From Ralstonia soli (GTDB lineage: Bacteria > Pseudomonadota > Gammaproteobacteria > Burkholderiales > Burkholderiaceae): DNA of 64,000 nucleotides. The notes beneath the pieces are model-generated. The model was not told where the DNA came from. It saw only the letters and a list, made by a program, of their open reading frames with translations, and searched no databases. Of the stretch, positions 1 through 64,000 are shown one piece after another. The number at the start of each line of letters is the position of its first letter. The stretch's first letter is position 1. The translations under genes and the position numbers were made by a program. The stretch covers positions 434,001 through 498,000 of the forward strand of contig NZ_JAMXHT010000001.1 in the NCBI RefSeq assembly GCF_023955655.1, given 5' to 3'.

Positions 1-125
1 CTGTGCCAGTCCGTCGATTTGCCGCGATTCGACACGTAGCGATACAGCCCGTCCCATCTCCCATCGCGCCGGCGGGTGACCCGGACTTCGACATAGCCGT
101 TCTTCGCGGTCACAGTCACGTCCAT
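1..125 (-). CDS. Partial small hypothetical protein running off the left edge
   Basis: An ATG at 123-125 on the minus strand opens a reading frame that stays open for 41 codons to the edge of the window. It begins MDVTVTAKNGYVEVRV and is rich in Arg, Tyr and Gly (RRRDGRWDGLYRYV). The start overlaps the last 10 bases of the DUF1488 gene upstream of it, which suggests translational coupling in one operon. No family is recognised and the frame is short, so this is tentative. Confidence 0.4.
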   Translation of the reverse strand, partial: MDVTVTAKNGYVEVRVTRRRDGRWDGLYRYVSNRGKSTDWH

Positions 126-547
126 GCTGGTCTCGATGTTGTCTGGTCGACGTCAAGCCAAGCGCGCGCGGGCCCGGCTTGTATCGTGGCGTCCGTGGCG
201 CCATGCGTGTGTTTCAACGAAGGCGCGTCCAGCGCCATCAAGGCGTGCCCACAGACCATGACCGGCGCCTGGCGACCTGCCCGGATCAACCCGGACGCGG
301 CCTGTTCGATCCGTTCCCGGTGGCGCAGGTAGACCTCTTCAACGCTGACGCCCTGATATCCACGGGCGCAGAGTGCGAGTGCTTCGGACGTGACGATGCA
401 GCTGACGACTCGGTTGTTGACGACCGCCTGAATGATGAGGTCTCCCACCGATCTGAATGTTCTGCCCGTGAACGAGATCTGCATGATGGGTGAGCCCGTT
501 GTGAACGGCACCTCGTCCCGTGCAGCGGTTTCCTGGACGCTTGCCAT
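116..547 (-). CDS. DUF1488-like hypothetical protein
   Basis: A 143-residue protein. Its central part (ISFTGRTFRSVGDLI, VVNNRVVSCIVTSEAL, HRERIEQAASGLI) resembles the small DUF1488 family, whose members have a strand-rich N-terminus followed by a helix ending in a region like HR.RIE.AA..LI. Function is unknown for the family. The ATG at 547 is preceded by GGAGAG about 7 bases upstream; the frame extends further upstream only from a TTG without a good ribosome binding site. A second possible start is the ATG at 484. It sits in the same direction as the PHA genes, 134 bp downstream of the next small gene. Confidence 0.6.
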   Translation of the reverse strand: MASVQETAARDEVPFTTGSPIMQISFTGRTFRSVGDLIIQAVVNNRVVSCIVTSEALALCARGYQGVSVEEVYLRHRERIEQAASGLIRAGRQAPVMVCGHALMALDAPSLKHTHGATDATIQAGPARAWLDVDQTTSRPAWT

Positions 548-681
548 ACGGGTCTCTCCAGACGCACCGCCATCGCTGGACGCCGTGGTCGGGTGGGAAA
601 GAAGAAAACGCAGCCGGCAGTGGACGATATCTGCGGGCTGCGGGCAAGTTGAATGCGCCATGTCTTTCAGCACATGCGCAT

Positions 682-930
682 TCAACGCACGGCACAGGTC
701 GCCCGCCGCCGGTTTGCGCGGACATGCGCAGCGGCCTTGAGGAACAGGTACCCCTGCAGCGTCACGTGCGCGTAACAGTGATTGGGGCCCCGACGCTCCA
801 GCGTGACGAGGTGGTGTTCGATCAGCGCCGCCATATCCACGCGATTGAATTCGCGTGATTCGGCGCCGTCCTCGTGATTGACGAGGAGCAGGACAGCAAA
901 CTCATGAGGGCTCAGCACAGCGGTCTCCAT
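682..930 (-). CDS. Small hypothetical protein
   Basis: An 82-residue protein starting METAVLSPHEFAVLLLV. The text reads like a small winged-helix domain (SPHEFAVLLLVNHE, MAALIEHHLVTLERR, AHVTLQGYLFLKAA), with a helix-helix-strand pattern ending in a basic tail. No known family is assigned with confidence. It lies 49 bp downstream of phaB on the same strand and may belong to that operon. The ribosome binding site is weak. Confidence 0.5.
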   Translation of the reverse strand: METAVLSPHEFAVLLLVNHEDGAESREFNRVDMAALIEHHLVTLERRGPNHCYAHVTLQGYLFLKAAAHVRANRRRATCAVR

Positions 931-979
931 CGCATTGGTCTTGTCTTGAGCGGGCTCGATGCATCGTGGATGGCCTGCG

Positions 980-1723
980 CTATTGCATGTGCTGCCCGCC
1001 GTTGATGGCGATGTTGGCGCCCGTTACAAAGGCGGCCTCGCGCGAGCAGAGGTACTGGACCAGCGCGGCAACTTCCTCCGGCTGCCCCAGCCGCCCCACC
1101 GGAATCTGCGGAATGATCTTCGACTCCAGGATCTCCTTGGGCACGGCGGTGACCATCTTGGTGGCGATGAAGCCCGGCGACACCGTGTTGACGGTCACGC
1201 CTCGCCCGGCCACCTCGAGCGCCAGCGCTTTGGTAAAGCCATGCATGCCTGCCTTGGCGGCGGCGTAGTTGACCTGCCCGAAGCCGCCCTTGGAGCCGAT
1301 GATGGACGCGATATTCACGATGCGGCCCCAGCCCCGTTCCACCATGTCGCTGCACACCTGCTTGGTCATGTTGAAGACCGAATCGAGGTCGGTGCGAAGC
1401 ACGGCGTCCCAACTGGCCTGGTCCAGCTTCTTGAAGCTGCTGTCGCGGGTGATGCCTGCGTTGTTGACCAGGATGTCGACGGGGCCCGTTTCCGTCCGGA
1501 TGCGCCCGACGCAGTCCTGGCACGACGCGTAATCGGCAACATCGACGGCGTAGGCGGCAAAGTTCCGGCCGCCTGCCTCCATGCGCGCCAGCCACTCCAT
1601 GGCGCCGTTGTTCCCCGGGGAATGCGTGACTACCACCGCATAGCCGGCATCAAACAGCCGGACGGCGATGGCTTCACCGATTCCCCCCATCCCCCCAGTG
1701 ATCAGAGCGATCTGCTTGTTCAT
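980..1723 (-). CDS. phaB: Acetoacetyl-CoA reductase PhaB (SDR family)
   Basis: A 247-residue short-chain dehydrogenase that should reduce acetoacetyl-CoA to (R)-3-hydroxybutyryl-CoA with NADPH, the second step of polyhydroxybutyrate synthesis. The dinucleotide motif TGGMGGIG lies at residues 9-16 and NNAG at 87-90. The catalytic Ser140, Tyr153 and Lys157 (YAAAK) sit at the same numbers as in Cupriavidus PhaB. Length is typical. It is followed upstream by a phasin gene on the same strand 23 bp away, which supports the PHA role. PhaA and PhaC are not in the window, so this is probably a second, satellite PHA locus. The ATG has GAGAG upstream. Confidence 0.9.
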   Translation of the reverse strand: MNKQIALITGGMGGIGEAIAVRLFDAGYAVVVTHSPGNNGAMEWLARMEAGGRNFAAYAVDVADYASCQDCVGRIRTETGPVDILVNNAGITRDSSFKKLDQASWDAVLRTDLDSVFNMTKQVCSDMVERGWGRIVNIASIIGSKGGFGQVNYAAAKAGMHGFTKALALEVAGRGVTVNTVSPGFIATKMVTAVPKEILESKIIPQIPVGRLGQPEEVAALVQYLCSREAAFVTGANIAINGGQHMQ

Positions 1724-1746
1724 GATCGAGCGTCTCTCTGTTTGCG

Positions 1747-2304
1747 TTATCGGTTGCCCGCCACTTGGGCATTGGCTTTCTGCGCGGCGTTTGACGCGGC
1801 GGTGGCGGCTTCCACTGCGCGGCTTCCTGCAAATTCGATTGCCTGCCGGGTCGCCTGCTGCATGGATTCATAGAACGCTGCGGTCGACGTCACGGCCGAT
1901 TGCCAGGCGTTCAGTGCGTTCTCGGAGCCGGCCGGGGCGTTTTGCGAAAGATTCTCGATCGCCTGCTGCATGTTGCGCAGGCCCGTTTCGTACTGAAGTT
2001 CGGCCGCTTTCTGAAGATCAGCGCGCGCGGCAGCGGTGATTTCGTTCGCCTGCTGCAGGTAGCGCCGTGCCCGTTGCGCGGCAGGTTCCATCGTGCTTGC
2101 CTGCAGCGCGAACCACGCCTGCGGGCTGTCGACCGTGAGCGCCTTCTGCATGTTCTCCTGATAGTCGGCAATGCTCTCTTTCATGGCCTGCACACCAAGC
2201 TCGGAGAGCTGCAGGCACATGTCGAGGGTCTTGGCCGTCAAGCCAAAGGCGACGTCCAGGTTGGCTGCCTGTACGGCGGTCGGCTTGAGGGTGGTTGAAG
2301 TCAT
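1747..2304 (-). CDS. phaP: Phasin family protein (PHA granule-associated)
   Basis: A 185-residue, Ala/Gln-rich, almost wholly helical protein of the phasin family (TIGR01841 type). Phasins coat polyhydroxyalkanoate granules and control their number and size. The N-terminus contains LTAKTLDMCLQLSELGVQAMKESIADYQENMQKAL, given here only as a region at residues 22-56, typical of the Phasin_2 segment, and the C-terminus is a low-complexity Ala-rich helix. The start ATG follows GGAGACAAAG. It is the first gene of the pair with phaB. Transcription probably starts in the 90-bp gap towards the next small gene. Confidence 0.9.
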   Translation of the reverse strand: MTSTTLKPTAVQAANLDVAFGLTAKTLDMCLQLSELGVQAMKESIADYQENMQKALTVDSPQAWFALQASTMEPAAQRARRYLQQANEITAAARADLQKAAELQYETGLRNMQQAIENLSQNAPAGSENALNAWQSAVTSTAAFYESMQQATRQAIEFAGSRAVEAATAASNAAQKANAQVAGNR

Positions 2305-2394
2305 CTTTGTCTCCGGTCATTGGCTCCGAGCATCGGTCGTGCAGCGTCTGCCACCGTTGCGTCGGAAAGGGGGCTTGCGTTGGGGGGGGCGAAA

Positions 2395-2664
2395 TCAGGC
2401 GGGGGCGTACCCCGCAGCGGGGCTTCGCTCGACCGTTGCCGTCATGGGCAACAGCGATTGATTCAGTGCCGCGGCAACGAGGTACAACTGCGATGCGCAA
2501 ACGTCGTCGACATCGATCGCCAGACATTCTTCGCCACGCTCGGGATCAATGTGTGCAGAGACGGCCCTGACCCGGTCGGTGTACGGCGCCATGCCTTGCC
2601 AGACGGCAATGACATAAAGCGCACCGCCTCCGGATCGAACCGTGAGCCGCTGAGTTGTATTCAT
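2395..2664 (-). CDS. Small hypothetical protein
   Basis: An 89-residue protein with ATG at 2662-2664. It contains a strand-turn-strand start (TQRLTVRSGGGALYVIAVW) and an acidic middle (IDPERGEECLAIDVDD). No family is recognised. Coding is supported only by the clean frame, codon use like its neighbours and the gap that would otherwise exist. There is no clear ribosome binding site. It lies upstream of the phasin gene on the same strand. Confidence 0.4.
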   Translation of the reverse strand: MNTTQRLTVRSGGGALYVIAVWQGMAPYTDRVRAVSAHIDPERGEECLAIDVDDVCASQLYLVAAALNQSLLPMTATVERSPAAGYAPA

Positions 2665-2996
2665 GTCGGCAAGGTGAAGCGAGAGAGTTTTTTTGAGGGG
2701 CGCAGCGAAACCAGCCTAAGTCACCTTTGCGCAAAACGATATGACCGTCGCCTGTGCTGAATCGCTGCCTTGCGGACAGCGTTGATGGGCCTGCCTGTAG
2801 CTTGCTGCGCTGCAAAAACCGGCCGGCTGATTGGTGAAATCCCTCCTCAACCGGCAGGTGGAGGGGGTTCACCCGGGGCGTCACAAATGTGCCGTAACCA
2901 TGGTGTGGGAGGGCACGTGGGCCGGTTAATCCAGAGTTGGAGCGACTGTTCGGAAGTGTAGAATTTCGGACACAACACAATCCCGAAAGGCCTTTC
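2665..2996. promoter_or_regulatory. 332-bp divergent intergenic region
   Basis: No gene is seen here. The region separates the minus-strand PHA genes from the plus-strand recombinase-like gene. A possible -10 box TAGAAT is at 2959-2964 for the plus direction, with a poor -35 (TTGGAG at 2937-2942, 16 bp away). AT content is higher than in the neighbouring genes at 2680-2740, as expected for a promoter region. No operator with clear symmetry was found. Confidence 0.4.
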
Positions 2997-3641
2997 GTGC
3001 CGTCGACCTTCCTGTATTCGAACAGTGCGCCCGACATGACTGCGCTTGAAGGTCAGTTGTTGACGGCCGACCGCGCCGGCTACGTCGTCGACCTGCGCAA
3101 TGCGTTCCGGGAAAGCATGCCGTCATCGATGCGCGCGCTTGAGCGGCCACAGTTGCGTGCGCTGATGCAGCGCACCGCGCCTGGGGATACGGTGGTGACA
3201 ATGCAGTTGTCGTGTCTCGGGCGCGGCGTCCAGGACATCCTTTCGACCATCATGAAATTCCGCAAGATCGGCGTTGCGCTGTACTGCGTGCAGTTGGGCC
3301 GGGCGGATCTGGCGCGGAACACGCCGCCGGCCGCCGTGGTCCTGTTGCAGGCGCTGGCAGCGCTCGACGAGGCGACCCGCAGCGAGCGCATGCGCGCCAG
3401 TGCGGCCAAGGCCAAGGCGACCGGCCGGCAGCTCGGGCGCCGGCCGACGCTGACCCAGGTGCAGCAGCAAGCCATCGTGCAAACGCTGGCAGATGGTACG
3501 TCGGTCAGCGAAACGGCCCGGCGCTTCGGCACTTCCCGGCAGACGGTATTGCGCGTACGGTCAGCCCATGCCGGCCGGCACGGTGCCTCCGAACATCTGA
3601 GCGAGCCTTCCACACTTGCCGACGGGCGTGGCAAGGCCTAA
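2997..3641 (+). CDS. Degenerate serine-recombinase-like protein with HTH
   Basis: About 214 residues. The layout is that of a small resolvase/invertase: a recombinase fold (TALEGQLLTADRAGYVVDL, ERPQLRALMQRTAPGDTVV, LGRGVQDILSTIMKFRKIGV) followed by a Hin-type helix-turn-helix (TLTQVQQQAIVQTL, SVSETARRFGTSRQTVLRV). The usual catalytic signature YARVST is replaced by LYSNSA, and the DRLGR motif is SCLGR, so the first active-site Arg of that motif is missing. It may bind DNA without recombining it. The GTG at 2997 has GAAAGG 7 bases upstream; a TTG at 2937 extends the frame but would lie on the proposed promoter. The gene ends 29 bp before the large chemotaxis-type protein. Confidence 0.7.
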   Translation: MPSTFLYSNSAPDMTALEGQLLTADRAGYVVDLRNAFRESMPSSMRALERPQLRALMQRTAPGDTVVTMQLSCLGRGVQDILSTIMKFRKIGVALYCVQLGRADLARNTPPAAVVLLQALAALDEATRSERMRASAAKAKATGRQLGRRPTLTQVQQQAIVQTLADGTSVSETARRFGTSRQTVLRVRSAHAGRHGASEHLSEPSTLADGRGKA

Positions 3642-3670
3642 CCCAACCCTTCTTCTTTGCACGCGATTCC

Positions 3671-6600
3671 ATGGCAACGTCCACCAGTACAGGCCTGTCG
3701 AGCAAGCTCCAATTTCCGGTGATTGGCCTCGGCGCATCGGCAGGCGGCACGGAGGCGCTGCTCACGTTCTTCCAGGAGATGCCCGCCGACAACGGCATGG
3801 CGTTCGTCATCGTGCTGCACCTCGCGCCCGAGCACACGAGTCACCTTGCCGGCATCCTGCAGAACGTGACGGCGATGCCCGTGCAGCAAGTCACGACCAC
3901 GACGACGCTTGAAAAGAACCACGTCTATGTGATCGCGCCATCGTCGGATCTGCAAATGGTCGATGGCTACCTGCGCGTGAGAAAGGCGGCCAAACGCAAC
4001 GGCCCGCAAGTCGGTATCGACCTGTTCTTCCGCACGCTGGCCGACTCGCAGGGCGAGAACGCCATCAGCATCGTGTTTTCCGGCGTGGGCAGCGACGGCT
4101 CCATCGGGCTGGCACACGTCAAGGAAATGGGCGGCGTCACGCTGGCGCAAAGCCCCGAAGACGCCAAGTTCGACGGCATGCCCAACAGTGCCATCGCAAC
4201 GGGCAAGGTCGACATCGTGTTGCCGGCGGCAGAGATGCCGCAGCGCTTACTTGAGTTGCGTGACAACGCGCGGGTGATCCGGCTGCCGACACTGAATGAG
4301 CCCGAGCATGAAGGCCCCGCCTCGGACATCGCGCCGCATCGGCAGAACGGTGAGCGGGCCCTGCAGGAAGTCATGCTCATGCTGCGCGCACGCACGTCCC
4401 ATGACTTTCGGCGGTACAAGCGGGCCACGGTTCTGAGGCGGCTTGAACGACGGTTGCAGGTCAACGGCATTCCCGATCTGGTGGCGTATCGCGAGTTCCT
4501 GCAGTTGCATCCCGAAGAAACCCGCCTGCTGCTCGACGACATGCTGATCAGCGTCACGCATTTCTTCCGCGACAAGGAAGCCTTCGAGGCGCTGGAGCGC
4601 GAAGTGATGCCCGAGCTGTTCGCCAACCGCGGGGAGGACGGAGACCGCGTGCGGGTTTGGGCCGCCGGTGTGGCCACGGGTGAAGAGGCCTATTCGCTGG
4701 CCATGCTGCTGGACCAGGCGTCTGCGGCAAGCGCCACCCAGACGCCGTTTCAGCTGTTTGCCACCGACATCGACGAAAAGGCGATCGCCGTGGCCCGCGC
4801 CGGCGTATACCCGGAAACGATCGTCACGGATGTCACCGCAGAGCGGTTGCGGCAATTCTTTTCGCGCGACCAATCGCAGTTTCGCGTCAAGAAGAAGCTA
4901 CGCGAGCGGGTGCTGTTTGCCCTGCATAACATTCTGAGCGATCCGCCGTTCTCCAAGCTCGATCTGGTCTGCTGCCGCAATCTGATGATCTATCTGGATC
5001 GCGACGCGCAGGCCGAAGCCCTGCGTACGTTCCACTTCTCGCTGCGTCCGGGCGGCTACCTGTTCCTCGGCAGTTCGGAATCGGCGGACATCGCATCCAA
5101 GTACTTCAGCGTCGTCGACAAGAAGCACCGCATCTATCGCGCCACGATAACGGCCCGCGTTGGCGGTGCGGCCATTCATGCCGCTGACGTACAAGGCCCG
5201 CGCCCCATTGCGACGACGGTCGAGCCGGTCGGCAAGCGCAAGTTCTCGTATGGGGATCTCCACCAGCGGCTGCTCGAGCAATTTGCGCCGCCCAGCGTGC
5301 TCGTCAATCGTGATTCAGAGATCGTCCACCTGTCGGACCGTGCGGGCCGGTTCCTGCACTACGCCGGCGGTGAGCCTTCGCACAACGTGATCTCGGTGGT
5401 GCATCCGGACCTGCGGCTTGAGCTGCGCACCGCGATTTTCCAAGCCTTGCAAGGCAACGGCAGCGTGGAGTCGCGGCGCGTTCGGCTGATGCGCGATGGC
5501 CGTCCGTACTACGTCAAAATGACGGCCCGTCCGGTGCACGACCCCGACGCCGCCGAACAATTCATTCTGGTGCTCTTCGATGAAGTGGAAGACACCATGG
5601 ACGCCGAGAGCAGCGCCAAGCGGGTCGGCAACAAGGATCCGGTGACGGCACAGCTCGAGCGCGAACTGCAGCGCACGCGCGATCAGCTGCAGGCCACCAT
5701 CGAGCAATCGGAGACGTCCACCGAAGAGCTGACCGCCTCCAACGAAGAGTTGCAGGCCATCAACGAAGAGCTGCGCTCGGCCACGGAAGAGCTTGAAACG
5801 AGCAAGGAAGAGCTCCAGTCCATCAACGAAGAGCTGGTCACCGTCAATGCGGAGCTCAAGTCCAAGGTGGATGAGACGGCGAAGATCAACGACGACCTGC
5901 ACAACCTGATCACGGCCAACGACATCGGTACCATCTTTGTGGACCGGGCCATGCGCATCAAGCGATTCACGCCGCGCGCAGCCGATGTGTTCAGCATCAT
6001 CCCGTCGGACGTTGGCCGCTCCCTGTTCGATATCACCCATCGGCTGGAATACGACGGGCTCGCGGCCGACACGGCAGAAGCCTTCAGTTCACTTCGGCAG
6101 ATCGAGCGTGAAGTGAGAAGTACCCATGGGCATTGGTACATCGCGCGCTTCATTCCGTATCGCACCACCGAAGATCGCATCGACGGCGCCGTGCTGACGT
6201 TCATCGACATCACGGCCCGCCGCGAAGCCGAAGAGCGGCTGCACGAGGGCGAGCGGCGCCTGCGCATCATGGCCGAGAGCACCAAGGACTACGCCATCGT
6301 CACGCTGGACGACGATGGCGTGATCATGAGCTGGAACCTGGGTGCTGCACGTATGTTTGGTTTTGAAGAGAGCGAAGCCGTTGGCCAGCCCTTTGAATCG
6401 CTGTACCCGCGTGACGAGCGCGAGCAGGGTGTGCCGCAGGACGATCTACGGCGCGCCCGGGAGGAAGGGCGCATCGATGAAGACCGCTGGCACATGCGCA
6501 AGGACGGCTCGCGGCTGTACTGCAGCGGCGTGCTGATGCGGCTGGACAACGATGGCCTGCGCGGCTTTGCCCGCATCGCACGCGAAGTCAACGTCGACGA

Positions 6601-7726
6601 GGCCGAGCGCAAGCGCGACGAATTCCTCGCTGCGGTGTCGCACAAGCTCAAGAGCCCGCTCAACCTGATCTACGCCAATGCCGAGCTGCTGGCGCGCTCG
6701 CCGGAGGCGCATCGCAGCCTTCAGGTGTCACGCGCGGCCGATACGATCCGGCGCAGCGCCATCAGCCAGGCCAGGATCATCGACGACCTGCTCGACGTGT
6801 CGCGCCTGCGCACCGGCGAGTTGACCACCAATTTCGTGGCGGTGGATTGGCGCGAGGTGGTCGAACGCATCAGCAGTGCCTTGGACGAGGACGCGCGCAG
6901 CAAGGGCATCGAACTGGTGCGTCGTCTGCCCGACAACCCGGTCATCATCCAGGCCGATCTGGCCCGCATGGAGCAGGTCGTGTGGAATTTGCTGGGCAAT
7001 GCGATGAACTCGCGGGGTGCAACGCGCATTGGCATTTGCCTGACCGAAGACGGAAACGTCGCCACCCTGCAGATCGAAGACAACGGCAGCGGCATTGATC
7101 CGGCACTGCTGCCGCACGTATTCGACATGGTCGAGCGCGGGCGGCTGTCGATCGGGCGCGACGAGGGGCTTGGCATCGGGCTGTATCTGGTCAAGGAACT
7201 GGTGGGCCTGCACGGCGGTACGATCCGGGTCGAGTCGTCGGGCGTGGCTTCGGGCGCGCGTTTCATCGTGGTGCTGCCGCTGCGTCGTGATACCGGCGAG
7301 CTCGCCGAAGTGGGGCTGGCCGAGGCATCGCCGCTGCAGGGGCTCAATCTTCTGCTGGTGGATGAAGATGCGTTTGCCAACGATGCGTTTCAGGCGCTGC
7401 TGGCGGCTGAAGGCGCAAACGTGACGTGTGAAACCAGCGGCGCAAAGGCCATTGAGGCGGTGGAGAAACAAGCGGTTGACGTCGTGCTCTCGGGTTTGAA
7501 TCTGCTGGGCAACGAGCGCACCGACTTTCTTGCCGCACTGCGCGCCAAGTCGGGCTATGAGCACCTGCCGGTCATCATGCTCAGCGGGGCCGTGCATCGT
7601 GGCGACAAGCAGCGCGCCATGCAGAGCGGCTATTCCGCGTATCTGACCAAGCCGGTGGTGCTGGATGAATTGCTGAGTGCGATTGCGAGCGTGCGCGCAG
7701 ACAAGACCGCTCCCGGAGGTCAATGA
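3671..7726 (+). CDS. CheB-CheR-PAS-histidine kinase-receiver fusion protein
   Basis: About 1351 residues, a cytoplasmic multidomain sensor. In order: CheB methylesterase (about 15-190; Ser23 in GASAGG, His50, Asp142 in GVGSDG), CheR methyltransferase (about 230-490, with RRYKRATVLRRLERR and CRNLMIYL), a PAS-like domain (520-640), a long coiled coil (655-745), two PAS domains (745-850 and 865-975), a HisKA domain with H-box SHKLKSP near 992, an HATPase with DNGSGI and GLGIGL, and a C-terminal receiver (1225-1340). The receiver keeps the acidic pair (VDED) and TKP Lys but has Gly1275 where the phospho-Asp should be. The frame is open upstream to 3212 but that part overlaps the recombinase-like gene; ATG 3671 begins the family homology. 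Such fusions usually signal to diguanylate or chemotaxis-like outputs; the input is unknown. Confidence 0.92.
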   Translation: MATSTSTGLSSKLQFPVIGLGASAGGTEALLTFFQEMPADNGMAFVIVLHLAPEHTSHLAGILQNVTAMPVQQVTTTTTLEKNHVYVIAPSSDLQMVDGYLRVRKAAKRNGPQVGIDLFFRTLADSQGENAISIVFSGVGSDGSIGLAHVKEMGGVTLAQSPEDAKFDGMPNSAIATGKVDIVLPAAEMPQRLLELRDNARVIRLPTLNEPEHEGPASDIAPHRQNGERALQEVMLMLRARTSHDFRRYKRATVLRRLERRLQVNGIPDLVAYREFLQLHPEETRLLLDDMLISVTHFFRDKEAFEALEREVMPELFANRGEDGDRVRVWAAGVATGEEAYSLAMLLDQASAASATQTPFQLFATDIDEKAIAVARAGVYPETIVTDVTAERLRQFFSRDQSQFRVKKKLRERVLFALHNILSDPPFSKLDLVCCRNLMIYLDRDAQAEALRTFHFSLRPGGYLFLGSSESADIASKYFSVVDKKHRIYRATITARVGGAAIHAADVQGPRPIATTVEPVGKRKFSYGDLHQRLLEQFAPPSVLVNRDSEIVHLSDRAGRFLHYAGGEPSHNVISVVHPDLRLELRTAIFQALQGNGSVESRRVRLMRDGRPYYVKMTARPVHDPDAAEQFILVLFDEVEDTMDAESSAKRVGNKDPVTAQLERELQRTRDQLQATIEQSETSTEELTASNEELQAINEELRSATEELETSKEELQSINEELVTVNAELKSKVDETAKINDDLHNLITANDIGTIFVDRAMRIKRFTPRAADVFSIIPSDVGRSLFDITHRLEYDGLAADTAEAFSSLRQIEREVRSTHGHWYIARFIPYRTTEDRIDGAVLTFIDITARREAEERLHEGERRLRIMAESTKDYAIVTLDDDGVIMSWNLGAARMFGFEESEAVGQPFESLYPRDEREQGVPQDDLRRAREEGRIDEDRWHMRKDGSRLYCSGVLMRLDNDGLRGFARIAREVNVDEAERKRDEFLAAVSHKLKSPLNLIYANAELLARSPEAHRSLQVSRAADTIRRSAISQARIIDDLLDVSRLRTGELTTNFVAVDWREVVERISSALDEDARSKGIELVRRLPDNPVIIQADLARMEQVVWNLLGNAMNSRGATRIGICLTEDGNVATLQIEDNGSGIDPALLPHVFDMVERGRLSIGRDEGLGIGLYLVKELVGLHGGTIRVESSGVASGARFIVVLPLRRDTGELAEVGLAEASPLQGLNLLLVDEDAFANDAFQALLAAEGANVTCETSGAKAIEAVEKQAVDVVLSGLNLLGNERTDFLAALRAKSGYEHLPVIMLSGAVHRGDKQRAMQSGYSAYLTKPVVLDELLSAIASVRADKTAPGGQ

Positions 7727-7750
7727 GGTCCAGCCCAGAAACTGGGCCAT

Positions 7751-7790
7751 CGGGAGCCGCCGCTGCAAAGCGCCGGCTCCCGTTTTGTTT
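7751..7790 (+). terminator. Rho-independent terminator after the CheB-CheR fusion gene
   Basis: The stem CGGGAGCCG pairs with CGGCTCCCG (7751-7759 and 7773-7781) and is followed by TTTTGTTT. It starts 25 bp after the stop codon of the large sensor gene. Confidence 0.85.
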
Positions 7791-7877
7791 CCGGCCTCTA
7801 CACCGGGCGTTTAAAGCAGGGCGATCGTGCAGGGGCCCCTGTATGCTGCCGGGATCCTGTTCCCCGGAGACCTCTGC

Positions 7878-8150
7878 GTGCTCTACTTCCTGAACAAAGT
7901 GCTGTTGCTCGTCGTCTATGGCGTCGCCTTGGGCAGCTATGCCACACCGCTGCCGCTGTCGGCGGACGTCGTCCATTGGGTGCGCATCGTCGCCGTGGTC
8001 TTGCTGGCCGCGCATCTGCTGGAGGTGGTGTTCTGCTTTCGCAAGGTCGCGCTGCACAAGGGGCCGCTGCTCGACAGCGTGCTGCTGACGCTGCTGTTCG
8101 GCTTCCTGCATTGGAAGCCGATGGCCGATGCAGCAAACCGCCCCCGCTGA
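7878..8150 (+). CDS. DUF1145 small inner-membrane protein
   Basis: A 90-residue protein with two or three hydrophobic segments (LLLVVYGVALGS, IVAVVLLAAHLLEVVFCF, DSVLLTLLFGFLHWKP). This fits the DUF1145 family of small membrane proteins, which often end in LFG.LHWKP; function is unknown. The GTG at 7878 is chosen because GGAGA lies 8 bases upstream. The frame extends to a CTG/ATG-free stretch and an ATG at 7827 without a good site. The gene stands alone between a terminator and the patatin gene. Confidence 0.75.
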   Translation: MLYFLNKVLLLVVYGVALGSYATPLPLSADVVHWVRIVAVVLLAAHLLEVVFCFRKVALHKGPLLDSVLLTLLFGFLHWKPMADAANRPR

Positions 8151-8169
8151 TTGCCGGTGCAAGGGCTAA

Positions 8170-8207
8170 AGGGAAAAGCGCACACCTAGGGAAAAGCGCC
8201 CACCTAG
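8170..8207 (+). repeat. 18-bp tandem duplication
   Basis: Two head-to-tail copies of AGGGAAAAGCGCMCACCT, one mismatch between them, in the gap between the DUF1145 gene and the patatin gene. It is probably a simple slippage duplication in the patatin leader. Confidence 0.6.
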
Positions 8208-8282
8208 CCGCAACCGCCGCGCACGCCTACTCTAGTTCCAATCGTCCTTCGCGGACTCCCTTGCTGCAATGCGGCATCGATC

Positions 8283-9284
8283 ATGGACAGAGCAGAGCGA
8301 ACGGCGTTCGTGTTTGCCGGCGGCGGCAGCCTGGGCGCCATCGAGGCCGGCATGCTGCGCGAGCTGGTGGCCCGCGGCGTGGTGCCGGACATGGTGGTCG
8401 GCGCATCGGCCGGTGCCATCAACGCTGCGTTTTTCGCCTGCAATCCGCATGCGGCCGGCACCGCCCAGCTGGAAGCGCTGTGGCGGGGCGTGCGCCGCGC
8501 CGACGTGATGCCGTGGTCGTGGCGTGCCATGTTCGGCATGCTGGGCGGCCGCCGTGAACACCTGGTGGAAGCCTCCGGCCTGCAGCGCCTGCTGGCACGG
8601 CATTTCGCGCAGACCCCGCTGGAGGCCGCCACGCTGCCGCTGCACGTGGTGGCCACCGACATGCGAACCGGGGCCGAGGTGGTGTTGTCTTCCGGGGCCA
8701 TCGTGCCGGCCGTGCTGGCCAGCGCCGCCATCCCTGGCGTGTTTCCACCCGTGCGCATTGGAGACCGCCTGCTCATCGACGGCGGCGTCGCCAACAACAC
8801 GCCCATCTCCGCCGCCATCCGGCTCGGTGCCACGCGCGTGGTGGTGTTGCCCGCTGGCTTTGCCTGCGCTGACCGGCGCGCCCCGCGCAGTGCCATCGAA
8901 CACGCGCTGAATGCGTTGTCGCTGCTGGTGGCGCGTCAACTCGTGCAAGACCTGGAGCGCTGGGCCGGCCAGGTGCCCATCGCCGTGGTGCCGCCGCTGT
9001 GCCCGCTCGATATCTCGCCCTACGACTACACCCGCTGCGGTGAGTTGATCGACCGCGCGGCCGCCGCCACCGCTGCGTGGCTGGCCACGGGCGGTCTGGC
9101 GGGCACCGGCATTCCGGGTGCGTTGCGCGAGCACGATCACGACGATCATCATCCGAACTGCAGCGCCGACCTGCACGCCATGCCGCCGACCGGCGTGACG
9201 ATCGTCGAGGCACCGGACCGTGCGAGTGGTGCAGGTGGTGCGGGTGGTGCGGGTGGTGCGGGTGGCGCTTCGTCCCGCATGTAG
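8283..9284 (+). CDS. Patatin-like phospholipase
   Basis: A 333-residue patatin-family serine acyl hydrolase, likely cytoplasmic, acting on phospholipid or other acyl esters. The oxyanion-hole loop GGGSLGA is at 13-19, the nucleophile Ser42 is in GASAG, and the dyad Asp166 is in DGG. The catalytic domain ends near residue 270. The rest is a low-complexity tail with a His/Asp-rich patch (REHDHDDHH) and a Gly-Ala run encoded by a 9-bp repeat. The ATG at 8283 starts directly before the fold. The gene is convergent with the TPP-enzyme gene 30 bp away. Confidence 0.88.
   Translation: MDRAERTAFVFAGGGSLGAIEAGMLRELVARGVVPDMVVGASAGAINAAFFACNPHAAGTAQLEALWRGVRRADVMPWSWRAMFGMLGGRREHLVEASGLQRLLARHFAQTPLEAATLPLHVVATDMRTGAEVVLSSGAIVPAVLASAAIPGVFPPVRIGDRLLIDGGVANNTPISAAIRLGATRVVVLPAGFACADRRAPRSAIEHALNALSLLVARQLVQDLERWAGQVPIAVVPPLCPLDISPYDYTRCGELIDRAAAATAAWLATGGLAGTGIPGALREHDHDDHHPNCSADLHAMPPTGVTIVEAPDRASGAGGAGGAGGAGGASSRM
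9228..9263 (+). repeat. 9-bp coding tandem repeat in patatin C-terminus
   Basis: Four in-frame copies of GGTGCRGGT encode GAG-GAG-GAG-GAG near the end of the patatin gene. Because the unit is 9 bp, copy-number change would alter only tail length, not the frame. Confidence 0.85.
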
Positions 9285-9314
9285 CCGTTCAGGTGCGGGC
9301 GGCTCTGCGCGTGC

Positions 9315-11105
9315 TCACTCCTTGTGCACCGGAAACAGCGTCGACAGCACCTGTCGCGCCGTGCCCCGCAGTACGCCGCTGGCATCCGGGTCGCCATACG
9401 CCAGCGCGGTGGCAAAGTTGCGCGCCTGCTGCAGCGTGACGTGTGGCGGCAGCGGTGGCACGTCGGGGTCGGTCTTCACTTCCAGCACGACGGGGCGGTC
9501 CGCTGCGAGTGCTTCGTCCCAGGCGCCGACGATCCGATCGGGGTTGTCGACGTAGAGGCCCCGCAGGCCGATCAGCTCCGCAAACCGGTGATACGGCACG
9601 TCGGGGATGTCCTGCGAGGCCGGAAACTTCGGGTCGCCTTCCATCACGCGCTGCTCCCAGGTGACTTCGTTCAGGTCCTGGTTGTTGAGCACCATGCAGA
9701 TCCACTTGGGCGACTTCCATTGCTTCCAGTACTTCGCCACGGTGATGAGCTCGGCCATGTTGTTCATCTGCATGGCGCCGTCGCCCACGAGTGCGATGAC
9801 GGGCCGTTCGGGGTGTGCAAACTTGGCGGCAATCGCATACGGTACCGCTGCGCCCATCGAGGCCAGCCCGCCCGAGAGCGAGCCCATCATGCCGGGCTTG
9901 AACTTCAGATCGCGGGCATACCAGTTGGCACAGGTGCCCGAGTCGCAGGTGACGATCACGTTGTCGGGCAGCCTGGGGGACAGCTCCCAGAACACGCGCT
10001 GCGGGTTGATGGGGTAGGCCGGCTGCAGCGCGCGCTGTTCCAGCGTTTTCCACCAGCTCTCATTCCAGCGCGCAACACGTTCGGGCCAGTACCGGTCGGT
10101 CTTGCGCTGGAGCAGCGGCAGCAGCGCGCGCAGCGTCTGCGCGCTGTCACCGACGAGGTTCACTTCCATCGGGTACCGCAGCCCAAGCATGCCGGGGTCC
10201 AGGTCGATCTGCACACCGCGCGCCTCGCCCTCCTTGGGCAGGAACTCCGCATAGGGAAAGCCGGAGCCGATCATCAGCAGCGTGTCGCAGTGGTTCATCA
10301 GCTCCCAGCTCGGCTCGGTGCCCAGCAGGCCGATGGCGCCCGTCACGTAGGGCAGCGCATCGGGCAGCACGGCCTTGCCGAGTAGCGCCTTCGCCACGCC
10401 CGCGCCCAGCACGTCCGCCACCGCCGCCACTTCGGTGCCAGCCCCGAGTGCGCCTGCGCCGACCAGCATGGCGACCCTGCGGCCGCTGTTGAGGACCGCG
10501 GCGGCCCGTTCCAGATCCGCAGGCTGCGGCACCACGCTCGGCGCGCTATAACCTACGCCGGAGTGCACCGTGCCGTGCGCATGCGGCGGCGGCTTGTAGG
10601 GCATCTCCTGCAGATCGTTCGGCAACACCAGCGCCGTCACCCGGCGCTGCCCGATGGCGATACGCACGGCGCGGTCTAACAGATGCCGCACCTGGGCGGG
10701 CACGCTGGCCTGGTGTACGAACGCGCCGGCCACATCGCGGAACATCGCCACCAGATCGACTTCCTGCTGGTAGTGCCCGCCGACGGCCGTGCGCGCCTGC
10801 TGCCCCACGATGGCCAGCACCGGCATGTGGTCCAGCCGCGCGTCGTACAGCCCGGTGACGAGGTGTGCGGCGCCGGGGCCCGAGGTCGCCATGCACACGC
10901 CCAGCTCGCCCGTGAACTTGGCGTGCGCAGAGGCCATGAAGGCGGCCATCTCTTCATGCCGCACCTGCACGAATTCGATCTTGCCGCCGGCGCGCTGCAA
11001 CGCGCCGAACATGCCGTTGATCCCATCCCCGGGATAGCCAAAGATGCGCCGCACCCCCCATTCATGGAGGCGCGCGACGAGGAAGTCGCAGACGGTGGCT
11101 TGCAT
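9315..11105 (-). CDS. Thiamine pyrophosphate-requiring enzyme, pyruvate oxidase/POX-B type
   Basis: A 596-residue ThDP-dependent enzyme with the three domains of the acetolactate synthase/pyruvate oxidase group. The N-terminal PYR domain has the cofactor Glu in VRHEEMAAFMASAHAK, a middle FAD/DHS-like domain follows (residues about 190-330), and the C-terminal PP domain has the GDG-N motif (GDGAMQMNNMAEL, near 440). The likely reaction is oxidative decarboxylation of pyruvate to acetate with quinone, but the exact substrate cannot be read from sequence; PoxB of E. coli is the nearest well-known relative. The ATG follows AGGACCCATC. It is 14 bp downstream of the hemerythrin gene and probably in the same operon, which hints at an oxygen or redox stress role. 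Confidence 0.8.
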   Translation of the reverse strand: MQATVCDFLVARLHEWGVRRIFGYPGDGINGMFGALQRAGGKIEFVQVRHEEMAAFMASAHAKFTGELGVCMATSGPGAAHLVTGLYDARLDHMPVLAIVGQQARTAVGGHYQQEVDLVAMFRDVAGAFVHQASVPAQVRHLLDRAVRIAIGQRRVTALVLPNDLQEMPYKPPPHAHGTVHSGVGYSAPSVVPQPADLERAAAVLNSGRRVAMLVGAGALGAGTEVAAVADVLGAGVAKALLGKAVLPDALPYVTGAIGLLGTEPSWELMNHCDTLLMIGSGFPYAEFLPKEGEARGVQIDLDPGMLGLRYPMEVNLVGDSAQTLRALLPLLQRKTDRYWPERVARWNESWWKTLEQRALQPAYPINPQRVFWELSPRLPDNVIVTCDSGTCANWYARDLKFKPGMMGSLSGGLASMGAAVPYAIAAKFAHPERPVIALVGDGAMQMNNMAELITVAKYWKQWKSPKWICMVLNNQDLNEVTWEQRVMEGDPKFPASQDIPDVPYHRFAELIGLRGLYVDNPDRIVGAWDEALAADRPVVLEVKTDPDVPPLPPHVTLQQARNFATALAYGDPDASGVLRGTARQVLSTLFPVHKE

Positions 11106-11119
11106 GATGGGTCCTGTGC

Positions 11120-11599
11120 TCAGGTGGACGCGTTCTCCGACAGCAGCGCTTCCTTGCGCGCCGTCATCGGCGCTTGCAGCGAGGTGAGGTCGACGTGCTG
11201 GTGTATCAGCTTCGGAAACAGCTCGGTCTCCTCTTCCTCCACGTGGTGCGAGACGTACTCGGCCAGAACGGTGAACCTGGCGGCGAACAGGTCGTCGCCC
11301 GCGTGCATGCCGGACAACTGGCGGATCAGGTCTTTCGCGCTCGCGTGCTCGACCACCGCCTCGTCGAGCAGGTCCTTGAAGGCTTCACCGCCGTTGTCGC
11401 GCACGAACGGATAGAACAGTTCCTCTTCGAGCTGGGTGTGGACAGTCAACTTTTCACACGCTTCGCGCACGATCTGCTCACACGCGCCGGTGTCCTTTTC
11501 CTGCTGGAACGCCTTGAAGAGTTTCTTCACCTCGCGGTGATCGTCCAGCAGCATCGACAGCACGGCGCGTTGCGCCACGGGAATCTCGGCTTTGTTCAT
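11120..11599 (-). CDS. Hemerythrin HHE domain protein
   Basis: A 159-residue protein with a four-helix hemerythrin-like fold. The expected iron ligands are visible: DDHREVKKLF (His21), HTQLEEELFYPF, VEHASAKDLI and SHHVEEEETELFPK. Such proteins bind a di-iron centre and sense or buffer oxygen, NO or peroxide in the cytoplasm. It precedes the TPP-oxidase gene by 14 bp on the same strand and is divergent from the PRC-barrel gene. The ATG follows CGGAGAGCCCC. Confidence 0.87.
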   Translation of the reverse strand: MNKAEIPVAQRAVLSMLLDDHREVKKLFKAFQQEKDTGACEQIVREACEKLTVHTQLEEELFYPFVRDNGGEAFKDLLDEAVVEHASAKDLIRQLSGMHAGDDLFAARFTVLAEYVSHHVEEEETELFPKLIHQHVDLTSLQAPMTARKEALLSENAST

Positions 11600-11798
11600 G
11601 GGGCTCTCCGGGTGAGGTCGTGTTGGAATACGCCGTACCGTCGAGCAAGCGCCATGCCGTGCGCGTGTTGCCCCGGGGCGAGATGCCTCAGGCAGGTTTC
11701 ATGCTGATGCGGGTGATTGCGTGCGAGCGTCTTCGCGCAGATGCGCGGTGCGTCGCACACCATCCTCAACGCAACTGAATCGATGGGAGATAACTGCC

Positions 11799-12263
11799 AT
11801 GCAAACCACGACAACCGGCACCGGCCTTGGCACCGCTGCTGACGTAGGAACCACCGGCGGCGTACGCATGCGCATCATCGGGCGTGCCGATGTGGCGTCA
11901 TCCGGCCCGGGTCCGGAACTGATGGCCGCCGATACGCTGGAGGGCGATCGCGTCGTCAACCTCAACGGAGAAGACCTCGGCAAGATCACCGACATCATGC
12001 TCGACGTGCAGCGCGGCCGCATCGCGTATGCGGTCATGTCGGTGGGCGGCTTCCTTGGCATTGGCGACAAGCTCTTCGCCGTGCCGTGGAGCGCCATGTC
12101 GCTCGACATCGACCGCAAGTGCTTCGTGCTCGATGCCGACAAGGACCGCCTGGAGTCGGCTCCCGGCTTCGACAAGGACCACTGGCCCGCGATGGCCGAT
12201 TCGACCTGGGCCACATCCATCCACGAGTACTACGGTTCGCGCCCGTACTGGGAAGAGTACTGA
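11799..12263 (+). CDS. PRC-barrel domain protein
   Basis: A 154-residue protein. After a flexible Thr/Gly-rich N-terminus, residues about 40-120 form a PRC-barrel (LEGDRVVNLNGEDLGKI, IMLDVQRGRIAYAVMSVGG, DKLFAVPWSAM). The C-terminus ends in an aromatic patch (WATSIHEYYGSRPYWEEY, 18 residues). PRC-barrel proteins of this size are often stress- or stationary-phase-induced in Burkholderiales; the molecular role is not known. The ATG at 11799 follows GGGAGA; the upstream part of the frame has no start signal. It is divergent from the hemerythrin gene across about 200 bp. Confidence 0.82.
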   Translation: MQTTTTGTGLGTAADVGTTGGVRMRIIGRADVASSGPGPELMAADTLEGDRVVNLNGEDLGKITDIMLDVQRGRIAYAVMSVGGFLGIGDKLFAVPWSAMSLDIDRKCFVLDADKDRLESAPGFDKDHWPAMADSTWATSIHEYYGSRPYWEEY

Positions 12264-12536
<273 letters not shown>

Positions 12537-12543
12537 CACCCGC

Positions 12544-12580
12544 GCCCGCATCGCCCATCGGCATGCGGGCGTTTTTGTTT
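12544..12580 (+). terminator. Rho-independent terminator
   Basis: The stem GCCCGCAT (12544-12551) pairs with ATGCGGGC (12563-12570) and is followed by GTTTTTGTTT. It ends the PRC-barrel/small protein transcript just before the convergent VOC gene. Confidence 0.88.
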
Positions 12581-12590
12581 GCATTCCCTG

Positions 12591-12944
12591 CTAGCGGTGC
12601 GCGAGGATGTTCACCACGTTGCCGAACGGATCCCGCACGTAGAAGCGGCGCACGCCCCATGGCTCGTCGGTCATCGCATAGACGATCTCCACACCCAGCG
12701 CCTGTGCCCGCGCGTGCACGGCATCGACGTCATCCACTTCCACTGACAGCCCCGGTACGGGCGTGCCCGCACCGCCCTCGCTCGCAATGCTGACCTGCGG
12801 CGCCATTGTGGCGTGTGTGTTGGCAAAGGTGACGATCCAGCCGTGGTCCATCACGGCTTCCAGGCCGAGCAGCTCGGCATAGAACGCGCGGGCGCGCGCC
12901 GGGTCGGCGGCATACAGGTTCGGAACAATGCGACGGACGGCCAT
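12591..12944 (-). CDS. VOC family (glyoxalase-like) protein
   Basis: A 117-residue vicinal oxygen chelate protein. Two beta-alpha-beta-beta-beta modules are visible: RRIVPNLYAADPARARAFY at the start and SVEVDDVDAVHARAQALGVEI to RFYVRDPFGNVVNILAH at the end. The family includes lyases, dioxygenases and resistance proteins; the DPFGN ending fits glyoxalase/bleomycin-resistance-like members, but no substrate can be assigned. The ATG at 12944 has AGAGG upstream. It is divergent from the aminotransferase gene across 125 bp. Confidence 0.83.
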   Translation of the reverse strand: MAVRRIVPNLYAADPARARAFYAELLGLEAVMDHGWIVTFANTHATMAPQVSIASEGGAGTPVPGLSVEVDDVDAVHARAQALGVEIVYAMTDEPWGVRRFYVRDPFGNVVNILAHR

Positions 12945-13069
12945 GCGGAGCCTCTTGTGCAAAAAGGGGTGGCGCCATTGTAGGCAGGGCTGTGACGGTG
13001 TGTTCGCATGCGCGCGCGGCACACATCACGTAAAGTGGCGGGCACTCGAACCACAGAGACACGCACGCC

Positions 13070-14278
13070 ATGGAATTCCTGCAATCGCTGCTGGCCCCGC
13101 GCCTGCAAAACGTTGAAACCTCCGCCATCCGCGAACTCTTCAAGGTGCTCGGCAAGCCGGGCCTGATCTCGTTTGCCGGCGGCTTTCCGGATTCCGCCCT
13201 GTTCGACGTGGAAGGCCTGAAGGCTGCCGCCGACAGCGCACTCGCCAACGACGCCGCCCGCGCCCTGCAATATGGCGCCACCGAGGGCTTCGAGCCGCTG
13301 CGCGAGGCCATCGTCGACCTGATGAAAGTGCGCGGCGCCACCATCGCCAACACCGACATCCTCGTCACCACCGGCTCGCAGCAAGGGCTCGATCTGCTGG
13401 GCAAGGTGCTGATCGGCGAAGGCGACACGGTGCTGACCGAGGCGCCTACATTCCTCGCAGCCATTCAGGCGTTCAAGCTGTACGGCGCCAAGGTGGCCGG
13501 CGTGCCGACCGATGAAGATGGCCTGGACGTCGATGCGCTGGAGAAGACGCTCGCCACCGCGCGGCCCAAGTTCCTCTACGTCATCCCGAACTTCGGCAAC
13601 CCAAGCGGCGCGCTGATGAGCCTGGAGCGCCGCAAGCGCCTGCTGGACGTGGCCGTGCGCCACAACCTGCTGCTGGTGGAAGACGACCCCTACGGCGAGC
13701 TGTATTTCGACGCGCCCCCGCCGCCGTCGCTGTATGCGCTCTCGCAACAGACCGATGGCGCACAGGGCCGCGTGATCTACCTGGGCAGCCTGTCGAAGGT
13801 GGTGGCGCCCGGCCTGCGTGTGGGCTGGATGATTGCCTCGCAGCCGGTGCTGGGCAACGCGGTCATGGTCAAGCAGTTTGCCGATGCGCACACCTCCACG
13901 TTTGCACAGGCCACGGCTGCAGCCTACCTGCGCAGCCATCGCCTGGAAACGGTGCTGCCGCGCACGCGCGCTGCCTACGCCGAACGCGCCCACGCCATGG
14001 CGGACGGCCTGCGTGCGCTGCTGCCCGAGAGCGAGCTGACCTTCAACCGCCCGCGCGGCGGCATGTTCCTGTGGGGCGCGCTGCCGGGCCGCAATGCGGG
14101 TGACGTGGCCAAGGTGGCCATCGAGCGTGGCGTGGCCTTCGTGCCCGGTGCAGCGTTCTACCCCGTCGACCCGGACCGCTCCACGCTGCGTCTGTCGTAC
14201 GCCACGTCGTCGCTCGCGCAGGTGGAAGAGGGCGTGCGCAAGCTGGCCGGCGCCATCGGCGAGTGCAAGCGCGGCTGA
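13070..14278 (+). CDS. PLP-dependent aminotransferase, class I/II (2-aminoadipate type)
   Basis: A 402-residue fold-type I aminotransferase of the LysN/MocR-catalytic-domain group. Conserved elements are Asn177 in NPSG, Asp206/Tyr208 in EDDPYGEL and the Schiff-base Lys243 in GSLSKVVAPGLRVGW. These enzymes transfer amino groups from 2-aminoadipate, aromatic or branched-chain amino acids to 2-oxoglutarate; the substrate is not fixed by sequence. Length is normal. It is the first gene of a tight run: AraC-type regulator, VOC protein and a small membrane protein follow with 12-bp spacing or start-stop overlaps. Confidence 0.87.
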   Translation: MEFLQSLLAPRLQNVETSAIRELFKVLGKPGLISFAGGFPDSALFDVEGLKAAADSALANDAARALQYGATEGFEPLREAIVDLMKVRGATIANTDILVTTGSQQGLDLLGKVLIGEGDTVLTEAPTFLAAIQAFKLYGAKVAGVPTDEDGLDVDALEKTLATARPKFLYVIPNFGNPSGALMSLERRKRLLDVAVRHNLLLVEDDPYGELYFDAPPPPSLYALSQQTDGAQGRVIYLGSLSKVVAPGLRVGWMIASQPVLGNAVMVKQFADAHTSTFAQATAAAYLRSHRLETVLPRTRAAYAERAHAMADGLRALLPESELTFNRPRGGMFLWGALPGRNAGDVAKVAIERGVAFVPGAAFYPVDPDRSTLRLSYATSSLAQVEEGVRKLAGAIGECKRG

Positions 14279-14290
14279 TGGCCGGCGCAG

Positions 14291-14821
14291 GTGGCGGTGG
14301 CGGCGCAGGCGGCGGTGGCCAAGACACCCGCTGACGCGCAGCAAGACCCGGCGCTGCTGCGCCGCCTGCTGCGCGCCAAAGACCGCATGGACGCCGCCTC
14401 GCACGAGGCGTGGCCCGTCAAGCGGCTGGCCGAGGTGAGCGGCGTGTCGGAGGCGCACTTCGCACGCTCGTTCAAGCAGGCCTTCGGCATTCCGCCGCAC
14501 CGCTACCTGCTCACACGCCGCATCGAGCAGGCCGCCACCCTGCTGCGCGATACCGACCTGCCCATCACCGACATCGCCTTCGCCACCGGGTGGGAGAGCC
14601 TGGGCACCTTCGGCCGCATCTTCCGCGACATCACCGGGCAGAGCCCCAGCGCCCTGCGCCGCACGGCCCAGGCCGGCGCCGCGCAGCAACAACTCGACCG
14701 CGTGCCCGCCTGTGTCTTGAAGGCGGCACAGCGGCCCGACCTCATCACAGCAGTTTCGGAGAAGCGCCGGCAGTTGGCGGAGGGTACAAATCCGTCGCCT
14801 ACCCACAACAAGGAGCGGTGA
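14291..14821 (+). CDS. AraC-type HTH transcriptional regulator (DNA-binding domain only)
   Basis: About 176 residues with a double helix-turn-helix of the AraC/XylS family at residues about 25-125 (WPVKRLAEVSGVSEAHFARSF and ITDIAFATGWESLGTFGRIF, each a region rather than full motif). There is no N-terminal ligand-binding domain, and the C-terminus is a short tail. The start is a GTG in a GGTGGCGGTGGCG stretch, 12 bp after the aminotransferase stop; the exact start is uncertain. Its TGA overlaps the ATG of the next gene (ATGA), so the two are coupled. It may regulate this small operon. Confidence 0.78.
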   Translation: MAVAAQAAVAKTPADAQQDPALLRRLLRAKDRMDAASHEAWPVKRLAEVSGVSEAHFARSFKQAFGIPPHRYLLTRRIEQAATLLRDTDLPITDIAFATGWESLGTFGRIFRDITGQSPSALRRTAQAGAAQQQLDRVPACVLKAAQRPDLITAVSEKRRQLAEGTNPSPTHNKER

Positions 14822-15238
14822 TGAGCCAAGGAATCAATGTCGTCGGGCTGTATGTGGACGATCAGGATGCGGCGCTGGCGTTCTATGTCGACAAGCTGGG
14901 TTTTCGCGTGCATACCGATGTGCGCAACGGCCCGTACCGGTGGTTGACGGTGCAGCATCCGGAGCAGCCGTCGTTTCAGCTTGGCCTGTTCCAGCCCGGC
15001 CCCCCCCATCCACGATGAAGCCACCGCGCAGACGCTGCGCGCCATGGTCGCCAAGGGCGCGATGCCGCCGCTGGTGCTGACCGTCGCCGACTGCCGGGCC
15101 ACTTACGCGCAACTGCGCGAGCGCGGCGTGGAGTTCACGCAAGAACCCATCGACCGCTTCGGCAGCGTCGACGCCGGTTTCCGTGATCCCGCCGGCAACG
15201 GCTGGAAGATGATCCAGGCCGCGCGAGGTACACAGTGA
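14821..15238 (+). pseudogene. VOC family protein gene with a +1 frameshift in a C-run
   Basis: The first 60 codons (MSQGINVVGLYVDDQDAALAF onward) form a typical VOC start ending in LGLFQPG. The frame then breaks at a run of eight C residues (15000-15007). Continuation in the next frame (PPIHDEATAQTLRAMVAKGA to DPAGNGWKMIQAARGTQ) completes the fold. With seven C residues the protein would be 138 residues and intact. The gene has a good ribosome binding site (AAGGAGCGG) and coupled neighbours. So this is a recent mutation, a phase-variable tract or a sequencing error. Confidence 0.85.
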
Positions 15239-15483
15239 GTGCGCGCACCGGCATTCGCCAGTTTCACCGGTGGGTATCGATGATCTTCACGCTCACCGTC
15301 ATCGCCAACTTTGTCGCGATGGCGCGGGGTACGCCGCCGGCATGGATCACCTATGCGCCGCTGTTGCCGCTGGCGCTGTTGCTGATCACGGGGCTGTCTC
15401 TGTTTGCGTTGCCGTATGTGGAGCGGCGTACCGCGCGACGCGCTTCTGCTGCTTCCAACCCAACCTCAAGCGCGAGCGTTTGA
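15235..15483 (+). CDS. Small two-span membrane protein
   Basis: An 82-residue protein with two hydrophobic segments (WVSMIFTLTVIANFVAMA and APLLPLALLLITGLSLFALP) separated by a short loop, then a basic, Ser-rich tail. It resembles small uncharacterised inner-membrane proteins. The GTG start overlaps the stop of the VOC gene (GTGA), which supports expression as the last gene of the aminotransferase operon. The tail runs directly into the 42-bp minisatellite. Confidence 0.75.
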   Translation: MSARTGIRQFHRWVSMIFTLTVIANFVAMARGTPPAWITYAPLLPLALLLITGLSLFALPYVERRTARRASAASNPTSSASV

Positions 15484-15487
15484 GCAC

Positions 15488-15815
15488 CGAAGGCCGAGTT
15501 TTGAACTCCGGGCGTCGAGCTTTTTTGTCGGCACGCCGAGCTCGGAACTCGGAGCGTCGAGCTTTTTGCTCGGCACACCGAGCTCAGGACTCGGGGCGTC
15601 GAGCTTTTTTCTCGGCACGCCGAGCTCAGGACTCGGAGCGTCGAGCTTTTTGCTCGGCACGTCGAGCTCAGGACTCGGGGCACCGAGCTTTTTTCTCGGC
15701 ACGCCGAGCTCGGAACTCGGGGCACCGAGCTTTTTTCTCGGCTCGTCGAGCTCAGGACTCGGGGCACCGAGCTTTTTTCTCCACACGCCGAGTTCAGGAC
15801 CCGAAAAACGAGGCT
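15488..15815 (+). repeat. 42-bp minisatellite of terminator-like hairpins (about 7.5 units)
   Basis: The box CGAGCTTTTT recurs at 15516, 15558, 15600, 15642, 15684, 15726 and 15768, exactly 42 bp apart. Each unit holds a CCGAG/CTCGG dyad and a short stem (CTCGG, 4-base loop, CCGAG or TCGAG) directly followed by C and 5-6 T residues, the form of an intrinsic terminator on the plus strand. Because 42 is a multiple of three, several frames are open through it as 14-residue repeats. It fills the gap between the small membrane protein gene and the convergent MFS gene; no other gene is seen there. Confidence 0.9.
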
Positions 15816-15826
15816 GATCCCTTTGG

Positions 15827-17026
15827 CTATCCATGCGCGCCTGACGTGGCCGGCTGCTCCGTAGCCGGCGCAGGCTCATGGCGGAGGCCACTGCGCCACA
15901 GCACCACCGCCACCACATGACACCCCGCCGCCGCCCAGCCCAGCAGGCCCGGGCCGCCATGGGCCAGTGCCAGCGCGCCCACGCTGGAACCCAGCGCAAT
16001 TCCCACATACACCGCAGACGCATGCAGCGACAGCGTGATCGGCGACACGTCCGGCGCCAGGCAGATCAGCCGCGTGGCCTGCGCCGGGCCGAAGCCCCAG
16101 CCCGCCATGCCCCACAGCACGACCGCGCCGATGGCGATGGCGCCTGCCGTGGCACCGTGCAGCACCTGCGCTGACAGCGAGAGCACCGAGAACGCCAGCA
16201 CGATGCCTGCGCTGCTCACGGCCAGCACGCGCGCCACGCCTGCGCGGTCGGTCATGTGGCCGCCCAGGCCGGTGCCCACCGCGGCAAAGCTGCCGACCAG
16301 GAACAGCACGATGCCCACGTGCTGCGGCGCAAAGCCCAGGCCCTGCACAAAGAACGGCGCGACATACGTGTAGAACGTGAAGCCGCCCGCCGCCCACAGC
16401 GCCGACACCGCCAGCGCACCGAGCATGCCGGGCCGGCGCGCCACGCTCAGGCGTTGCGCCAGCGTGGTCACGCTGTGCGGCAGCGCGCGCGGCAGGCCGA
16501 AGGCGAGGCCCGCCGTGGCCAGCGCAGACAGCACGCCGCACGCCACGAAGGTCGCGCGCCAGTCGCCCTGCGCGGCGATCCACGCGCCCAGCGGCACGCC
16601 AAGCGCCACCGCCACCGTGCCGCCGCCCGTGATGATGGCGAGCGCCGTGCCGCTGCGTGCTGCCGGCACCAGCGAGGTCGCCACCGCATTGGCCGTCGGC
16701 AGGAACACCCCGGCCGCCAGCGCCAGCAGCACCCGCGCCGCCATCAGCTGGCCGAAGCTGTGCGCCCCCGCGGCCAGCAAGTTGCCCGCCGCAAAGATGG
16801 CCAGCGCGCCGATCAGCACGCGGCGCCGATCGACGTTGCCCAGCAGCGTCGCCATCACGGGCGAGCCCACGGCGTACGTCACCGCAAACACGGTGACGAG
16901 CTGCCCGGCCGCAGGCACGCTCACCCCCAGGTCTGCGGCGAGCACCGGCAGCAGGCCGGCGATCATGAAACCTTCGGTGCCGATGGCGAACGCGCCCAGG
17001 CACAACCACCACAGCGATGCCGGCAT
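15827..17026 (-). CDS. MFS transporter (DHA1 / AraJ-like drug efflux type)
   Basis: A 399-residue inner-membrane protein with about 12 hydrophobic spans. The MFS loop 2-3 motif is present in the form GSPVMATLLGNVDRRRVL and the DHA1-type motif C region lies in the fifth span (GGGTVAVALGVPLGAW). This group exports drugs, sugars or metabolites by proton antiport. The ATG follows CAGGAGCCGACC. It is 60 bp downstream of the GST gene on the same strand. Confidence 0.85.
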   Translation of the reverse strand: MPASLWWLCLGAFAIGTEGFMIAGLLPVLAADLGVSVPAAGQLVTVFAVTYAVGSPVMATLLGNVDRRRVLIGALAIFAAGNLLAAGAHSFGQLMAARVLLALAAGVFLPTANAVATSLVPAARSGTALAIITGGGTVAVALGVPLGAWIAAQGDWRATFVACGVLSALATAGLAFGLPRALPHSVTTLAQRLSVARRPGMLGALAVSALWAAGGFTFYTYVAPFFVQGLGFAPQHVGIVLFLVGSFAAVGTGLGGHMTDRAGVARVLAVSSAGIVLAFSVLSLSAQVLHGATAGAIAIGAVVLWGMAGWGFGPAQATRLICLAPDVSPITLSLHASAVYVGIALGSSVGALALAHGGPGLLGWAAAGCHVVAVVLWRSGLRHEPAPATEQPATSGAHG

Positions 17027-17086
17027 GGTCGGCTCCTGTCAGAAGAGCAAAGCGAAAAGAGGCGGAGCGCGATGGCCCCGCAGGCG

Positions 17087-17794
17087 TCAGCGCGTGGTGG
17101 ACTCGGCGGTCTGGCCGAATAGCACGGCGCGCTCGTCGTCGGAGATGTCTTCACGGCGGCGTGAATAGGCGCGCTCCACGCCGGCATACGCGCGCTGCGT
17201 GGCGGGCCGTGCGCCGACGGCTTCGAACCAGCGCTGCAGATGCGGGAAGTCGTTCAGATCCTGGCCGTGGCCGGCGTGCGGCACGATCCACGGGTAGGCC
17301 GCGATGTCGGCGATCGTGTAGTCATTGCCGGCAATGTACGGGCGATCGGCCAGGCGCCGGTCGAGCACGCCGTAGAGGCGGTTGGTCTCTTTGGTGTAGC
17401 GGTCGATGGCGTAGGGCACGCGCTCGGGGGCGTACACGTTGAAGTGGCCGATCTGCCCGGCCATCGGGCCCAGGCCGCTCACTTGCCAGAAGAGCCACTT
17501 GAGCACTTCCATGCGGCCATGCAGGTCGGTGGGGATCAGTCGGCCGGTTTTCTCGGCCAGGTAGAGCAGCATGGCGCCCGATTCGAACAGCACTACGGGC
17601 TCGGTCCCTTCGGCCGGGGCATGGTCGACCAGGGCCGGGATCTTGTTGTTGGGCGAGATGGCCAGGAAGGCGGGCTTGAACTGGTCTCCCCGGCTGATAT
17701 CGACGGGGATGACACGGTGCGGCAAGCCGCTTTCGGCAAAGAACAGCGCCATCTTCAGGCCGTTGGGCGTGGCGCAGGTGTAGAGGTCGATCAT
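17087..17794 (-). CDS. Glutathione S-transferase, YfcG/YghU-like (Nu class)
   Basis: A 235-residue cytosolic protein very like E. coli YfcG, a GST with disulfide-bond reductase activity. It begins MIDLYTCATPNGLK, with the YfcG key residues Thr9 and Asn11 in place, followed by the glutathione-binding stretch SPNNKIPALVDH and FESGAMLLYLAEKTG. The C-terminal helical domain contains WLFWQVSGLGPMAGQ. The ATG at 17794 is chosen because GAGGG lies 8 bases upstream and it matches the YfcG start; an ATG at 17818 is the alternative. It overlaps no neighbour and precedes the MFS gene. Confidence 0.9.
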   Translation of the reverse strand: MIDLYTCATPNGLKMALFFAESGLPHRVIPVDISRGDQFKPAFLAISPNNKIPALVDHAPAEGTEPVVLFESGAMLLYLAEKTGRLIPTDLHGRMEVLKWLFWQVSGLGPMAGQIGHFNVYAPERVPYAIDRYTKETNRLYGVLDRRLADRPYIAGNDYTIADIAAYPWIVPHAGHGQDLNDFPHLQRWFEAVGARPATQRAYAGVERAYSRRREDISDDERAVLFGQTAESTTR

Positions 17795-17888
17795 GGCGGG
17801 GCCCTCGTGTTCTGTCATGTTGGTTGACAGATTAGGCGTGCGAGTGGCCTTTTGTAATCGCCAAAAATGGGAAATTTCAGGTAGCCAC

Positions 17889-19082
17889 TCAGTGCCCGTG
17901 CGCCCGTGCAGGCTCGGGGGTTTCGCACGAGCGTGCATACCACTCCCACGCGGCGGTGCCGCACAGCACGCCCGTCGCCAAGGCGGAGACGGCCAGCGCG
18001 GGCAGGTCGCCCATCAGCAGCCACAGGCCAGCCAGCACGACCAGCCCGACCGTGTGCGCGGGGCGCACCCGCCCGAAGATCGCCCACTTGAACAGCAGGT
18101 TGCCGAGCAGGTACAGCCCAGCGCTGCCCAGCACCGCCAGCGATGCGCCCGCATGGGCGTGGCCCACCGGATGCGCCAGCACGAATTCATCGGCCACCGC
18201 CCCGACGATGATGCCGGCCACCAGCAGCACGTGGATATAGGTGTAGGCCAGCCGTGCCAGGCGCCCCGGGTCGGATGAGTGCGACATGGTGTGCGCGCCG
18301 CGCTCGGCAATCGTGTCGAAGTACAGCCACCACATCGCCAGGCTGCCGATGAACGACATCGCCATCGCGGCAATGTTGGCGCCGTTCCATTCGAGCCCGG
18401 CAAACGTCGAGCCCGTCACCAGCACCGATTCGCCCAGCGCGATGATGATGAACAACGAGCAGCGCTCGGCCATGTGGCCGCCTTCCACGTTCCAGTCGTT
18501 GGTGGTCGAGCGGCCCAGGCCCGGCGTGTAGAAGCCTATCGAGGGCCCGAGCCATTCGATGGCCAGCGCGATGATCCAGCACGTCCAGCGCACCGGCACG
18601 TCGGACAACCCACCCACCAGCCACAGCACCGCCGAGATGCCGAGCCACACGCCGATGCGCTGGAAGTTGCGCCGCATGCTGACGGATTCACCGCGCACGG
18701 CCCACAGGAAGAACACCGTGCGCCCGAACTGCATGAACACGTAGGCCAGCGCAAACGCCAGCCCGCGCGAGCCGAACGCCTGCGGAAGCGACGCCGAGAG
18801 CAGCAGCCCCGCCGTCATCAGCACCAGCATCAGCATGCGGATGGCGAGCTTCTCGGGGTCGAGCCAGTTGGTGACCCACGAGGTGAAGATCCACACCCAC
18901 CACACCGCCAGCATCAGCAACAGCGCCTGCGCGCCGCCTTCCAGCGTGAAATTGCCGATGAGCAGGTGCGAGAGCTGCGTCACCGCAAACACGAACACCA
19001 GATCGAAGAACAGCTCGATGTTGGTGACGCGGTGGTGGCCGTGCTCGCCGGTGGGGGCGGGGCGGAGGTAGCTGCGGGGCAT
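17889..19082 (-). CDS. Low temperature requirement protein A (LtrA) family membrane protein
   Basis: A 397-residue protein with about 11 hydrophobic spans. It has the LtrA family hallmarks: HHRVTNIELFFDLVFVFAVTQLSH near the N-terminus (residues 16-39), HMAERCSLFIIIALGES in the middle and WWLYFDT. LtrA was named from a Listeria mutant unable to grow in the cold; the transported substrate is unknown. The ATG is at 19080-19082. It lies between the lysE gene and the GST gene, all on the minus strand. Confidence 0.85.
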   Translation of the reverse strand: MPRSYLRPAPTGEHGHHRVTNIELFFDLVFVFAVTQLSHLLIGNFTLEGGAQALLLMLAVWWVWIFTSWVTNWLDPEKLAIRMLMLVLMTAGLLLSASLPQAFGSRGLAFALAYVFMQFGRTVFFLWAVRGESVSMRRNFQRIGVWLGISAVLWLVGGLSDVPVRWTCWIIALAIEWLGPSIGFYTPGLGRSTTNDWNVEGGHMAERCSLFIIIALGESVLVTGSTFAGLEWNGANIAAMAMSFIGSLAMWWLYFDTIAERGAHTMSHSSDPGRLARLAYTYIHVLLVAGIIVGAVADEFVLAHPVGHAHAGASLAVLGSAGLYLLGNLLFKWAIFGRVRPAHTVGLVVLAGLWLLMGDLPALAVSALATGVLCGTAAWEWYARSCETPEPARAHGH

Positions 19083-19107
19083 CGTGGCGAACCTGGTGCT
19101 TGCCCGG

Positions 19108-19743
19108 TCAGGCCGACTGCATGCCCAGCGTGAGCGTGCCCGCGCCCACCATCACCGCGCCGCCGGTGTAGCCGAAGCGGCGCTGCGCGGTCACGCTGGT
19201 CAGGCGCTTGGCGAGCAGCTTGGCGGCCAGCGCGTACATCGACGCGTTGGCGGCAGCCAGGATCACGAAGGTCGGCAGCAGGATCACGCTTTGCGACAGG
19301 AAGGTCTGGTCGGCCGACATGAACTGCGGCACGAAGGCGACGAAGAAGACGATGCTCTTGGGGTTCAGCGCGGTGACCGTCCAGGCCGACAGGAAGCGGC
19401 GGCCGGCGGACTTCTGCTGCACGGGGATGCTGGCCTCGGGGGCGTCATCCCGCAGGCGGCGGGCGGAAAGGATGGACTTGATGCCCAGATAGACGAGGTA
19501 CGAACCGCCGATGAGCTTGAGCGCCGTGAAGGCCGTGGCCGATGCGGCGAGCAGGGCGCCCGCACCGGCGAGCGAGACGGCCATGGCGGTGGTGTCACCT
19601 GCCGCCACGCCTGCCACCGTGCTCCACGCCGAGCGGCCACGGTTGGCCAGCGAATCACCGATCACCAGCAGGATGGTCGGGCCCGGAATGAGCAGGATGA
19701 TGATGCTGGCGCCGATGAAGGCCAGCCAGGTTTGGAGGGTCAT
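19108..19743 (-). CDS. LysE/RhtB family amino-acid exporter
   Basis: A 211-residue inner-membrane protein with about six spans. The family signature is visible at the start (IPGPTILLVIGDSLANRGR) and in the third span (GGSYLVYLGIKSI). Members export lysine, threonine, homoserine lactones or other amino acids. The ATG at 19743 begins the homology; the frame continues into the upstream repeat element, but those codons belong to the repeat, not the protein. The repeat ends about 98 bp upstream of the start. Confidence 0.85.
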   Translation of the reverse strand: MTLQTWLAFIGASIIILLIPGPTILLVIGDSLANRGRSAWSTVAGVAAGDTTAMAVSLAGAGALLAASATAFTALKLIGGSYLVYLGIKSILSARRLRDDAPEASIPVQQKSAGRRFLSAWTVTALNPKSIVFFVAFVPQFMSADQTFLSQSVILLPTFVILAAANASMYALAAKLLAKRLTSVTAQRRFGYTGGAVMVGAGTLTLGMQSA

Positions 19744-19840
19744 GGTGGGCTCTGTCTTTGTTGGGAATGGGCTGACAGTTATCCATGATTTTTGGGGGGC
19801 GTCAAACGGGGCCGGTTTTTTTCTCTTTGGGTTTGGGGGG

Positions 19841-20358
19841 TGGTGGTGCATCCCTTGTTTCATCCCCTGCCGGGGCTGACTCACTTTCTTTGGTCTTGCC
19901 CAAAGAAAGTAAGCAAAGAAAGGCGCGCCCGAGATGGCGACTTCCCCTTGGATTTGTGTCGCGGGGAGGGGAAGGAGCCAAACTCGCTGCGCTCAGACAA
20001 GGCTCCTTCCTTTTTCCTCCCCGCAACAAAAATCCAAGGCGCCATCAAGGGCAGGAAAGTCAAAGGCCAAACCATCGATGCTCGGGCCTAAGCGATAAGG
20101 CAACCATCGCGGTGGGTTGGCCTTTGTTTTAGTCTTTTGACGTTGAGCCCTTGATGGCGCCTTGAATTTCTGTTGCAAGGAGGAAAAAGAGGGGAGGCTT
20201 GTCTGAGCGCAGCGAGTTTGCCTCCCCTCCCTCCTTGCGACATCAATTCAAGGAGTCTTTCGCCATCTCGGGCGCGCCTTTCTTTTGCTTACTTTTCTTT
20301 GGCAAGACAAAGAAAAGTGAGTCGGTCCCGGCAGGGAACGAAAGGGGGATGGACCACC
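19841..20358 (+). repeat. Giant cloverleaf repeat element, copy 1
   Basis: Outer arms 19841-19940 and 20260-20358 are inverted repeats (about 95 paired bases; inner ends GAGATGGCGA and TCGCCATCTC). Left side hairpin: 19946-20039 with inner stem GGAAGGAGCC/GGCTCCTTCC and TTTTT on its 3' side. Right side hairpin: 20160-20253 with inner stem GAGGGGAGGC/GCCTCCCCTC and AAAAA on its 5' side. Central stem GCCATCAAGGGC/GCCCTTGATGGC at 20041-20052 and 20147-20158. Both side loops carry the conserved text CTCGCTGCGCTCAGACA or its complement. It fills the gap between lysE and icmF; no gene is seen within it. Confidence 0.92.
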
Positions 20359-20379
20359 AAGGTCAAAAACAAACCCCAA

Positions 20380-23300
20380 CTACATATTCCGCCGATACTG
20401 CCCCCCCACCTCAAACAACGCATGCGTAATCTGCCCCAGAGAGCAAACCCGCACCGCCTCCATCAACACCGCAAACACGTTCTCATCCTCAATCACCGCC
20501 CGCTGCAATCGCTGCAGCATCGCCGGCGCCTCACCAGCATGCCGCGCATGAAACGCTTCCAGCCGCGCGAGCTGACTCTGCTTCTCCTCCTCGCTTGAGC
20601 GCGCCAGCTCAATATGCGGCGACACCACGTTCTCCGCCTCCGGATTGCGGAACGTATTCACCCCGATGATCGGCAGCGAGCCATCGTGCTTGCGCTGCTC
20701 ATACAGCATCGACTCCTCCTGGATCTTGCCGCGCTGGTAGCCGGTCTCCATTGCCCCCAGCACGCCACCGCGCTCGGCAATGCGCTCGAACTCCTGCAGC
20801 ACGGCTTCTTCCACCAGGTCCGTTAACTCGTCGATGATGAAGCTGCCCTGGTTCGGGTTCTCACACTTGGCCAGCCCCCACTCGCGGTTGATGATGAGTT
20901 GAATGGCCAGCGCGCGCCGCACCGATTCCGCCGTGGGCGTGGTGATGGCCTCGTCGTACGCATTCGTGTGCAGGCTGTTGCAGTTGTCGTAAATGGCGAT
21001 CAGCGCCTGCAGCGTCGTGCGGATGTCGTTGAAGGCAATCTCCTGCGCATGCAGGGAACGGCCCGACGTCTGTACGTGGTACTTCAGCTTCTGGCTGCGT
21101 TCGTTCGCGCCGTACTTGTCGCGCATCGTCACCGCCCAGATGCGGCGGGCGACGCGGCCCAGCACGTTGTATTCCGGGTCCATGCCGTTGGAGAAGAAGA
21201 ACGACAGGTTGGGCGCGAAGTCATCGATGTGCATGCCGCGCGCGAGGTAGGCCTCCACATACGTAAAGCCGTTGGCGAGCGTGAAGGCGAGTTGCGAGAT
21301 CGGGTTCGCGCCGGCCTCTGCAATGTGGTAGCCCGAGATCGACACCGAGTAGAAATTGCGCACCTGGTGGTGCACGAAATACGCCTGAATGTCGCCCATC
21401 ACCTTGAGCGAAAACTCGGTCGAGAAGATGCACGTGTTCTGCCCCTGGTCTTCCTTGAGGATGTCGGCCTGCACCGTGCCGCGCACGTTCTGCAGCACCC
21501 ACGCGCGGATCTTCGCTTCTTCATCCTGCGTCGGCTCGCGCTGGTTGTCGGTGCGAAACCGGGCGAGGTTCTGGTCGATGGCGGTGTTCATGAACATCGC
21601 CAGGATGGTCGGCGCAGGGCCGTTGATCGTCATGGAGACGGACGTGTTCGGGCTCGTCAGGTCAAACCCGTCGTACAGCACCTCCATGTCGTCGAGCGTG
21701 GCGATGGACACACCCGCGTTGCCGACCTTGCCGTAGATGTCGGGGCGCACGGCCGGGTCTTCGCCGTACAGCGTGACGGAGTCGAATGCGGTGGACAGCC
21801 GCTTGGCCTCCATGCCCTCGCTGACGAGCTTGAAGCGGCGGTTGGTGCGGAAGGCATCGCCCTCGCCGGCAAACATGCGCGTCGGGTCTTCGTTCTCACG
21901 TTTGAAGGCGAACACGCCGGCGGTGTACGGAAAGCTGCCGGGCACGTTCTCGCGCATCAGCCAGCGCAGCACTTCGCCGTCGTCTTCGTACGGCGGCAGC
22001 ACGACCTTGCGGATGACGGTGCCCGAGAGCGTGGTGTGCGTGAGTGCGGTGCGGATTTCCTTGTCGCGGATCTTCACGACGTACTCTTCGCCGGAATACG
22101 CGCGGCGCAGGTCGGGCCACATGGCAAGCAGCTTGCGTTCGGTGGCACCGAGTTGTGCGTCGCGCTCGGCGGCCTGCTTGTCGAGCGCTGAGAGCGTCTG
22201 CACGCTCGCGCCCGCCCGCTCCAGCATGTGCCGGCTGGCCTGCAACTGCTGACGCTCGCGCGCGAGGCAGCTCTGCATCTGCACGCGGCGGTGATAGCCA
22301 CGTACGGTATCGGCCAGTTCCGCCAGATAGCGCACGCGCGCAGGCGGCACGATGGCGTCATGGCTGGTCGAGCAATGACCGGCGGGGCGCGGCAATGTGC
22401 GATCGTTCAGCACCATGCCGCGTTCGGCCAGTTGGTCAGCCAGTGCGTGGTACAGCGCCGTCACGCCGTCGTCGTTGAAGTGCGAGGCCTGCGTGCCGAA
22501 CACCGGCATGTCTTCGGACTTGGCGTGCCATTGCTCGCGGTTGCGCTGCACCTGCTTGGCGACATCGCGCCACGCATCCTGCGCGCCCTTGCGGTCGAAC
22601 TTGTTGATCGCCACCAGATCGGCAAAGTCGAGCATGTCGATCTTCTCCAACTGGCTGGCGGCGCCAAACTCGGGCGTCATCACGTACATCGACAGATCGA
22701 CGTGCGGCACGATGGCCGCATCGCCCTGGCCGATGCCGGAGGTCTCCACGATGATGAGGTCGAAGCCTGCCGCACGGCAGGCGGCAATCGCATCGGGCAG
22801 CGCTTCGGAAATCTCGCTGCTCGCCTCGCGCGTGGCGAGCGAGCGCACGAAAATGTTCGGATGGTTGATCGCGTTCATGCGGATGCGATCGCCCAGCAGC
22901 GCCCCGCCCGACTTGCGCCGCGACGGGTCGATCGAGATGACGGCGATGCGCAGCCGATCCTGCTGGTCAAGCCGGAAGCGGCGGATCAGCTCATCGGTGA
23001 GCGACGACTTGCCCGCGCCGCCCGTGCCCGTGATGCCGAGCACCGGCGTGTGCAACGTGGCCGCAGCTGCGTGCACGGCCTGGCGCAACGCCGGGTCGAT
23101 GCGGCGCGATTCCAGCGCGGTAATCAGTTGCGCAAGCGCCCGGCGATCACCATTGACCACCGGCTCCAGCGTGGTCGGCGCAAAGGTGGAGAGGTCGATA
23201 TCGCAGCGCCGCACCATGTCGGCAATCATGCCGGCCAGGCCCATGCGCTGGCCGTCTTCAGGGCTGTAGATGCGCGCCACGCCGTAGTCCTGCAGTTCGC

Positions 23301-23667
23301 GGATCTCCGCCGGCACGATCACGCCGCCCCCGCCGCCAAACACCTGGATGTGCTCGCCGCCTCGGGCGCGCAGCGCGTCGATCATGTACTTGAAGTATTC
23401 GACGTGGCCGCCCTGGTAGCTCGACACGGCAATCCCCTGCACGTCTTCCTGCAGGGCGGCGCCCACCACCTCGTCCACCGAGCGGTTGTGCCCGAGGTGG
23501 ATCACCTCGCAGCCCATCGATTGCAGGATGCGCCGCATGATGTTGATCGACGCGTCATGCCCGTCGAACAGCGAGGCGGCCGTCACGAAGCGGACCTTGT
23601 TGCGCACTGCCGTGGGTTCGCTCGCAGGCGTGGGCTCGGCCGCGCGGGCAGCGGAAAGATCGGTCAT
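20380..23667 (-). CDS. icmF: Fused isobutyryl-CoA mutase IcmF
   Basis: A 1095-residue adenosylcobalamin enzyme that interconverts isobutyryl-CoA and n-butyryl-CoA (and pivalyl/isovaleryl-CoA in related proteins). The order is: B12-binding domain (about 25-155; His37 in DGHDAS is the lower cobalt ligand), MeaB-like G-protein chaperone (about 195-420; P-loop GTGGAGKS at 214-221 and NKFD), and a large mutase TIM barrel to the end. Cupriavidus IcmF has almost the same length and plan. The ATG follows AAGGTGGAGAC. It is transcribed away from the beta-barrel gene; a LiuR-like box lies 108 bp upstream. The role fits valine/branched-chain catabolism. Confidence 0.95.
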
Positions 23668-23774
23668 GTCTCCACCTTGTTGAAGTGGGTGCCAGTGGGT
23701 GCCGGCAGGGAATGACGTGTGCGCCGCAAAGGGGCGGTGTGCCAGCCAAGGGCGAAGAGACAGTATTTTCGCGG

Positions 23775-23790
23775 CTTACGTAAACGTCAA
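23775..23790. promoter_or_regulatory. LiuR-like operator before icmF
   Basis: CTTACGTAAACGTCAA is a near palindrome with core ACGT-NN-ACGT. It differs at three positions from the perfect TTGACGTATACGTCAA upstream of the ghrA-liuE operon in this window. It lies 108 bp upstream of the icmF start. The assignment to a LiuR (MerR family) type regulator is by resemblance and by function of the genes; the regulator gene is not in the window. Confidence 0.5.
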
Positions 23791-23962
23791 CCCGCCCTAC
23801 TGGGATCCGTCTTCATGTCAGCCAATTCTTACTTTTAGGACCGATCTGACGGAAACGTCCGCCAACTTCGTCGACCATTTCCTCCACACAAATCACAGGA
23901 AATCACGTTGGCCCCGCGCAAGGGCCGTGGGAGCCCTTGCGGCTCCGGCGTGTCGACGACAC

Positions 23963-24463
23963 ATGGCTATTTCACCTTCCTTGATCACCAGGTTCCGCAG
24001 TGCCGCCATCGGCGTGGCATTGCTGGCCGGCGCATCGCCCGCGCTGGCCGATATCTTCGAGCCCGGCGATGAAATCTCCGTCCAGGCGAGTGTGTACAAC
24101 ATGCACTACAGCCGGGACGACCACTACATCAAGTACTCCCCGCTGCTGGGCGTCGAATGGCGCCGCAACAACGGCTGGCTGGTGGGCGCCGCCGCGTTCA
24201 GGAACTCCTTCGGCCAGCCCTCGCAGCTGGTGTACGGCGGGTACCTGTGGAACCTGGGCACGACCCACTTCTACGGCAAGCTGACCGGCGGCATCCTGCA
24301 CGGCTACAAGGGCGAGTACCAGAACAAGGTACCGCTCAACTACAAGGGCTTCTCGCCGGGCATCCTGCCCGCGCTGGGCTACAAGGCCGGCCCGTTCCGG
24401 ACGGAGGTCCAGCTTTTCTGGACAAGCGGGTTCATGGTGACGATGGGTTACTCGTTCAAATAA
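23963..24463 (+). CDS. Exported beta-barrel protein of unknown function
   Basis: A 166-residue protein with a signal peptide (MAISPSLITRFRSAAIG, cleavage after ALA at residue 29). The mature part alternates aromatic and polar residues in short strands (QASVYNMHYSRDDHYIKYS, GWLVGAAAFRNSFGQPS, LVYGGYLWNLG) and ends MVTMGYSFK, as in small outer-membrane barrels. The size and strand pattern recall PagP-like eight-stranded barrels, but the PagP catalytic residues are not evident. The ATG at 23963 is chosen because the signal peptide starts there. It is divergent from icmF. Confidence 0.7.
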   Translation: MAISPSLITRFRSAAIGVALLAGASPALADIFEPGDEISVQASVYNMHYSRDDHYIKYSPLLGVEWRRNNGWLVGAAAFRNSFGQPSQLVYGGYLWNLGTTHFYGKLTGGILHGYKGEYQNKVPLNYKGFSPGILPALGYKAGPFRTEVQLFWTSGFMVTMGYSFK

Positions 24464-24621
24464 GCCCGCCGCCAGCCCGTCTCGCTTTGCGCAAATACCA
24501 AAGGGCGTGCGCCGCCGCGAGGCCCGGTCTCGGTGCAAGACCTAGCTTGTACACATTGGATACAACTCGGTAGAGTCGGCGCAGGGTCGGAAACGGGTCC
24601 GGCCACAGGGGGATATTCCGA

Positions 24622-25647
24622 ATGCCAAGCCGCGCAACGATGCGCTGGTGTCTGACTGCCATGCTGGCGTGGTCCAGCCACGCACTGGCGTGGGACTACA
24701 CGCCCGGCGCCATCCCCGGCCTGATCAGCGTGCTTGGCTTTCTCACGGTGCAAACGCAGGCGCTCGACCGTGCCATCCAGCGCTTTCCCGACCAGCGGGA
24801 AGAACTCATCCGCGCGCGCACGCAATTCGACACCACGTTTCCGCAGGCGCTGGCCCGCACCCGCCGCCTGATCGCCGGGATTCCGCTGGCCGACGACGAA
24901 CGCCAGTTGCTGATCGGGCGCGTACTCGATGTCCACCAGCCCAGCGTGAACAACGCCACCCAGACCGCCCAGACCGCCCACGCCCTGGCCGAACGCGTGG
25001 CCGCGCGCGCGCAAGGCAGCCAGGACCGCGCGACATTGCAGACGCTGCTGGCCGTCGTCTACGACGAGCGGCCCGCCGACGAGTTGACCAGCCGCTTCAC
25101 CCAGCCCGTGACGTTGTCTGACTGGCCGAACGCACGCGGCGCCAGCGTGAGCCTGAAGCTGCCGTTTTCGTGGGAACGCGTCCCGCCCACGGCGCCGCGC
25201 AAACCGGACCCGGCCCGCGTGGCGATCGGCGCGTGGGCCAACCAGGGGGGCTCGGGGCTCTCGCGCATCGAACTGATCGTGCGCCCCACCGAGGGCGACC
25301 CCGAAACCGTGCCCGACACCCGCGAGCCCCGCTGGATGCGCGATGCGGTCCGGCAGGCCGTGGCACTGCCCTGCAAGCTGATCGGCTGGGGCACGGAAAC
25401 GTTCGCGGGCCGCCCCGGCGTGTGGGCCAGCTACATCGCCGAATCGCCAGGCCCGCATGTGCCGCGCGCCGCGGGCAACACACTGGTCGGCCGCGTCTTC
25501 ATCGTGCCGACCGACGGTGCGTTGTTGATGCTGCACATGCAGTCCGCCGCCGCTTCGCCCGAGCAAGCCAGCGCGGTCCGGGTGCGGTACGAGCCGCTAT
25601 GGAATGCAGTGGCGGCCTCCTTCAGTGTGTCTGGCGCCAAGCCCTAG
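24622..25647 (+). CDS. Secreted hypothetical protein
   Basis: A 341-residue protein with a signal peptide (cleavage likely after ALA at residue 23, before WDYTPG). The first half is helical and Gln/Arg-rich (residues 45-140, possible coiled coil). The second half has beta-type segments and contains SWERVPPTAPRKPD and a C-terminal strand region ending VRYEPLWNAVAASFSVSG. No domain is recognised. It is probably periplasmic or surface-exposed. The ATG follows AGGGGGATATT. Confidence 0.6.
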   Translation: MPSRATMRWCLTAMLAWSSHALAWDYTPGAIPGLISVLGFLTVQTQALDRAIQRFPDQREELIRARTQFDTTFPQALARTRRLIAGIPLADDERQLLIGRVLDVHQPSVNNATQTAQTAHALAERVAARAQGSQDRATLQTLLAVVYDERPADELTSRFTQPVTLSDWPNARGASVSLKLPFSWERVPPTAPRKPDPARVAIGAWANQGGSGLSRIELIVRPTEGDPETVPDTREPRWMRDAVRQAVALPCKLIGWGTETFAGRPGVWASYIAESPGPHVPRAAGNTLVGRVFIVPTDGALLMLHMQSAAASPEQASAVRVRYEPLWNAVAASFSVSGAKP

Positions 25648-25655
25648 GCTGCCAA

Positions 25656-25672
25656 CGCACCATCACGGCGCA
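25656..25672. promoter_or_regulatory. NtrC-like enhancer site upstream of amt
   Basis: CGCACCATCACGGCGCA matches the NtrC consensus TGCACC-N5-GGTGCA at 10 of 12 defined positions. It lies about 127 bp upstream of the -24 element of the proposed sigma54 promoter, a normal enhancer distance. NtrC binding is inferred. Confidence 0.5.
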
Positions 25673-25798
25673 TTCGCCGCGCCGAACGCACCAAATTCAA
25701 CCGGTTACGCACCGATTTCGGGATGCGCCATGCTTACCGGCCGTCGGGCGCGGCGCGCGCACGGCCATGGTGCGCCACGACACCGTTTTGCACATCGT

Positions 25799-25814
25799 TG
25801 GAACAGGAATTGCA
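25799..25814 (+). promoter_or_regulatory. Sigma54 (-24/-12) promoter of amt
   Basis: TGGAACAGGAATTGCA has GG at 25800-25801 and GC at 25812-25813 with exactly ten bases between, and matches the consensus TGGCAC-N5-TTGCA at all but one defined base. It lies about 80 bp before the amt ATG, as expected for a nitrogen-controlled ammonium transporter. Confidence 0.75.
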
Positions 25815-25892
25815 TTGGTCGGCGGCTTTTGCGTCATTTACGGGCAATCTGCACCGCAATGGCGCCAGTCATCAACCCGCACGACAACCACA

Positions 25893-27095
25893 ATGAACAC
25901 CATCAAAACCGGGGGCGACGCGCTCTTCATCCTGCTGGGCGCGATCATGGTGCTCGCCATGCACGCCGGCTTCGCGTTCCTTGAGCTGGGCACCGTCCGC
26001 AAGAAGAACCAGGTCAATGCACTGGTCAAGATCCTGGTCGACTTTGCCGTGTCGACCATTGCGTACTTCTTCATCGGCTATTCCGTGGCCTATGGCGTCA
26101 ACTTCTTCACAGGCGCCGACGTGCTCGCACAGCAGAACGGCTACGAGCTGGTGAAGTTCTTCTTCCTGCTGACGTTCGCCGCGGCCATCCCGGCCATCAT
26201 CTCGGGCGGCATTGCCGAGCGCTCGCGCTTCGAGCCGCAACTGGCGGCGACCTTCGTGCTGGTGGGCTTCGTCTACCCGTTCTTCGAGGGCATTGCGTGG
26301 AACGAACGCTTCGGCATCCAGCACTGGCTGCAGGCCGTGACGGGCGCGGAGTTCCACGACTTTGCCGGCTCGGTGGTCGTGCACGCGGTGGGGGGCTGGA
26401 TCGCGTTGCCGGCCGTGCTGCTGCTGGGGGCGCGCCACGGCCGCTACAAGGACGACGGCCGCATCGCCGCGCATCCGCCGTCGAACATCCCGTTCCTGGC
26501 GGCCGGTGCGTGGGTACTGGCGGTGGGCTGGTTCGGCTTTAACGTGATGAGCGCACAGACGCTGGACAAGATGAGCGGCCTGGTCGCCATCAACTCGCTG
26601 ATGGCCATGGTGGGCGGCACGCTCACCGCCTGGTGGATGGGCAAGAACGACCCGGGCTTCTCGTACAACGGCCCGCTGGCCGGCCTGGTGGCCGTGTGCG
26701 CCGGCTCCGACGTGATGCACCCGCTGGGCGCACTGGCCGTCGGCGGCATTGCCGGTGTGCTGTTCGTGTGGATGTTCACGCGCGTGCAGAACGTCTGGCG
26801 CATCGACGATGTGCTCGGCGTGTGGCCGCTGCACGGGCTGTGCGGCGCATGGGGTGGCATTGCGGCCGGCATCTTCGGGCTGAAGGCGCTGGGCGGCCTG
26901 GGCGGCGTATCGTTCTGGGCGCAGGTGGCGGGCACGGCGGGCGGCATCGTGATTGCCCTGATTGGCGGCACGGTGGTGTACGGCACGTTGCGCAAACTGG
27001 TGGGCCTGCGGCTGGACCGCGAAGCCGAATTCATGGGCGCCGATCTGGCCATCCACCGCGTCTCCTCCACGCCGGAATCGGAAACGCACTGGTAA
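25893..27095 (+). CDS. amt: Ammonium transporter Amt
   Basis: A 400-residue inner-membrane protein with 11 or so spans that conducts ammonia/ammonium for nitrogen assimilation. The twin pore histidines are present: His164 in VVVHAVGGW and His314 in HGLCGAWGG. The periplasmic gate region and the AmtB-like signature around SGGIAERSRF are also visible. The ATG at 25893 is favoured over an in-frame ATG at 25767 because the sigma54 promoter (25799-25814) lies between them. No glnK gene is adjacent. Regulation by NtrC under nitrogen limitation is likely. Confidence 0.92.
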   Translation: MNTIKTGGDALFILLGAIMVLAMHAGFAFLELGTVRKKNQVNALVKILVDFAVSTIAYFFIGYSVAYGVNFFTGADVLAQQNGYELVKFFFLLTFAAAIPAIISGGIAERSRFEPQLAATFVLVGFVYPFFEGIAWNERFGIQHWLQAVTGAEFHDFAGSVVVHAVGGWIALPAVLLLGARHGRYKDDGRIAAHPPSNIPFLAAGAWVLAVGWFGFNVMSAQTLDKMSGLVAINSLMAMVGGTLTAWWMGKNDPGFSYNGPLAGLVAVCAGSDVMHPLGALAVGGIAGVLFVWMFTRVQNVWRIDDVLGVWPLHGLCGAWGGIAAGIFGLKALGGLGGVSFWAQVAGTAGGIVIALIGGTVVYGTLRKLVGLRLDREAEFMGADLAIHRVSSTPESETHW

Positions 27096-27169
27096 GCCTG
27101 TCGATCCAACATCGAGTGCGGCGCTTGCTAGAGTGAAAGGCGTCCTTTCGCCCACTGCAGGAGTGCCGC

Positions 27170-27532
27170 ATGCCCGATATCGATGTCGATCCCAACCACC
27201 CCATCACCGTCGAAGCCAACCCGCGCCGCGTGACGGTGACCTTCAACGGCTTCACCATCGCCGACTCGCGCATGGCGCGCACGCTGCGTGAGGCGTCGTA
27301 CCCACCGGTGCAGTACATCCCGCGCGACGACGTGCAGATGAACCACCTGGAGCGCACGCAGCATCACACCCATTGCCCGTACAAGGGCGATGCGTCGTAC
27401 TACACCATCGTCGCCGATGGCGAGCGCGCCGAGAACGCCGTCTGGACCTACGAGCAGCCCAAACCCGCCGCGCGCGAAGTGGGCAGCTACCTCGCCTTCT
27501 ATCCGGACAAGGTGATCATCCGGGAGGAATGA
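27170..27532 (+). CDS. DUF427 domain protein
   Basis: A 120-residue protein of the DUF427 family, a small beta-rich fold of unknown function. The typical stretches are RRVTVTFNGFTIADS, PPVQYIPRDDV, HCPYKGDASYY and the ending AFYPDKV. It is probably cytosolic. The ATG follows GCAGGAGTGCCGC. It lies 74 bp after amt and is followed by a terminator. Confidence 0.87.
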   Translation: MPDIDVDPNHPITVEANPRRVTVTFNGFTIADSRMARTLREASYPPVQYIPRDDVQMNHLERTQHHTHCPYKGDASYYTIVADGERAENAVWTYEQPKPAAREVGSYLAFYPDKVIIREE

Positions 27533-27616
27533 GCGCTGACATGCCCATGTCACGCCGGTGGCGCACGATGCGCACGTTCCTCTTCTCACGGATGCGCTTT
27601 CCGTGAAAGTTCAAAA

Positions 27617-27652
27617 CCCGGCGCAGGCAGCACCTGTGGCCGGGATTTTTTT
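27617..27652 (+). terminator. Rho-independent terminator after the DUF427 gene
   Basis: CCCGGC (27617-27622) pairs with GCCGGG (27639-27644), with an additional inner CAGG/CCTG pairing, and is followed by ATTTTTTT. It separates the DUF427 gene from the AraC-type gene. Confidence 0.8.
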
Positions 27653-27695
27653 GCCTTCCGTTTTTGCTCCAGCTCGGTGCTATCCTCAGCCGATC

Positions 27696-28418
27696 ATGCT
27701 GGACTTCCGCACCTACGGCCTTGCCGCTCCTCCGCACGCGCACGACTTCATGCAGGTCGTGATGCCCGCACGCGGCATCCTGGAGATGGACGTGGACGGC
27801 CACGGCGGCCGCGTCGACACGCACCACGCCGCGCTCATCCCCGCGGGCGCCACGCATGCATTCGAAGCCACGGGCGCCAACCGCTTCATCGTGTTCGACA
27901 TCCCAGGCCAAAGCGTTGACGCTCCGAGCCTGGGCGGCCTGGCGGATCGCGTGTTCTTTCCGCTCACGCCCGGCCTGCGTGCGCTCGCCACGTGGCTGCA
28001 AGACGCGCCCATCGTCGATGCCGTGCTCACGAATGCGTGGTCGTCATTGGCGCTGGCGACGCTGGCCGCGCATCCGGCCAATCAATCCACGCAGTTGCGC
28101 GCACGCCGCGATGCGCGTGCCGAGCGCGCGTGGCACGCCATCGAGCACCGCTATGCCGAACCGCTCACCGTCGAGGCCCTCGCCGCTGACGTGGGTGTGA
28201 GCGCCCGGCGCCTCGCCACGCTCTTCCGTGCCACGTACGGCACCACGCTGCATGCACGCCTGGCCGAGGTGCGGCTGCGCCATGCGCTGACGCTGCTTGA
28301 AACCACCACGCTGCCCATCGCCGAGATTGCCGCGCGCACCGGCTACTACGACCAGAGCGCCCTCACGCGACACCTCAAGGCCGCGCACGGCATCACACCT
28401 GCCGCCGTACGGCGCTAG
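27696..28418 (+). CDS. AraC family transcriptional regulator
   Basis: A 240-residue regulator. The N-terminal cupin (residues 1-90; PPHAHDFMQVVMPARGILEM, HHAALIPAGATHAFEATG) probably binds a small ligand; the C-terminal AraC domain (about 140-240) has two helix-turn-helix units (LTVEALAADVGVSARRLATLF and IAEIAARTGYYDQSALTRHL, regions). The ATG at 27696 begins the cupin and lies after the terminator; the frame extends upstream through the terminator, which argues against an earlier start. The divergent or downstream EamA transporter gene, 108 bp away on the same strand, is a possible target. Confidence 0.85.
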   Translation: MLDFRTYGLAAPPHAHDFMQVVMPARGILEMDVDGHGGRVDTHHAALIPAGATHAFEATGANRFIVFDIPGQSVDAPSLGGLADRVFFPLTPGLRALATWLQDAPIVDAVLTNAWSSLALATLAAHPANQSTQLRARRDARAERAWHAIEHRYAEPLTVEALAADVGVSARRLATLFRATYGTTLHARLAEVRLRHALTLLETTTLPIAEIAARTGYYDQSALTRHLKAAHGITPAAVRR

Positions 28419-28526
28419 GCACCACCCCGTTTCCGGTTTTGCCAAAGCGCGGCCGTCTTCGCCAAGACGGATGCCACGCGCACGCGCACAGTGACGGTTC
28501 GATTGATCTTCCCGACCAGGTTTCAC

Positions 28527-29495
28527 ATGGCTGTTGGCGACACCTCCTCTGCAACGCACCTTGCGCACACACCGCGCGATCACCTCACGGGCGTCGGCTA
28601 TGGCGTTGCGGCGGGGGCACTGTGGGGCGTCATCTTTCTCGCACCGAAGATGCTGCCGCAGTTCTCGCCGCTGGCGCTGTCAGCCGCGCGGTATGTGCTG
28701 TACGGCGTGCTGTCGCTGGTGCTGGCGCTGCCCGTGTGGCGCACGCTATGGCGCAAGACCACCCGGCGCGATTGGGCGGCGCTGCTGTTGCTCTCGCTGC
28801 CGGGGAACATCCTGTACTACCTGTGCGTGGCGGGCGGTGTGCAGCGCGCGGGCGTGGCACCGGTGTCGCTCATCGTCGGGCTGCTGCCGGTGACGGTCAC
28901 GCTGGCCGGTGCAGCCGAGCGCGGCAGCCTGCCCCTGCGGCGGCTGGCATTACCGCTGTTGATGGCGGTCGGCGGCGTGGTGTGCATCTACCTGGATGCG
29001 CCGGACATGCATGCGGATGCGGGCGGCAGAACCTATTTCATCGGACTGCTGATGGCGGCGGGCGCGTTGGCGTGCTGGACGGTATATGCGGTGTGCAATG
29101 CGCGGTACCTGCGCGCACATCCGCAGTTCACCAGTCGGGAGTGGTCGTTGTTGACGGGCGTCGCCACGGGGGCGCTGTCATTGGCACTGGCCGTGCCGGC
29201 GTTTTCTGTGCCCGGCATGGCGACGGCTTCTGCGCAGCCCGCATCGGCCTGGGCGATGTTCTGGCTGGTGAATGCGGGCGTGGCGCTGGGGGCATCCGTG
29301 CTGGGCAATAGCCTGTGGAATGCGGCCAGCCGGAAATTGCCGTTGACGCTATCCGGGCAGTTGATCGTGTTCGAGACGGTGTTTGCGTTGGTTTATGGAT
29401 TTGTTTATGAGGCACGCTGGCCACATGGGTTGGAGGTGGTGGCTGCGGTTTTGCTGATGGGTGGGGTGGCGCTGGCTGCGCGGCGGCATGGGTAG
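28527..29495 (+). CDS. EamA/DMT superfamily transporter
   Basis: A 322-residue inner-membrane protein with about ten hydrophobic spans in two EamA repeats (GVAAGALWGVIFLAPKMLPQ to about 145; second repeat 165-320). The family exports amino acids or other metabolites. The ATG at 28527 is chosen; a GTG at 28491 would add 12 residues and lacks a ribosome binding site. The AraC-type gene just upstream may regulate it. The stop lies 31 bp before repeat copy 2. Confidence 0.85.
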   Translation: MAVGDTSSATHLAHTPRDHLTGVGYGVAAGALWGVIFLAPKMLPQFSPLALSAARYVLYGVLSLVLALPVWRTLWRKTTRRDWAALLLLSLPGNILYYLCVAGGVQRAGVAPVSLIVGLLPVTVTLAGAAERGSLPLRRLALPLLMAVGGVVCIYLDAPDMHADAGGRTYFIGLLMAAGALACWTVYAVCNARYLRAHPQFTSREWSLLTGVATGALSLALAVPAFSVPGMATASAQPASAWAMFWLVNAGVALGASVLGNSLWNAASRKLPLTLSGQLIVFETVFALVYGFVYEARWPHGLEVVAAVLLMGGVALAARRHG

Positions 29496-29525
29496 GGTTT
29501 TGTTTTGGGTTTTGTTTTTGGCCTT

Positions 29526-30044
29526 GGTGGTCCATCCCCCTTTCGTTCCCTGCCGGGACCGACTCACTTTTCTTTGTCTTGCCAAAGAAAAGTAAGCAAA
29601 AGAAAGGCGCGCCCGAGATGGCGAAAGACTCCTTGAATTGATGTCGCAAGGAGGGAGGGGAGGCAAACTCGCTGCGCTCAGACAAGCCTCCCCTCTTTTT
29701 CCTCCTTGCAACAGAAATTCAAGGCGCCATCAAGGGCTCAACGTCAAAAGACAAAAACAAAGGCCAACCCGTCGCGGGGTTGGCCTTGTCGTTTGGGGCT
29801 GGCGCACCGATGGTTTCGCCTTTGACTTTCCTGCCCTAGATGGCGCCTTGAATTTCCGTAAGCGGGCGGAAAAAAGACGGGGAACTGTTTGAGCGAAGCG
29901 AGTTTTCCCCGTCTCCGCCCGGTTACGGAAATTCAAGGGGTGGGTCGCCATCTCGGGCGCGCATTTCTTTGCTTACTTTCTTTGGGCAAGACCAAAGAAA
30001 GTGAGTCAGCCCCGGCAGGGGATGAAACAAGGGATGCACCACCA
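29526..30044 (-). repeat. Giant cloverleaf repeat element, copy 2 (inverted relative to copies 1 and 3)
   Basis: Outer arms 29526-29624 and 29945-30044. Left side hairpin 29631-29724 (inner stem AGGGGAGGC/GCCTCCCCT followed by CTTTTT). Right side hairpin 29846-29938 (inner stem GACGGGGAA/TTCCCCGTC, AAAAAA on its 5' side). The central region has GCCATCAAGGGC on the left and GCCCTAGATGGC on the right, and an inner stem GGCCAACCC/GGGTTGGCC. The left half is the reverse complement of the right half of copy 1, almost without change over about 230 bp. It fills the gap between the convergent eamA and DUF1275 genes; no gene is seen in it. Confidence 0.92.
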
Positions 30045-30063
30045 ACAAAAAAACACCAGGTCA

Positions 30064-30858
30064 TCAACGCTGCATCACCGCCAACCCCAACAATATCCCC
30101 ACCGGTGGCAAAACACACCAAAACGACAACAAAGCAAACGCCAACGCCCCCAACACCGCACCCGTGGCAAAGCCAATCAACGGCGGCACCATCTTCCGCA
30201 ACCGCGTGCGAGCGGCATCCTTCTGCATGCCGCCAGGCGACAACACCTCCACCACATCGATCACGATCTGCGTGGTATTGCCCGTCATGATGGTCGTCGG
30301 CGCCTGATCCCCCAGCACGAGACGCCCCTTGGCGTTCTGCACCCCCATCGCCGCCACGCCGATCAGCCCGACAACAATGGTGGCTGGCGCATCGGCAGAT
30401 TGCAGCGGCAGCGCCAGCAAGCCCGCCACCATGAACGCCAGCAGCAGCGCAGCCTGAGCCAGCAGCAGCGGCCGCAGTGGCGCTACACCGCGCCGCGTGA
30501 GCGCCGACACCGCCAGCTTGGTCGCGGCCACCGCCACCACGAACACCGGCAGCGCCAGCAGCTTGGCCAGCACGCCTTCACCGGAGCCCGCGAGCTCCAG
30601 ACCGATCATCACGAAGTTGCCCGTGACATGCGCGGTGAACAGCCCGAACAGCGCCGCGAAGCCGACCACATCCACATAGCCCGCCACGAACGCCAGCAAG
30701 CTGCCCTGCACAATCAGGAAGCGTGCGGATGATGACGCGGCCACCGGAGCCGCTGCCGTTTCAGAAGGCAAAGCACGAACACCCGAAGGCGCCCCAGAAA
30801 CCGCGGAAATCTGTCGTGGGGACGTTGGCCGTGCGCGCCTTCTGGTGCGAATGGCCAT
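30064..30858 (-). CDS. DUF1275 (YoaK-like) membrane protein
   Basis: A 264-residue protein with six or seven hydrophobic spans. The DUF1275 pattern is clear: FVAGYVDVVGFAALFGLFTAHVTGN (residues about 57-81), GVAAMGVQNAKGR and TTIMTGNTTQ. Function is unknown; possibly a transporter. About 45 basic and Ala/Ser-rich residues precede the first span. The first ATG that fits is at 30858, which makes the start overlap the 3' end of the amidohydrolase gene by about 98 bp, an unusually long overlap. A later start is possible. Confidence 0.8.
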   Translation of the reverse strand: MAIRTRRRARPTSPRQISAVSGAPSGVRALPSETAAAPVAASSSARFLIVQGSLLAFVAGYVDVVGFAALFGLFTAHVTGNFVMIGLELAGSGEGVLAKLLALPVFVVAVAATKLAVSALTRRGVAPLRPLLLAQAALLLAFMVAGLLALPLQSADAPATIVVGLIGVAAMGVQNAKGRLVLGDQAPTTIMTGNTTQIVIDVVEVLSPGGMQKDAARTRLRKMVPPLIGFATGAVLGALAFALLSFWCVLPPVGILLGLAVMQR

Positions 30859-32599
30859 GGACCGTGCACGCGCCCGCACAGTGATGGACCTGCTGCTGCA
30901 GCGGTGCCGCCGGCCGCCAGTGCCCCGGCACGCGCGAGACGGGCGACCATTCCGGCAACACCGGAATCGGCGGCGGGCCGAACTCGTCGAATTCCGCGGC
31001 GCCGTAGACGATGCGCCCGCCCACCACCGTCAGCACCGATTCGATGGTCTTGATGTCCGCCTCGTCCACGGTAAAGAAATCCGCCGAGAGCACTGCCAGG
31101 TCGGCGAGTTGCCCTGCCTTGATCTGCCCCTTGTTGCCCTGGTCGGCCGAGAACCAGGCGCTGCCGTGCGTGTACAGCTCCAGCGCCACTTCGCGCGGCA
31201 GCCCTTCCGGATAGAGCGCCATGCCGCCGACCGTGCGGCCGCTCGCCAGCCAGTACAGCGACGTCCACGGGTTATAGCTCGATACGCGCGTGGCATCGGT
31301 GCCGGCGCCCACGGGCACGCCTTCGGCCAGCATGCGCTTGATGGGCGGTGTCTGTTCTGCGGCAGCGGCGCCGTAGCGGTCGACAAAGTATTCGCCCTGG
31401 AAGGCCATGCGATCCTGAATGGCGATGCCGCCGCCCAGCGCGCGCACGCGTTCAATGTTCGCGGGCGAGATCGTCTCCGCATGGTCGAAGAACCACGGCA
31501 GGCCGTTGAATGGGATGTCGCGGTTCACGCGCTCGAACACGTCGAGCATGCGCGAGATGGATTCGTCGTACGTGGCGTGCAGGCGGAATGGCCAGCGTTG
31601 CGCAACGAGGTGGCGCACCACGGTCTCCAACTCCTGCTCCATCGTCTCGGGCAGGTCAGGGCGTGGTTGCAGGAAGTCTTCAAAGTCTGCAGCGGAGAAG
31701 ACCAGCATTTCGCCCGCGCCGTTGTGGCGGAAGAAGTCGTCGCCTTGGCGGTATTGCACGCTGCCGGTCCAGTTCTTGAAGTCGGCCAGTTCCTCTTTCG
31801 GCTTTTGCGTGAAGAGGTTGTAAGCGATGCGGATGGTGAGCTGGTTCTGCGCCGACAGCTCGCGGATGACTTCGTAGTCTTCCGGGTAGTTCTGGAAGCC
31901 GCCGCCCGCATCGATGGCGCTGGTCACACCGAGGCGGTTCAGCTCGCGCATGAACTGGCGCGTGGAGTTGACCTGGTATTCCGGTGGCAGCTTCGGCCCC
32001 TTTGCCAGCGTGGAATACAGGATCATCGCGTTGGGCTTGGCGATCAGCATGCCGGTGGGCTCGCCGCTGGCGTCGCGCTGGATCTCGCCGCCGGGCGGGT
32101 TCGGCGTGTCCTTGGTGTAGCCGACCTGGCGCAGCGCCGCGCGGTTGAGCAGCGCGCGATCGTACAGGTGCAGCACGAACACCGGTGTGTCGGGCGCGGC
32201 CTGGTTCAGCTCTTCGAGCGTGGGCATGCGGCGTTCGGCAAACTGGAACTCCGTCCAACCGCCCACCACGCGTACCCATTGCGGCGACGGCGTGCGCGCA
32301 GCCTGCTCCTTGAGCATGCGCATCGCATCGGCCAACGAGGGCACGCCTTCCCAACGCAGTTCCAGGTTGTAGTTCAGTCCACCTCGGATCAGGTGCAGGT
32401 GCGAATCGTTCAGGCCGGGGATGACGGTGCGCCCGCGCAGGTCGATCACCTGGGTGGAGGCACCGCGCTGTGCCATCACGGTGGCGTCGTCGCCCACGGC
32501 AACGAAGTGGCCGTCGCGCACGGCAACGGCGCTGGCAGAGGGGCGTTCGCGGTCGACCGTGTGGAAGCGGCCGTTGTGCAGGATGAGGTCGGCGGTCAT
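30761..32599 (-). CDS. Amidohydrolase family protein (YtcJ-like)
   Basis: A 612-residue metal-dependent hydrolase. The N-terminal metal site HLH lies in IPGLNDSHLHLIRGG, and the C-terminal catalytic Asp region is GVPVGAGTDATRVSSYNPW. A composite beta-sandwich is formed by residues 1-60 and the C-terminal part. Relatives cleave amides or cyclic amides; substrate unknown. The C-terminus has an odd His/Cys-rich tail (HHCAGACTVHGHSHQ) in the part that overlaps the DUF1275 gene. The ATG at 32599 follows the DoxX stop by 4 bp, so the two are coupled. Confidence 0.85.
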   Translation of the reverse strand: MTADLILHNGRFHTVDRERPSASAVAVRDGHFVAVGDDATVMAQRGASTQVIDLRGRTVIPGLNDSHLHLIRGGLNYNLELRWEGVPSLADAMRMLKEQAARTPSPQWVRVVGGWTEFQFAERRMPTLEELNQAAPDTPVFVLHLYDRALLNRAALRQVGYTKDTPNPPGGEIQRDASGEPTGMLIAKPNAMILYSTLAKGPKLPPEYQVNSTRQFMRELNRLGVTSAIDAGGGFQNYPEDYEVIRELSAQNQLTIRIAYNLFTQKPKEELADFKNWTGSVQYRQGDDFFRHNGAGEMLVFSAADFEDFLQPRPDLPETMEQELETVVRHLVAQRWPFRLHATYDESISRMLDVFERVNRDIPFNGLPWFFDHAETISPANIERVRALGGGIAIQDRMAFQGEYFVDRYGAAAAEQTPPIKRMLAEGVPVGAGTDATRVSSYNPWTSLYWLASGRTVGGMALYPEGLPREVALELYTHGSAWFSADQGNKGQIKAGQLADLAVLSADFFTVDEADIKTIESVLTVVGGRIVYGAAEFDEFGPPPIPVLPEWSPVSRVPGHWRPAAPLQQQVHHCAGACTVHGHSHQKARTANVPTTDFRGFWGAFGCSCFAF

Positions 32600-32603
32600 T
32601 GCG

Positions 32604-33044
32604 TCAGTATCTGGGAGAGATGGAGAAACGTCCGGGGCCGGCAATCAGGATGGTGGTGAAGATGATCAGCAGCATCCACCCGAACTGCCCTTGGGCCAGC
32701 GACCAGTCAGGATGCACCACGAGCATGGCCACCAGCAACGTGGCGACGATGGGCAGGCAGGCCAGGCGGGTCAGCACGCCCAGCGCAATCAACAGCGGGC
32801 AGAGCGTCTCCGACAGGATCGCCAGCAGCAGCGTTGGCGTGGCACCCAGGTGGAACGGGTCTTCAATGCGCGTGAGCTCCTGGCTGTAGTGCAGCACCTT
32901 GGGCAGGCCGTGCACGGCAATCAGCAGCGCGCTGCCGGTCACGCGCAGGAACAGCAGGCCAGCATGAAGGGCAACATTGGGGGCGGTGTCGGCGGGCGTC
33001 TGGGCTTCGGCGGGTTTGGCCGATTCCAGCGAGAGGCGCGTCAT
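32604..33044 (-). CDS. DoxX family membrane protein
   Basis: A 146-residue protein with four hydrophobic spans (residues about 40-140) of the DoxX type (LLFLRVTGSALLIAVHGLPK, ETLCPLLIALGVLTRLACLP). DoxX-like proteins are quinone- or redox-linked membrane proteins of poorly defined role. It lies between the XapX gene (4 bp gap) and the amidohydrolase gene (4 bp gap), so XapX-DoxX-amidohydrolase form one operon. Confidence 0.85.
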   Translation of the reverse strand: MTRLSLESAKPAEAQTPADTAPNVALHAGLLFLRVTGSALLIAVHGLPKVLHYSQELTRIEDPFHLGATPTLLLAILSETLCPLLIALGVLTRLACLPIVATLLVAMLVVHPDWSLAQGQFGWMLLIIFTTILIAGPGRFSISPRY

Positions 33045-33048
33045 GGCA

Positions 33049-33348
33049 TCAACTCGGGTTGCGCGGCGTGGGTTCGCGTGTTGCCGCAAGCTCGGCAGGG
33101 GGCGCGTCGGGTGGTGCTACGGGCGGCGCGCCCGTGATCTTCGGTATGCACTCGTGACGGAACCATGCCATGGTGATCGGCTCACCGGCCAACAGGCGCT
33201 GCGCGGCCGGCACGATCTGCTCGCCGATCAGCATGCCGAGCAGCCCCACCAGCGCAATTGCGGGCGGCGCGGGTGAGCGTACGTGGAGCAACGCATAGAT
33301 GACGCCGACCAGCATGCCGACGCCAATGGAGATGAGATAGGGCTTCAT
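33049..33348 (-). CDS. XapX domain (DUF1427) protein
   Basis: A 99-residue protein with two hydrophobic helices (LISIGVGMLVGVIYALL and AIALVGLLGMLIGEQIVP) that form the XapX/DUF1427 domain. The rest is a soluble Pro/Ala-rich tail. The function is unknown. The ATG follows ACAGGAGATCTC, a strong ribosome binding site, and it is the first gene of the operon with DoxX and the amidohydrolase. Confidence 0.83.
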   Translation of the reverse strand: MKPYLISIGVGMLVGVIYALLHVRSPAPPAIALVGLLGMLIGEQIVPAAQRLLAGEPITMAWFRHECIPKITGAPPVAPPDAPPAELAATREPTPRNPS

Positions 33349-33414
33349 GAGATCTCCTGTCTTGCGGAGGCGGAATCCGGAGCACGCGTGGGCACGCGCT
33401 CCGGCTTGCCCGGA

Positions 33415-34236
33415 TTAGGACGACAGGAACGCGAGCAGGTCAGCGTTGACCTTGTCCGCCTCGGTCACGCACATGCCGTGCGAGCCACCCGGATAGACCT
33501 TGAGCGTGCCGTTCTTCACCAACTCCACGCCCAGCCTGGCCGAATTGTCGATCGGCACGATCTGGTCGTCGTCGCCATGCAGGAACAGCACCGGCACGTC
33601 GATCTTCTTCAGGTCTTCGGTGTAGTCAACCTCCGAGAACTCCTTGATGCAGGCGTACTGACCGTGGATGCCGCCGGTCATGCCCTGTGCCCAGAAGGCG
33701 TCGATGGTGCCCTGCGAGACCTTCGCGCCGGGCCGGTTGAAGCCGAAGAACGGCGTGGCGAGATCGAGGTAGAACTGCGAGCGGTTGTCTGCCACACCTT
33801 TGCGGATGCCATCGAACACGTCCATCGGCAAGCCATTCGGGTTGGATGCCGTCTTGAGCATGATGGGCGGCACCGCACCGATCAGCACGGCGCGTGCGAC
33901 GCGCTTGGTGCCGTGGCGGCCGATGTAGTGCGCGACTTCGCCGCCGCCGGTGGAGTGGCCGACCAGCGTGGCGCCCTGGATGTCGAGCGCATCGAGCAGC
34001 GCTGCCAGATCGTCGGCGTAGGTGTCCATGTCGTTGCCTCGGGACGGCTGGTCGGAGCGGCCGTGGCCGCGCCGGTCATGTGCGATGACACGGAAGCCCT
34101 TCTGCACGAGGAACAGCATCTGCGCGTCCCACGCATCGGCGTTGAGCGGCCAGCCGTGCGAGAAGACCACGGGCTTGCCGCTGCCCCAGTCCTTGTAAAA
34201 GAGGCGCGTACCGTCTTGGGTCGTAATCGTTTGCAT
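33415..34236 (-). CDS. Alpha/beta hydrolase, non-heme chloroperoxidase/arylesterase type
   Basis: A 273-residue alpha/beta hydrolase. The nucleophile Ser95 is in VGHSTGGGE, the acid is in [11 protein letters not shown] (near 226) and His is in GGSHGM (near 255). The oxyanion region [10 protein letters not shown] and the DRRGHGRSD loop are typical of bacterial perhydrolase-like esterases. Such enzymes hydrolyse esters and, in vitro, form peracids. The stop is followed by a strong GC hairpin (33377-33404) without a T-tract. It is on the same strand as the isochorismatase-type gene. Confidence 0.85.
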
Positions 34237-34365
34237 GGGAGGAAGTGTGTGAGAGGCGGACGATGGCCCGGATGATCCGGGGGTGGTTGGCCGGGCGCCG
34301 CATGCGGCAGTCGTGCTGCATTCGGCGCCCGTGCGAACAACGTCAGTGCTTGTGCGGCAGCGCGA

Positions 34366-35052
34366 TCAGCGGGCAGCCACGGCCGCCAGCGCCTCGTGCG
34401 GTGTGGCGGTGCGCTGCGGCGCCTTGTGCACCATCGTGTAAGCGTAGTCCACGCCCATGCCGTATGCGCCGGAATGTTCCTTGACCAGCTTCATGACAGC
34501 GTCATACGTGTCGCGGTGGGCCCAGTCGCGCTGCCATTCCAGCAGCACCTGCTGCCACGTCACCGGCACCACGCCGGCCTGCACCATGCGCTGCATGGCG
34601 TAGTCGTGCGCGTCCTTGCTCGTGCCGCCCGAGGCGTCGGCCACCATGTAGATCTCGTAATCGGCATCGTGCATGGCAGAAAGTGCAAAGGTGCAGTTGC
34701 ACACCTCCGTCCACAGGCCCGAGACGACCACCTTCTTGCGGTTGTTCTTGGCCAGGGCGTCGCGCACCTTCTGGTCGTCCCACGAGTTCATCGAGGTGCG
34801 TTCGAGCAGCGGCTGATCGGGAAACACGTCGAGCAGTTCCGGGTAGGTGTAGCCCGAAAAACTTTCCGACTCGACGGTGGTGATGGTCGTCGGGATGTTG
34901 AAGATCTTCGCGGCCTTGGCCAGGCCGACGGTGTTGTTCTTCAGGACCTGGCGGTCGATCGACTGCACGCCGAAGGCCATTTGCGGCTGGTGGTCGATGA
35001 AGATGAGTTGGCAGTTTTGCGGGGTGAGGACTTCCAGCTTGGGGTTCGTCAT
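34366..35052 (-). CDS. Isochorismatase family hydrolase (YcaC-like)
   Basis: A 228-residue cysteine hydrolase. Conserved features: the Asp in FIDHQPQMAF, the Lys in RKKVVVSGLWTEVC and the nucleophile Cys in TEVCNCTF. The pattern resembles YcaC-type hydrolases rather than the siderophore isochorismatase EntB. The substrate is unknown. The ATG at 35052 starts the fold; the frame runs further upstream without a start signal. The LysR gene 217 bp upstream on the same strand may control it. Confidence 0.85.
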   Translation of the reverse strand: MTNPKLEVLTPQNCQLIFIDHQPQMAFGVQSIDRQVLKNNTVGLAKAAKIFNIPTTITTVESESFSGYTYPELLDVFPDQPLLERTSMNSWDDQKVRDALAKNNRKKVVVSGLWTEVCNCTFALSAMHDADYEIYMVADASGGTSKDAHDYAMQRMVQAGVVPVTWQQVLLEWQRDWAHRDTYDAVMKLVKEHSGAYGMGVDYAYTMVHKAPQRTATPHEALAAVAAR

Positions 35053-35269
35053 GGCCGTATCCAATGGGGCGTGGAGCAACAAGAGGGGTGCCGCTGTGCC
35101 GGTGCCTGCCCGGAGGCGGGCGGCGAGGGCAGCAAAAACAACGGCCCAACCATCATAGAAACTTGTGCTCCGCGCACAACAGCAGAAACAGCGAGTGCAG
35201 TTTTTGCGATTGGCGAACAATCGCCGCCGGTTGGCGAAATATCGATCTGCTATGCCCGTACCTGCGCCA

Positions 35270-36202
35270 TCAGCGGACCCAGCCCTGCTTGAGCAGCGGC
35301 ACGTCCCACGCCAGTTCGCCCGCGTGGTGGCTGACCAGGCAATCGATGAGCGCACACACCTTCACAGCCTGGCGCTGTGTGGCCGGGTAGACAGCCGAGA
35401 AGTGCAGCGGTGCCAGGTCGTAGTCGGCCAGCACGGGCACCAGGCGTCCGGCGAGCAGATCGTCGCTGACGACGAGTGTCGGCAGGCAGGCAATGCCGGC
35501 GCTGGTGAGCGCGTAGTCGCGCAGCAGGTGCACCGAGTTGGAGCGAACCTGCTCCGGCAAGTCGAGTTCAGCGCTGACCTCGCCGTTGCGTGAGAAGACC
35601 CAGCGCTTGCGGGTGGGGTAGCCGGAGTAGAGCGCCAGCGAATGCTGCAGCAGATCGGCCGGTTGCTGCGGCAGGCCGTATTCCTCGACGTAGGCGGGGG
35701 TAGCGCAGAAGATGCGCCGCAGCAAAAACAGGCGCCGCTCGATCAGCGAATCGTTGATGGGCGGAAAGATCTGGAACGCCACGTCGAACCCCTCGGCAAT
35801 CGGGTCGACCACGCTGTCGTCCACCACCACGTCGAGCTGGATGTCGGGATACTGGGCACCGAACTTGGCCAGCGGCGCGGCAAAGTGGCTGAGCGCGTAG
35901 CCGGGCAGCATGCGGATGCGCAGCTTGCCGGCGGGCGTGGCGCGCAGGCCGCGCATCTGGTCGGTCAGGTCCGTCAGCATGCAGACGGCTTCGGCGCATT
36001 GCTTGTAGTACGTCTCACCCACTTCCGAGAGCCGCACGTGCCGCGTGCTGCGGTGAAAGAGCGGCGCTTCGATAAAGCGCTCCAGTTGCTGCACGCGGTT
36101 CGTGACCACCGAGTTGGTCACCCCCAGTTGGCGCGCGGCCTCGGCAAAACTGCGCGTTTCGGCCACGCGCACAAAGGCTTCGATGCTGAGAAAGCGGTCC
36201 AT
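35270..36202 (-). CDS. LysR family transcriptional regulator
   Basis: A 310-residue regulator. The N-terminal winged helix-turn-helix (residues 1-60; FAEAARQLGVTNSVVTNRVQ) is followed by a LysR substrate-binding domain (residues 90-295). The CrgA-like branch is likely from GKLRIRMLPGYALSHFAAPLA. The ATG at 36202 starts the canonical MDRFLSIEAFVRVAE. It is probably the regulator of the isochorismatase/alpha-beta hydrolase genes downstream, but the inducer is unknown. Confidence 0.87.
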   Translation of the reverse strand: MDRFLSIEAFVRVAETRSFAEAARQLGVTNSVVTNRVQQLERFIEAPLFHRSTRHVRLSEVGETYYKQCAEAVCMLTDLTDQMRGLRATPAGKLRIRMLPGYALSHFAAPLAKFGAQYPDIQLDVVVDDSVVDPIAEGFDVAFQIFPPINDSLIERRLFLLRRIFCATPAYVEEYGLPQQPADLLQHSLALYSGYPTRKRWVFSRNGEVSAELDLPEQVRSNSVHLLRDYALTSAGIACLPTLVVSDDLLAGRLVPVLADYDLAPLHFSAVYPATQRQAVKVCALIDCLVSHHAGELAWDVPLLKQGWVR

Positions 36203-36300
36203 GTATTGCCGGCTGCCGTTGTGGAGGAGGCGCTGGCCCACGCGGCGGGTGCCGGTGGGCAAGCGACGCCATTATGAACGCAGGCCACGCCGGCCGGGCA

Positions 36301-37659
36301 TCAGGCCGAGGCGCGCGACGTGCTGGCAGTGGCCGGGCCTGCAGGCCTGGCAACCTGCATCTGAACGCTTGCCACCCGGTGCAACTCGGTTTCGTAATGA
36401 CGCACCGCCAGCAGAAAGCAGCCGGCGGCTGCCAGGCCGAATGCCGGCATGACGGTCAACGCTACGTGCAGGCCCCAGGCATCCGAGATGGCGCCGCCCA
36501 CGAACGGGCCGACCGCCAGGCCGAAGAGGTTCTGAAACACGGCAAGTACGGCAGCCCCCGTGGCCCGTACACCGGGGTGGATGACATCGAGCACGATGCT
36601 CGCCGCGGGCCCGGCCGAGCAGGTCATCAGAAAGCCGCCCAGCGCGATCAGCGGGAGTTGCAGGCGAGCGTCCGTCACGCCCGCGAACGCCACCAGAAAC
36701 ACCGCCAGCGTGACGGTGCACAGCGTGGCGATCACGAACAGCTTGTTGCGGGGGCGGCGCGCGGCCAGCCGGTCGACGATGAAGCCCCATACGAAGTTAC
36801 CCAGCGCGCTGCACAGCACGATCAGCGCGGCCTGCTTGGCGGCCGCGTGCGGATCCAGGCCGTGGAACCGGTTGAAGAAGCTGGGCAGCCAGGCCCAGAC
36901 CGTGGACACCACGATCAGTTGAAGCGCGGCGCCCAGGCACGTCCACCAGACCGTGCGCGATTGCGTCAGGATGGCCGCGACATGCCCGAAGAACTGTCGT
37001 GCAGACGGCTGTTTGCCTGCCGGGTCAGATGACGATGTCAGTGCGACGGTCTTGTAGTCGGGCACCCACAGATACAGCAGCGCCAGCACGAGCCCAGGCA
37101 CGCCGACGGCACCAAACGCCGCCCGCCACCCCCAGCGCGCCGCGATGACGCCGCCCAGCATGACGCCGAGCACGGATCCAAGTGCGGCCGCCGCAAAGAA
37201 AGCGCCGAGCAGCATGGAACGCAGCCGCTTTGGAAACAGGCTCGCGATCAGCGCCGCACCGACCGAGCCGTATCCGGTTTCGCCCACGCCGATCATGGCG
37301 CGCGCGGCAAACATCTGCCCGTAGTTGCGCGTGAACATGCAGGCGATGGTCGACAGGCTCCAGATACCCGCCATCACGCAGATGCTCTTGACCCGGCTGA
37401 CGCGGTCGGCCAGCAGTGCCACGGGCAGGCTGCCCACCGCCACCACCACCGAGATGATCGACACCAGCGCGCCGAGTTGCTTGTCCGACAGGCTCCACGC
37501 GAGCTTCAAGTGCGGAAACAGCGAGACGATCACCTGGCGGTCGATGTAGTCGAACAGCATCAGCGCAAACGTCATCGCAAAGGCGAACCAGGCGCGTGGC
37601 CGGCTGACCAGGTAATCGTCGCGGTCGCCGCTGTCGGCGGTGGGGGCATGCAGGTTCAC
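36301..37659 (-). CDS. MFS transporter (ACS / anion-cation symporter type)
   Basis: A 452-residue inner-membrane protein with 12 spans. The MFS motif A variant LADRVSRVKSI lies between spans 2 and 3, and RNYGQMFAARAMIGVGETGYGS is typical of spinster/ACS-like proteins. Such carriers take up organic acids or phthalate-like anions. A GTG start (CAC at 37657-37659) with GGAGACACTC upstream is used. It lies 84 bp downstream of the acyl-CoA ligase gene on the same strand and is probably the uptake system of the catabolic cluster. Confidence 0.83.
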   Translation of the reverse strand: MNLHAPTADSGDRDDYLVSRPRAWFAFAMTFALMLFDYIDRQVIVSLFPHLKLAWSLSDKQLGALVSIISVVVAVGSLPVALLADRVSRVKSICVMAGIWSLSTIACMFTRNYGQMFAARAMIGVGETGYGSVGAALIASLFPKRLRSMLLGAFFAAAALGSVLGVMLGGVIAARWGWRAAFGAVGVPGLVLALLYLWVPDYKTVALTSSSDPAGKQPSARQFFGHVAAILTQSRTVWWTCLGAALQLIVVSTVWAWLPSFFNRFHGLDPHAAAKQAALIVLCSALGNFVWGFIVDRLAARRPRNKLFVIATLCTVTLAVFLVAFAGVTDARLQLPLIALGGFLMTCSAGPAASIVLDVIHPGVRATGAAVLAVFQNLFGLAVGPFVGGAISDAWGLHVALTVMPAFGLAAAGCFLLAVRHYETELHRVASVQMQVARPAGPATASTSRASA

Positions 37660-37742
37660 GAGTGTCTCCGTCTTGTGTTCGGGGCGGCCGTCTACGTGGA
37701 CTGCCGCCTCACGCGCTCACCGCACAGGGCGGCGGCATTTTT

Positions 37743-39440
37743 CTATGGCGCATTCGGGGGCGGCATTGCGATGGCGGCAGCCGGTGCGTTTTCGCGGTCC
37801 TGCAGCTCGCGCCACAGCACCTTGCCGGCACTCGACTTGGGCAACGCATCGGCAAATGCCACCACGCGCGGGCATTTGTACGCCGCCATGTTCTGCCTGG
37901 CCCACTGGATGATGTCCTCCGCGCTGGTCTTGCCCTGCGCATCGGCCTTGAGTACGACGACCGCCTTCACGCTTTCGCCGCGATACGGGTCACGCGTGCC
38001 GATCACGCAGGCTTCATGCACGTCGGGGTGCTGGTAGAGCAGGTTCTCCACCTCGGCGGGCCAGACCTTGAAGCCCGACGCATTGATCATGCGTTTGAGC
38101 CGGTCCGTCATGAAGTAATAGCCGGTTTCGTCCATGCGGCCCAGATCGCCTGTGCGGAAAAAGCGCAGGCCATCGAGTTCGACGAAGGCCGCGCGTGTGG
38201 CCTCCGGCTGCCGCCAGTAGCCCTGGAAGACCTGCGGGCCAGCGACGATGATCTCGCCGACCGTGTTGGCCGGCAGCGCTGCGAGCGTTTCGGGGTCGAC
38301 GATGCGGGCCGCGGTGTTGAACGTCGGGAGGCCCAGGCACTGCTGCCTGGGGGCCCCGGCGGGGTTGTTGTGCGTGGCCGCCATCGTTTCAGACAAGCCA
38401 TAGCCCTCGAGGTAGTTCAGCCCGAGTCGTGCCTTTAGGCGTTGCGCCACCGCTTCGGGCATGGCCGCGCCGCCGCCGCCGATGTGGCGCAGGCTGGACA
38501 GGTCCAGCGTGTCGACATCCGGACTGGCCAGGAAGTCGATCACCATGGTCGGATTACCCATCCAGTGCGTGATGCCAAAGCGCGCGATCAGCTGCGCGGC
38601 ACGCTGGCGATCCCAGCGCGGCAGCATCACGATGGTGGCGCCACTGTAGATGGGCGCGTGCATGCCGTGCTGCATGCCGCTTACGTGAAACAGCGGCAAC
38701 ACCGACAGCACGACCGACTCGGCGCGGCAGTCCGACCAGATGCTGCTGCCCACCGTGTTGTGCATGACCGAGCGATGCGTGTGGATGCAGCCCTTTGGAA
38801 ATCCCGTTGTGCCGGATGTGTATGGCAACACCGCCATGTCGTCGGGGCCGGCAGTATGCGGCGCCGGTTCATAGCGCGCGGCCAGGGCATCCGCCCAGTG
38901 TGTGACGGTGAGGCCCGCACCTTGCGGTAAGGGATGCGTGACGGTGAGCCAGGCAGGCGGTGCATCTGTGCCGCCGGTCGGCAGCGCGTCGTTGTACTGC
39001 GTGACCAGCACATGCGTCAGACCGTCGCCTGACGGGAGGTCCGGACAGACGCACGCGCCAGCAATGTCCGCGCTGCAGATCGCCACGCGCGCACCGCTAT
39101 CGACGACATAGTGGCGAAACTCTTCCGCCTTGTTCATCGGGTTGACCGGCACCACCACGGCATCTGCCCGCAGGATCGCGTAGCAGGCGGCGATGAACTG
39201 CGGGCAGTTCTGCATGTAGAGCAGGACACGGTCGCCTTTCTTCACGCCCGCCGCCTGCTGCAGCCAGCCGGCCAGCGCCGTGGCCTGCGCGTGCAGGGCC
39301 TGGAACGTCAGCGCATGGCCGAAGAACGCGATCGCCGTCTTCTGCGCAAAGCGCTGCGCCGAGACTTCCAGGTTGAACCAGAGCGATGTGTCGCGCGGCG
39401 CCAGCGTGTTGGGTGGGCCACCGGTATGGGCGTGCTGCAT
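37743..39440 (-). CDS. AMP-forming acyl-CoA ligase (long-chain fatty-acid/aryl-CoA ligase type)
   Basis: A 565-residue adenylate-forming enzyme that would activate a carboxylic acid to its CoA thioester. The phosphate-binding loop YTSGTTGFPKG, the A5 motif GYGLSETMA, the A7 motif FRTGDLG and the A10 lysine in PKSSAGKVLWRE are all present. The acid cannot be named. The ATG follows CGGAGACACG. It sits between the BKACE gene (26 bp) and the MFS gene, so the product of the oxygenase/BKACE steps, or the entry substrate, may be its target. Confidence 0.88.
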   Translation of the reverse strand: MQHAHTGGPPNTLAPRDTSLWFNLEVSAQRFAQKTAIAFFGHALTFQALHAQATALAGWLQQAAGVKKGDRVLLYMQNCPQFIAACYAILRADAVVVPVNPMNKAEEFRHYVVDSGARVAICSADIAGACVCPDLPSGDGLTHVLVTQYNDALPTGGTDAPPAWLTVTHPLPQGAGLTVTHWADALAARYEPAPHTAGPDDMAVLPYTSGTTGFPKGCIHTHRSVMHNTVGSSIWSDCRAESVVLSVLPLFHVSGMQHGMHAPIYSGATIVMLPRWDRQRAAQLIARFGITHWMGNPTMVIDFLASPDVDTLDLSSLRHIGGGGAAMPEAVAQRLKARLGLNYLEGYGLSETMAATHNNPAGAPRQQCLGLPTFNTAARIVDPETLAALPANTVGEIIVAGPQVFQGYWRQPEATRAAFVELDGLRFFRTGDLGRMDETGYYFMTDRLKRMINASGFKVWPAEVENLLYQHPDVHEACVIGTRDPYRGESVKAVVVLKADAQGKTSAEDIIQWARQNMAAYKCPRVVAFADALPKSSAGKVLWRELQDRENAPAAAIAMPPPNAP

Positions 39441-39466
39441 CGTGTCTCCGATGTTCGGCGCGGCGC

Positions 39467-40525
39467 TCAGGCGGTCTTGCGCAGGAAGCCCTGGGTGCCG
39501 CCGTTGCGGTTGGGCGCGAAGCCGTTGGCGGCCAGGGATTCCTCGACCGTGTCATAGAACACGCCGATCTTGGAGATCTCGCGTGCCTGCTGTGCGGAGG
39601 CAATCTCGCGGCCGAACTCGCGCGAAATGCGCACCAGCTGTTCGATCTGCTTGACGGTGCTCTGCTTGGCCGTGCGCGACTGGTTCCACAGGCAGTCTTC
39701 GGTGCCGCAGCGCACGTGCAGGCCCATGGCAATACCCATCATGTTGACGGGCAGCACGTTGCGCACGTTGCTCTCCACGGTCACCACCGCGCCATCGGGT
39801 ACGCCGCGCATGAAGTTGGCGAGGCTGTACACGTTCGGCGTATCCATGCCGCCACCGATGGCCACCCAGTTCATGACCAGCGGGCCTTTATAGAAGCCCC
39901 GGCGCATCAGGCGCTCCACCGATTCGAAGCTGTTGGTGTTGTAGCACTGGAAGGCGCTTTGGATGCCCTTGGCGGTCAGGCGGCGCACGTGCTCTTCCAC
40001 CCAGCCCGGTTGGGCCGGCACCGTCATTTCCTTGTAGGCATGGAAGAGGGCCGGGTCTTCGCGCGAGGTGCCCTTGAAGTCCGCATCTTCCGCATGATCG
40101 GTCACGTTCATCTGCGAGGTATTGACCGTCACCGTGACCTGGTCCGGCGTGGGCTCGAGCTCGGCCAGCATGTGGCGCGTATCGTCGGACAGCCACTTGG
40201 CGGCCTGGCCTTCGTTTTCCGGCGCAAAGGAGATCGAACCGCCCACCTGGATGATCATTTCCGGCACCGCCTTGCGCACGCCTGCGATCAGCTCGTTGAA
40301 CATGGACAGGCGCTTGCTGCCCTTGCCGTCCAGCTCGCGCACATGCAGGTGCAGCACGGTGGCGCCGGCGTTGTAGCAATCCACCGCCTTCTGGATCTGC
40401 TCGGCCATCGTGACGGGGATGTCCTCCGGAAAATCGGAGGGCAACCAGCCCGGCGCGTAGGGCGCGGCCGTGATGATCAGGGGCTGCTGGTTTTCAGGAA
40501 AGAGGTGGCCGTCGAGAAAGTTCAT
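39467..40525 (-). CDS. BKACE family enzyme (3-keto-5-aminohexanoate cleavage type, DUF849)
   Basis: A 352-residue zinc-dependent beta-keto acid cleavage enzyme. The metal-binding HxH is His59-His61 in VLHLHVREL, and the family's QVGGSISF, VNTSQMN and conserved Glu-containing regions are visible. BKACEs condense a beta-keto acid with acetyl-CoA to give acetoacetate and a new CoA ester; substrates range from aminohexanoate to dehydrocarnitine. This member is about 50 residues longer than Kce, so its substrate is open. The ATG follows GGAGACCCACC. It lies between the dioxygenase (47 bp) and the ligase (26 bp) in one operon. Confidence 0.85.
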   Translation of the reverse strand: MNFLDGHLFPENQQPLIITAAPYAPGWLPSDFPEDIPVTMAEQIQKAVDCYNAGATVLHLHVRELDGKGSKRLSMFNELIAGVRKAVPEMIIQVGGSISFAPENEGQAAKWLSDDTRHMLAELEPTPDQVTVTVNTSQMNVTDHAEDADFKGTSREDPALFHAYKEMTVPAQPGWVEEHVRRLTAKGIQSAFQCYNTNSFESVERLMRRGFYKGPLVMNWVAIGGGMDTPNVYSLANFMRGVPDGAVVTVESNVRNVLPVNMMGIAMGLHVRCGTEDCLWNQSRTAKQSTVKQIEQLVRISREFGREIASAQQAREISKIGVFYDTVEESLAANGFAPNRNGGTQGFLRKTA

Positions 40526-40572
40526 GGTGGGTCTCCGGTGCGGGGGCTGCGGCGCGTGCGTTCGTGTGTCGT

Positions 40573-41415
40573 TCAGAAGGGCTTGTCGCCGCGGATACCG
40601 GCGCGTTCCATCTTGCGCGGCGCGGGCCAGTAGTCCTGCACGGCGTAATGCTGCGTGCAGCGGTTGTCCCAGATGGCCACGCTGTTGGGCGTCCAGCTGA
40701 AGCGCACCTGGTATTCGGGAATCGTCGACTGGCTGATCAGGTAGTTCATCAGCAGGTTCGCGCCCGGGGCCTTGTCGAGGCCGCAGCGCACGTTTTCCGG
40801 CGTGTGGTAGTTCACGAAGTGGGTGGAGAAGCCGCACACGTACAGTGATTTCTCGCCGGTCTCGGGGTGGGTCCGGACCACGGGGTGCTCCACCGTCGGG
40901 TACTGCGCGGCCAGCTTGGCACGTTCTTCCGGCGGCATCACCGCGCCGAACGAATGCTCAATGCTGTGCTTGGCACGCAGGCCCTGGATACGCGCCTTGA
41001 TGTCGTCCGGCAGCCGCGCGTACGCCTCTTCCATGTTGACCCAGATGGTGTCGCCGCCCACCTCGGGGCACTCGATGCAGCGCAGCACTGCGCCCATCGA
41101 CGGGTTCTCCCGCCACGAGCCATCCGTGTGGAAGCTGTTCTCGTAGTGCTCCTTCTTGTCGCTGCGGTAGATCTGCACGAGGCCGGGGTGGTCCGGGTCG
41201 CTGCCGGCGACGGGGTGGTCTTCCAGTTCGCCGAAGCGCCGTGCAAAGGCGACATGTTCGGCGCGCGTGATGTCCTGATCGCGCAGGAACAGCACCTTGT
41301 GCTTGAGCAGGAGCGCCTTGAGCTCTGCGAACAGGGTGTCGTCGCGTGACGCCTCCCCCAGATGGACGCCCGAAATCTCGGCGCCGATAGAACAGGTGAG
41401 TTGCTTGACGCGCAT
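40573..41415 (-). CDS. TauD/TfdA family 2-oxoglutarate-dependent dioxygenase
   Basis: A 280-residue Fe(II)/2-oxoglutarate dioxygenase. The iron ligands are His96 and Asp98 (HTDGSW) and a distal His in NRCTQHYAV; an Arg for 2-oxoglutarate follows near residue 268. The group includes taurine, 2,4-D and butyrobetaine hydroxylases. The substrate here is unknown. The ATG at 41415 begins MRVKQLTCSIGAEISG, and AAGAGGAACGC lies upstream. It is the first gene of the minus-strand operon and is divergent from the AraC-type gene across 273 bp, which should hold both promoters. Confidence 0.85.
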   Translation of the reverse strand: MRVKQLTCSIGAEISGVHLGEASRDDTLFAELKALLLKHKVLFLRDQDITRAEHVAFARRFGELEDHPVAGSDPDHPGLVQIYRSDKKEHYENSFHTDGSWRENPSMGAVLRCIECPEVGGDTIWVNMEEAYARLPDDIKARIQGLRAKHSIEHSFGAVMPPEERAKLAAQYPTVEHPVVRTHPETGEKSLYVCGFSTHFVNYHTPENVRCGLDKAPGANLLMNYLISQSTIPEYQVRFSWTPNSVAIWDNRCTQHYAVQDYWPAPRKMERAGIRGDKPF

Positions 41416-41688
41416 GATGCGTTCCTCTTGTTCGCCGGCCGCGCACGCTGCTGCGGCGGGCGATGTCTCCATGAATCGTTTCGTCGCCAGACCTCTGACG
41501 GGTTGGCTTGTGAGGGATTGTGGGCAGCGGTATCCGCGCGCGCTTGACTCTGCGCGCCAGAATCCAGCAGTTCGCGACAATTGACGCGCCCGGATGGGCG
41601 CTCCCAGAATGGCGATAGTGGATGTGGCGACACGCTGGCATCAGCCGGCAATCGCGGTATCCAGGACATGCATACACAAGGTGCAGAG

Positions 41689-42702
41689 ATGGCCACTTTG
41701 GTTCGCAGCGCGGCCCTGACCAAATACGCCGAGATTGCTTCGACACTGGGCGTCGACCCCGAGCAGATGGCACGCCATGTCGGCGCCGATCGCTCCTGCC
41801 TGTACATGCCCGACCTGCGCGTGCCCGAGCCGTGGATTGCCGACATGTTCGAGGCCACCGCCCGCGCCACGCAGTGCCAGGAGGTGGGACTGCTGGTGGC
41901 GGAGCTCTGGCGGCTGTCGGACTTCGGCCCGATCAGCCTGTTGCTGCAGCATCAACCCACGCTGCGCCACGCGTTGGCCGAGATTGAGCGCTACCGCCAC
42001 CTGCTGAGCGACACGGTGACGATGCACGTGGAAGAGTCGGGCGGGGTGGCTGTCGTGCGCATCCTGCTCATGACGGGCCGGCCCAACCCGGGGCGGCAGG
42101 CGATCGAGCTGTCGGTGGGCGTGGCGCTGGCGCTCATGCGCTCCCTGCTGGGCAGCGCATGGAAGCCGCGCGGCGTGCATTTCTCCCATGCCGCGCCAAA
42201 CAGTCACATGGTCCACAGCCGGGTGTTCGGGCCCAAGATCGAGTTCGACAGCGAATTTGACGGCATCGTGTTGGACCAGCGCGACCTCGATCGCCCCAAT
42301 CCATTGGCCGACGTGGCACTCGCGCGCTACGCGAAGGAGCTGCTCGCGCTGCAGCCCCGCGCGGGCCAGGAATCCATCGCGGCCAATGCCCGGCGCGCGA
42401 TTCACGTGCTGATGCCGCAAGGGCACAGCACCATCGAGCTGGTCGCGCCCAAGCTGGGTTTGAGTTCGCGCACGCTGCAGCGGCGTCTGGAGCAGGAGGG
42501 CGAAGACTTCTCGTCGCTGGTCAACGAGGTGCGCATGGAACTGGCGCTGCGCTACCTGGGCGATTCGCGCTACCCGGTGTCGCAGGTGGCCATGTTGCTG
42601 GGGTTCTCCCAGATCAGCTCGTTTTCGCGTTGGTTCACCGCCCAGTTCGGGCAGCCGCCCTCACGCTGGCGGCACGATGCCCAGGGACGCACGCAGGGCT
42701 GA
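41689..42702 (+). CDS. AraC family transcriptional regulator (OruR/ArgR-like)
   Basis: A 337-residue regulator with an arabinose-binding-like sensor (PF12625 type; residues 15-205) and a C-terminal AraC helix-turn-helix pair (STIELVAPKLGLSSRTLQ and VSQVAMLLGFSQISSFSRW). The sensor begins SAALTKYAEIASTLGVDPEQ. The ATG at 41689 has AAGGTGCAGAG upstream; ATG 41668 is an alternative. Its position, divergent from the dioxygenase-BKACE-ligase-MFS operon, makes it the most likely activator of that operon. Confidence 0.85.
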   Translation: MATLVRSAALTKYAEIASTLGVDPEQMARHVGADRSCLYMPDLRVPEPWIADMFEATARATQCQEVGLLVAELWRLSDFGPISLLLQHQPTLRHALAEIERYRHLLSDTVTMHVEESGGVAVVRILLMTGRPNPGRQAIELSVGVALALMRSLLGSAWKPRGVHFSHAAPNSHMVHSRVFGPKIEFDSEFDGIVLDQRDLDRPNPLADVALARYAKELLALQPRAGQESIAANARRAIHVLMPQGHSTIELVAPKLGLSSRTLQRRLEQEGEDFSSLVNEVRMELALRYLGDSRYPVSQVAMLLGFSQISSFSRWFTAQFGQPPSRWRHDAQGRTQG

Positions 42703-42754
42703 GCATTCGGGCTGACGAGGCGCGCCGCCGAGGCCCGCGGCGAGCGGCAGCGCC

Positions 42755-43528
42755 CTACAGACCGTATCCGCCGGACACGTTCAGCTGCTGCCCGGTGATG
42801 TAGGCCGCATTCTCCGATGCCAGAAACACGGCGGCACGGCCAATGTCGTGCGCCTTGCCCCAGCGCTTGAGGGCCAGCATCTGCATCGTTTCGTCGATCC
42901 ACTTCTGGTCGAACTGGCCCTGCTCCAGCAGGATCGGGAACATGCCAGCCTCGATCACGCCGACCAGGATCGAATTGGCGCGGATGTTGTAGCGGCCCTC
43001 CTCGCGGGCCAGGCCCCGGATCAACGATTCATTGGCCGCCTTCGGGGCGACCGACAGGCCGTCGCGGTCTGGCCAGCGCAAGTGCCCGGCCGAGCCCAGC
43101 GTCACGAATGAGCCGCCGCCCGCAGCACGCAGGTGCGGCAGCGCGGCCTGGGTGGCGTTGAAGAAGCCCATGACCTCGACATCGATGGCGCGGCGCCAGT
43201 CTTCCTGGCGCATTTCGCTGATGTGGCGCTGGTTGACGAACGGGCCGGCCGCCCAGACGACGGTGTGCACGCGGCCGTGCGTTTCGATGGCGGCGTCCAG
43301 CGCGGCCTTGACCTGCGCCACATCGGTCACGTCGACCTGATGCGTGCTCGCGCTGACGCCGGCTTCGCGGATCTGTCCGGCCACGCGCTGCGCAACGTCG
43401 GCCTTGGTCCGGTAGCCCACCGCGACCGGCACCCCGGCCCGGGCGAATTCAAGCGCCACGCCTTGGCCAAGGCCACCACTGCCGCCAAAAACGAATGCGG
43501 CGCCCTTTGGGAATCCGGTCGTGCTCAT
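42755..43528 (-). CDS. SDR family protein lacking the catalytic tyrosine
   Basis: A 257-residue Rossmann-fold protein. The cofactor motif is GGSGGLGQG (residues 15-23), with AAG in the place of NNAG and Ser in TLGSAGHLR at the normal catalytic Ser position. Thirteen residues later the usual YxxxK reads SVAPK: Lys is kept but Tyr is Ser. Either it is not an active dehydrogenase or it uses another acid. The C-terminus AAYITGQQLNVSGGYGL is typical of classical SDRs. The ATG follows GGAGACACCAGG. It lies convergent to the AraC-type gene at the edge of the catabolic cluster. Confidence 0.82.
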   Translation of the reverse strand: MSTTGFPKGAAFVFGGSGGLGQGVALEFARAGVPVAVGYRTKADVAQRVAGQIREAGVSASTHQVDVTDVAQVKAALDAAIETHGRVHTVVWAAGPFVNQRHISEMRQEDWRRAIDVEVMGFFNATQAALPHLRAAGGGSFVTLGSAGHLRWPDRDGLSVAPKAANESLIRGLAREEGRYNIRANSILVGVIEAGMFPILLEQGQFDQKWIDETMQMLALKRWGKAHDIGRAAVFLASENAAYITGQQLNVSGGYGL

Positions 43529-43674
43529 CCTGGTGTCTCCTGTTCTCGGCAAACCGACGTTGTCGGTGCGGTCAAGGTATCAACCAGGGATGCCATGCGG
43601 AACAATTGGCGTTATATGGGATGAAAAGTATCTTCAAGCGATACGTTCTGGTGGCGTATTGCGGTACGGCGCAG

Positions 43675-44427
43675 TTACTTGGCCCAGAAGATGCGCGGAT
43701 CAGTGAGCCGGGCCGTGCACAGCATGCTGTACCAGGCGGTCTCGCCGGCGGGCAGGGTGCGATCGTTGGCCGCCAGCTCCTGCATGCGCTGCGACAGCGA
43801 TGCGATCAGGCTCCGCAGCTCGTCGATCGATCCGCGCGACAGCTTGACGGTCTCAAGCTGCCAGACCGACTGCGGGTCGTGAAAATCCATCGTTGCAAAA
43901 TGCCGACGCATGACGTCGTCCACGGCACGGCGCAGCGGGCCGCCCGGAATCCATTGCGGGTGCCGCACCGTCAGCAGGCGGACGCGGTTGCCGGGAAACA
44001 GATCGAGCAAGCGCAGTTTTTCCAGCCGCCGCAGATGCAGGATGAGGCCGGGTTCGTCCAGACCGAACTCCTGCTGGACTGCCTGCGGTGTCCAGTCATA
44101 GCGCAGCAGCATGAAGATGAACGCGGTGAACGGGGCATCGGCCAACCCCTGCTCCTGCTCGACGCTGATCGCCTGAGCCTTGGACTCGCTGCGCCGCGCC
44201 GCCAGCTCGGCAAGATCGATGAGCCGGATGCCGGCCATCGCGCAGAGGGATTCGAGCATCGCGACACTCAGGCCATGCCCGGTCAGATGGCGCTTGATGG
44301 TGGTTTCGCTCACGTTGAGCTGCTCGGCAAGATCGCGATAGCGCAGATTGCGGTCCTTGAGCACACGCTTGAGCTCCGCGAGCAGCAGCGCTTGATCGGT
44401 GGCGCCATCGTGGTGTTTCGGGGGCAT
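43675..44427 (-). CDS. XRE-type helix-turn-helix transcriptional regulator
   Basis: A 250-residue regulator. The N-terminal Cro/C1-type helix-turn-helix is at about residues 17-65 (RYRDLAEQLNVSETTIKRHL). The rest has a domain with a second possible winged helix (WTPQAVQQEFGLDEPGLILHLRRLEKLRLL) and a helical C-terminus; its ligand is unknown. The ATG follows GGAAGGACG. It is divergent from the 3-hydroxyacyl-CoA dehydrogenase gene across 235 bp. Confidence 0.8.
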   Translation of the reverse strand: MPPKHHDGATDQALLLAELKRVLKDRNLRYRDLAEQLNVSETTIKRHLTGHGLSVAMLESLCAMAGIRLIDLAELAARRSESKAQAISVEQEQGLADAPFTAFIFMLLRYDWTPQAVQQEFGLDEPGLILHLRRLEKLRLLDLFPGNRVRLLTVRHPQWIPGGPLRRAVDDVMRRHFATMDFHDPQSVWQLETVKLSRGSIDELRSLIASLSQRMQELAANDRTLPAGETAWYSMLCTARLTDPRIFWAK

Positions 44428-44662
44428 GGTCGGGCGTCCTTCCTGTCGTGCGGTCGGCTCAGTCGCAACGTGGTGCGGGTTTGATGGATGGCGATCTGCC
44501 GCCGGGTCGCGCGATTTTCACACGCGTGCCAGCAAAAAACGAAGGCGGGATCACCGGTACCTGCGTGTTTGGTGCGATGCGGAAAAAGCTGCCTGACTGC
44601 GGCTCCGCTCGTTTATCCTTTGCAATCTGTTTCATTCCAACACCAAGCGAGGAGCATTTGTC

Positions 44663-45517
44663 ATGGCAATTCAAACGGTCGGCATCGTCGGTGCCGGAAC
44701 AATGGGCAACGGCATTGCGCAGGCATGCGCGGTGGTCGGGCTGGATGTGGTGATGGTGGACATCAGCGATGCCGCCGTGCAGAAGGGCATCGCCACCGTG
44801 GCGGGCAGCCTGGACCGCCTGATCAAGAAGGAGAAGGCGACCGAAGCCGACAAGGCCGCCGCGCTGGCACGCATCCAGGGCTCGACCTCGTATGACGACC
44901 TCAAGCGCGCCGACATCGTCATCGAAGCCGCCACCGAGAACTTCGACCTGAAGGTCAAGATCCTCAAGCAGCTCGAAGCGGCCGCCGCGCCGCACGCGAT
45001 CGTCGCGTCGAACACGTCGTCGATCTCGATCACCAAACTGGCTGCCGTGATGCAGGACGCCAGCCGCTTCATCGGCATGCACTTCTTCAATCCGGTGCCG
45101 ATGATGGCGCTGGTGGAAGTCATCCGCGGCCTGCAGACGAGCGATGCCACGCACGCTGATGTCGAGGCGCTGGCGCACAAGCTCGGCAAGACGCCCATCA
45201 CCGTCAAGAACAGCCCGGGCTTCGTGGTCAACCGCATCCTGTGCCCGATGATCAACGAGGCGTTCTGCGTGCTGGGCGAGGGCCTGGCCTCGCCGGAAGA
45301 GATCGACGAAGGCATGAAGCTCGGCTGCAACCACCCGATCGGGCCGCTGGCGCTGGCCGACATGATCGGCCTGGACACCATGCTTGCCGTGATGGAAGTG
45401 CTGTACACCGAGTTTGCCGACACCAAGTACCGCCCCGCCATGCTGCTGCGCGAGATGGTGGCTGCCGGCTACCTCGGCCGCAAGACCGGTCGCGGCGTGT
45501 ACGACTACCGCAAGTAA
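44663..45517 (+). CDS. 3-hydroxybutyryl-CoA dehydrogenase
   Basis: A 284-residue NAD-dependent L-3-hydroxyacyl-CoA dehydrogenase. The nucleotide-binding motif GAGTMGNG is at 10-17, Ser117 and Asn118 in SNTSS, the catalytic His140 in GMHFFNPVP and Glu152 in VEVI. Length is that of the monofunctional Cupriavidus PaaH1 type (short-chain (S)-3-hydroxybutyryl-CoA oxidation). The ATG follows AGCGAGGAGCATTTGTC. It is a single-gene unit ending at a strong terminator. Confidence 0.93.
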   Translation: MAIQTVGIVGAGTMGNGIAQACAVVGLDVVMVDISDAAVQKGIATVAGSLDRLIKKEKATEADKAAALARIQGSTSYDDLKRADIVIEAATENFDLKVKILKQLEAAAAPHAIVASNTSSISITKLAAVMQDASRFIGMHFFNPVPMMALVEVIRGLQTSDATHADVEALAHKLGKTPITVKNSPGFVVNRILCPMINEAFCVLGEGLASPEEIDEGMKLGCNHPIGPLALADMIGLDTMLAVMEVLYTEFADTKYRPAMLLREMVAAGYLGRKTGRGVYDYRK

Positions 45518-45595
45518 GCCCCGGCGATCGACCTTCGCGCTGTCTGCCAACTGTCCGGTCAGAACCGCGCGAAGTGTCCGCAAGTGTGCATGGAG

Positions 45596-45642
45596 GCGGT
45601 GTGGCGGTGCGTTGATGATGACGCATCGCCACACCGCTTTTT
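45596..45642 (+). terminator. Strong Rho-independent terminator after the 3-hydroxyacyl-CoA dehydrogenase gene
   Basis: A 17-bp stem (45596-45612 with 45621-45637, one G-T wobble) with the 8-base loop TGATGATG is followed by five T residues. It also lies just upstream of the PhzF-like gene and isolates it. Confidence 0.92.
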
Positions 45643-45669
45643 CTTTCCCCGCCCACACCGGACACCGCC

Positions 45670-46527
45670 ATGCCGCGCTACGCCTTCCGCCTGCTCAACG
45701 TCTTTGCCGAAACCACCTTTGGCGGCAACCAGCTCGCCGTCTTTGAAGACGGGCGCGGCCTGGACGACGCCACCATGCAGGCCATCGGACGCCAGTTCAA
45801 CCTGTCCGAGATCACCTTCATCTTCCCGGATGATGCCGATGGCGCCACGGCGCGCTTCCGCATCTTCACGCCCGATTACGAGATGCCGTTTGCCGGCCAC
45901 CCTTCGCTTGGCACCGCGCAGGTGGTGCGCGAGCTGTACGGCCCCGGCAATGCGCTGACGCTGCGTTGCCCGTCGGGCATCGTGTCGCTGACGGCGCAGG
46001 ACGATGGATGGTCGCTGGTGCCGCCGCGTTCTGGCGCCCTGAGTACGCGCGAGGCCGATCCCGCCATCGCCGGGATGCTGGGGCTGGATGCCGATGCCTT
46101 GGCCGGCCCGCCGCTGTGGGTCGATGCCGGTATCGAGCAGCTCATGGTGCCTGTCAAGACGCGCGCCGATGTGGACCGCGCCCGCCCCGACCCTTCGGCG
46201 TTCGACGCGTGGCCGCGCAGCCGCAACGACGGGCGCAACGCCTACGTCTTCACGATGCCGGCGACCGGCAGCAATGATCCGGTGGTGTCGCGCTTCTTCT
46301 TCGAATACGGCACCGGCCTGTGGGAAGACCCCGGCACCGGCTCGGCGTGTGCCAACCTGGGCGGCTGGCTGCGTGCCACCGGCCACGCGTTGCCGGCCAG
46401 CTACCGCATCGAGCAGGGCGCCGCGGTGGGGCGGCCGTGCCACCTGACGCTGCGCGTGGACGCTGACGGCACGATCCACGTGGGCGGCCGCGTGATCGAA
46501 ATCGGCCGCGGCACGCTCAGCCTCTGA
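45670..46527 (+). CDS. PhzF family isomerase/epimerase
   Basis: A 285-residue protein with the two-lobed diaminopimelate-epimerase fold of the PhzF family. The acid Glu47 lies in NLSEITFI, AGHPSLGTA lines the first lobe and the second lobe has EDPGTGSACANLGGWL. PhzF of phenazine synthesis isomerises DHHA; most family members, including this lone gene, have unknown substrates. It is cytosolic. The start has only a weak ribosome binding site. The gene is convergent with the GNAT gene 7 bp away. Confidence 0.88.
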   Translation: MPRYAFRLLNVFAETTFGGNQLAVFEDGRGLDDATMQAIGRQFNLSEITFIFPDDADGATARFRIFTPDYEMPFAGHPSLGTAQVVRELYGPGNALTLRCPSGIVSLTAQDDGWSLVPPRSGALSTREADPAIAGMLGLDADALAGPPLWVDAGIEQLMVPVKTRADVDRARPDPSAFDAWPRSRNDGRNAYVFTMPATGSNDPVVSRFFFEYGTGLWEDPGTGSACANLGGWLRATGHALPASYRIEQGAAVGRPCHLTLRVDADGTIHVGGRVIEIGRGTLSL

Positions 46528-46534
46528 GCACGCC

Positions 46535-47071
46535 TCAGGCGGCGTCCAGCTGTTTGCAGTAGAACGTCGTCCCGCAGAACGCGCCATCGGGCATCAGCGC
46601 ATAGTTGGGCACCACGCCCACGCGCTGCCACCCGGCGCGCGCGTACAGGCGCTCGGCATCGCCGCCAGTGACGGTGTCGAGCACCAGCACCGTCTTGCCC
46701 TCGGCGTGCGCCACTTCCTCGACGGCTGCCATCAGCCGCTGCGCCACGCCTTGCCGGCGCGCGCGGCGGTGCACGAGCATCTTGGCGACGTCCGCACGGT
46801 GTGGCTGGTTTTCCGGCTGGGACAGGATCAGCTGCACGGTGCCGACAACGGCGCCGGCGTCGTCTTGGGCGATCAGGAGCGCGCGCTCCTCGTGCGCCAC
46901 GCCTTCGGCCACATCGCGCCAGAACGCCCGGGCCTTGTCGTGCGACAACGGCCACATGAAGCTGACCGAGGCACCGCCTTCCACGCAATCGACCAGCACG
47001 TCGGCGAGCGCGTCGACGCAGGCGCATGCTTCATTGGCGCCCACGCGCCGCACGGTCAGGGTGTCGGGCAT
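46535..47071 (-). CDS. GNAT family N-acetyltransferase
   Basis: A 178-residue acetyltransferase. The acetyl-CoA site is in motif A (VAKMLVHRRARRQGVAQRLM, Q/RxxGxA form) and the later helix-strand pair ERLYARAGWQRVGVVPNYA. The middle strand GAVVGTVQLILSQPE precedes it. It is likely a small-molecule or antibiotic-type acetyltransferase, substrate unknown. The ATG follows GAGACACGG. Confidence 0.86.
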   Translation of the reverse strand: MPDTLTVRRVGANEACACVDALADVLVDCVEGGASVSFMWPLSHDKARAFWRDVAEGVAHEERALLIAQDDAGAVVGTVQLILSQPENQPHRADVAKMLVHRRARRQGVAQRLMAAVEEVAHAEGKTVLVLDTVTGGDAERLYARAGWQRVGVVPNYALMPDGAFCGTTFYCKQLDAA

Positions 47072-47126
47072 CCGTGTCTCCGATTGGGCTGCTTTGTTGG
47101 TGAAGCCTGCTTGCGGCTGGATGGCG

Positions 47127-48581
47127 TTATGGCTGCGCCGGGTCGCGCCGCTGCACGCCGGGCGGCAGCCATGAGCCGTCGAGCGCCGCCTCCTTCGGCC
47201 AGGTGAGCTGCATGCGCAGCAGGAACGGCCCCGTGGGCGCCGGCAGCCAGTTGCGGCGCTCGCCCTTGGGCGGTGTGCGCTGGATCAGGATGTCGAGCGA
47301 GCCGTCGCGGTTCAGGCGCGGGTGGTCTGCCTCGCTCAGCACGTTGCGCAGGCCCGGGCGCTCGACCGTGCGGCGCGGTTGCTGTATAGCGGCAACGGCC
47401 CAGCCGGCGTTTTCCGGCGGCAGCTGGTTGCGCTCGAAATGGAGCACGTAGCGGTGCGTGCTGTCGAGCGCCATGCCGTTGGTGTCGGTCGTGGCGGTGG
47501 CGATGAACATGTCTTGCGGCAGGTCGGTGCCGCCGCCGCTCCACGCCACGATGGCGCGTTGTGCGTAGTCCAGCCCGTACGCGCCGATCATGCGCGGGAT
47601 GAACCACCCGTTCTGCGTGATGGGCGGTTGCTTGGCGGCGATCATTAGCGTTTCGCGCGCGGCGGCCACGCCTGCATCCATCACCTTCAGGTTGGGCGCG
47701 CTCACGGCCTTGGCGTCGAACGGCTTGCCGGGCACCAGTCCCAGATCGCGCAGCGATTCCAGCATCGTCGAATCGGCCGGATGCGGCGGGTTGTCCTTGA
47801 GCAGCTCGGCAAACCGGGTGAAGTAGCTGTTGGCGTCCAGCGCGGTCACGCGGCGGCGTGCGGCATCGAGGCTGACGTCGAAGTCGGTGGCCTTGTCCGT
47901 ATTCACCCTGGCAGCGGCTTCGGCGTCGCGCGCGGCAGGTTTGCCGAAGGCCTCCAGCGGAGTGATGCGGTAGCGATCCTGCACGCGGCGTGCGGCGGCC
48001 TCGTCGCGCTGGCGGGTCACCTGCGTGCGGGCCACCACCCAGACCAGGTGGGTGGGCGCGGCAATCTGTTTGACGCCCGGTGGCAGCGTGCCGTCCCAGC
48101 CCGGCGGGGTGATGGCGTAGTGCGCGGCGCGTGCGCCGGTGGTGCGGTTGCCGAGCGATTCGAAGACATCGTTCCACCCGTCATGCAGCGCCACCCAGAT
48201 ATGGCGGCGGCCGACGTCGGGCAGGCTCAGCACGACCGGGCCGTTGCGCAAGTCGACGAAGGCGCTGCTGGCAAGTACGTCCACGCGGGCCCGCACGCCG
48301 GTGGGCAGGGCTTCGTCTTCCAGCGTGCGCTGGTGCATGAACGTACCGGCAGGCGCCAGCGCAGAGGTGGTCTGCACCAGAGCGTCCGTCATCATCAGCG
48401 GGAAGGCGTACACATAGGCCGAGCGGACGAGCGCTTCGTTCGGCTGCGGCAGGCGTTGTTCAACGGGCGCCGTGGTTTCGGCGTTCTGGGTGGAGCAGCC
48501 GGCCAGGGTCAGGGCCATCACGCTCAGCGCTGCCGCTGCCAGCTGGGTAAGCCGGCGCGTGCGCGCAGGGCAGTGCGTCAT
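47127..48581 (-). CDS. DUF1254/DUF1214 lipoprotein
   Basis: A 484-residue lipoprotein with a lipobox LTLAGC (lipidated Cys29) after a hydrophobic signal. The mature part begins with a DUF1254 domain (VRSAYVYAFPLMMTDALVQ, about residues 55-180) and ends with a DUF1214 domain (about 360-475; LHFERNQLPPENAGWAVA, PKGERRNWLPAPTGPFLLRM). The pair is common in periplasmic proteins of unknown function. The ATG at 48581 has AAGGAG upstream; the long upstream frame has no start signal. Confidence 0.88.
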   Translation of the reverse strand: MTHCPARTRRLTQLAAAALSVMALTLAGCSTQNAETTAPVEQRLPQPNEALVRSAYVYAFPLMMTDALVQTTSALAPAGTFMHQRTLEDEALPTGVRARVDVLASSAFVDLRNGPVVLSLPDVGRRHIWVALHDGWNDVFESLGNRTTGARAAHYAITPPGWDGTLPPGVKQIAAPTHLVWVVARTQVTRQRDEAAARRVQDRYRITPLEAFGKPAARDAEAAARVNTDKATDFDVSLDAARRRVTALDANSYFTRFAELLKDNPPHPADSTMLESLRDLGLVPGKPFDAKAVSAPNLKVMDAGVAAARETLMIAAKQPPITQNGWFIPRMIGAYGLDYAQRAIVAWSGGGTDLPQDMFIATATTDTNGMALDSTHRYVLHFERNQLPPENAGWAVAAIQQPRRTVERPGLRNVLSEADHPRLNRDGSLDILIQRTPPKGERRNWLPAPTGPFLLRMQLTWPKEAALDGSWLPPGVQRRDPAQP

Positions 48582-48776
48582 CGTGTTCTCCTTTGTCGTC
48601 GGTGCGCGCAACAGGAAAGCAGACGCCTGTCGGACATCCCCCCAAGGATGCTTGCGCTTACGGTTGCGCGGTGGCCGATCCCGTGGCGCCGCGCATGTCG
48701 TGTCGTGAATCTTTCGAATGTAGAAGCGCGGCTGGCGCAAGTCAATTGAAGTGCCGCCGGGCATGCATTGCTCAGC

Positions 48777-49760
48777 TTACAGCCGCAGGTGGATCGCCAG
48801 ACGTAACTTGGCCGCATCGTATTCGGCCTTCATGCGCGCGACGATCTCGGCAGCGGGCAGCAGGTCGGCAATCTGGCCGACCCCCTGGCCGGCGCCCCAG
48901 ATGTCTTTCCAGGCCTTGGCGCGGGAGCTGCCGTCGCCAAAGTTCATCTTTGATTTGTCGGCCACGGGCAGGGCTTCCGGGTCCAGCCCGGCCAGCTCGA
49001 TGCTCTCGCGGATGTAGTTGCCGTGCACGCCCGTGAAGAGGTTCGTGTAGACGATGTCCGACGCCGCGGCGCGCACGATGGCCTGTTTATAGCTTTCCGC
49101 CGCGTGCGCTTCCCGGCTGGCGATGAAGCGCGTGCCGATGTAGGCGAGGTCCGCCCCCATGGCCTGCGCGGCGAGGATGGCATCCCCCGTGGCGATGGCG
49201 CCCGACAGCGCGATCGGCCCATCGAAGATGCTGCGCACCTCGCCCACCAGCGCAAACGGCGACAGCGTGCCGGCATGCCCGCCCGCACCTGCTGCCACCA
49301 GAATCAGGCCATCGACGCCGGCTTCGAGCGCCTTTTCCGCATGGCGCAGGTTGATCACATCGTGCAGCACGATGCCGCCGTAGCTGTGCACGGCATCGAG
49401 GATCTCCTTGACCGGCGCGCGCAGCGAGGTGATGAAGATCGGCACCTTGTGCCTGACGCAGGTGGCCACGTCCTGCTCGAGCCGCGCGTTCGAGTGGTGC
49501 ACGATCTGATTGACCGCGAGCGGCCCGACCACGTCGTGCGGATGCGCGGCGCGGTGGGCGGCGAGGTCTTCGTTGATCTGGGTGAGCCAGTCGTCCAGCA
49601 CCTCGGCCGGGCGCGCATTGAGCGCCGGAAACGCGCCGACGATGCCGGCCTTGCATTGCGCCAGCACCAGTTCCGGATAGCTCACGATGAACATGGGCGA
49701 CCCGATCACGGGCAGCGTCAGGTGTTGCAGCGCGGGCGGCAAGTGCTTGGCGGCGGGCAT
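48777..49760 (-). CDS. Nitronate monooxygenase / NAD(P)H-dependent flavin oxidoreductase
   Basis: A 327-residue FMN-binding TIM-barrel of the 2-nitropropane dioxygenase family. The start PVIGSPMFIVSYPELVLA, the FMN loop GADLAYIGTRFIAS, AAGAGGHAGTLS and a Ser/Gly-rich phosphate site are typical. It oxidises alkyl nitronates or acts as a flavin-linked quinone or enoyl reductase. The ATG follows AGGAGACGCC. It has no close operon partner. Confidence 0.87.
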   Translation of the reverse strand: MPAAKHLPPALQHLTLPVIGSPMFIVSYPELVLAQCKAGIVGAFPALNARPAEVLDDWLTQINEDLAAHRAAHPHDVVGPLAVNQIVHHSNARLEQDVATCVRHKVPIFITSLRAPVKEILDAVHSYGGIVLHDVINLRHAEKALEAGVDGLILVAAGAGGHAGTLSPFALVGEVRSIFDGPIALSGAIATGDAILAAQAMGADLAYIGTRFIASREAHAAESYKQAIVRAAASDIVYTNLFTGVHGNYIRESIELAGLDPEALPVADKSKMNFGDGSSRAKAWKDIWGAGQGVGQIADLLPAAEIVARMKAEYDAAKLRLAIHLRL

Positions 49761-49848
49761 GGCGTCTCCTGGCAGAGGCGAGCGGATAGCGTCGTTCGAT
49801 TATAGGAACCATCCCGCACTCTGCCGCGCGCGATTTGCTGGCCGGGGC

Positions 49849-50397
49849 TCAGGCATGCGCGTGCTGCGCGAGCAACTCGATGAAGGTGCGGTTGAAGGCC
49901 GGCAGGTCGTCGGGTTTGCGGCTGCTGACCCAGTTGCGGTCGGTGACGACTTCCTGATCGACCCAGGTGCCGCCGGCGTTGCGGATGTCGTCCTGAAGCG
50001 AGGGCCAACTCGTCAACGTGCGCCCGCGCACCAGCCCGGCAGAGACCATCAGCCACGGCCCGTGGCAGATCACGGCGATGGGCTTCTGCGCCTGCTCGAA
50101 CGCTTTTACAAAGGCCTGCGCGGCGGGCACCATGCGCAGCGCATCGGCGTTGAACACACCGCCGGGCAGCACCAGGCCATGGAAATCGTCGGCCCGGGCG
50201 TAGTCCAGAACCAGGTCCACCTTGAACTTGTCGGCCTTGGTGTCGTGATGCAGCCCCGTCACGCTGCCGGCCTTGGGCGCGATGACGGCGGTGGTGGCAC
50301 CGGCCGCTTCCAGTGCCTGCTTGGGGCTTGCCAGCTCGGCTTGCTCGAAGAGGTCGTGGACCAGGATGGCGATGCGCATGTCGTGTAGCGTGGTCAT
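49849..50397 (-). CDS. DJ-1/PfpI family protein (type 1 glutamine amidotransferase-like)
   Basis: A 182-residue protein of the DJ-1/PfpI superfamily. The nucleophile elbow is Cys111-His112 in AVICHGPW, with Glu18 near the N-terminus (DLFEQAEL) as the usual partner. PfpI-type members are intracellular proteases, deglycases or stress proteins. The ATG at 50397 follows AGGAGCCCGTC; the alternative ATG at 50379 would skip six residues. It is divergent from the dehalogenase-like gene across 113 bp. Confidence 0.86.
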   Translation of the reverse strand: MTTLHDMRIAILVHDLFEQAELASPKQALEAAGATTAVIAPKAGSVTGLHHDTKADKFKVDLVLDYARADDFHGLVLPGGVFNADALRMVPAAQAFVKAFEQAQKPIAVICHGPWLMVSAGLVRGRTLTSWPSLQDDIRNAGGTWVDQEVVTDRNWVSSRKPDDLPAFNRTFIELLAQHAHA

Positions 50398-50510
50398 GAC
50401 GGGCTCCTGTCAGATGGGTTGAGCGGACATGTCCGCAACGGGCATGCCCGGGGTGCGCTAGCATGCGGAGCATTCCTCACCTGTCACCTCACCGATCACT
50501 GGAGACCCGC

Positions 50511-51437
50511 ATGACCACGCCGCTTTCCATCGATGCCGCCACCGCCGCTGCAGATGCCGTGCTGTTTCCGGGTTTTCGCCCGTTCCGCCAGGCGATCAAC
50601 GGGGTGGAGATCGCCGGGGTGATTGGCGGCAGTGGACCGCCGCTGCTGTTGCTGCACGGCCATCCGCAAAGCCACGTGATCTGGCACAAGGTGGCGCACG
50701 AACTGGCACGCGACTACACCGTCGTCGCCACGGACTTGCGCGGCTATGGCGCGTCGTCCAAACCGGAAGGCAGCGCCAGGCATGTCGAATACAGCAAGCG
50801 CACCATGGCGCAGGACCAGGTGGAAGTGATGCGCGCGCTCGGCTTCGGCCGCTTCCGCCTCTGCGCGCACGACCGCGGCGCACGCGTGGCGCATCGCCTG
50901 TGTGTCGACCACCCCGCGCACGTGGAGCGCGCCATGCTGCTCGACATCGCGCCCACGCTGGCGATGTACGAACACACCGACATGGCGTTCGCATCCGCCT
51001 ACTGGCACTGGTTCTTCCTGATCCAGCCGACGCCGTTTCCCGAGACGCTCATCAACGCCATGCCCGATTTTTACATCGGCAAATTGATGGGCCTGCGCCA
51101 CGCGGGGCTCGAACCGTTCGCGCCGGAAGCGATGGCTGTCTACGCCGCCGCCATGCGCGAGCCCGCCTGCGTGCATGCCATGTGCGAGGACTACCGCGCC
51201 GCCGCTACCATCGACCTCGAACACGATCGCGCTGACCGCGATGCCGGCAAGCGCGTGCGTGTGCCGCTGCGCGTGCTGTGGGGCGAGCATGGCGTGATCC
51301 AGCGGTGCTTCAACCCACTGGAGCTGTGGCAGGCCGTGGCCGAGAACGTGACCGGCGGCACCGTGCCGTGCGGGCATTACGTGCCGGAGGAGGCTCCGGA
51401 GGCGTTGCTGAAGGAGATGCGCGCGTTCTTTGGGTAA
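50511..51437 (+). CDS. Alpha/beta hydrolase, fluoroacetate/haloacetate dehalogenase type
   Basis: A 308-residue enzyme close to bacterial fluoroacetate dehalogenases. All characteristic residues are present: nucleophile Asp121, carboxylate-binding Arg122 and Arg125 (HDRGAR), Asp145, halide-pocket His166, Trp167 and Tyr228 (YWHW, EDYRA), and His289 (CGHY). The reaction expected is hydrolysis of the C-F or C-Cl bond of haloacetates, in the cytosol. The ATG follows GGAGACCCGC. It is a single gene, divergent from the DJ-1 family gene. Activity is inferred from the residue set, not shown. Confidence 0.83.
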   Translation: MTTPLSIDAATAAADAVLFPGFRPFRQAINGVEIAGVIGGSGPPLLLLHGHPQSHVIWHKVAHELARDYTVVATDLRGYGASSKPEGSARHVEYSKRTMAQDQVEVMRALGFGRFRLCAHDRGARVAHRLCVDHPAHVERAMLLDIAPTLAMYEHTDMAFASAYWHWFFLIQPTPFPETLINAMPDFYIGKLMGLRHAGLEPFAPEAMAVYAAAMREPACVHAMCEDYRAAATIDLEHDRADRDAGKRVRVPLRVLWGEHGVIQRCFNPLELWQAVAENVTGGTVPCGHYVPEEAPEALLKEMRAFFG

Positions 51438-51526
51438 GGAGGCGGGGCAGCTTCTAGCGCTGCAGCAGCGGCGCAACGACGGGCGTGTGATCGCGCATAT
51501 TCCTGAGCGCCCGTCATGCTGGTACG

Positions 51527-51742
51527 TCAGTCGTGGGCGCCGTCCGTGAATGCATCACGGCGATCCACGACGCGAGCGCCATCCGTGTAGATATCGGTGG
51601 TCTTTGCACCATCCGTGTATGTGTCAAACCGCGTGGCCTTGGCCCCATCGGTGTACACATCTCGCGGTCCCGAACTGCCGAATGCGACTCCGGCCATCAC
51701 GGTAGTGCCCGCTGCAGCAAGCAATAGCAGTTTTTTCAGCAT
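51527..51742 (-). CDS. Small exported protein with YTDGA repeats
   Basis: A 71-residue protein. A signal peptide (MLKKLLLLAAAGTTVMAG, cleavage about residue 22) is followed by four imperfect repeats VYTDGAK, TYTDGAK, IYTDGAR and AFTDGAH at 10-14 residue spacing. Each ends with Asp-Gly-Ala followed by a basic residue. It is likely a small periplasmic or surface protein, possibly metal-binding through Asp; the family is not recognised. The ATG follows GGGAGGCGAAT. Confidence 0.75.
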   Translation of the reverse strand: MLKKLLLLAAAGTTVMAGVAFGSSGPRDVYTDGAKATRFDTYTDGAKTTDIYTDGARVVDRRDAFTDGAHD

Positions 51743-51958
51743 ATTCGCCTCCCTTCAGGCGGTCGTTCCCTCGGCAATCTATTTGTCGCTTCAATATAGG
51801 GCGCGCATGCCTTTCCGCCGCGCAGAAGGCAGACAACTTTGTTATGTTGAAAATGACTGGGCGAAATATGTTGCGCTGCCTATTTGAGGCTTGTCGGCCG
51901 TCTTCGCCAGCGCGATTTGCAGCGCGCCCACTGCGGCACGCGGCGAAAGGAGCATGTC

Positions 51959-52459
51959 ATGACCGGAAGCGATGAAGCGGTATTCGAGATCATCCGTGTG
52001 TTCAACGCCTCGCGCGAGCGCGTCTGGCGGGCCTGGAGCGACCTCGCCCAACTGGAGCGCTGGTGGGGCCCGAAGGGTTGCACCGTCGAGGCATTGCGCT
52101 TCGAGTTCCGGCCGGGCGGCTTCTTCCACTACGCGATGCGCTTTGGCGATGGGCCCGCCATGTGGGGGCGCTTCAACTATCGGGAGATCGTGTTCGGTGA
52201 GCGCATTGTCTGGCTCAATTCGTTCGCCAACGAACTCGGCGGCATTGCGCGGGCCCCGTTCAGCGAACAGTGCCCGCTGGAGATCGAGAACCGCGTCACC
52301 TTCGTCGAGCGCGATGGCGTGACGACGGTGCAGTTGCGCGCGCAGCCGTTTGGCGAGACGCCCGACGAGCGACAGTACTTCGAAGACCTGCGCCCCTCGC
52401 TCAACGAAGGCTACGGCGGGACGCTGGATCAGCTTGGAGCGCACCTGGCGCGCGGCTAA
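51959..52459 (+). CDS. SRPBCC / AHSA1 domain protein
   Basis: A 166-residue START/Bet v1-like protein of the activator-of-Hsp90 homologue type. It has [21 protein letters not shown] at the start, [10 protein letters not shown] and a C-terminal helix [14 protein letters not shown]. Such proteins bind hydrophobic ligands; no substrate can be named. The ATG at 51959 follows AAAGGAGCATGTC. Its stop overlaps the stop of the convergent piuC gene by four bases. Confidence 0.87.
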
Positions 52460-53139
52460 GCGTCCGCCCACTCCCGCAGCAGGTTGTGATACGTCCCCGT
52501 CAACGCAACGACGGACGGGTCTGCCTGCCCGAGCAGCGCCATCAGCCGCTGCAGTTCCGTATCCATCTGGAACAGCAGCGTGCGATGCGCGTCACTGCGC
52601 ACCATGCTCTGCAGCCAGAAGAACGAACACACCCGCGCGCCGCGCGTGACGGGCGTGACGCGGTGCAGGCTGCTGCTCGGGTAGAGCACCATGTCACCGG
52701 CCGCGAGCTTGACGCGGTGTTCGCCGAAGGTGTCGTCGATGACGAGTTCGCCGCCATCGTAGTCTTCAGGCGCGGTCAGGAACAGCGTGCAGGAGAGATC
52801 GCTGCGGATGCGGAAATCCGTACCGCGCAGGTGGCGCACGGCGTTGTCGACGTGATTGCCGAAGGTCTGGCCGCCCGCGTAACGGTTGAACAGCGGCGGG
52901 AACACCTTGAGCGGCAGCGCGGCCGAGAAGAACAGCGTGTTGGCGGCCAGCGCGTCCTGGATGAACGTGCCAACCTCGCGCGCGGCGGGTGAGTCTTCGG
53001 GCAACTGCATGTTGTGCTTCACCTGACCCGACTGCGCGCCTGCGGTGACCTTGCCGTCCACCCATTCAGCGGCATCGATGATGGCGCGGCAGTGCGCGAC
53101 CTGGTCCTTGGTCAGGACAGCGGGAATCTTCAGCAGCAT
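52456..53139 (-). CDS. piuC: PiuC-type Fe(II)/2-oxoglutarate-dependent hydroxylase
   Basis: A 227-residue PKHD-type dioxygenase (PiuC/PiuB-associated). The iron ligands are His96, Asp98 (GNHVDNA) and His159 (SSLHR), with Arg169 for 2-oxoglutarate. PiuC genes accompany TonB-dependent siderophore receptors and are iron-repressed; the substrate is unknown, possibly a siderophore. The ATG overlaps the SEL1 gene's end by 10 bases. It is the last gene of the receptor-SEL1-piuC operon. Confidence 0.9.
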
Positions 53140-53882
53140 GGTGATGCGGTTTCCAGCGCGCCGGCCAACGCACGCAAGCGCACATCGGGATGGCCAGCAA
53201 GAAAGTCATGCGCCTTCGCGAGGAAGGCGGGGGTGGCGGTGTGCGGCACGGCCCGCATCCAGGTGCGGGCTTCGTCCGTGCGGTCAGCGAGCGCAAACAG
53301 GCGCGCAGCGTTGAACTGACCGCGGAAGTCGCCGCCCTCGGCCGCGCGCAGGTAGCAGTGCAGGGCGATGGCGATGTCCGTTTCGACTTCCCAGCCGTCT
53401 TCATAAAAGCCGCCGAGCACGTTGATCGACTTGGCGTGTCCTTGGCGCGCGGCGGCCTGGAAGAGGGCGAATGCGCGTGCCCGATCTGCCGGGATGCCGC
53501 GCCCGAGTTGCAGGCTGGTGGCGTAGTTGTACTGCCCCCAGTCGAGGCCGGCATCCGCAGCGCGGGCGTACCAGTGCGTGGCCGTCTTGTCGCAGGCGGG
53601 CGCGCCCCAGCCGTGCTCGTAGCAGCGGCCGAGCATGTTGGCCGCCATCGCGTGGCCGGACAGCGCGGCGGTCTTGAACCAGAACAGTGCTTCGGCCGCG
53701 TTGCGATCGACGCCGCGGCCATCAAGCAGCCATTGGCCGAAGATGGCTTGCGCTTCGGTGTGTCCACGCCGGGCCGCGGCGGCGAGCCAGCGTGCGGCGC
53801 GATCGGCGGGGCCGGTCAGCACCGCGTGAATCGCATCGACCACCGCAGCGTCGGCTGTGGCGGTTGCAGCGTGCGAACGCAT
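53130..53882 (-). CDS. SEL1-like repeat protein
   Basis: A 250-residue protein with about five SEL1/TPR-like helical repeats of 33-36 residues (for example [20 protein letters not shown] and [20 protein letters not shown]). It probably acts as a scaffold. Its ATG shares one base with the stop of the receptor gene (TGATG), so translation is coupled. SEL1 proteins with receptor and PiuC are a recurrent set in Ralstonia and Pseudomonas; the role in iron uptake is unknown. Confidence 0.87.
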
Positions 53883-56161
53883 CAGTAACGGATGGCCAGC
53901 GTGAGGATGGCCGTGCGCCCCGGTGCCAGCGATGCGTAGTGCGATGCATATGCCTGGTTGAAGTACACCTTGTCGAACAGGTTCTGCACGTTCAGCTGCA
54001 GGCTGGTGTGCTTGTCGATGCGGTATGCGGCCATCGCATCAAAGCGCCAGTACGCCGGCACCCACTTCGGGTTGGCAGGGTTGGCGCTGCCCCACACCTT
54101 TGACACGTAATACGCGCCGCCGCCCAGCGTGAGTTTCGGCATCGGCTGATACGTCGTCCACAGGCTGAAGCTGTTCTTGGGCGTGTTGGGGAATTCGGTG
54201 CCGTTGGTGGCGCCAAAGGCCGCGCCTGCGCCACCGGCGTTGCGCAGCTCGCTCTTGAGGAACGTGTAGCCGCCGAACACCTGCCACGTGCTGGTGAGCG
54301 CGCCCGACCAGCCGAGCTCGAAGCCGTCCACGCGCTTGTTGCCGGCCATGGCGGCGGTTCCGTCCTGCAGCACGATGCGTGCGTTGGTGGTTTCGATGCG
54401 GAACACGGCGGCGGTGAGTGCCAGCTTGCTGTCGAGCACGTTCCACTTGGTGCCGAGTTCATAGGCACGATTCTTCTCAGGGGCGAGCACGTCGCCGCGA
54501 TTGCCGGCGCGGTCCGGCGTGAGCGCGCTGGTATCGGCGCCCTGGCCTGCCACCGAGCCTGACGGGGTCGACGACGTGCCATACGCCAGATAGATGCTAC
54601 CGTTCTGCGCGGGCTTGAAGACGAGGCCCAGTTGGTAGTTCAGCAGGTTGTCGTCGCGCGAGAAGCTGGAGCGCACACCTTGCGCGTTGGCCGACGTGGT
54701 GGCCGATGCGGAATAGCGGTCGTAGCGCAGGCCGCCGTTGACCTGCCAGCGTGGCGACAGCTCGATGGTGTCGAACACGTAGGCCGACTGCGTGCGCACC
54801 GTTGTCTGCGCCGGGTTGTTGTTGAGCGTGATGCTGCCAGTCCACGGGTCATTCGGGTTCGGGTTGAACAGGCTCGTGCAGTTGTAGCCGCCTGCCGCAC
54901 CAATGCCGTTCGGGCAGCGGTTGCTGCCGGTGGCGACGGTGTAGGCGTCGTTGCTGCTGCGCTCGCGCGAGAACTCCAGCCCCGCCGCATAGCTGTGCTT
55001 GAGGCCGCCGGTTTCGAACTTGCCCGTCGCTTCGGTTTGGTTGGCGACGGTGTTGGCAATCGAATACCGCGAGTTGGTGCGGCGCCAGACCATGCCGTAG
55101 TAGATGTTGCCCTGGCTGTCGTCAGGCTGGGTCCAGATGTAATCCTGGCTGGTGCGCGCCACGCGCGTGGTGTTGCGCAGCTTGAGCGCGCTCGACACGT
55201 CATGCTCCAGCGTCAACGTGCCCATGTCGACGCGGTCGCGGCGGAAATCGCGCGCCAGGCCGTAGTACACGTTGCGGTCGACATTCACGGGCGCGCCGTC
55301 GCCGGGGCCGAACAGTTGGGGGCGGCCATCGGTGCGGCGGTTGAAGGTGCCGTTGTTGTAGGGGATGCCGGTGTCGGGCGTGTCGTTCGACTGCAGGTGG
55401 TAGTACGACAGCGTGGCGCGCGTGGGCGTGCCCAGCCCGAAGGCGATGGACGGTGCGATGCCCCAGCGGCTGAAGCTCGTCACGTCGCGGCCGGCCACGC
55501 CGGCGTCGTGGTACATCGCGTTCAGGCGGAAGGCCGCGTGCTCGCCGATCTGGTAATTGCCATCGGCCGTGGCGCGCTTGTACGCCGCGTTGCCCACCGA
55601 CAGCGTGCCCTCGGTGAAGTGCTCCAGCTTGGGTGTCTTGCTGACGATGTTGATTGCCCCGCCCGCCGAGCCGCGCCCTTCATACGCGCCCGACGGCCCC
55701 TTGATGACTTCCACCGATTCCACGTTGAACATCTCGCGCGATTGCGCGCCGATGTCGCGCAGCCCGTCGAGGAAGGTGCTGGCCTGCGCGTCGTAGCCAC
55801 GGATGAACGGGCGATCGCCTACGGGGTTGCCGCCTTCACCGGCACCAAACGCAATGCCGGGCACCGTGCGCAGCGCTTCGGTGAGGGTGACGGAGCCCGT
55901 GTCCTGCAGCACCTCGGCCGGGATCACCGTGACCGACTTGGGCGTGTCGAGCAGCGGCGCGGTGAACTTGCCACCCGAGGCCTCATCGGGCTTGTAGCTG
56001 CTGCTGCCGGTCACGGTCTGCTCGGGCAGAGTGGCCGTCACGGCGTCTTTCCTGGTGTCTGCGATGGCTGGCGCGGAGGCTACGGCAAAGCTCATCGCCC
56101 CGGTCAGGTATCCCACCACCGAATGTTCGGCTCGCTTGCGTTCGGTCTGTGCTGCTTGCAT
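53882..56161 (-). CDS. TonB-dependent siderophore receptor (Fiu/PiuA-like)
   Basis: A 759-residue outer-membrane receptor. After an N-terminal export signal (hydrophobic MSFAVASAPAIA) a plug domain (about 70-180; PKSVTVIPAEVLQDTG, RTVPGIAFGAGEGGN, FIRGYDAQASTFLDG) is followed by a 22-stranded barrel ending in LTLAIRY. It should import a ferric catecholate-type siderophore with TonB energy. The ATG is preceded by GGGGAGCAGCC (spacing a little long). The Fur-like box 44 bp upstream supports iron repression. The three-gene operon is receptor, SEL1, piuC. Confidence 0.93.
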   Translation of the reverse strand: MQAAQTERKRAEHSVVGYLTGAMSFAVASAPAIADTRKDAVTATLPEQTVTGSSSYKPDEASGGKFTAPLLDTPKSVTVIPAEVLQDTGSVTLTEALRTVPGIAFGAGEGGNPVGDRPFIRGYDAQASTFLDGLRDIGAQSREMFNVESVEVIKGPSGAYEGRGSAGGAINIVSKTPKLEHFTEGTLSVGNAAYKRATADGNYQIGEHAAFRLNAMYHDAGVAGRDVTSFSRWGIAPSIAFGLGTPTRATLSYYHLQSNDTPDTGIPYNNGTFNRRTDGRPQLFGPGDGAPVNVDRNVYYGLARDFRRDRVDMGTLTLEHDVSSALKLRNTTRVARTSQDYIWTQPDDSQGNIYYGMVWRRTNSRYSIANTVANQTEATGKFETGGLKHSYAAGLEFSRERSSNDAYTVATGSNRCPNGIGAAGGYNCTSLFNPNPNDPWTGSITLNNNPAQTTVRTQSAYVFDTIELSPRWQVNGGLRYDRYSASATTSANAQGVRSSFSRDDNLLNYQLGLVFKPAQNGSIYLAYGTSSTPSGSVAGQGADTSALTPDRAGNRGDVLAPEKNRAYELGTKWNVLDSKLALTAAVFRIETTNARIVLQDGTAAMAGNKRVDGFELGWSGALTSTWQVFGGYTFLKSELRNAGGAGAAFGATNGTEFPNTPKNSFSLWTTYQPMPKLTLGGGAYYVSKVWGSANPANPKWVPAYWRFDAMAAYRIDKHTSLQLNVQNLFDKVYFNQAYASHYASLAPGRTAILTLAIRY

Positions 56162-56204
56162 GGCTGAAGGCTGCTCCCCTGAAAAGGTTGGTTACAATTT
56201 TGAT

Positions 56205-56223
56205 GTAAATGAGAATTGTTATC
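56205..56223 (-). promoter_or_regulatory. Fur-like box upstream of the receptor operon
   Basis: Read on the minus strand, GATAACAATTCTCATTTAC matches the Fur consensus at 13 of 19 bases. It lies 44 bp upstream of the receptor start in an AT-rich stretch, where the promoter is expected. Confidence 0.72.
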
Positions 56224-56373
56224 GTTTACGGGTGGGGAAGTCAATGCATGGGCGGTCGCTTTCCTTACGGAAGACGGCAACTGTCCGACAAATCAGTGGG
56301 TGATGCGTGCTGGGCGAGGGGTGTCCGGGGCGGCAGAACGCCGCCTCCGTGGGGGTGCGCGCCGAGGGACGCG

Positions 56374-57327
56374 TCAGTCGCGGTTGTGGATCAGCTCGTG
56401 TTCGACCGTGGCCGCACCCGCCTTGACCAGTGCGGCGATGGTGGCATCGAGCAATGCGATCATCGACTGGCTCGGAAAGAAGCGCGCCTGCAGGCGCGAC
56501 ATCAGGCTGGTCTGCGTGAACCACGCGAACAGCGCGCCGTGCGACAGCGCTTGCTGCTCCAGCAGCTTGAACTTCACCAGCACGCGGATGGCGTGCAGCG
56601 CGTTGCGTTCCGGATCGGCACGCAGATACGCGAGGCGCCCGAGCGATACGTCAATGGCGGCGTTGACGCTGGCGAACGGGCGGCCATGCCCTGGAATCAC
56701 CACGCGCGCATCGAGCTGCCCAATGCGCTCGAGAATGGCCTGCTGCTCGGCAAAGCCGCTCTCACCTTCGAGCTCGGGAAAGATCACGCCAAAGCCGCGC
56801 TCCCACAATGCATCGGCGGACATCAGCACGCGCGTGTCGGGGCTGTAGAGGATGACCGCGTGCGGATCATGCCCCGGCGCACCAATGACCTGCCAGTCGA
56901 AGCTGCCCAGGCGTACGGTCATGCCGTCGGCCAGGCTGGCATCGGCGTCGCTGCCGGGCAGCGTGAAGCGCGCGCATTCCTGGCCGGTGGGGCCGTAGCT
57001 GAGGGCGTCCGTGTCCCAGCGGCGCACGTCGTCGACTTGAGCGGCGGGCACGCGGGTGTGGCAGCCGTACAGTGCCTGTAGCGCCGCGTTGCCGCCGCAG
57101 TGATCGGAGTGCAGGTGCGTGTTCAGCAGACGGCGCAGCGGCTTGCCTTGCAGCGCGTGCTGCACCAGCGCGACGGTCTGCGGGGCGTGCGTGAGATAGC
57201 CGGAATCGACCAGCGCACAGCCACCGTGCGCGTCGTCATCGAAGAAGAGGATGTTGTTGGACGACAGCCAGCCGCGCTCGAACACGCGCATCGAATCCGG
57301 CAAGGTGATGATGTCGTGTTCGGCCAC
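56374..57327 (-). CDS. MBL-fold metallo-hydrolase
   Basis: A 317-residue metallo-beta-lactamase-fold hydrolase. The metal motif is His71-His73-Asp75-His76 in NTHLHSDHCGG; later ligands lie in GAPGHDPHA and MSADALWERG, and GHG near 220. The C-terminal helical part (about 230-317) is an extra. Members hydrolyse thioesters, lactones or nucleic acids; this is not a classical beta-lactamase. The start is GTG at 57325-57327. It lies 13 bp downstream of the DUF1289 gene. Confidence 0.86.
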   Translation of the reverse strand: MAEHDIITLPDSMRVFERGWLSSNNILFFDDDAHGGCALVDSGYLTHAPQTVALVQHALQGKPLRRLLNTHLHSDHCGGNAALQALYGCHTRVPAAQVDDVRRWDTDALSYGPTGQECARFTLPGSDADASLADGMTVRLGSFDWQVIGAPGHDPHAVILYSPDTRVLMSADALWERGFGVIFPELEGESGFAEQQAILERIGQLDARVVIPGHGRPFASVNAAIDVSLGRLAYLRADPERNALHAIRVLVKFKLLEQQALSHGALFAWFTQTSLMSRLQARFFPSQSMIALLDATIAALVKAGAATVEHELIHNRD

Positions 57328-57339
57328 GGCGTGGTGAGG

Positions 57340-57606
57340 TCAGGCGCTGCGCGTGTCGTTGAGCCACGCGCACGCGCGCTCGGGCAAGGTCTGCCACACG
57401 GCCAGGCGTGCAGCGTCACTCATGGTCGACCACGCGGCAATCTCGTCGATCGTGCGCATGCAGCCGATACACAGGCCGCGCGCATCGTTCATCTTGCACA
57501 CGCTGATGCAGGGCGACGTGACCGGCTGCGCGCGTTCGGCCTGCGCGCGGCTGTTGCGCAGCTTGCCGAGCGAAAGCTTGAGTTGGGCGCGTGTGCAGGT
57601 GTCCAT
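57340..57606 (-). CDS. DUF1289 (Fe-S type) small protein
   Basis: An 88-residue protein with the DUF1289 motif SPCISVCKMNDARGLCIGCMRTIDEIAAW (residues about 31-59), where four Cys probably bind iron or zinc. A basic helical N-terminus precedes it. The function is unknown. The ATG is at 57604-57606. Its stop is 12 bp before the MBL gene and its start is 10 bp after the stop of the YbaK gene, so all three are co-transcribed. Confidence 0.85.
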   Translation of the reverse strand: MDTCTRAQLKLSLGKLRNSRAQAERAQPVTSPCISVCKMNDARGLCIGCMRTIDEIAAWSTMSDAARLAVWQTLPERACAWLNDTRSA

Positions 57607-57616
57607 CGGCGCTTGG

Positions 57617-58117
57617 TCAATCGCGCTGGGCGATGTCGGCCACGGGTGCGCCGGTCATCGCTTCCAGCTCTGCGGGCGTGAGGTTGAACACCGCGTGCGG
57701 ATGGCCAGCGGCGGCCCACACGCTGTCGTACTGGAAGAGGTCTTGATCGAGCAACATGACCGGTTTGACCGCATGGCCGACCGGGCACACGCCGCCGATG
57801 GCGTAGCCGGTCTTCTCGCGCACGAACTTGGCATCGGCCTTGGCCAGGGCGCCCACGTGCGCGGAAACCTTTGCCTCGTCGACACGATTGGTGCCGCTGG
57901 CGATCACCAGCACCGGCACGTCGTCTTCTGCGCGGCGGAAGATGATCGACTTGGCGATCTCCGCCACCGAGCAGCCCAGGCCAGCGGCCGCTTCGGCAGA
58001 CGTCTTGCCAGTGGCCGGCAGCATCACGATGGCTTTCTCATAGCCGAGCGTGCGCAGGTGGTCGGCCACGCGCTGGGCAGATTCGGGCAGGGGGGCGTTG
58101 GTGTCGGTCACGGTCAT
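57617..58117 (-). CDS. YbaK/EbsC family aminoacyl-tRNA deacylase
   Basis: A 166-residue editing-domain protein that hydrolyses mischarged tRNA (Ala-tRNAPro or Cys-tRNAPro in relatives). The family pattern EIAKSIIFRRAEDDVPVLVIASGTNRVDEAKV, DAKFVREKTGYAIGGVCPVGH and LDQDLFQYDSVWAAAGH is present; the catalytic Lys region is conserved. The ATG at 58117 starts the fold. It follows the HMG-CoA lyase gene by 22 bp in the same operon. Confidence 0.88.
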   Translation of the reverse strand: MTVTDTNAPLPESAQRVADHLRTLGYEKAIVMLPATGKTSAEAAAGLGCSVAEIAKSIIFRRAEDDVPVLVIASGTNRVDEAKVSAHVGALAKADAKFVREKTGYAIGGVCPVGHAVKPVMLLDQDLFQYDSVWAAAGHPHAVFNLTPAELEAMTGAPVADIAQRD

Positions 58118-58139
58118 CGTCGTTGTTCTTGGTGAGGGG

Positions 58140-59069
58140 TCAGATGCAGGCCTGGGCGATCTGGTCCTGCAGCTTGAGCAGCAGGGCGCGGCCTGCGCGC
58201 GAGGCGGTCGGACGGCCAATGGCTTGCGAGATGAAGTCACCCGCCAGCACCACCTTGTCCAGATCGATGCCGGTGCGGATGCCCAAGCCATGCAGCAGGT
58301 ACAGCACGTCTTCGGTGGCGACATTGCCGGTCGCGCCCTTGGCGTACGGGCAGCCGCCCAGCCCCGCCACCGACGCGTGGAAGATGTTGATGCCCACTTC
58401 CAGGCTGGCGAGGATGTTTGCCAGCGCCTGCCCATACGTATCGTGGAAATGGCCCGAGAGACGGTCGATCGGGAACGTGGCCGCAGCGGCTTCCATCACG
58501 GTCTTCACGCGCCCGGCGGTGCCCACGCCGATGGTGTCGGCAATGTCGATCTCGTCGCAGCCGAGGTCTGCCATGCGTTTGATCACGTCGACCACGGCAG
58601 ACACCGGCACCTCGCCCTGATACGGGCAGCCCAGCGCGCACGAGATCGACCCGCGCACGCGAATGCCCGCATCCTTCGCAGCCTTGGCCACCGGCACAAA
58701 GCGCTCGATCGATTCGGCAATCGAGCAGTTGATGTTCTTCTGCGCGAAGGCCTCGCTGGCTGCGCTGAAGATCACGATCTCATCCGCACCTGCGGCGGCT
58801 GCGCCCTCGAAGCCCTTCATGTTGGGCGTGAGCACCGAATACAGCGTGCCCGGCCGGCGCTGGATGCGCGCCATCACCTCGGCGCCGTCGGCCATCGCCG
58901 GCACCCACTTGGGCGACACGAACGACGCGGCTTCCACGTTGACGAAGCCAGCGTCCGACAAGCGGTTCACCAGCTCGACCTTGGTGTCGGTCGAGACCGG
59001 CGCCTTCTCGTTCTGCAGACCGTCGCGCGGGCCGACTTCGACCACCTTCACAAAATGCGGGAATGCCAT
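58140..59069 (-). CDS. liuE: Hydroxymethylglutaryl-CoA lyase (LiuE/MvaB)
   Basis: A 309-residue TIM-barrel enzyme that splits HMG-CoA into acetoacetate and acetyl-CoA, the last step of leucine breakdown. The DRE-type motif GPRDGLQN is at the N-terminus, SISCALGCPY and the HMG-CoA lyase signature with Cys in VAGLGGCPYAKGATGN near the C-terminus. The metal-binding HFHDT is also present. Its ATG is one base after the stop of ghrA. It lies in the ghrA-liuE-ybaK operon with the carboxylase and bioB just upstream. Confidence 0.94.
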   Translation of the reverse strand: MAFPHFVKVVEVGPRDGLQNEKAPVSTDTKVELVNRLSDAGFVNVEAASFVSPKWVPAMADGAEVMARIQRRPGTLYSVLTPNMKGFEGAAAAGADEIVIFSAASEAFAQKNINCSIAESIERFVPVAKAAKDAGIRVRGSISCALGCPYQGEVPVSAVVDVIKRMADLGCDEIDIADTIGVGTAGRVKTVMEAAAATFPIDRLSGHFHDTYGQALANILASLEVGINIFHASVAGLGGCPYAKGATGNVATEDVLYLLHGLGIRTGIDLDKVVLAGDFISQAIGRPTASRAGRALLLKLQDQIAQACI

Positions 59070-59070
59070 C

Positions 59071-60012
59071 TCAGTAACCTCGTTGCAGATCGACGATGCC
59101 GACAATCGGCTCGCCAGCTTCCAGCGCGCGGATCTTGCGCGCGATCTGGGCAATGCTTACTTCGCGCAGCGTCAGCGCCGAAATGTGCGGCGTGATGTGG
59201 ATGCGCGGTTCGGTCCAGAAAGGGTGATCGGCGGGCAGCGGCTCCTTGCGGAACACGTCGAGCGCCGCGCCGGCAATGTGCCCGCTGCGCACGGCGGCCA
59301 GCAAGTCGTCTTCCACCAGATGCTTGCCGCGCGCGACGTTGATGACGAATGCGCCCGGTGCGAGCTGCGCGAGCAGCTTGGCGTCGATTACGTTTTCAGT
59401 GTCTGTGGTGAGCGGCAGCACGTTCACCAGCACACGCGTGCCGGAGAGGAAGCCGGGCAGCGCATCGGCCCCCGCGCGGCAGTCGATGCCATCGATGCTC
59501 TTGGCCGAACGGCTCCAGCCACGTACCGGAAAGCCGAAACCCGCCAGCGTGTGCGCGATGTGCGTGCCGAGCACGCCCAGGCCCAGCACGCCGACGACAA
59601 AGTCCTCGCGCTTGAACGGCTTGAGGAAGCGCCACATCTTGGCTTGCTGCTGGCGTTCGTATTCGTCCAACCGGCGGAAGAAGCGCAGCACGGCATGCGT
59701 GACGTACTCGCCCATCTGTGCGGCCATGCCGGCGTCGTCCAGGCGCACGATCGGCAGGCCGTCAGGAATGGCATCCGGCGATTGGGCGCGCAGGCCCAGG
59801 ATGGCATCCACGCCCGCACCGAGGTTGAACACCGCGCGCAAATCCTGGCGCCCCCGCAGCATGTCGGCAGGCGGCTGCCAGACCACGGCGTAATCAGCAT
59901 CCTGCGCCGCACCTTGTTCCCACACCGACAGCCGCGCCTCAGGCAGCGCCTGCGCAAAACCATCGAGCCAGGGTTGGGGCTTGCCGTCGGGCGTGTAGAT
60001 CTGGATGTGCAT
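59071..60012 (-). CDS. ghrA: Glyoxylate/hydroxypyruvate reductase A (GhrA-type 2-hydroxyacid dehydrogenase)
   Basis: A 313-residue D-2-hydroxyacid dehydrogenase. The nucleotide-binding site is GVLGLGVLGTHIA (residues about 138-150), and the catalytic Arg (INVARGKHL), Glu (DVFRKEPLP) and His (ITPHISAL) are present. It reduces glyoxylate or hydroxypyruvate with NAD(P)H. Finding it first in the operon with HMG-CoA lyase is unusual. The ATG at 60012 is used. A perfect palindrome lies 24-39 bp upstream. Confidence 0.88.
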   Translation of the reverse strand: MHIQIYTPDGKPQPWLDGFAQALPEARLSVWEQGAAQDADYAVVWQPPADMLRGRQDLRAVFNLGAGVDAILGLRAQSPDAIPDGLPIVRLDDAGMAAQMGEYVTHAVLRFFRRLDEYERQQQAKMWRFLKPFKREDFVVGVLGLGVLGTHIAHTLAGFGFPVRGWSRSAKSIDGIDCRAGADALPGFLSGTRVLVNVLPLTTDTENVIDAKLLAQLAPGAFVINVARGKHLVEDDLLAAVRSGHIAGAALDVFRKEPLPADHPFWTEPRIHITPHISALTLREVSIAQIARKIRALEAGEPIVGIVDLQRGY

Positions 60013-60035
60013 GTGGGGCAACTTCAGGTTCTTGG

Positions 60036-60051
60036 TTGACGTATACGTCAA
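60036..60051. promoter_or_regulatory. Perfect 16-bp palindrome, LiuR-like operator of the ghrA-liuE operon
   Basis: TTGACGTATACGTCAA is a perfect inverted repeat 24 bp upstream of the ghrA start. The core ACGT-NN-ACGT with TTG/CAA ends recalls operators of LiuR, the MerR-family regulator of leucine/branched-chain catabolism in proteobacteria. A related box precedes icmF. The assignment is inferred from the resemblance and from the HMG-CoA lyase gene. Confidence 0.62.
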
Positions 60052-60097
60052 GCAGTGTAGCAGGGGCCACCAAAGCGCGCGGTGTCCAGCTTTACCG

Positions 60098-62122
<2,025 letters not shown>

Positions 62123-62160
62123 GGTGTTGGTACGTCTCCTGGTTTTGTTTTTGCACTTGT

Positions 62161-62745
62161 GGTGCATCCCTGGTTTCATCCCCTGCCGGGGCTGAGTCAC
62201 TTTCTTTGTCTTGCCAAAGAAAGTAACCAAAGAAAGGCGCGCCCGAGATGGCGACCCCTTCCTTGAATTTGTGTAACCGTGCGGAGAGGGAGGCAAACTC
62301 GCTTCGCTCAGACAAGCCTCCCTCTTTTTTCCGCCCGCTTACACAAATTCAAGGCGCCATCTAGGGCAGGAACGTCAACGGCCAAACCGTTGGTGTGCGT
62401 GTCCCGTCAGGCTCTTGTTTGTTGCTGTGTGCTGCTTCGCTTCGCTCGCTGTCTCCAACTGGTTTTGCTCGCTTCGCTTCGCGTCTTGCCGCGTACCTAC
62501 TACTGCGTGTGTGCTTCGATGGTTTGGCGGTTGGAGCCCTTGATGGCGCCTTGAATTTCTGTTGCAAGGAGGAAAAAGGAAGGGGAACTGTCTGAGCGAA
62601 GCGAGTTTTCCCCTTCCCCTCCTTGCGACATAAATTCAAGGGGAAGTCGCCATCTCGGGCGCGCCTTTCTTTTGCTTACTTTTCTTTGGCAAGACAAAGA
62701 AAAGTGAGTCAGCCCCGGCAGGGGATGAAACAAGGGATGGACCAC
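62161..62745 (+). repeat. Giant cloverleaf repeat element, copy 3 (with longer centre)
   Basis: Outer arms 62161-62254 and 62647-62745. Left side hairpin 62261-62354 (inner stem GAGGGAGGC/GCCTCCCTC followed by TTTTTT). Right side hairpin 62549-62641 (inner stem GGAAGGGGAA/TTCCCCTTCC, AAAAA on its 5' side). Central stem GCCATCTAGGGC (62355-62366) pairs with GCCCTTGATGGC (62536-62547), with a 169-bp centre holding repeated CTTCGCTTCGC blocks. It lies between bioB and liuD. Orientation is like copy 1. No gene is seen in it. Confidence 0.92.
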
Positions 62746-62775
62746 AAGCAAAAAAACCATCCCTACTCAAACGCA

Positions 62776-63858
62776 TCAATCGGCAGGCGTAATGTCGATA
62801 TGGCAATGCGAAGAATGCGAGTGCCCAGCATCAGCACTTTGATGCAGATGATCCTGCACCTCCACCCGCATCCCCAACCGCGCAAGCAGCTTGCGATCCG
62901 CATCCGCTTCCGGGTTATCCGTCGTCAGCAGCTTCTCGCCATAGAAGATCGAATTCGCCCCCGCCATAAAGCACATCGCCTGCAGCGCATCGTCCATCGC
63001 CTCGCGGCCAGCAGACAAACGCACCATCGCCTTGGGCATCGTGATCCGCGCCACGGCAATCGTCCGCACAAAATCAAACGGGTCCAGTTCCTCATTCCCC
63101 GCCAGCGGCGTGCCTTCCACCTTCACCAGGTTGTTGATCGGCACCGAATCCGGATACGGCTCCATGTTCGCCAGCTCGGCAATCAGCCCCGCACGCTCGT
63201 GCACCGATTCCCCCAGCCCGACGATGCCGCCGCAGCACACATTGATGCCGGCATCACGCACGTGCTCGAGCGTGTCGAGACGATCCTGATACGTGCGCGT
63301 GGTGATGATCTCGCCGTAGAACTCGGGTGCGGTGTCGAGGTTGTGGTTGTAGTAGTCCAGCCCCGCATCCTTCAACTGCGCAGCCTGCTCCTGCTTGAGC
63401 ATGCCCAGCGTCACGCACGTCTCCAGCCCCATCGCCTTCACGCCGCGCACCATGTCGGCCACGGCATCGAGTTGATGCGGCTTCGGGTTGCGCCACGCGG
63501 CGCCCATGCAGAAGCGGCTCGCGCCGTTTTGCTTGGCGCGCGATGCGGCTTCCAGCACTTCGTCGATCGGCATCAGCTTTTCAGCCTCAACACCGGTGTC
63601 GTAGCGCGCCGATTGCGGGCAGTACGAGCAATCTTCCGGGCAGCCGCCGGTCTTGATGGACAGCAGCGTCGAGAGCTGCACCGCATTCGCATCAAAGTTG
63701 GCGCGGTGCACCTGCTGTGCCTGGAACAGCAGGTCATTGAACGGCAGTGCGAACAGCGCTTCGATGGCTTCGCGGCTCCAGCGCGCATCGGGCGCCTGAC
63801 CTGGCGTGACAGGCGCTTTGGCGGCGTTCGGAACGAAGTTGAGCGGAGTGGATTGCAT
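62776..63858 (-). CDS. bioB: Biotin synthase BioB
   Basis: A 360-residue radical SAM enzyme that inserts sulfur into dethiobiotin. The 4Fe-4S cysteines are Cys73, Cys77 and Cys80 (CPEDCSYC), with MGAAWRNP and [16 protein letters not shown] as family blocks and the 2Fe-2S ligands further on. A His-rich C-terminal tail ([20 protein letters not shown]) is an addition to the core. It lies inside the liu cluster, where biotin is needed by the carboxylase. The ATG follows GGAAGTCCTC; a TTG at 63873 is not needed. Confidence 0.95.
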
Positions 63859-63907
63859 GAGGACTTCCTTCAATCGAATCTTGATGCGTGGTTTTGTAGT
63901 GATGCGG

Positions 63908-64000
63908 GTCAGGCCGGCAGCAGCCAGTTCGGGCGGCGCTTGCCCAGAAAACTTTGCACGCCTTCGCGGCCTTCATCGGAGGCGCGAATGGCGGCGATGC
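63908..64000 (-). CDS. liuC: Partial enoyl-CoA hydratase (methylglutaconyl-CoA hydratase, LiuC-like), C-terminus
   Basis: The last 30 codons of a minus-strand gene that continues past the right edge. The text reads [20 protein letters not shown], then RRPNWLLPA and a stop. The ending [14 protein letters not shown] is typical of enoyl-CoA hydratase family C-termini, and its position beside bioB, liuD and liuE suggests LiuC. The symbol is inferred from context; only the tail is visible. Confidence 0.72.

Follow-up and report, generated by a model that had tools for sequence, protein, structure and literature searches.

Very large REP/BIME-like palindromic repeats at gene 3' ends in Ralstonia, probable sites of recombination

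Introduction

REP sequences, alone or as the inverted doublets of BIMEs and REPINs, are intergenic palindromic units that occur in many copies and keep their stems through mutation. A REP unit measures 20-40 bp (PMC3733652). More than 100 REPs are usually found per genome, and the RAYT genes are described as always flanked by them (PMC2817692). Subclasses of Y1 proteins without REP-like sequences have also been reported (PMC6006769). In Pseudomonas putida, seven copies of the insertion sequence ISPpu9 lie inside REP sequences (PMC8450116). Enterobacteria carry the MITE-like intergenic repeats RU-1 to RU-3, of 103-168 bp (PMC2759123). Quasi-palindromes in general can be corrected by template switching (PMC7202029).

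Here we describe a genus-wide family of large hairpin repeats, often paired, in Ralstonia. Three copies lie in a 64-kb stretch of Ralstonia soli DNA (the window, 64,000 nucleotides, contig C1 positions 434001-498000), where an earlier note had described them as giant cloverleaves of about 500 bp. Its reading of the anatomy was right, whereas both the unit and the four-way form it proposed were wrong. The available parts of PMC2817692, PMC6006769 and PMC3733652 do not mention Ralstonia, and the literature searched, outside which most subscription-journal papers lay, yielded no description of the family. When short consensus stretches were compared with paper texts, the matches listed comprised only the 10-mer, under unrelated titles.

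Results and Discussion

Three copies in the window

Direct reading of the DNA placed the copies at 19841-20358, 29526-30044 and 62161-62745, as in the earlier note. All three have outer arms of ~95 bp per side (GAGATGGCGA/TCGCCATCTC), two ~94-nt hairpins with CCTTG..CAAGG closure and the stem GCCATCWAGGGC/GCCCTTGATGGC, again in agreement with it, and all three are intergenic by codon-score gene calls. Gene calls throughout come from our own codon-score caller, not from an annotation. The halves of each copy (types L, S and Sg, see below) and the neighbouring features are:

19108..19743, - strand: gene with its 5' end toward copy 1 (own gene call, locus L063)
19841..20059, + strand: copy 1 left half, type Sg, short arm hairpin with one more GG/CC pair (nhmmer 248 bits, L063)
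20141..20360, - strand: copy 1 right half, type L, long arm hairpin (nhmmer 244 bits)
20380..23667, - strand: MeaB/mutase fusion gene (IcmF-like), 3' end abutting copy 1 (Pfam MM_CoA_mutase, MeaB, B12-binding)
20388..29495, no strand: 9.1-kb segment between copies 1 and 2 (icmF etc.), inverted relative to relatives (flank mapping)
28491..29495, + strand: EamA-family transporter gene, 3' end abutting copy 2 (Pfam)
29524..29743, + strand: copy 2 left half, type L (nhmmer 244 bits, L064)
29760..29787, - strand: terminator-like hairpin with T-rich tail, in the spacer between the copy 2 halves (consensus scan only)
29826..30044, - strand: copy 2 right half, type Sg (nhmmer 238 bits, L064)
30064..30879, - strand: DUF1275 protein gene, 3' end abutting copy 2 (Pfam)
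60098..62125, - strand: biotin carboxylase (MCC alpha-like) gene, 5' end beside copy 3 (Pfam)
62157..62373, + strand: copy 3 left half, type S (nhmmer 236 bits, L065)
62531..62747, - strand: copy 3 right half, type L (nhmmer 245 bits, L065)
62776..63873, - strand: radical-SAM/BATS (biotin-synthase-like) gene, 3' end beside copy 3 (Pfam)

Over the 220 aligned nt, the right half of copy 1 has the same sequence as its counterpart on the left of copy 2; hence these two copies are not independent. Rfam 15 gave no match reaching the gathering score in the 64-kb window; the 11 sub-threshold rows for copy 3 comprised 10 miRNA precursor families and one Burkholderia sRNA. Elsewhere in the window, a 42-bp tandem repeat (15505-15800, seven copies) consists of small palindromes followed by T-runs and looks terminator-like, and ARAGORN called a probably spurious tRNA-??? 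with a four-letter anticodon amid long ORFs (27322-27414).

The repeating unit is a 215-nt half

The unit that repeats is a half of 215 nt, self-contained and consisting of a small arm hairpin and one long hairpin, not the 500-bp cloverleaf. From outside to inside, a half starts with the tip GGTSCATCCC, continues with the mini-hairpin CCCCTGCCGGGG and the T/A-rich arm hairpin ACTTTCTTTG-TCTTGC-CAAAGAAAGT, whose loop is TCTTGC, and then with AAAGAAAG. The inner part is made up of box 1 (GCGCCCGAGATGGCGA), a ~94-nt hairpin and box 2 (GGCGCCATCWAGGGC). Box 1 is complementary to box 2 within the same half, and thus the two boxes fold with the hairpin between them into one long stem. The resulting long hairpin of ~125 nt has a conserved apical loop (ACTCGCTKCGCTCA, found in 148/160 halves) and an unpaired T-run. 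One long stem is both the consensus fold of 45 halves and the fold of a single half (z -5.8).

The 16-mer GCGCCCGAGATGGCGA was found 39 times exactly, and 47 times with at most one mismatch, in the 5.73-Mb R. soli genome (31 contigs); the reversed pattern, used as a control, had 0 occurrences in the same genome. A half-unit profile applied to the regions around 16-mer and BLAST matches detected 47 halves above 60 bits and 46 above 100 bits. Halves below 100 bits were left out of this 46-half set, and those below 120 bits out of the pair, single and type counts. The R. soli alignment holds 45 of the 46 halves (44 distinct), with L082:3061 omitted for its run of N. The 46 halves are arranged as 14 facing pairs (28 halves) and 18 singles, and in 8 of the 14 pairs the model-to-model spacer is shorter than 100 bp. 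A genome-wide number of many dozens, as forecast from the window, was therefore reached by half-units and not by whole pairs.

Together with two relatives, G010 and G011, the three genomes hold 160 halves (46, 52 and 62), which make up 57 pairs and 46 singles at 103 sites. Sites were located by the 16-mer in G010 and G011 and by the 16-mer plus BLAST in R. soli, and halves lacking the 16-mer may be missed in these counts. The note had held that its reading would fall if copies rarely kept both arms; both are present at somewhat more than half of the sites, which goes part of the way against it. Neighbouring halves less than 1.6 kb apart are head-in in 57/57 cases, and in this the repeat shares the inverted doublets typical of REPINs.

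Halves fall into three types by their arm hairpin, which is long (L), short (S) or short with one more pair (Sg). The 47 pairs with a spacer below 200 bp comprise 34 of L with S or Sg, 8 S+S, 3 S+Sg and 2 partly untyped, and none is L+L. Among the 46 single halves, 39 are S, 2 L, 1 Sg and 4 untyped.

The family resembles REP, BIME and REPIN sequences in being intergenic, palindromic, present in many copies, single or in inverted doublets, and in keeping its stems through mutation. A unit of 215 nt with two hairpins nevertheless differs from one of 20-40 bp (PMC3733652), and the 46, 52 and 62 halves per genome compare with the usual >100 REPs (PMC2817692). Unlike REP/BIME, the Ralstonia repeat has two unit types that are mostly cross-paired, and its sites are largely common across species. 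The GT[AG]G foot 5' of the REP hairpin compares with a GTGG-like tip in 88/160 halves.

Stems inside a half are conserved with almost no G-U intermediates

In the 44 distinct halves, 98.5% of cells are paired, compared with 91.2% after shuffling. Two-sided changes occur in 25 of the 59 consensus pairs, and 228 cells are changed on both sides against 5 on one side only (G-U). These counts are of cells and sequences, not of events, and are inflated by blocks copied between loci. Covariation score, double-change counts and percentage of paired cells all exceeded those of every one of 500 shuffles. A fifth measure pointed in the opposite direction, as the number of further pair types (34) was at or below that of all 500 shuffles; this low count reflects the near absence of G-U pairs. 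Pairing fell to 40-55% when the partner column was slid by one to three positions, and hairpin arms folded with their own partner reached -52.3 kcal/mol, against -38.5 kcal/mol when partners were swapped between halves (150/160 halves parsed). In the kept inner stems, and in describing a structured, intergenic, multi-copy family, the note was supported.

RNA stems usually change via G-U intermediates. The near absence of such pairs suggests constraint on DNA, or copying of one arm from the other; the structure would then be kept as DNA or via templated copying between hairpin arms and not mainly as RNA, although scarcity of G-U alone does not exclude an RNA function. Quasi-palindrome template switching (PMC7202029) could, as we infer, yield two-sided changes without G-U intermediates; it is a mutational process, whereas the Ralstonia repeat is an element.

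Partner halves are less alike than expected

If the four-way junction proposed in the note, a tRNA-like RNA or a cruciform, were the selected form, the two halves of a pair would have to match. A pair can indeed be drawn in this way, and 57/103 sites are pairs. Yet partner halves match each other less well than re-paired halves do: identity was 0.822 in the 57 pairs of the three genomes, against 0.851 expected on re-pairing within a genome. The fraction of 1000 shuffles giving a value as low was 0.022 in R. soli and 0.000 in each of the other two genomes. When shuffling was confined to type combinations, 0.842 was expected, and 0/500 shuffles were as low as the observed value. Identical hairpins were found in 0/57 pairs of partners, compared with 5/4252 among all within-genome pairs of halves. 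The test rests on three related genomes with many sites in common.

The low likeness of partners disfavours the outer four-way stem. Folding energy lies far below that of shuffles (z -22.9 for copy 3 as RNA and -25.5 for copy 1 as DNA), as it would for any long inverted repeat, and the minimum-energy fold is in both cases one long hairpin. With box 1 pairing to box 2 inside the half and single halves at 46/103 sites, we consider it very improbable that the four-way junction is the form under selection, and a tRNA-like or other non-coding RNA cloverleaf was rejected as the kept unit.

Halves gather at gene 3' ends

At 49 distinct sites (orthologous sites counted once), the neighbours are 70 gene 3' ends and 28 gene 5' ends, and divergent gene pairs flank 2 of the 49. 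Single halves between tandem genes are read from the inner to the outer end at 8/9 distinct sites, or 16/18 when all three genomes are counted. In tandem pairs with an L half, transcription meets this half before its partner in 10 of 11 distinct cases and in 22/30 over all three genomes; the distinct-site count prefers the R. soli copy and makes the rule look stronger, and the all-genome count repeats orthologous sites. The L-first rule is accordingly a weak one.

In G010 and G011 the repeat is concentrated around dnaA, which lies at the start of the chromosome contig (TIGR00362 in both; the adjacent dnaN was checked in G010). Within 0.5 Mb of dnaA we found 21/32 of the 16-mer units in G011 (9.2 expected) and 17/23 in G010 (6.6 expected), and the profile-found units gave 21/31 and 17/23, respectively. 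Since G010 and G011 have most sites in common, this is nearer to one observation than to two.

The position at 3' ends raises the question of whether the repeat ends transcription, as it perhaps does. For a gene reading into its outer end, each half presents a G+C-rich stem, a loop and a T-run, the 9-bp top stem being followed directly by the unpaired T-run. The T columns are at least 90% T in the 45 aligned halves, and at least four T precede CC in 127/160 halves. A two-way terminator or insulator selected as RNA, with a pair stopping transcription from both sides, would also fit the scarcity of divergent sites and the leading L half of tandem pairs, though the latter is less regular over three genomes. 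Several results argue against it. The excess of two-sided over one-sided changes would be unusual under RNA selection, tandem single halves mostly lie the opposite way, with the T-run on the other strand, and 215 nt is more than a simple terminator needs. Moreover, a scan with sigma-70 and terminator consensus patterns found 19 terminator sites in 19 kb, near the shuffled level (13.9 +/- 4.1). We therefore judge such a terminator unlikely to be what the family is selected for.

Sites are inherited in place and copies exchange sequence

Of 32 R. soli sites, 20 in G010 and 23 in G011 have both flanks at a unit, and at two such sites per relative the flanks lie at two different units, which is the inversion described below. 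Among the flank-match combinations listed, a single matched a single and a pair matched a pair. Thus, sites are mostly inherited in place. At matched single sites the elements are 0.88 identical (8 and 10 sites), compared with 0.85-0.86 for unmatched halves, and hairpin identity is 0.81-0.83, below that of the flanking DNA (88-90%). Such low identity is as expected if copies exchange sequence.

Loss of copies was seen as short palindromic remnants. Of five small remnants in R. soli, G011 has an intact pair opposite two and an intact single opposite a third; the other two had no counterpart in the relative DNA examined. At one of these sites (site B), the full pair of G011 corresponds to a short palindrome in R. 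soli and G010 and to no element in G006.

Pairs lie at the breakpoints of two chromosome rearrangements

In R. soli, the 9.1-kb segment that separates copies 1 and 2 has the opposite orientation to that in G003, G006, G010 and G011 (four flanks each) and in G008 (three of four flanks). The inversion accounts for the half that copies 1 and 2 have in common. At the copy-1 site G003 and G006 have no element, so pairs at both ends of the segment are seen in G010 and G011 only; the copy-2 site of G006 holds only a remnant.

A second event concerns a 27-kb block of metabolic genes, which in G003 (contig C3, local positions 97402-125724 of the run examined) lies inside the copy-2 element site. G010 and G011 have a single pair at this site. 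The block itself lies in G010 between two other pairs, ~0.3 Mb beyond dnaA if the contig is circular, and among the loci examined its left edge matched the G010 pair only. From their translations we take its genes in G003 to be gcl, pyk, hemN, gcv and others. They match loci at other element sites of R. soli, G010 and G011, and an imported island in G003 was therefore rejected.

The junctions examined coincide with element pairs. Judged by the breakpoints of these two events, the simplest explanation is homologous recombination, possibly with an excised circle. Assembly contigs also start or end at the element (L131; G015 C8 and C12; G012 C38 and C265; G001 C242), and the run of N in R. soli lies within a half.

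On balance, we lean towards reading the family as palindromic repeats of REP/BIME type but of very large size, which lie at gene 3' ends and act as recombination sites. The unit is one 215-nt half, five to ten times the length of a REP/BIME unit, mostly adjoining gene 3' ends alone or as a facing pair. Copies are inherited in place, probably exchange sequence with one another and, as pairs, probably serve as an oversized BIME and as sites of homologous recombination. A nearly symmetrical facing pair could recombine either way round and so invert or move the segment between two pairs. Near-perfect palindromes would be lost through central deletion, after which pairs that match poorly, mostly L + S, would remain along with short palindromic scars; this may be the reason why partners avoid likeness.

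If so, intergenic palindromic repeats would extend to units five to ten times their usual length, and Ralstonia would offer natural data on how bacteria tolerate long palindromes, in the form of mismatched partners, scars and two-sided changes. The pairs would give rise to rearrangements of Ralstonia chromosomes at defined breakpoints, and might explain why several Ralstonia assemblies break at repeat sites. More speculatively, and doubtful at present, the facing pairs, being nearly symmetrical, could form a network across the chromosome, denser near the replication origin, of ports between genes that recombine in either orientation, with the pairs kept mismatched (L + S). Through such ports whole gene blocks could be flipped or transferred without breaking genes, and the L + S mismatch would let pairs recombine with others without destroying themselves as perfect palindromes.

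Distribution of the family

The 16-mer is present in 16/16 Ralstonia genomes with 11 to 62 matches each, and one locus from each of 15 Ralstonia relatives had a half or partial half in every case. Outside the genus, 12/25 sampled genomes contained the 16-mer (1 to 6 matches), and 14 loci taken from those genomes had no half. Partial halves outside the genus were detected in Noviherbaspirillum aerium (44 bits, L140) and in a Burkholderiales MAG (40 bits, L153). Arm-length matches came from 15 and 14 plasmid records, and in no case was 80% of the query covered. A phage origin was rejected, as 88 viral-contig stretches have the 16-mer and 0/88 a half (nhmmer).

Across 369 genomes of the class, R. 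soli included, 24 gave a partial match to a half at 1e-5, in most cases to the arm hairpin and sometimes to the apical loop; this survey scored at most two candidates per genome. Read by eye, some of these loci (e.g. L273 and L298) have, in other families, both an arm hairpin and a long one, together with a loop resembling CTCGCTTCGCTCA. Judging by these sequence likenesses, there may be a wider class of repeats of which the Ralstonia family is a single branch. Loci L272-L300, from distant genomes of the taxonomic class, carry hairpin repeats that share the arm or apical-loop motifs.

Candidate mobilisers and a loop-specific insertion sequence

By comparison with REP sequences, a Y1 protein is a candidate mobiliser. 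A Y1_Tnp match is present in 16/16 Ralstonia genomes, one each and two in G001. In R. soli the REP-transposase-like gene (L101, 1291-2190) lies beside the glutamate synthase gene gltB. The half could accordingly be an oversized REP and the pairs REPINs, amplified as single-stranded DNA by this protein. Head-in pairs, covariation of DNA type and the GTGG-like foot at the outer tip are in keeping with this, and the scars resemble 'double-foot' REPs, which possibly arise by central deletion of an inverted dimer (PMC6006769). However, no element match was found within 6-8 kb around the Y1 gene at 14/14 loci (14 of the 16 genomes), in contrast to the REP flanks described as constant for RAYT genes (PMC2817692), and the R. 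soli protein scores 55.6 bits against the cut-off of 80 of NCBIfam REP_Tyr_transpos. An association between Y1 and element across the 369 class genomes was likewise rejected, since the family, counted by eye, is not clearly enriched (18/24 genomes with element modules, with at most two candidates per genome scored, versus 223/345 without). Given Y1 subclasses reported to be without REP-like sequences (PMC6006769), the Ralstonia protein may be unrelated to the repeat. Amplification by the Y1 protein appears improbable. Because its unit length and a transposase-like gene with no element beside it at the loci examined set the family apart, we do not file it under REP or REPIN.

A different kind of mobile element was found within the repeat itself. 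In G008, all eight identical copies of an IS481-family element (NF033577) lie within the arm-hairpin loop (L269, L456-L463). They are flanked by the duplicated hexamer GCAAGA in seven cases and by GTCTTG, one base off in the same loop, in one. The host site of one copy (L456) looks reduced to its arms. The element had no match at 1e-50 in the other 15 genomes of the genus.

The terminal inverted repeats of the pairs, and presence or absence that differs between species at two sites, would fit a MITE, a non-autonomous transposon mobilised by a DDE transposase. However, an autonomous element with the same terminal repeats was not encountered; the IS481-family element inserts into the repeat and has ends unlike it; single halves, which have one end only, are common; the two sites display no target duplication, though their flanks have diverged; and at site B the absence in R. 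soli and G010 is explained by internal deletion, as a scar is left. A MITE is thus quite unlikely. RU-1 to RU-3 (PMC2759123) are also intergenic, 100-200 bp long and compared with MITEs; by their description, they differ from the Ralstonia repeat, which has single halves without a second end and no visible target duplication.

The location of the IS481-family element recalls ISPpu9, an insertion sequence that likewise sits in a palindromic repeat family (PMC8450116). The Ralstonia case differs in the family of the element (IS481), in the regularity of its position (8/8 copies in one hairpin loop) and in the much larger repeat, and it illustrates clearly how an insertion sequence can be specialised for a single hairpin loop.
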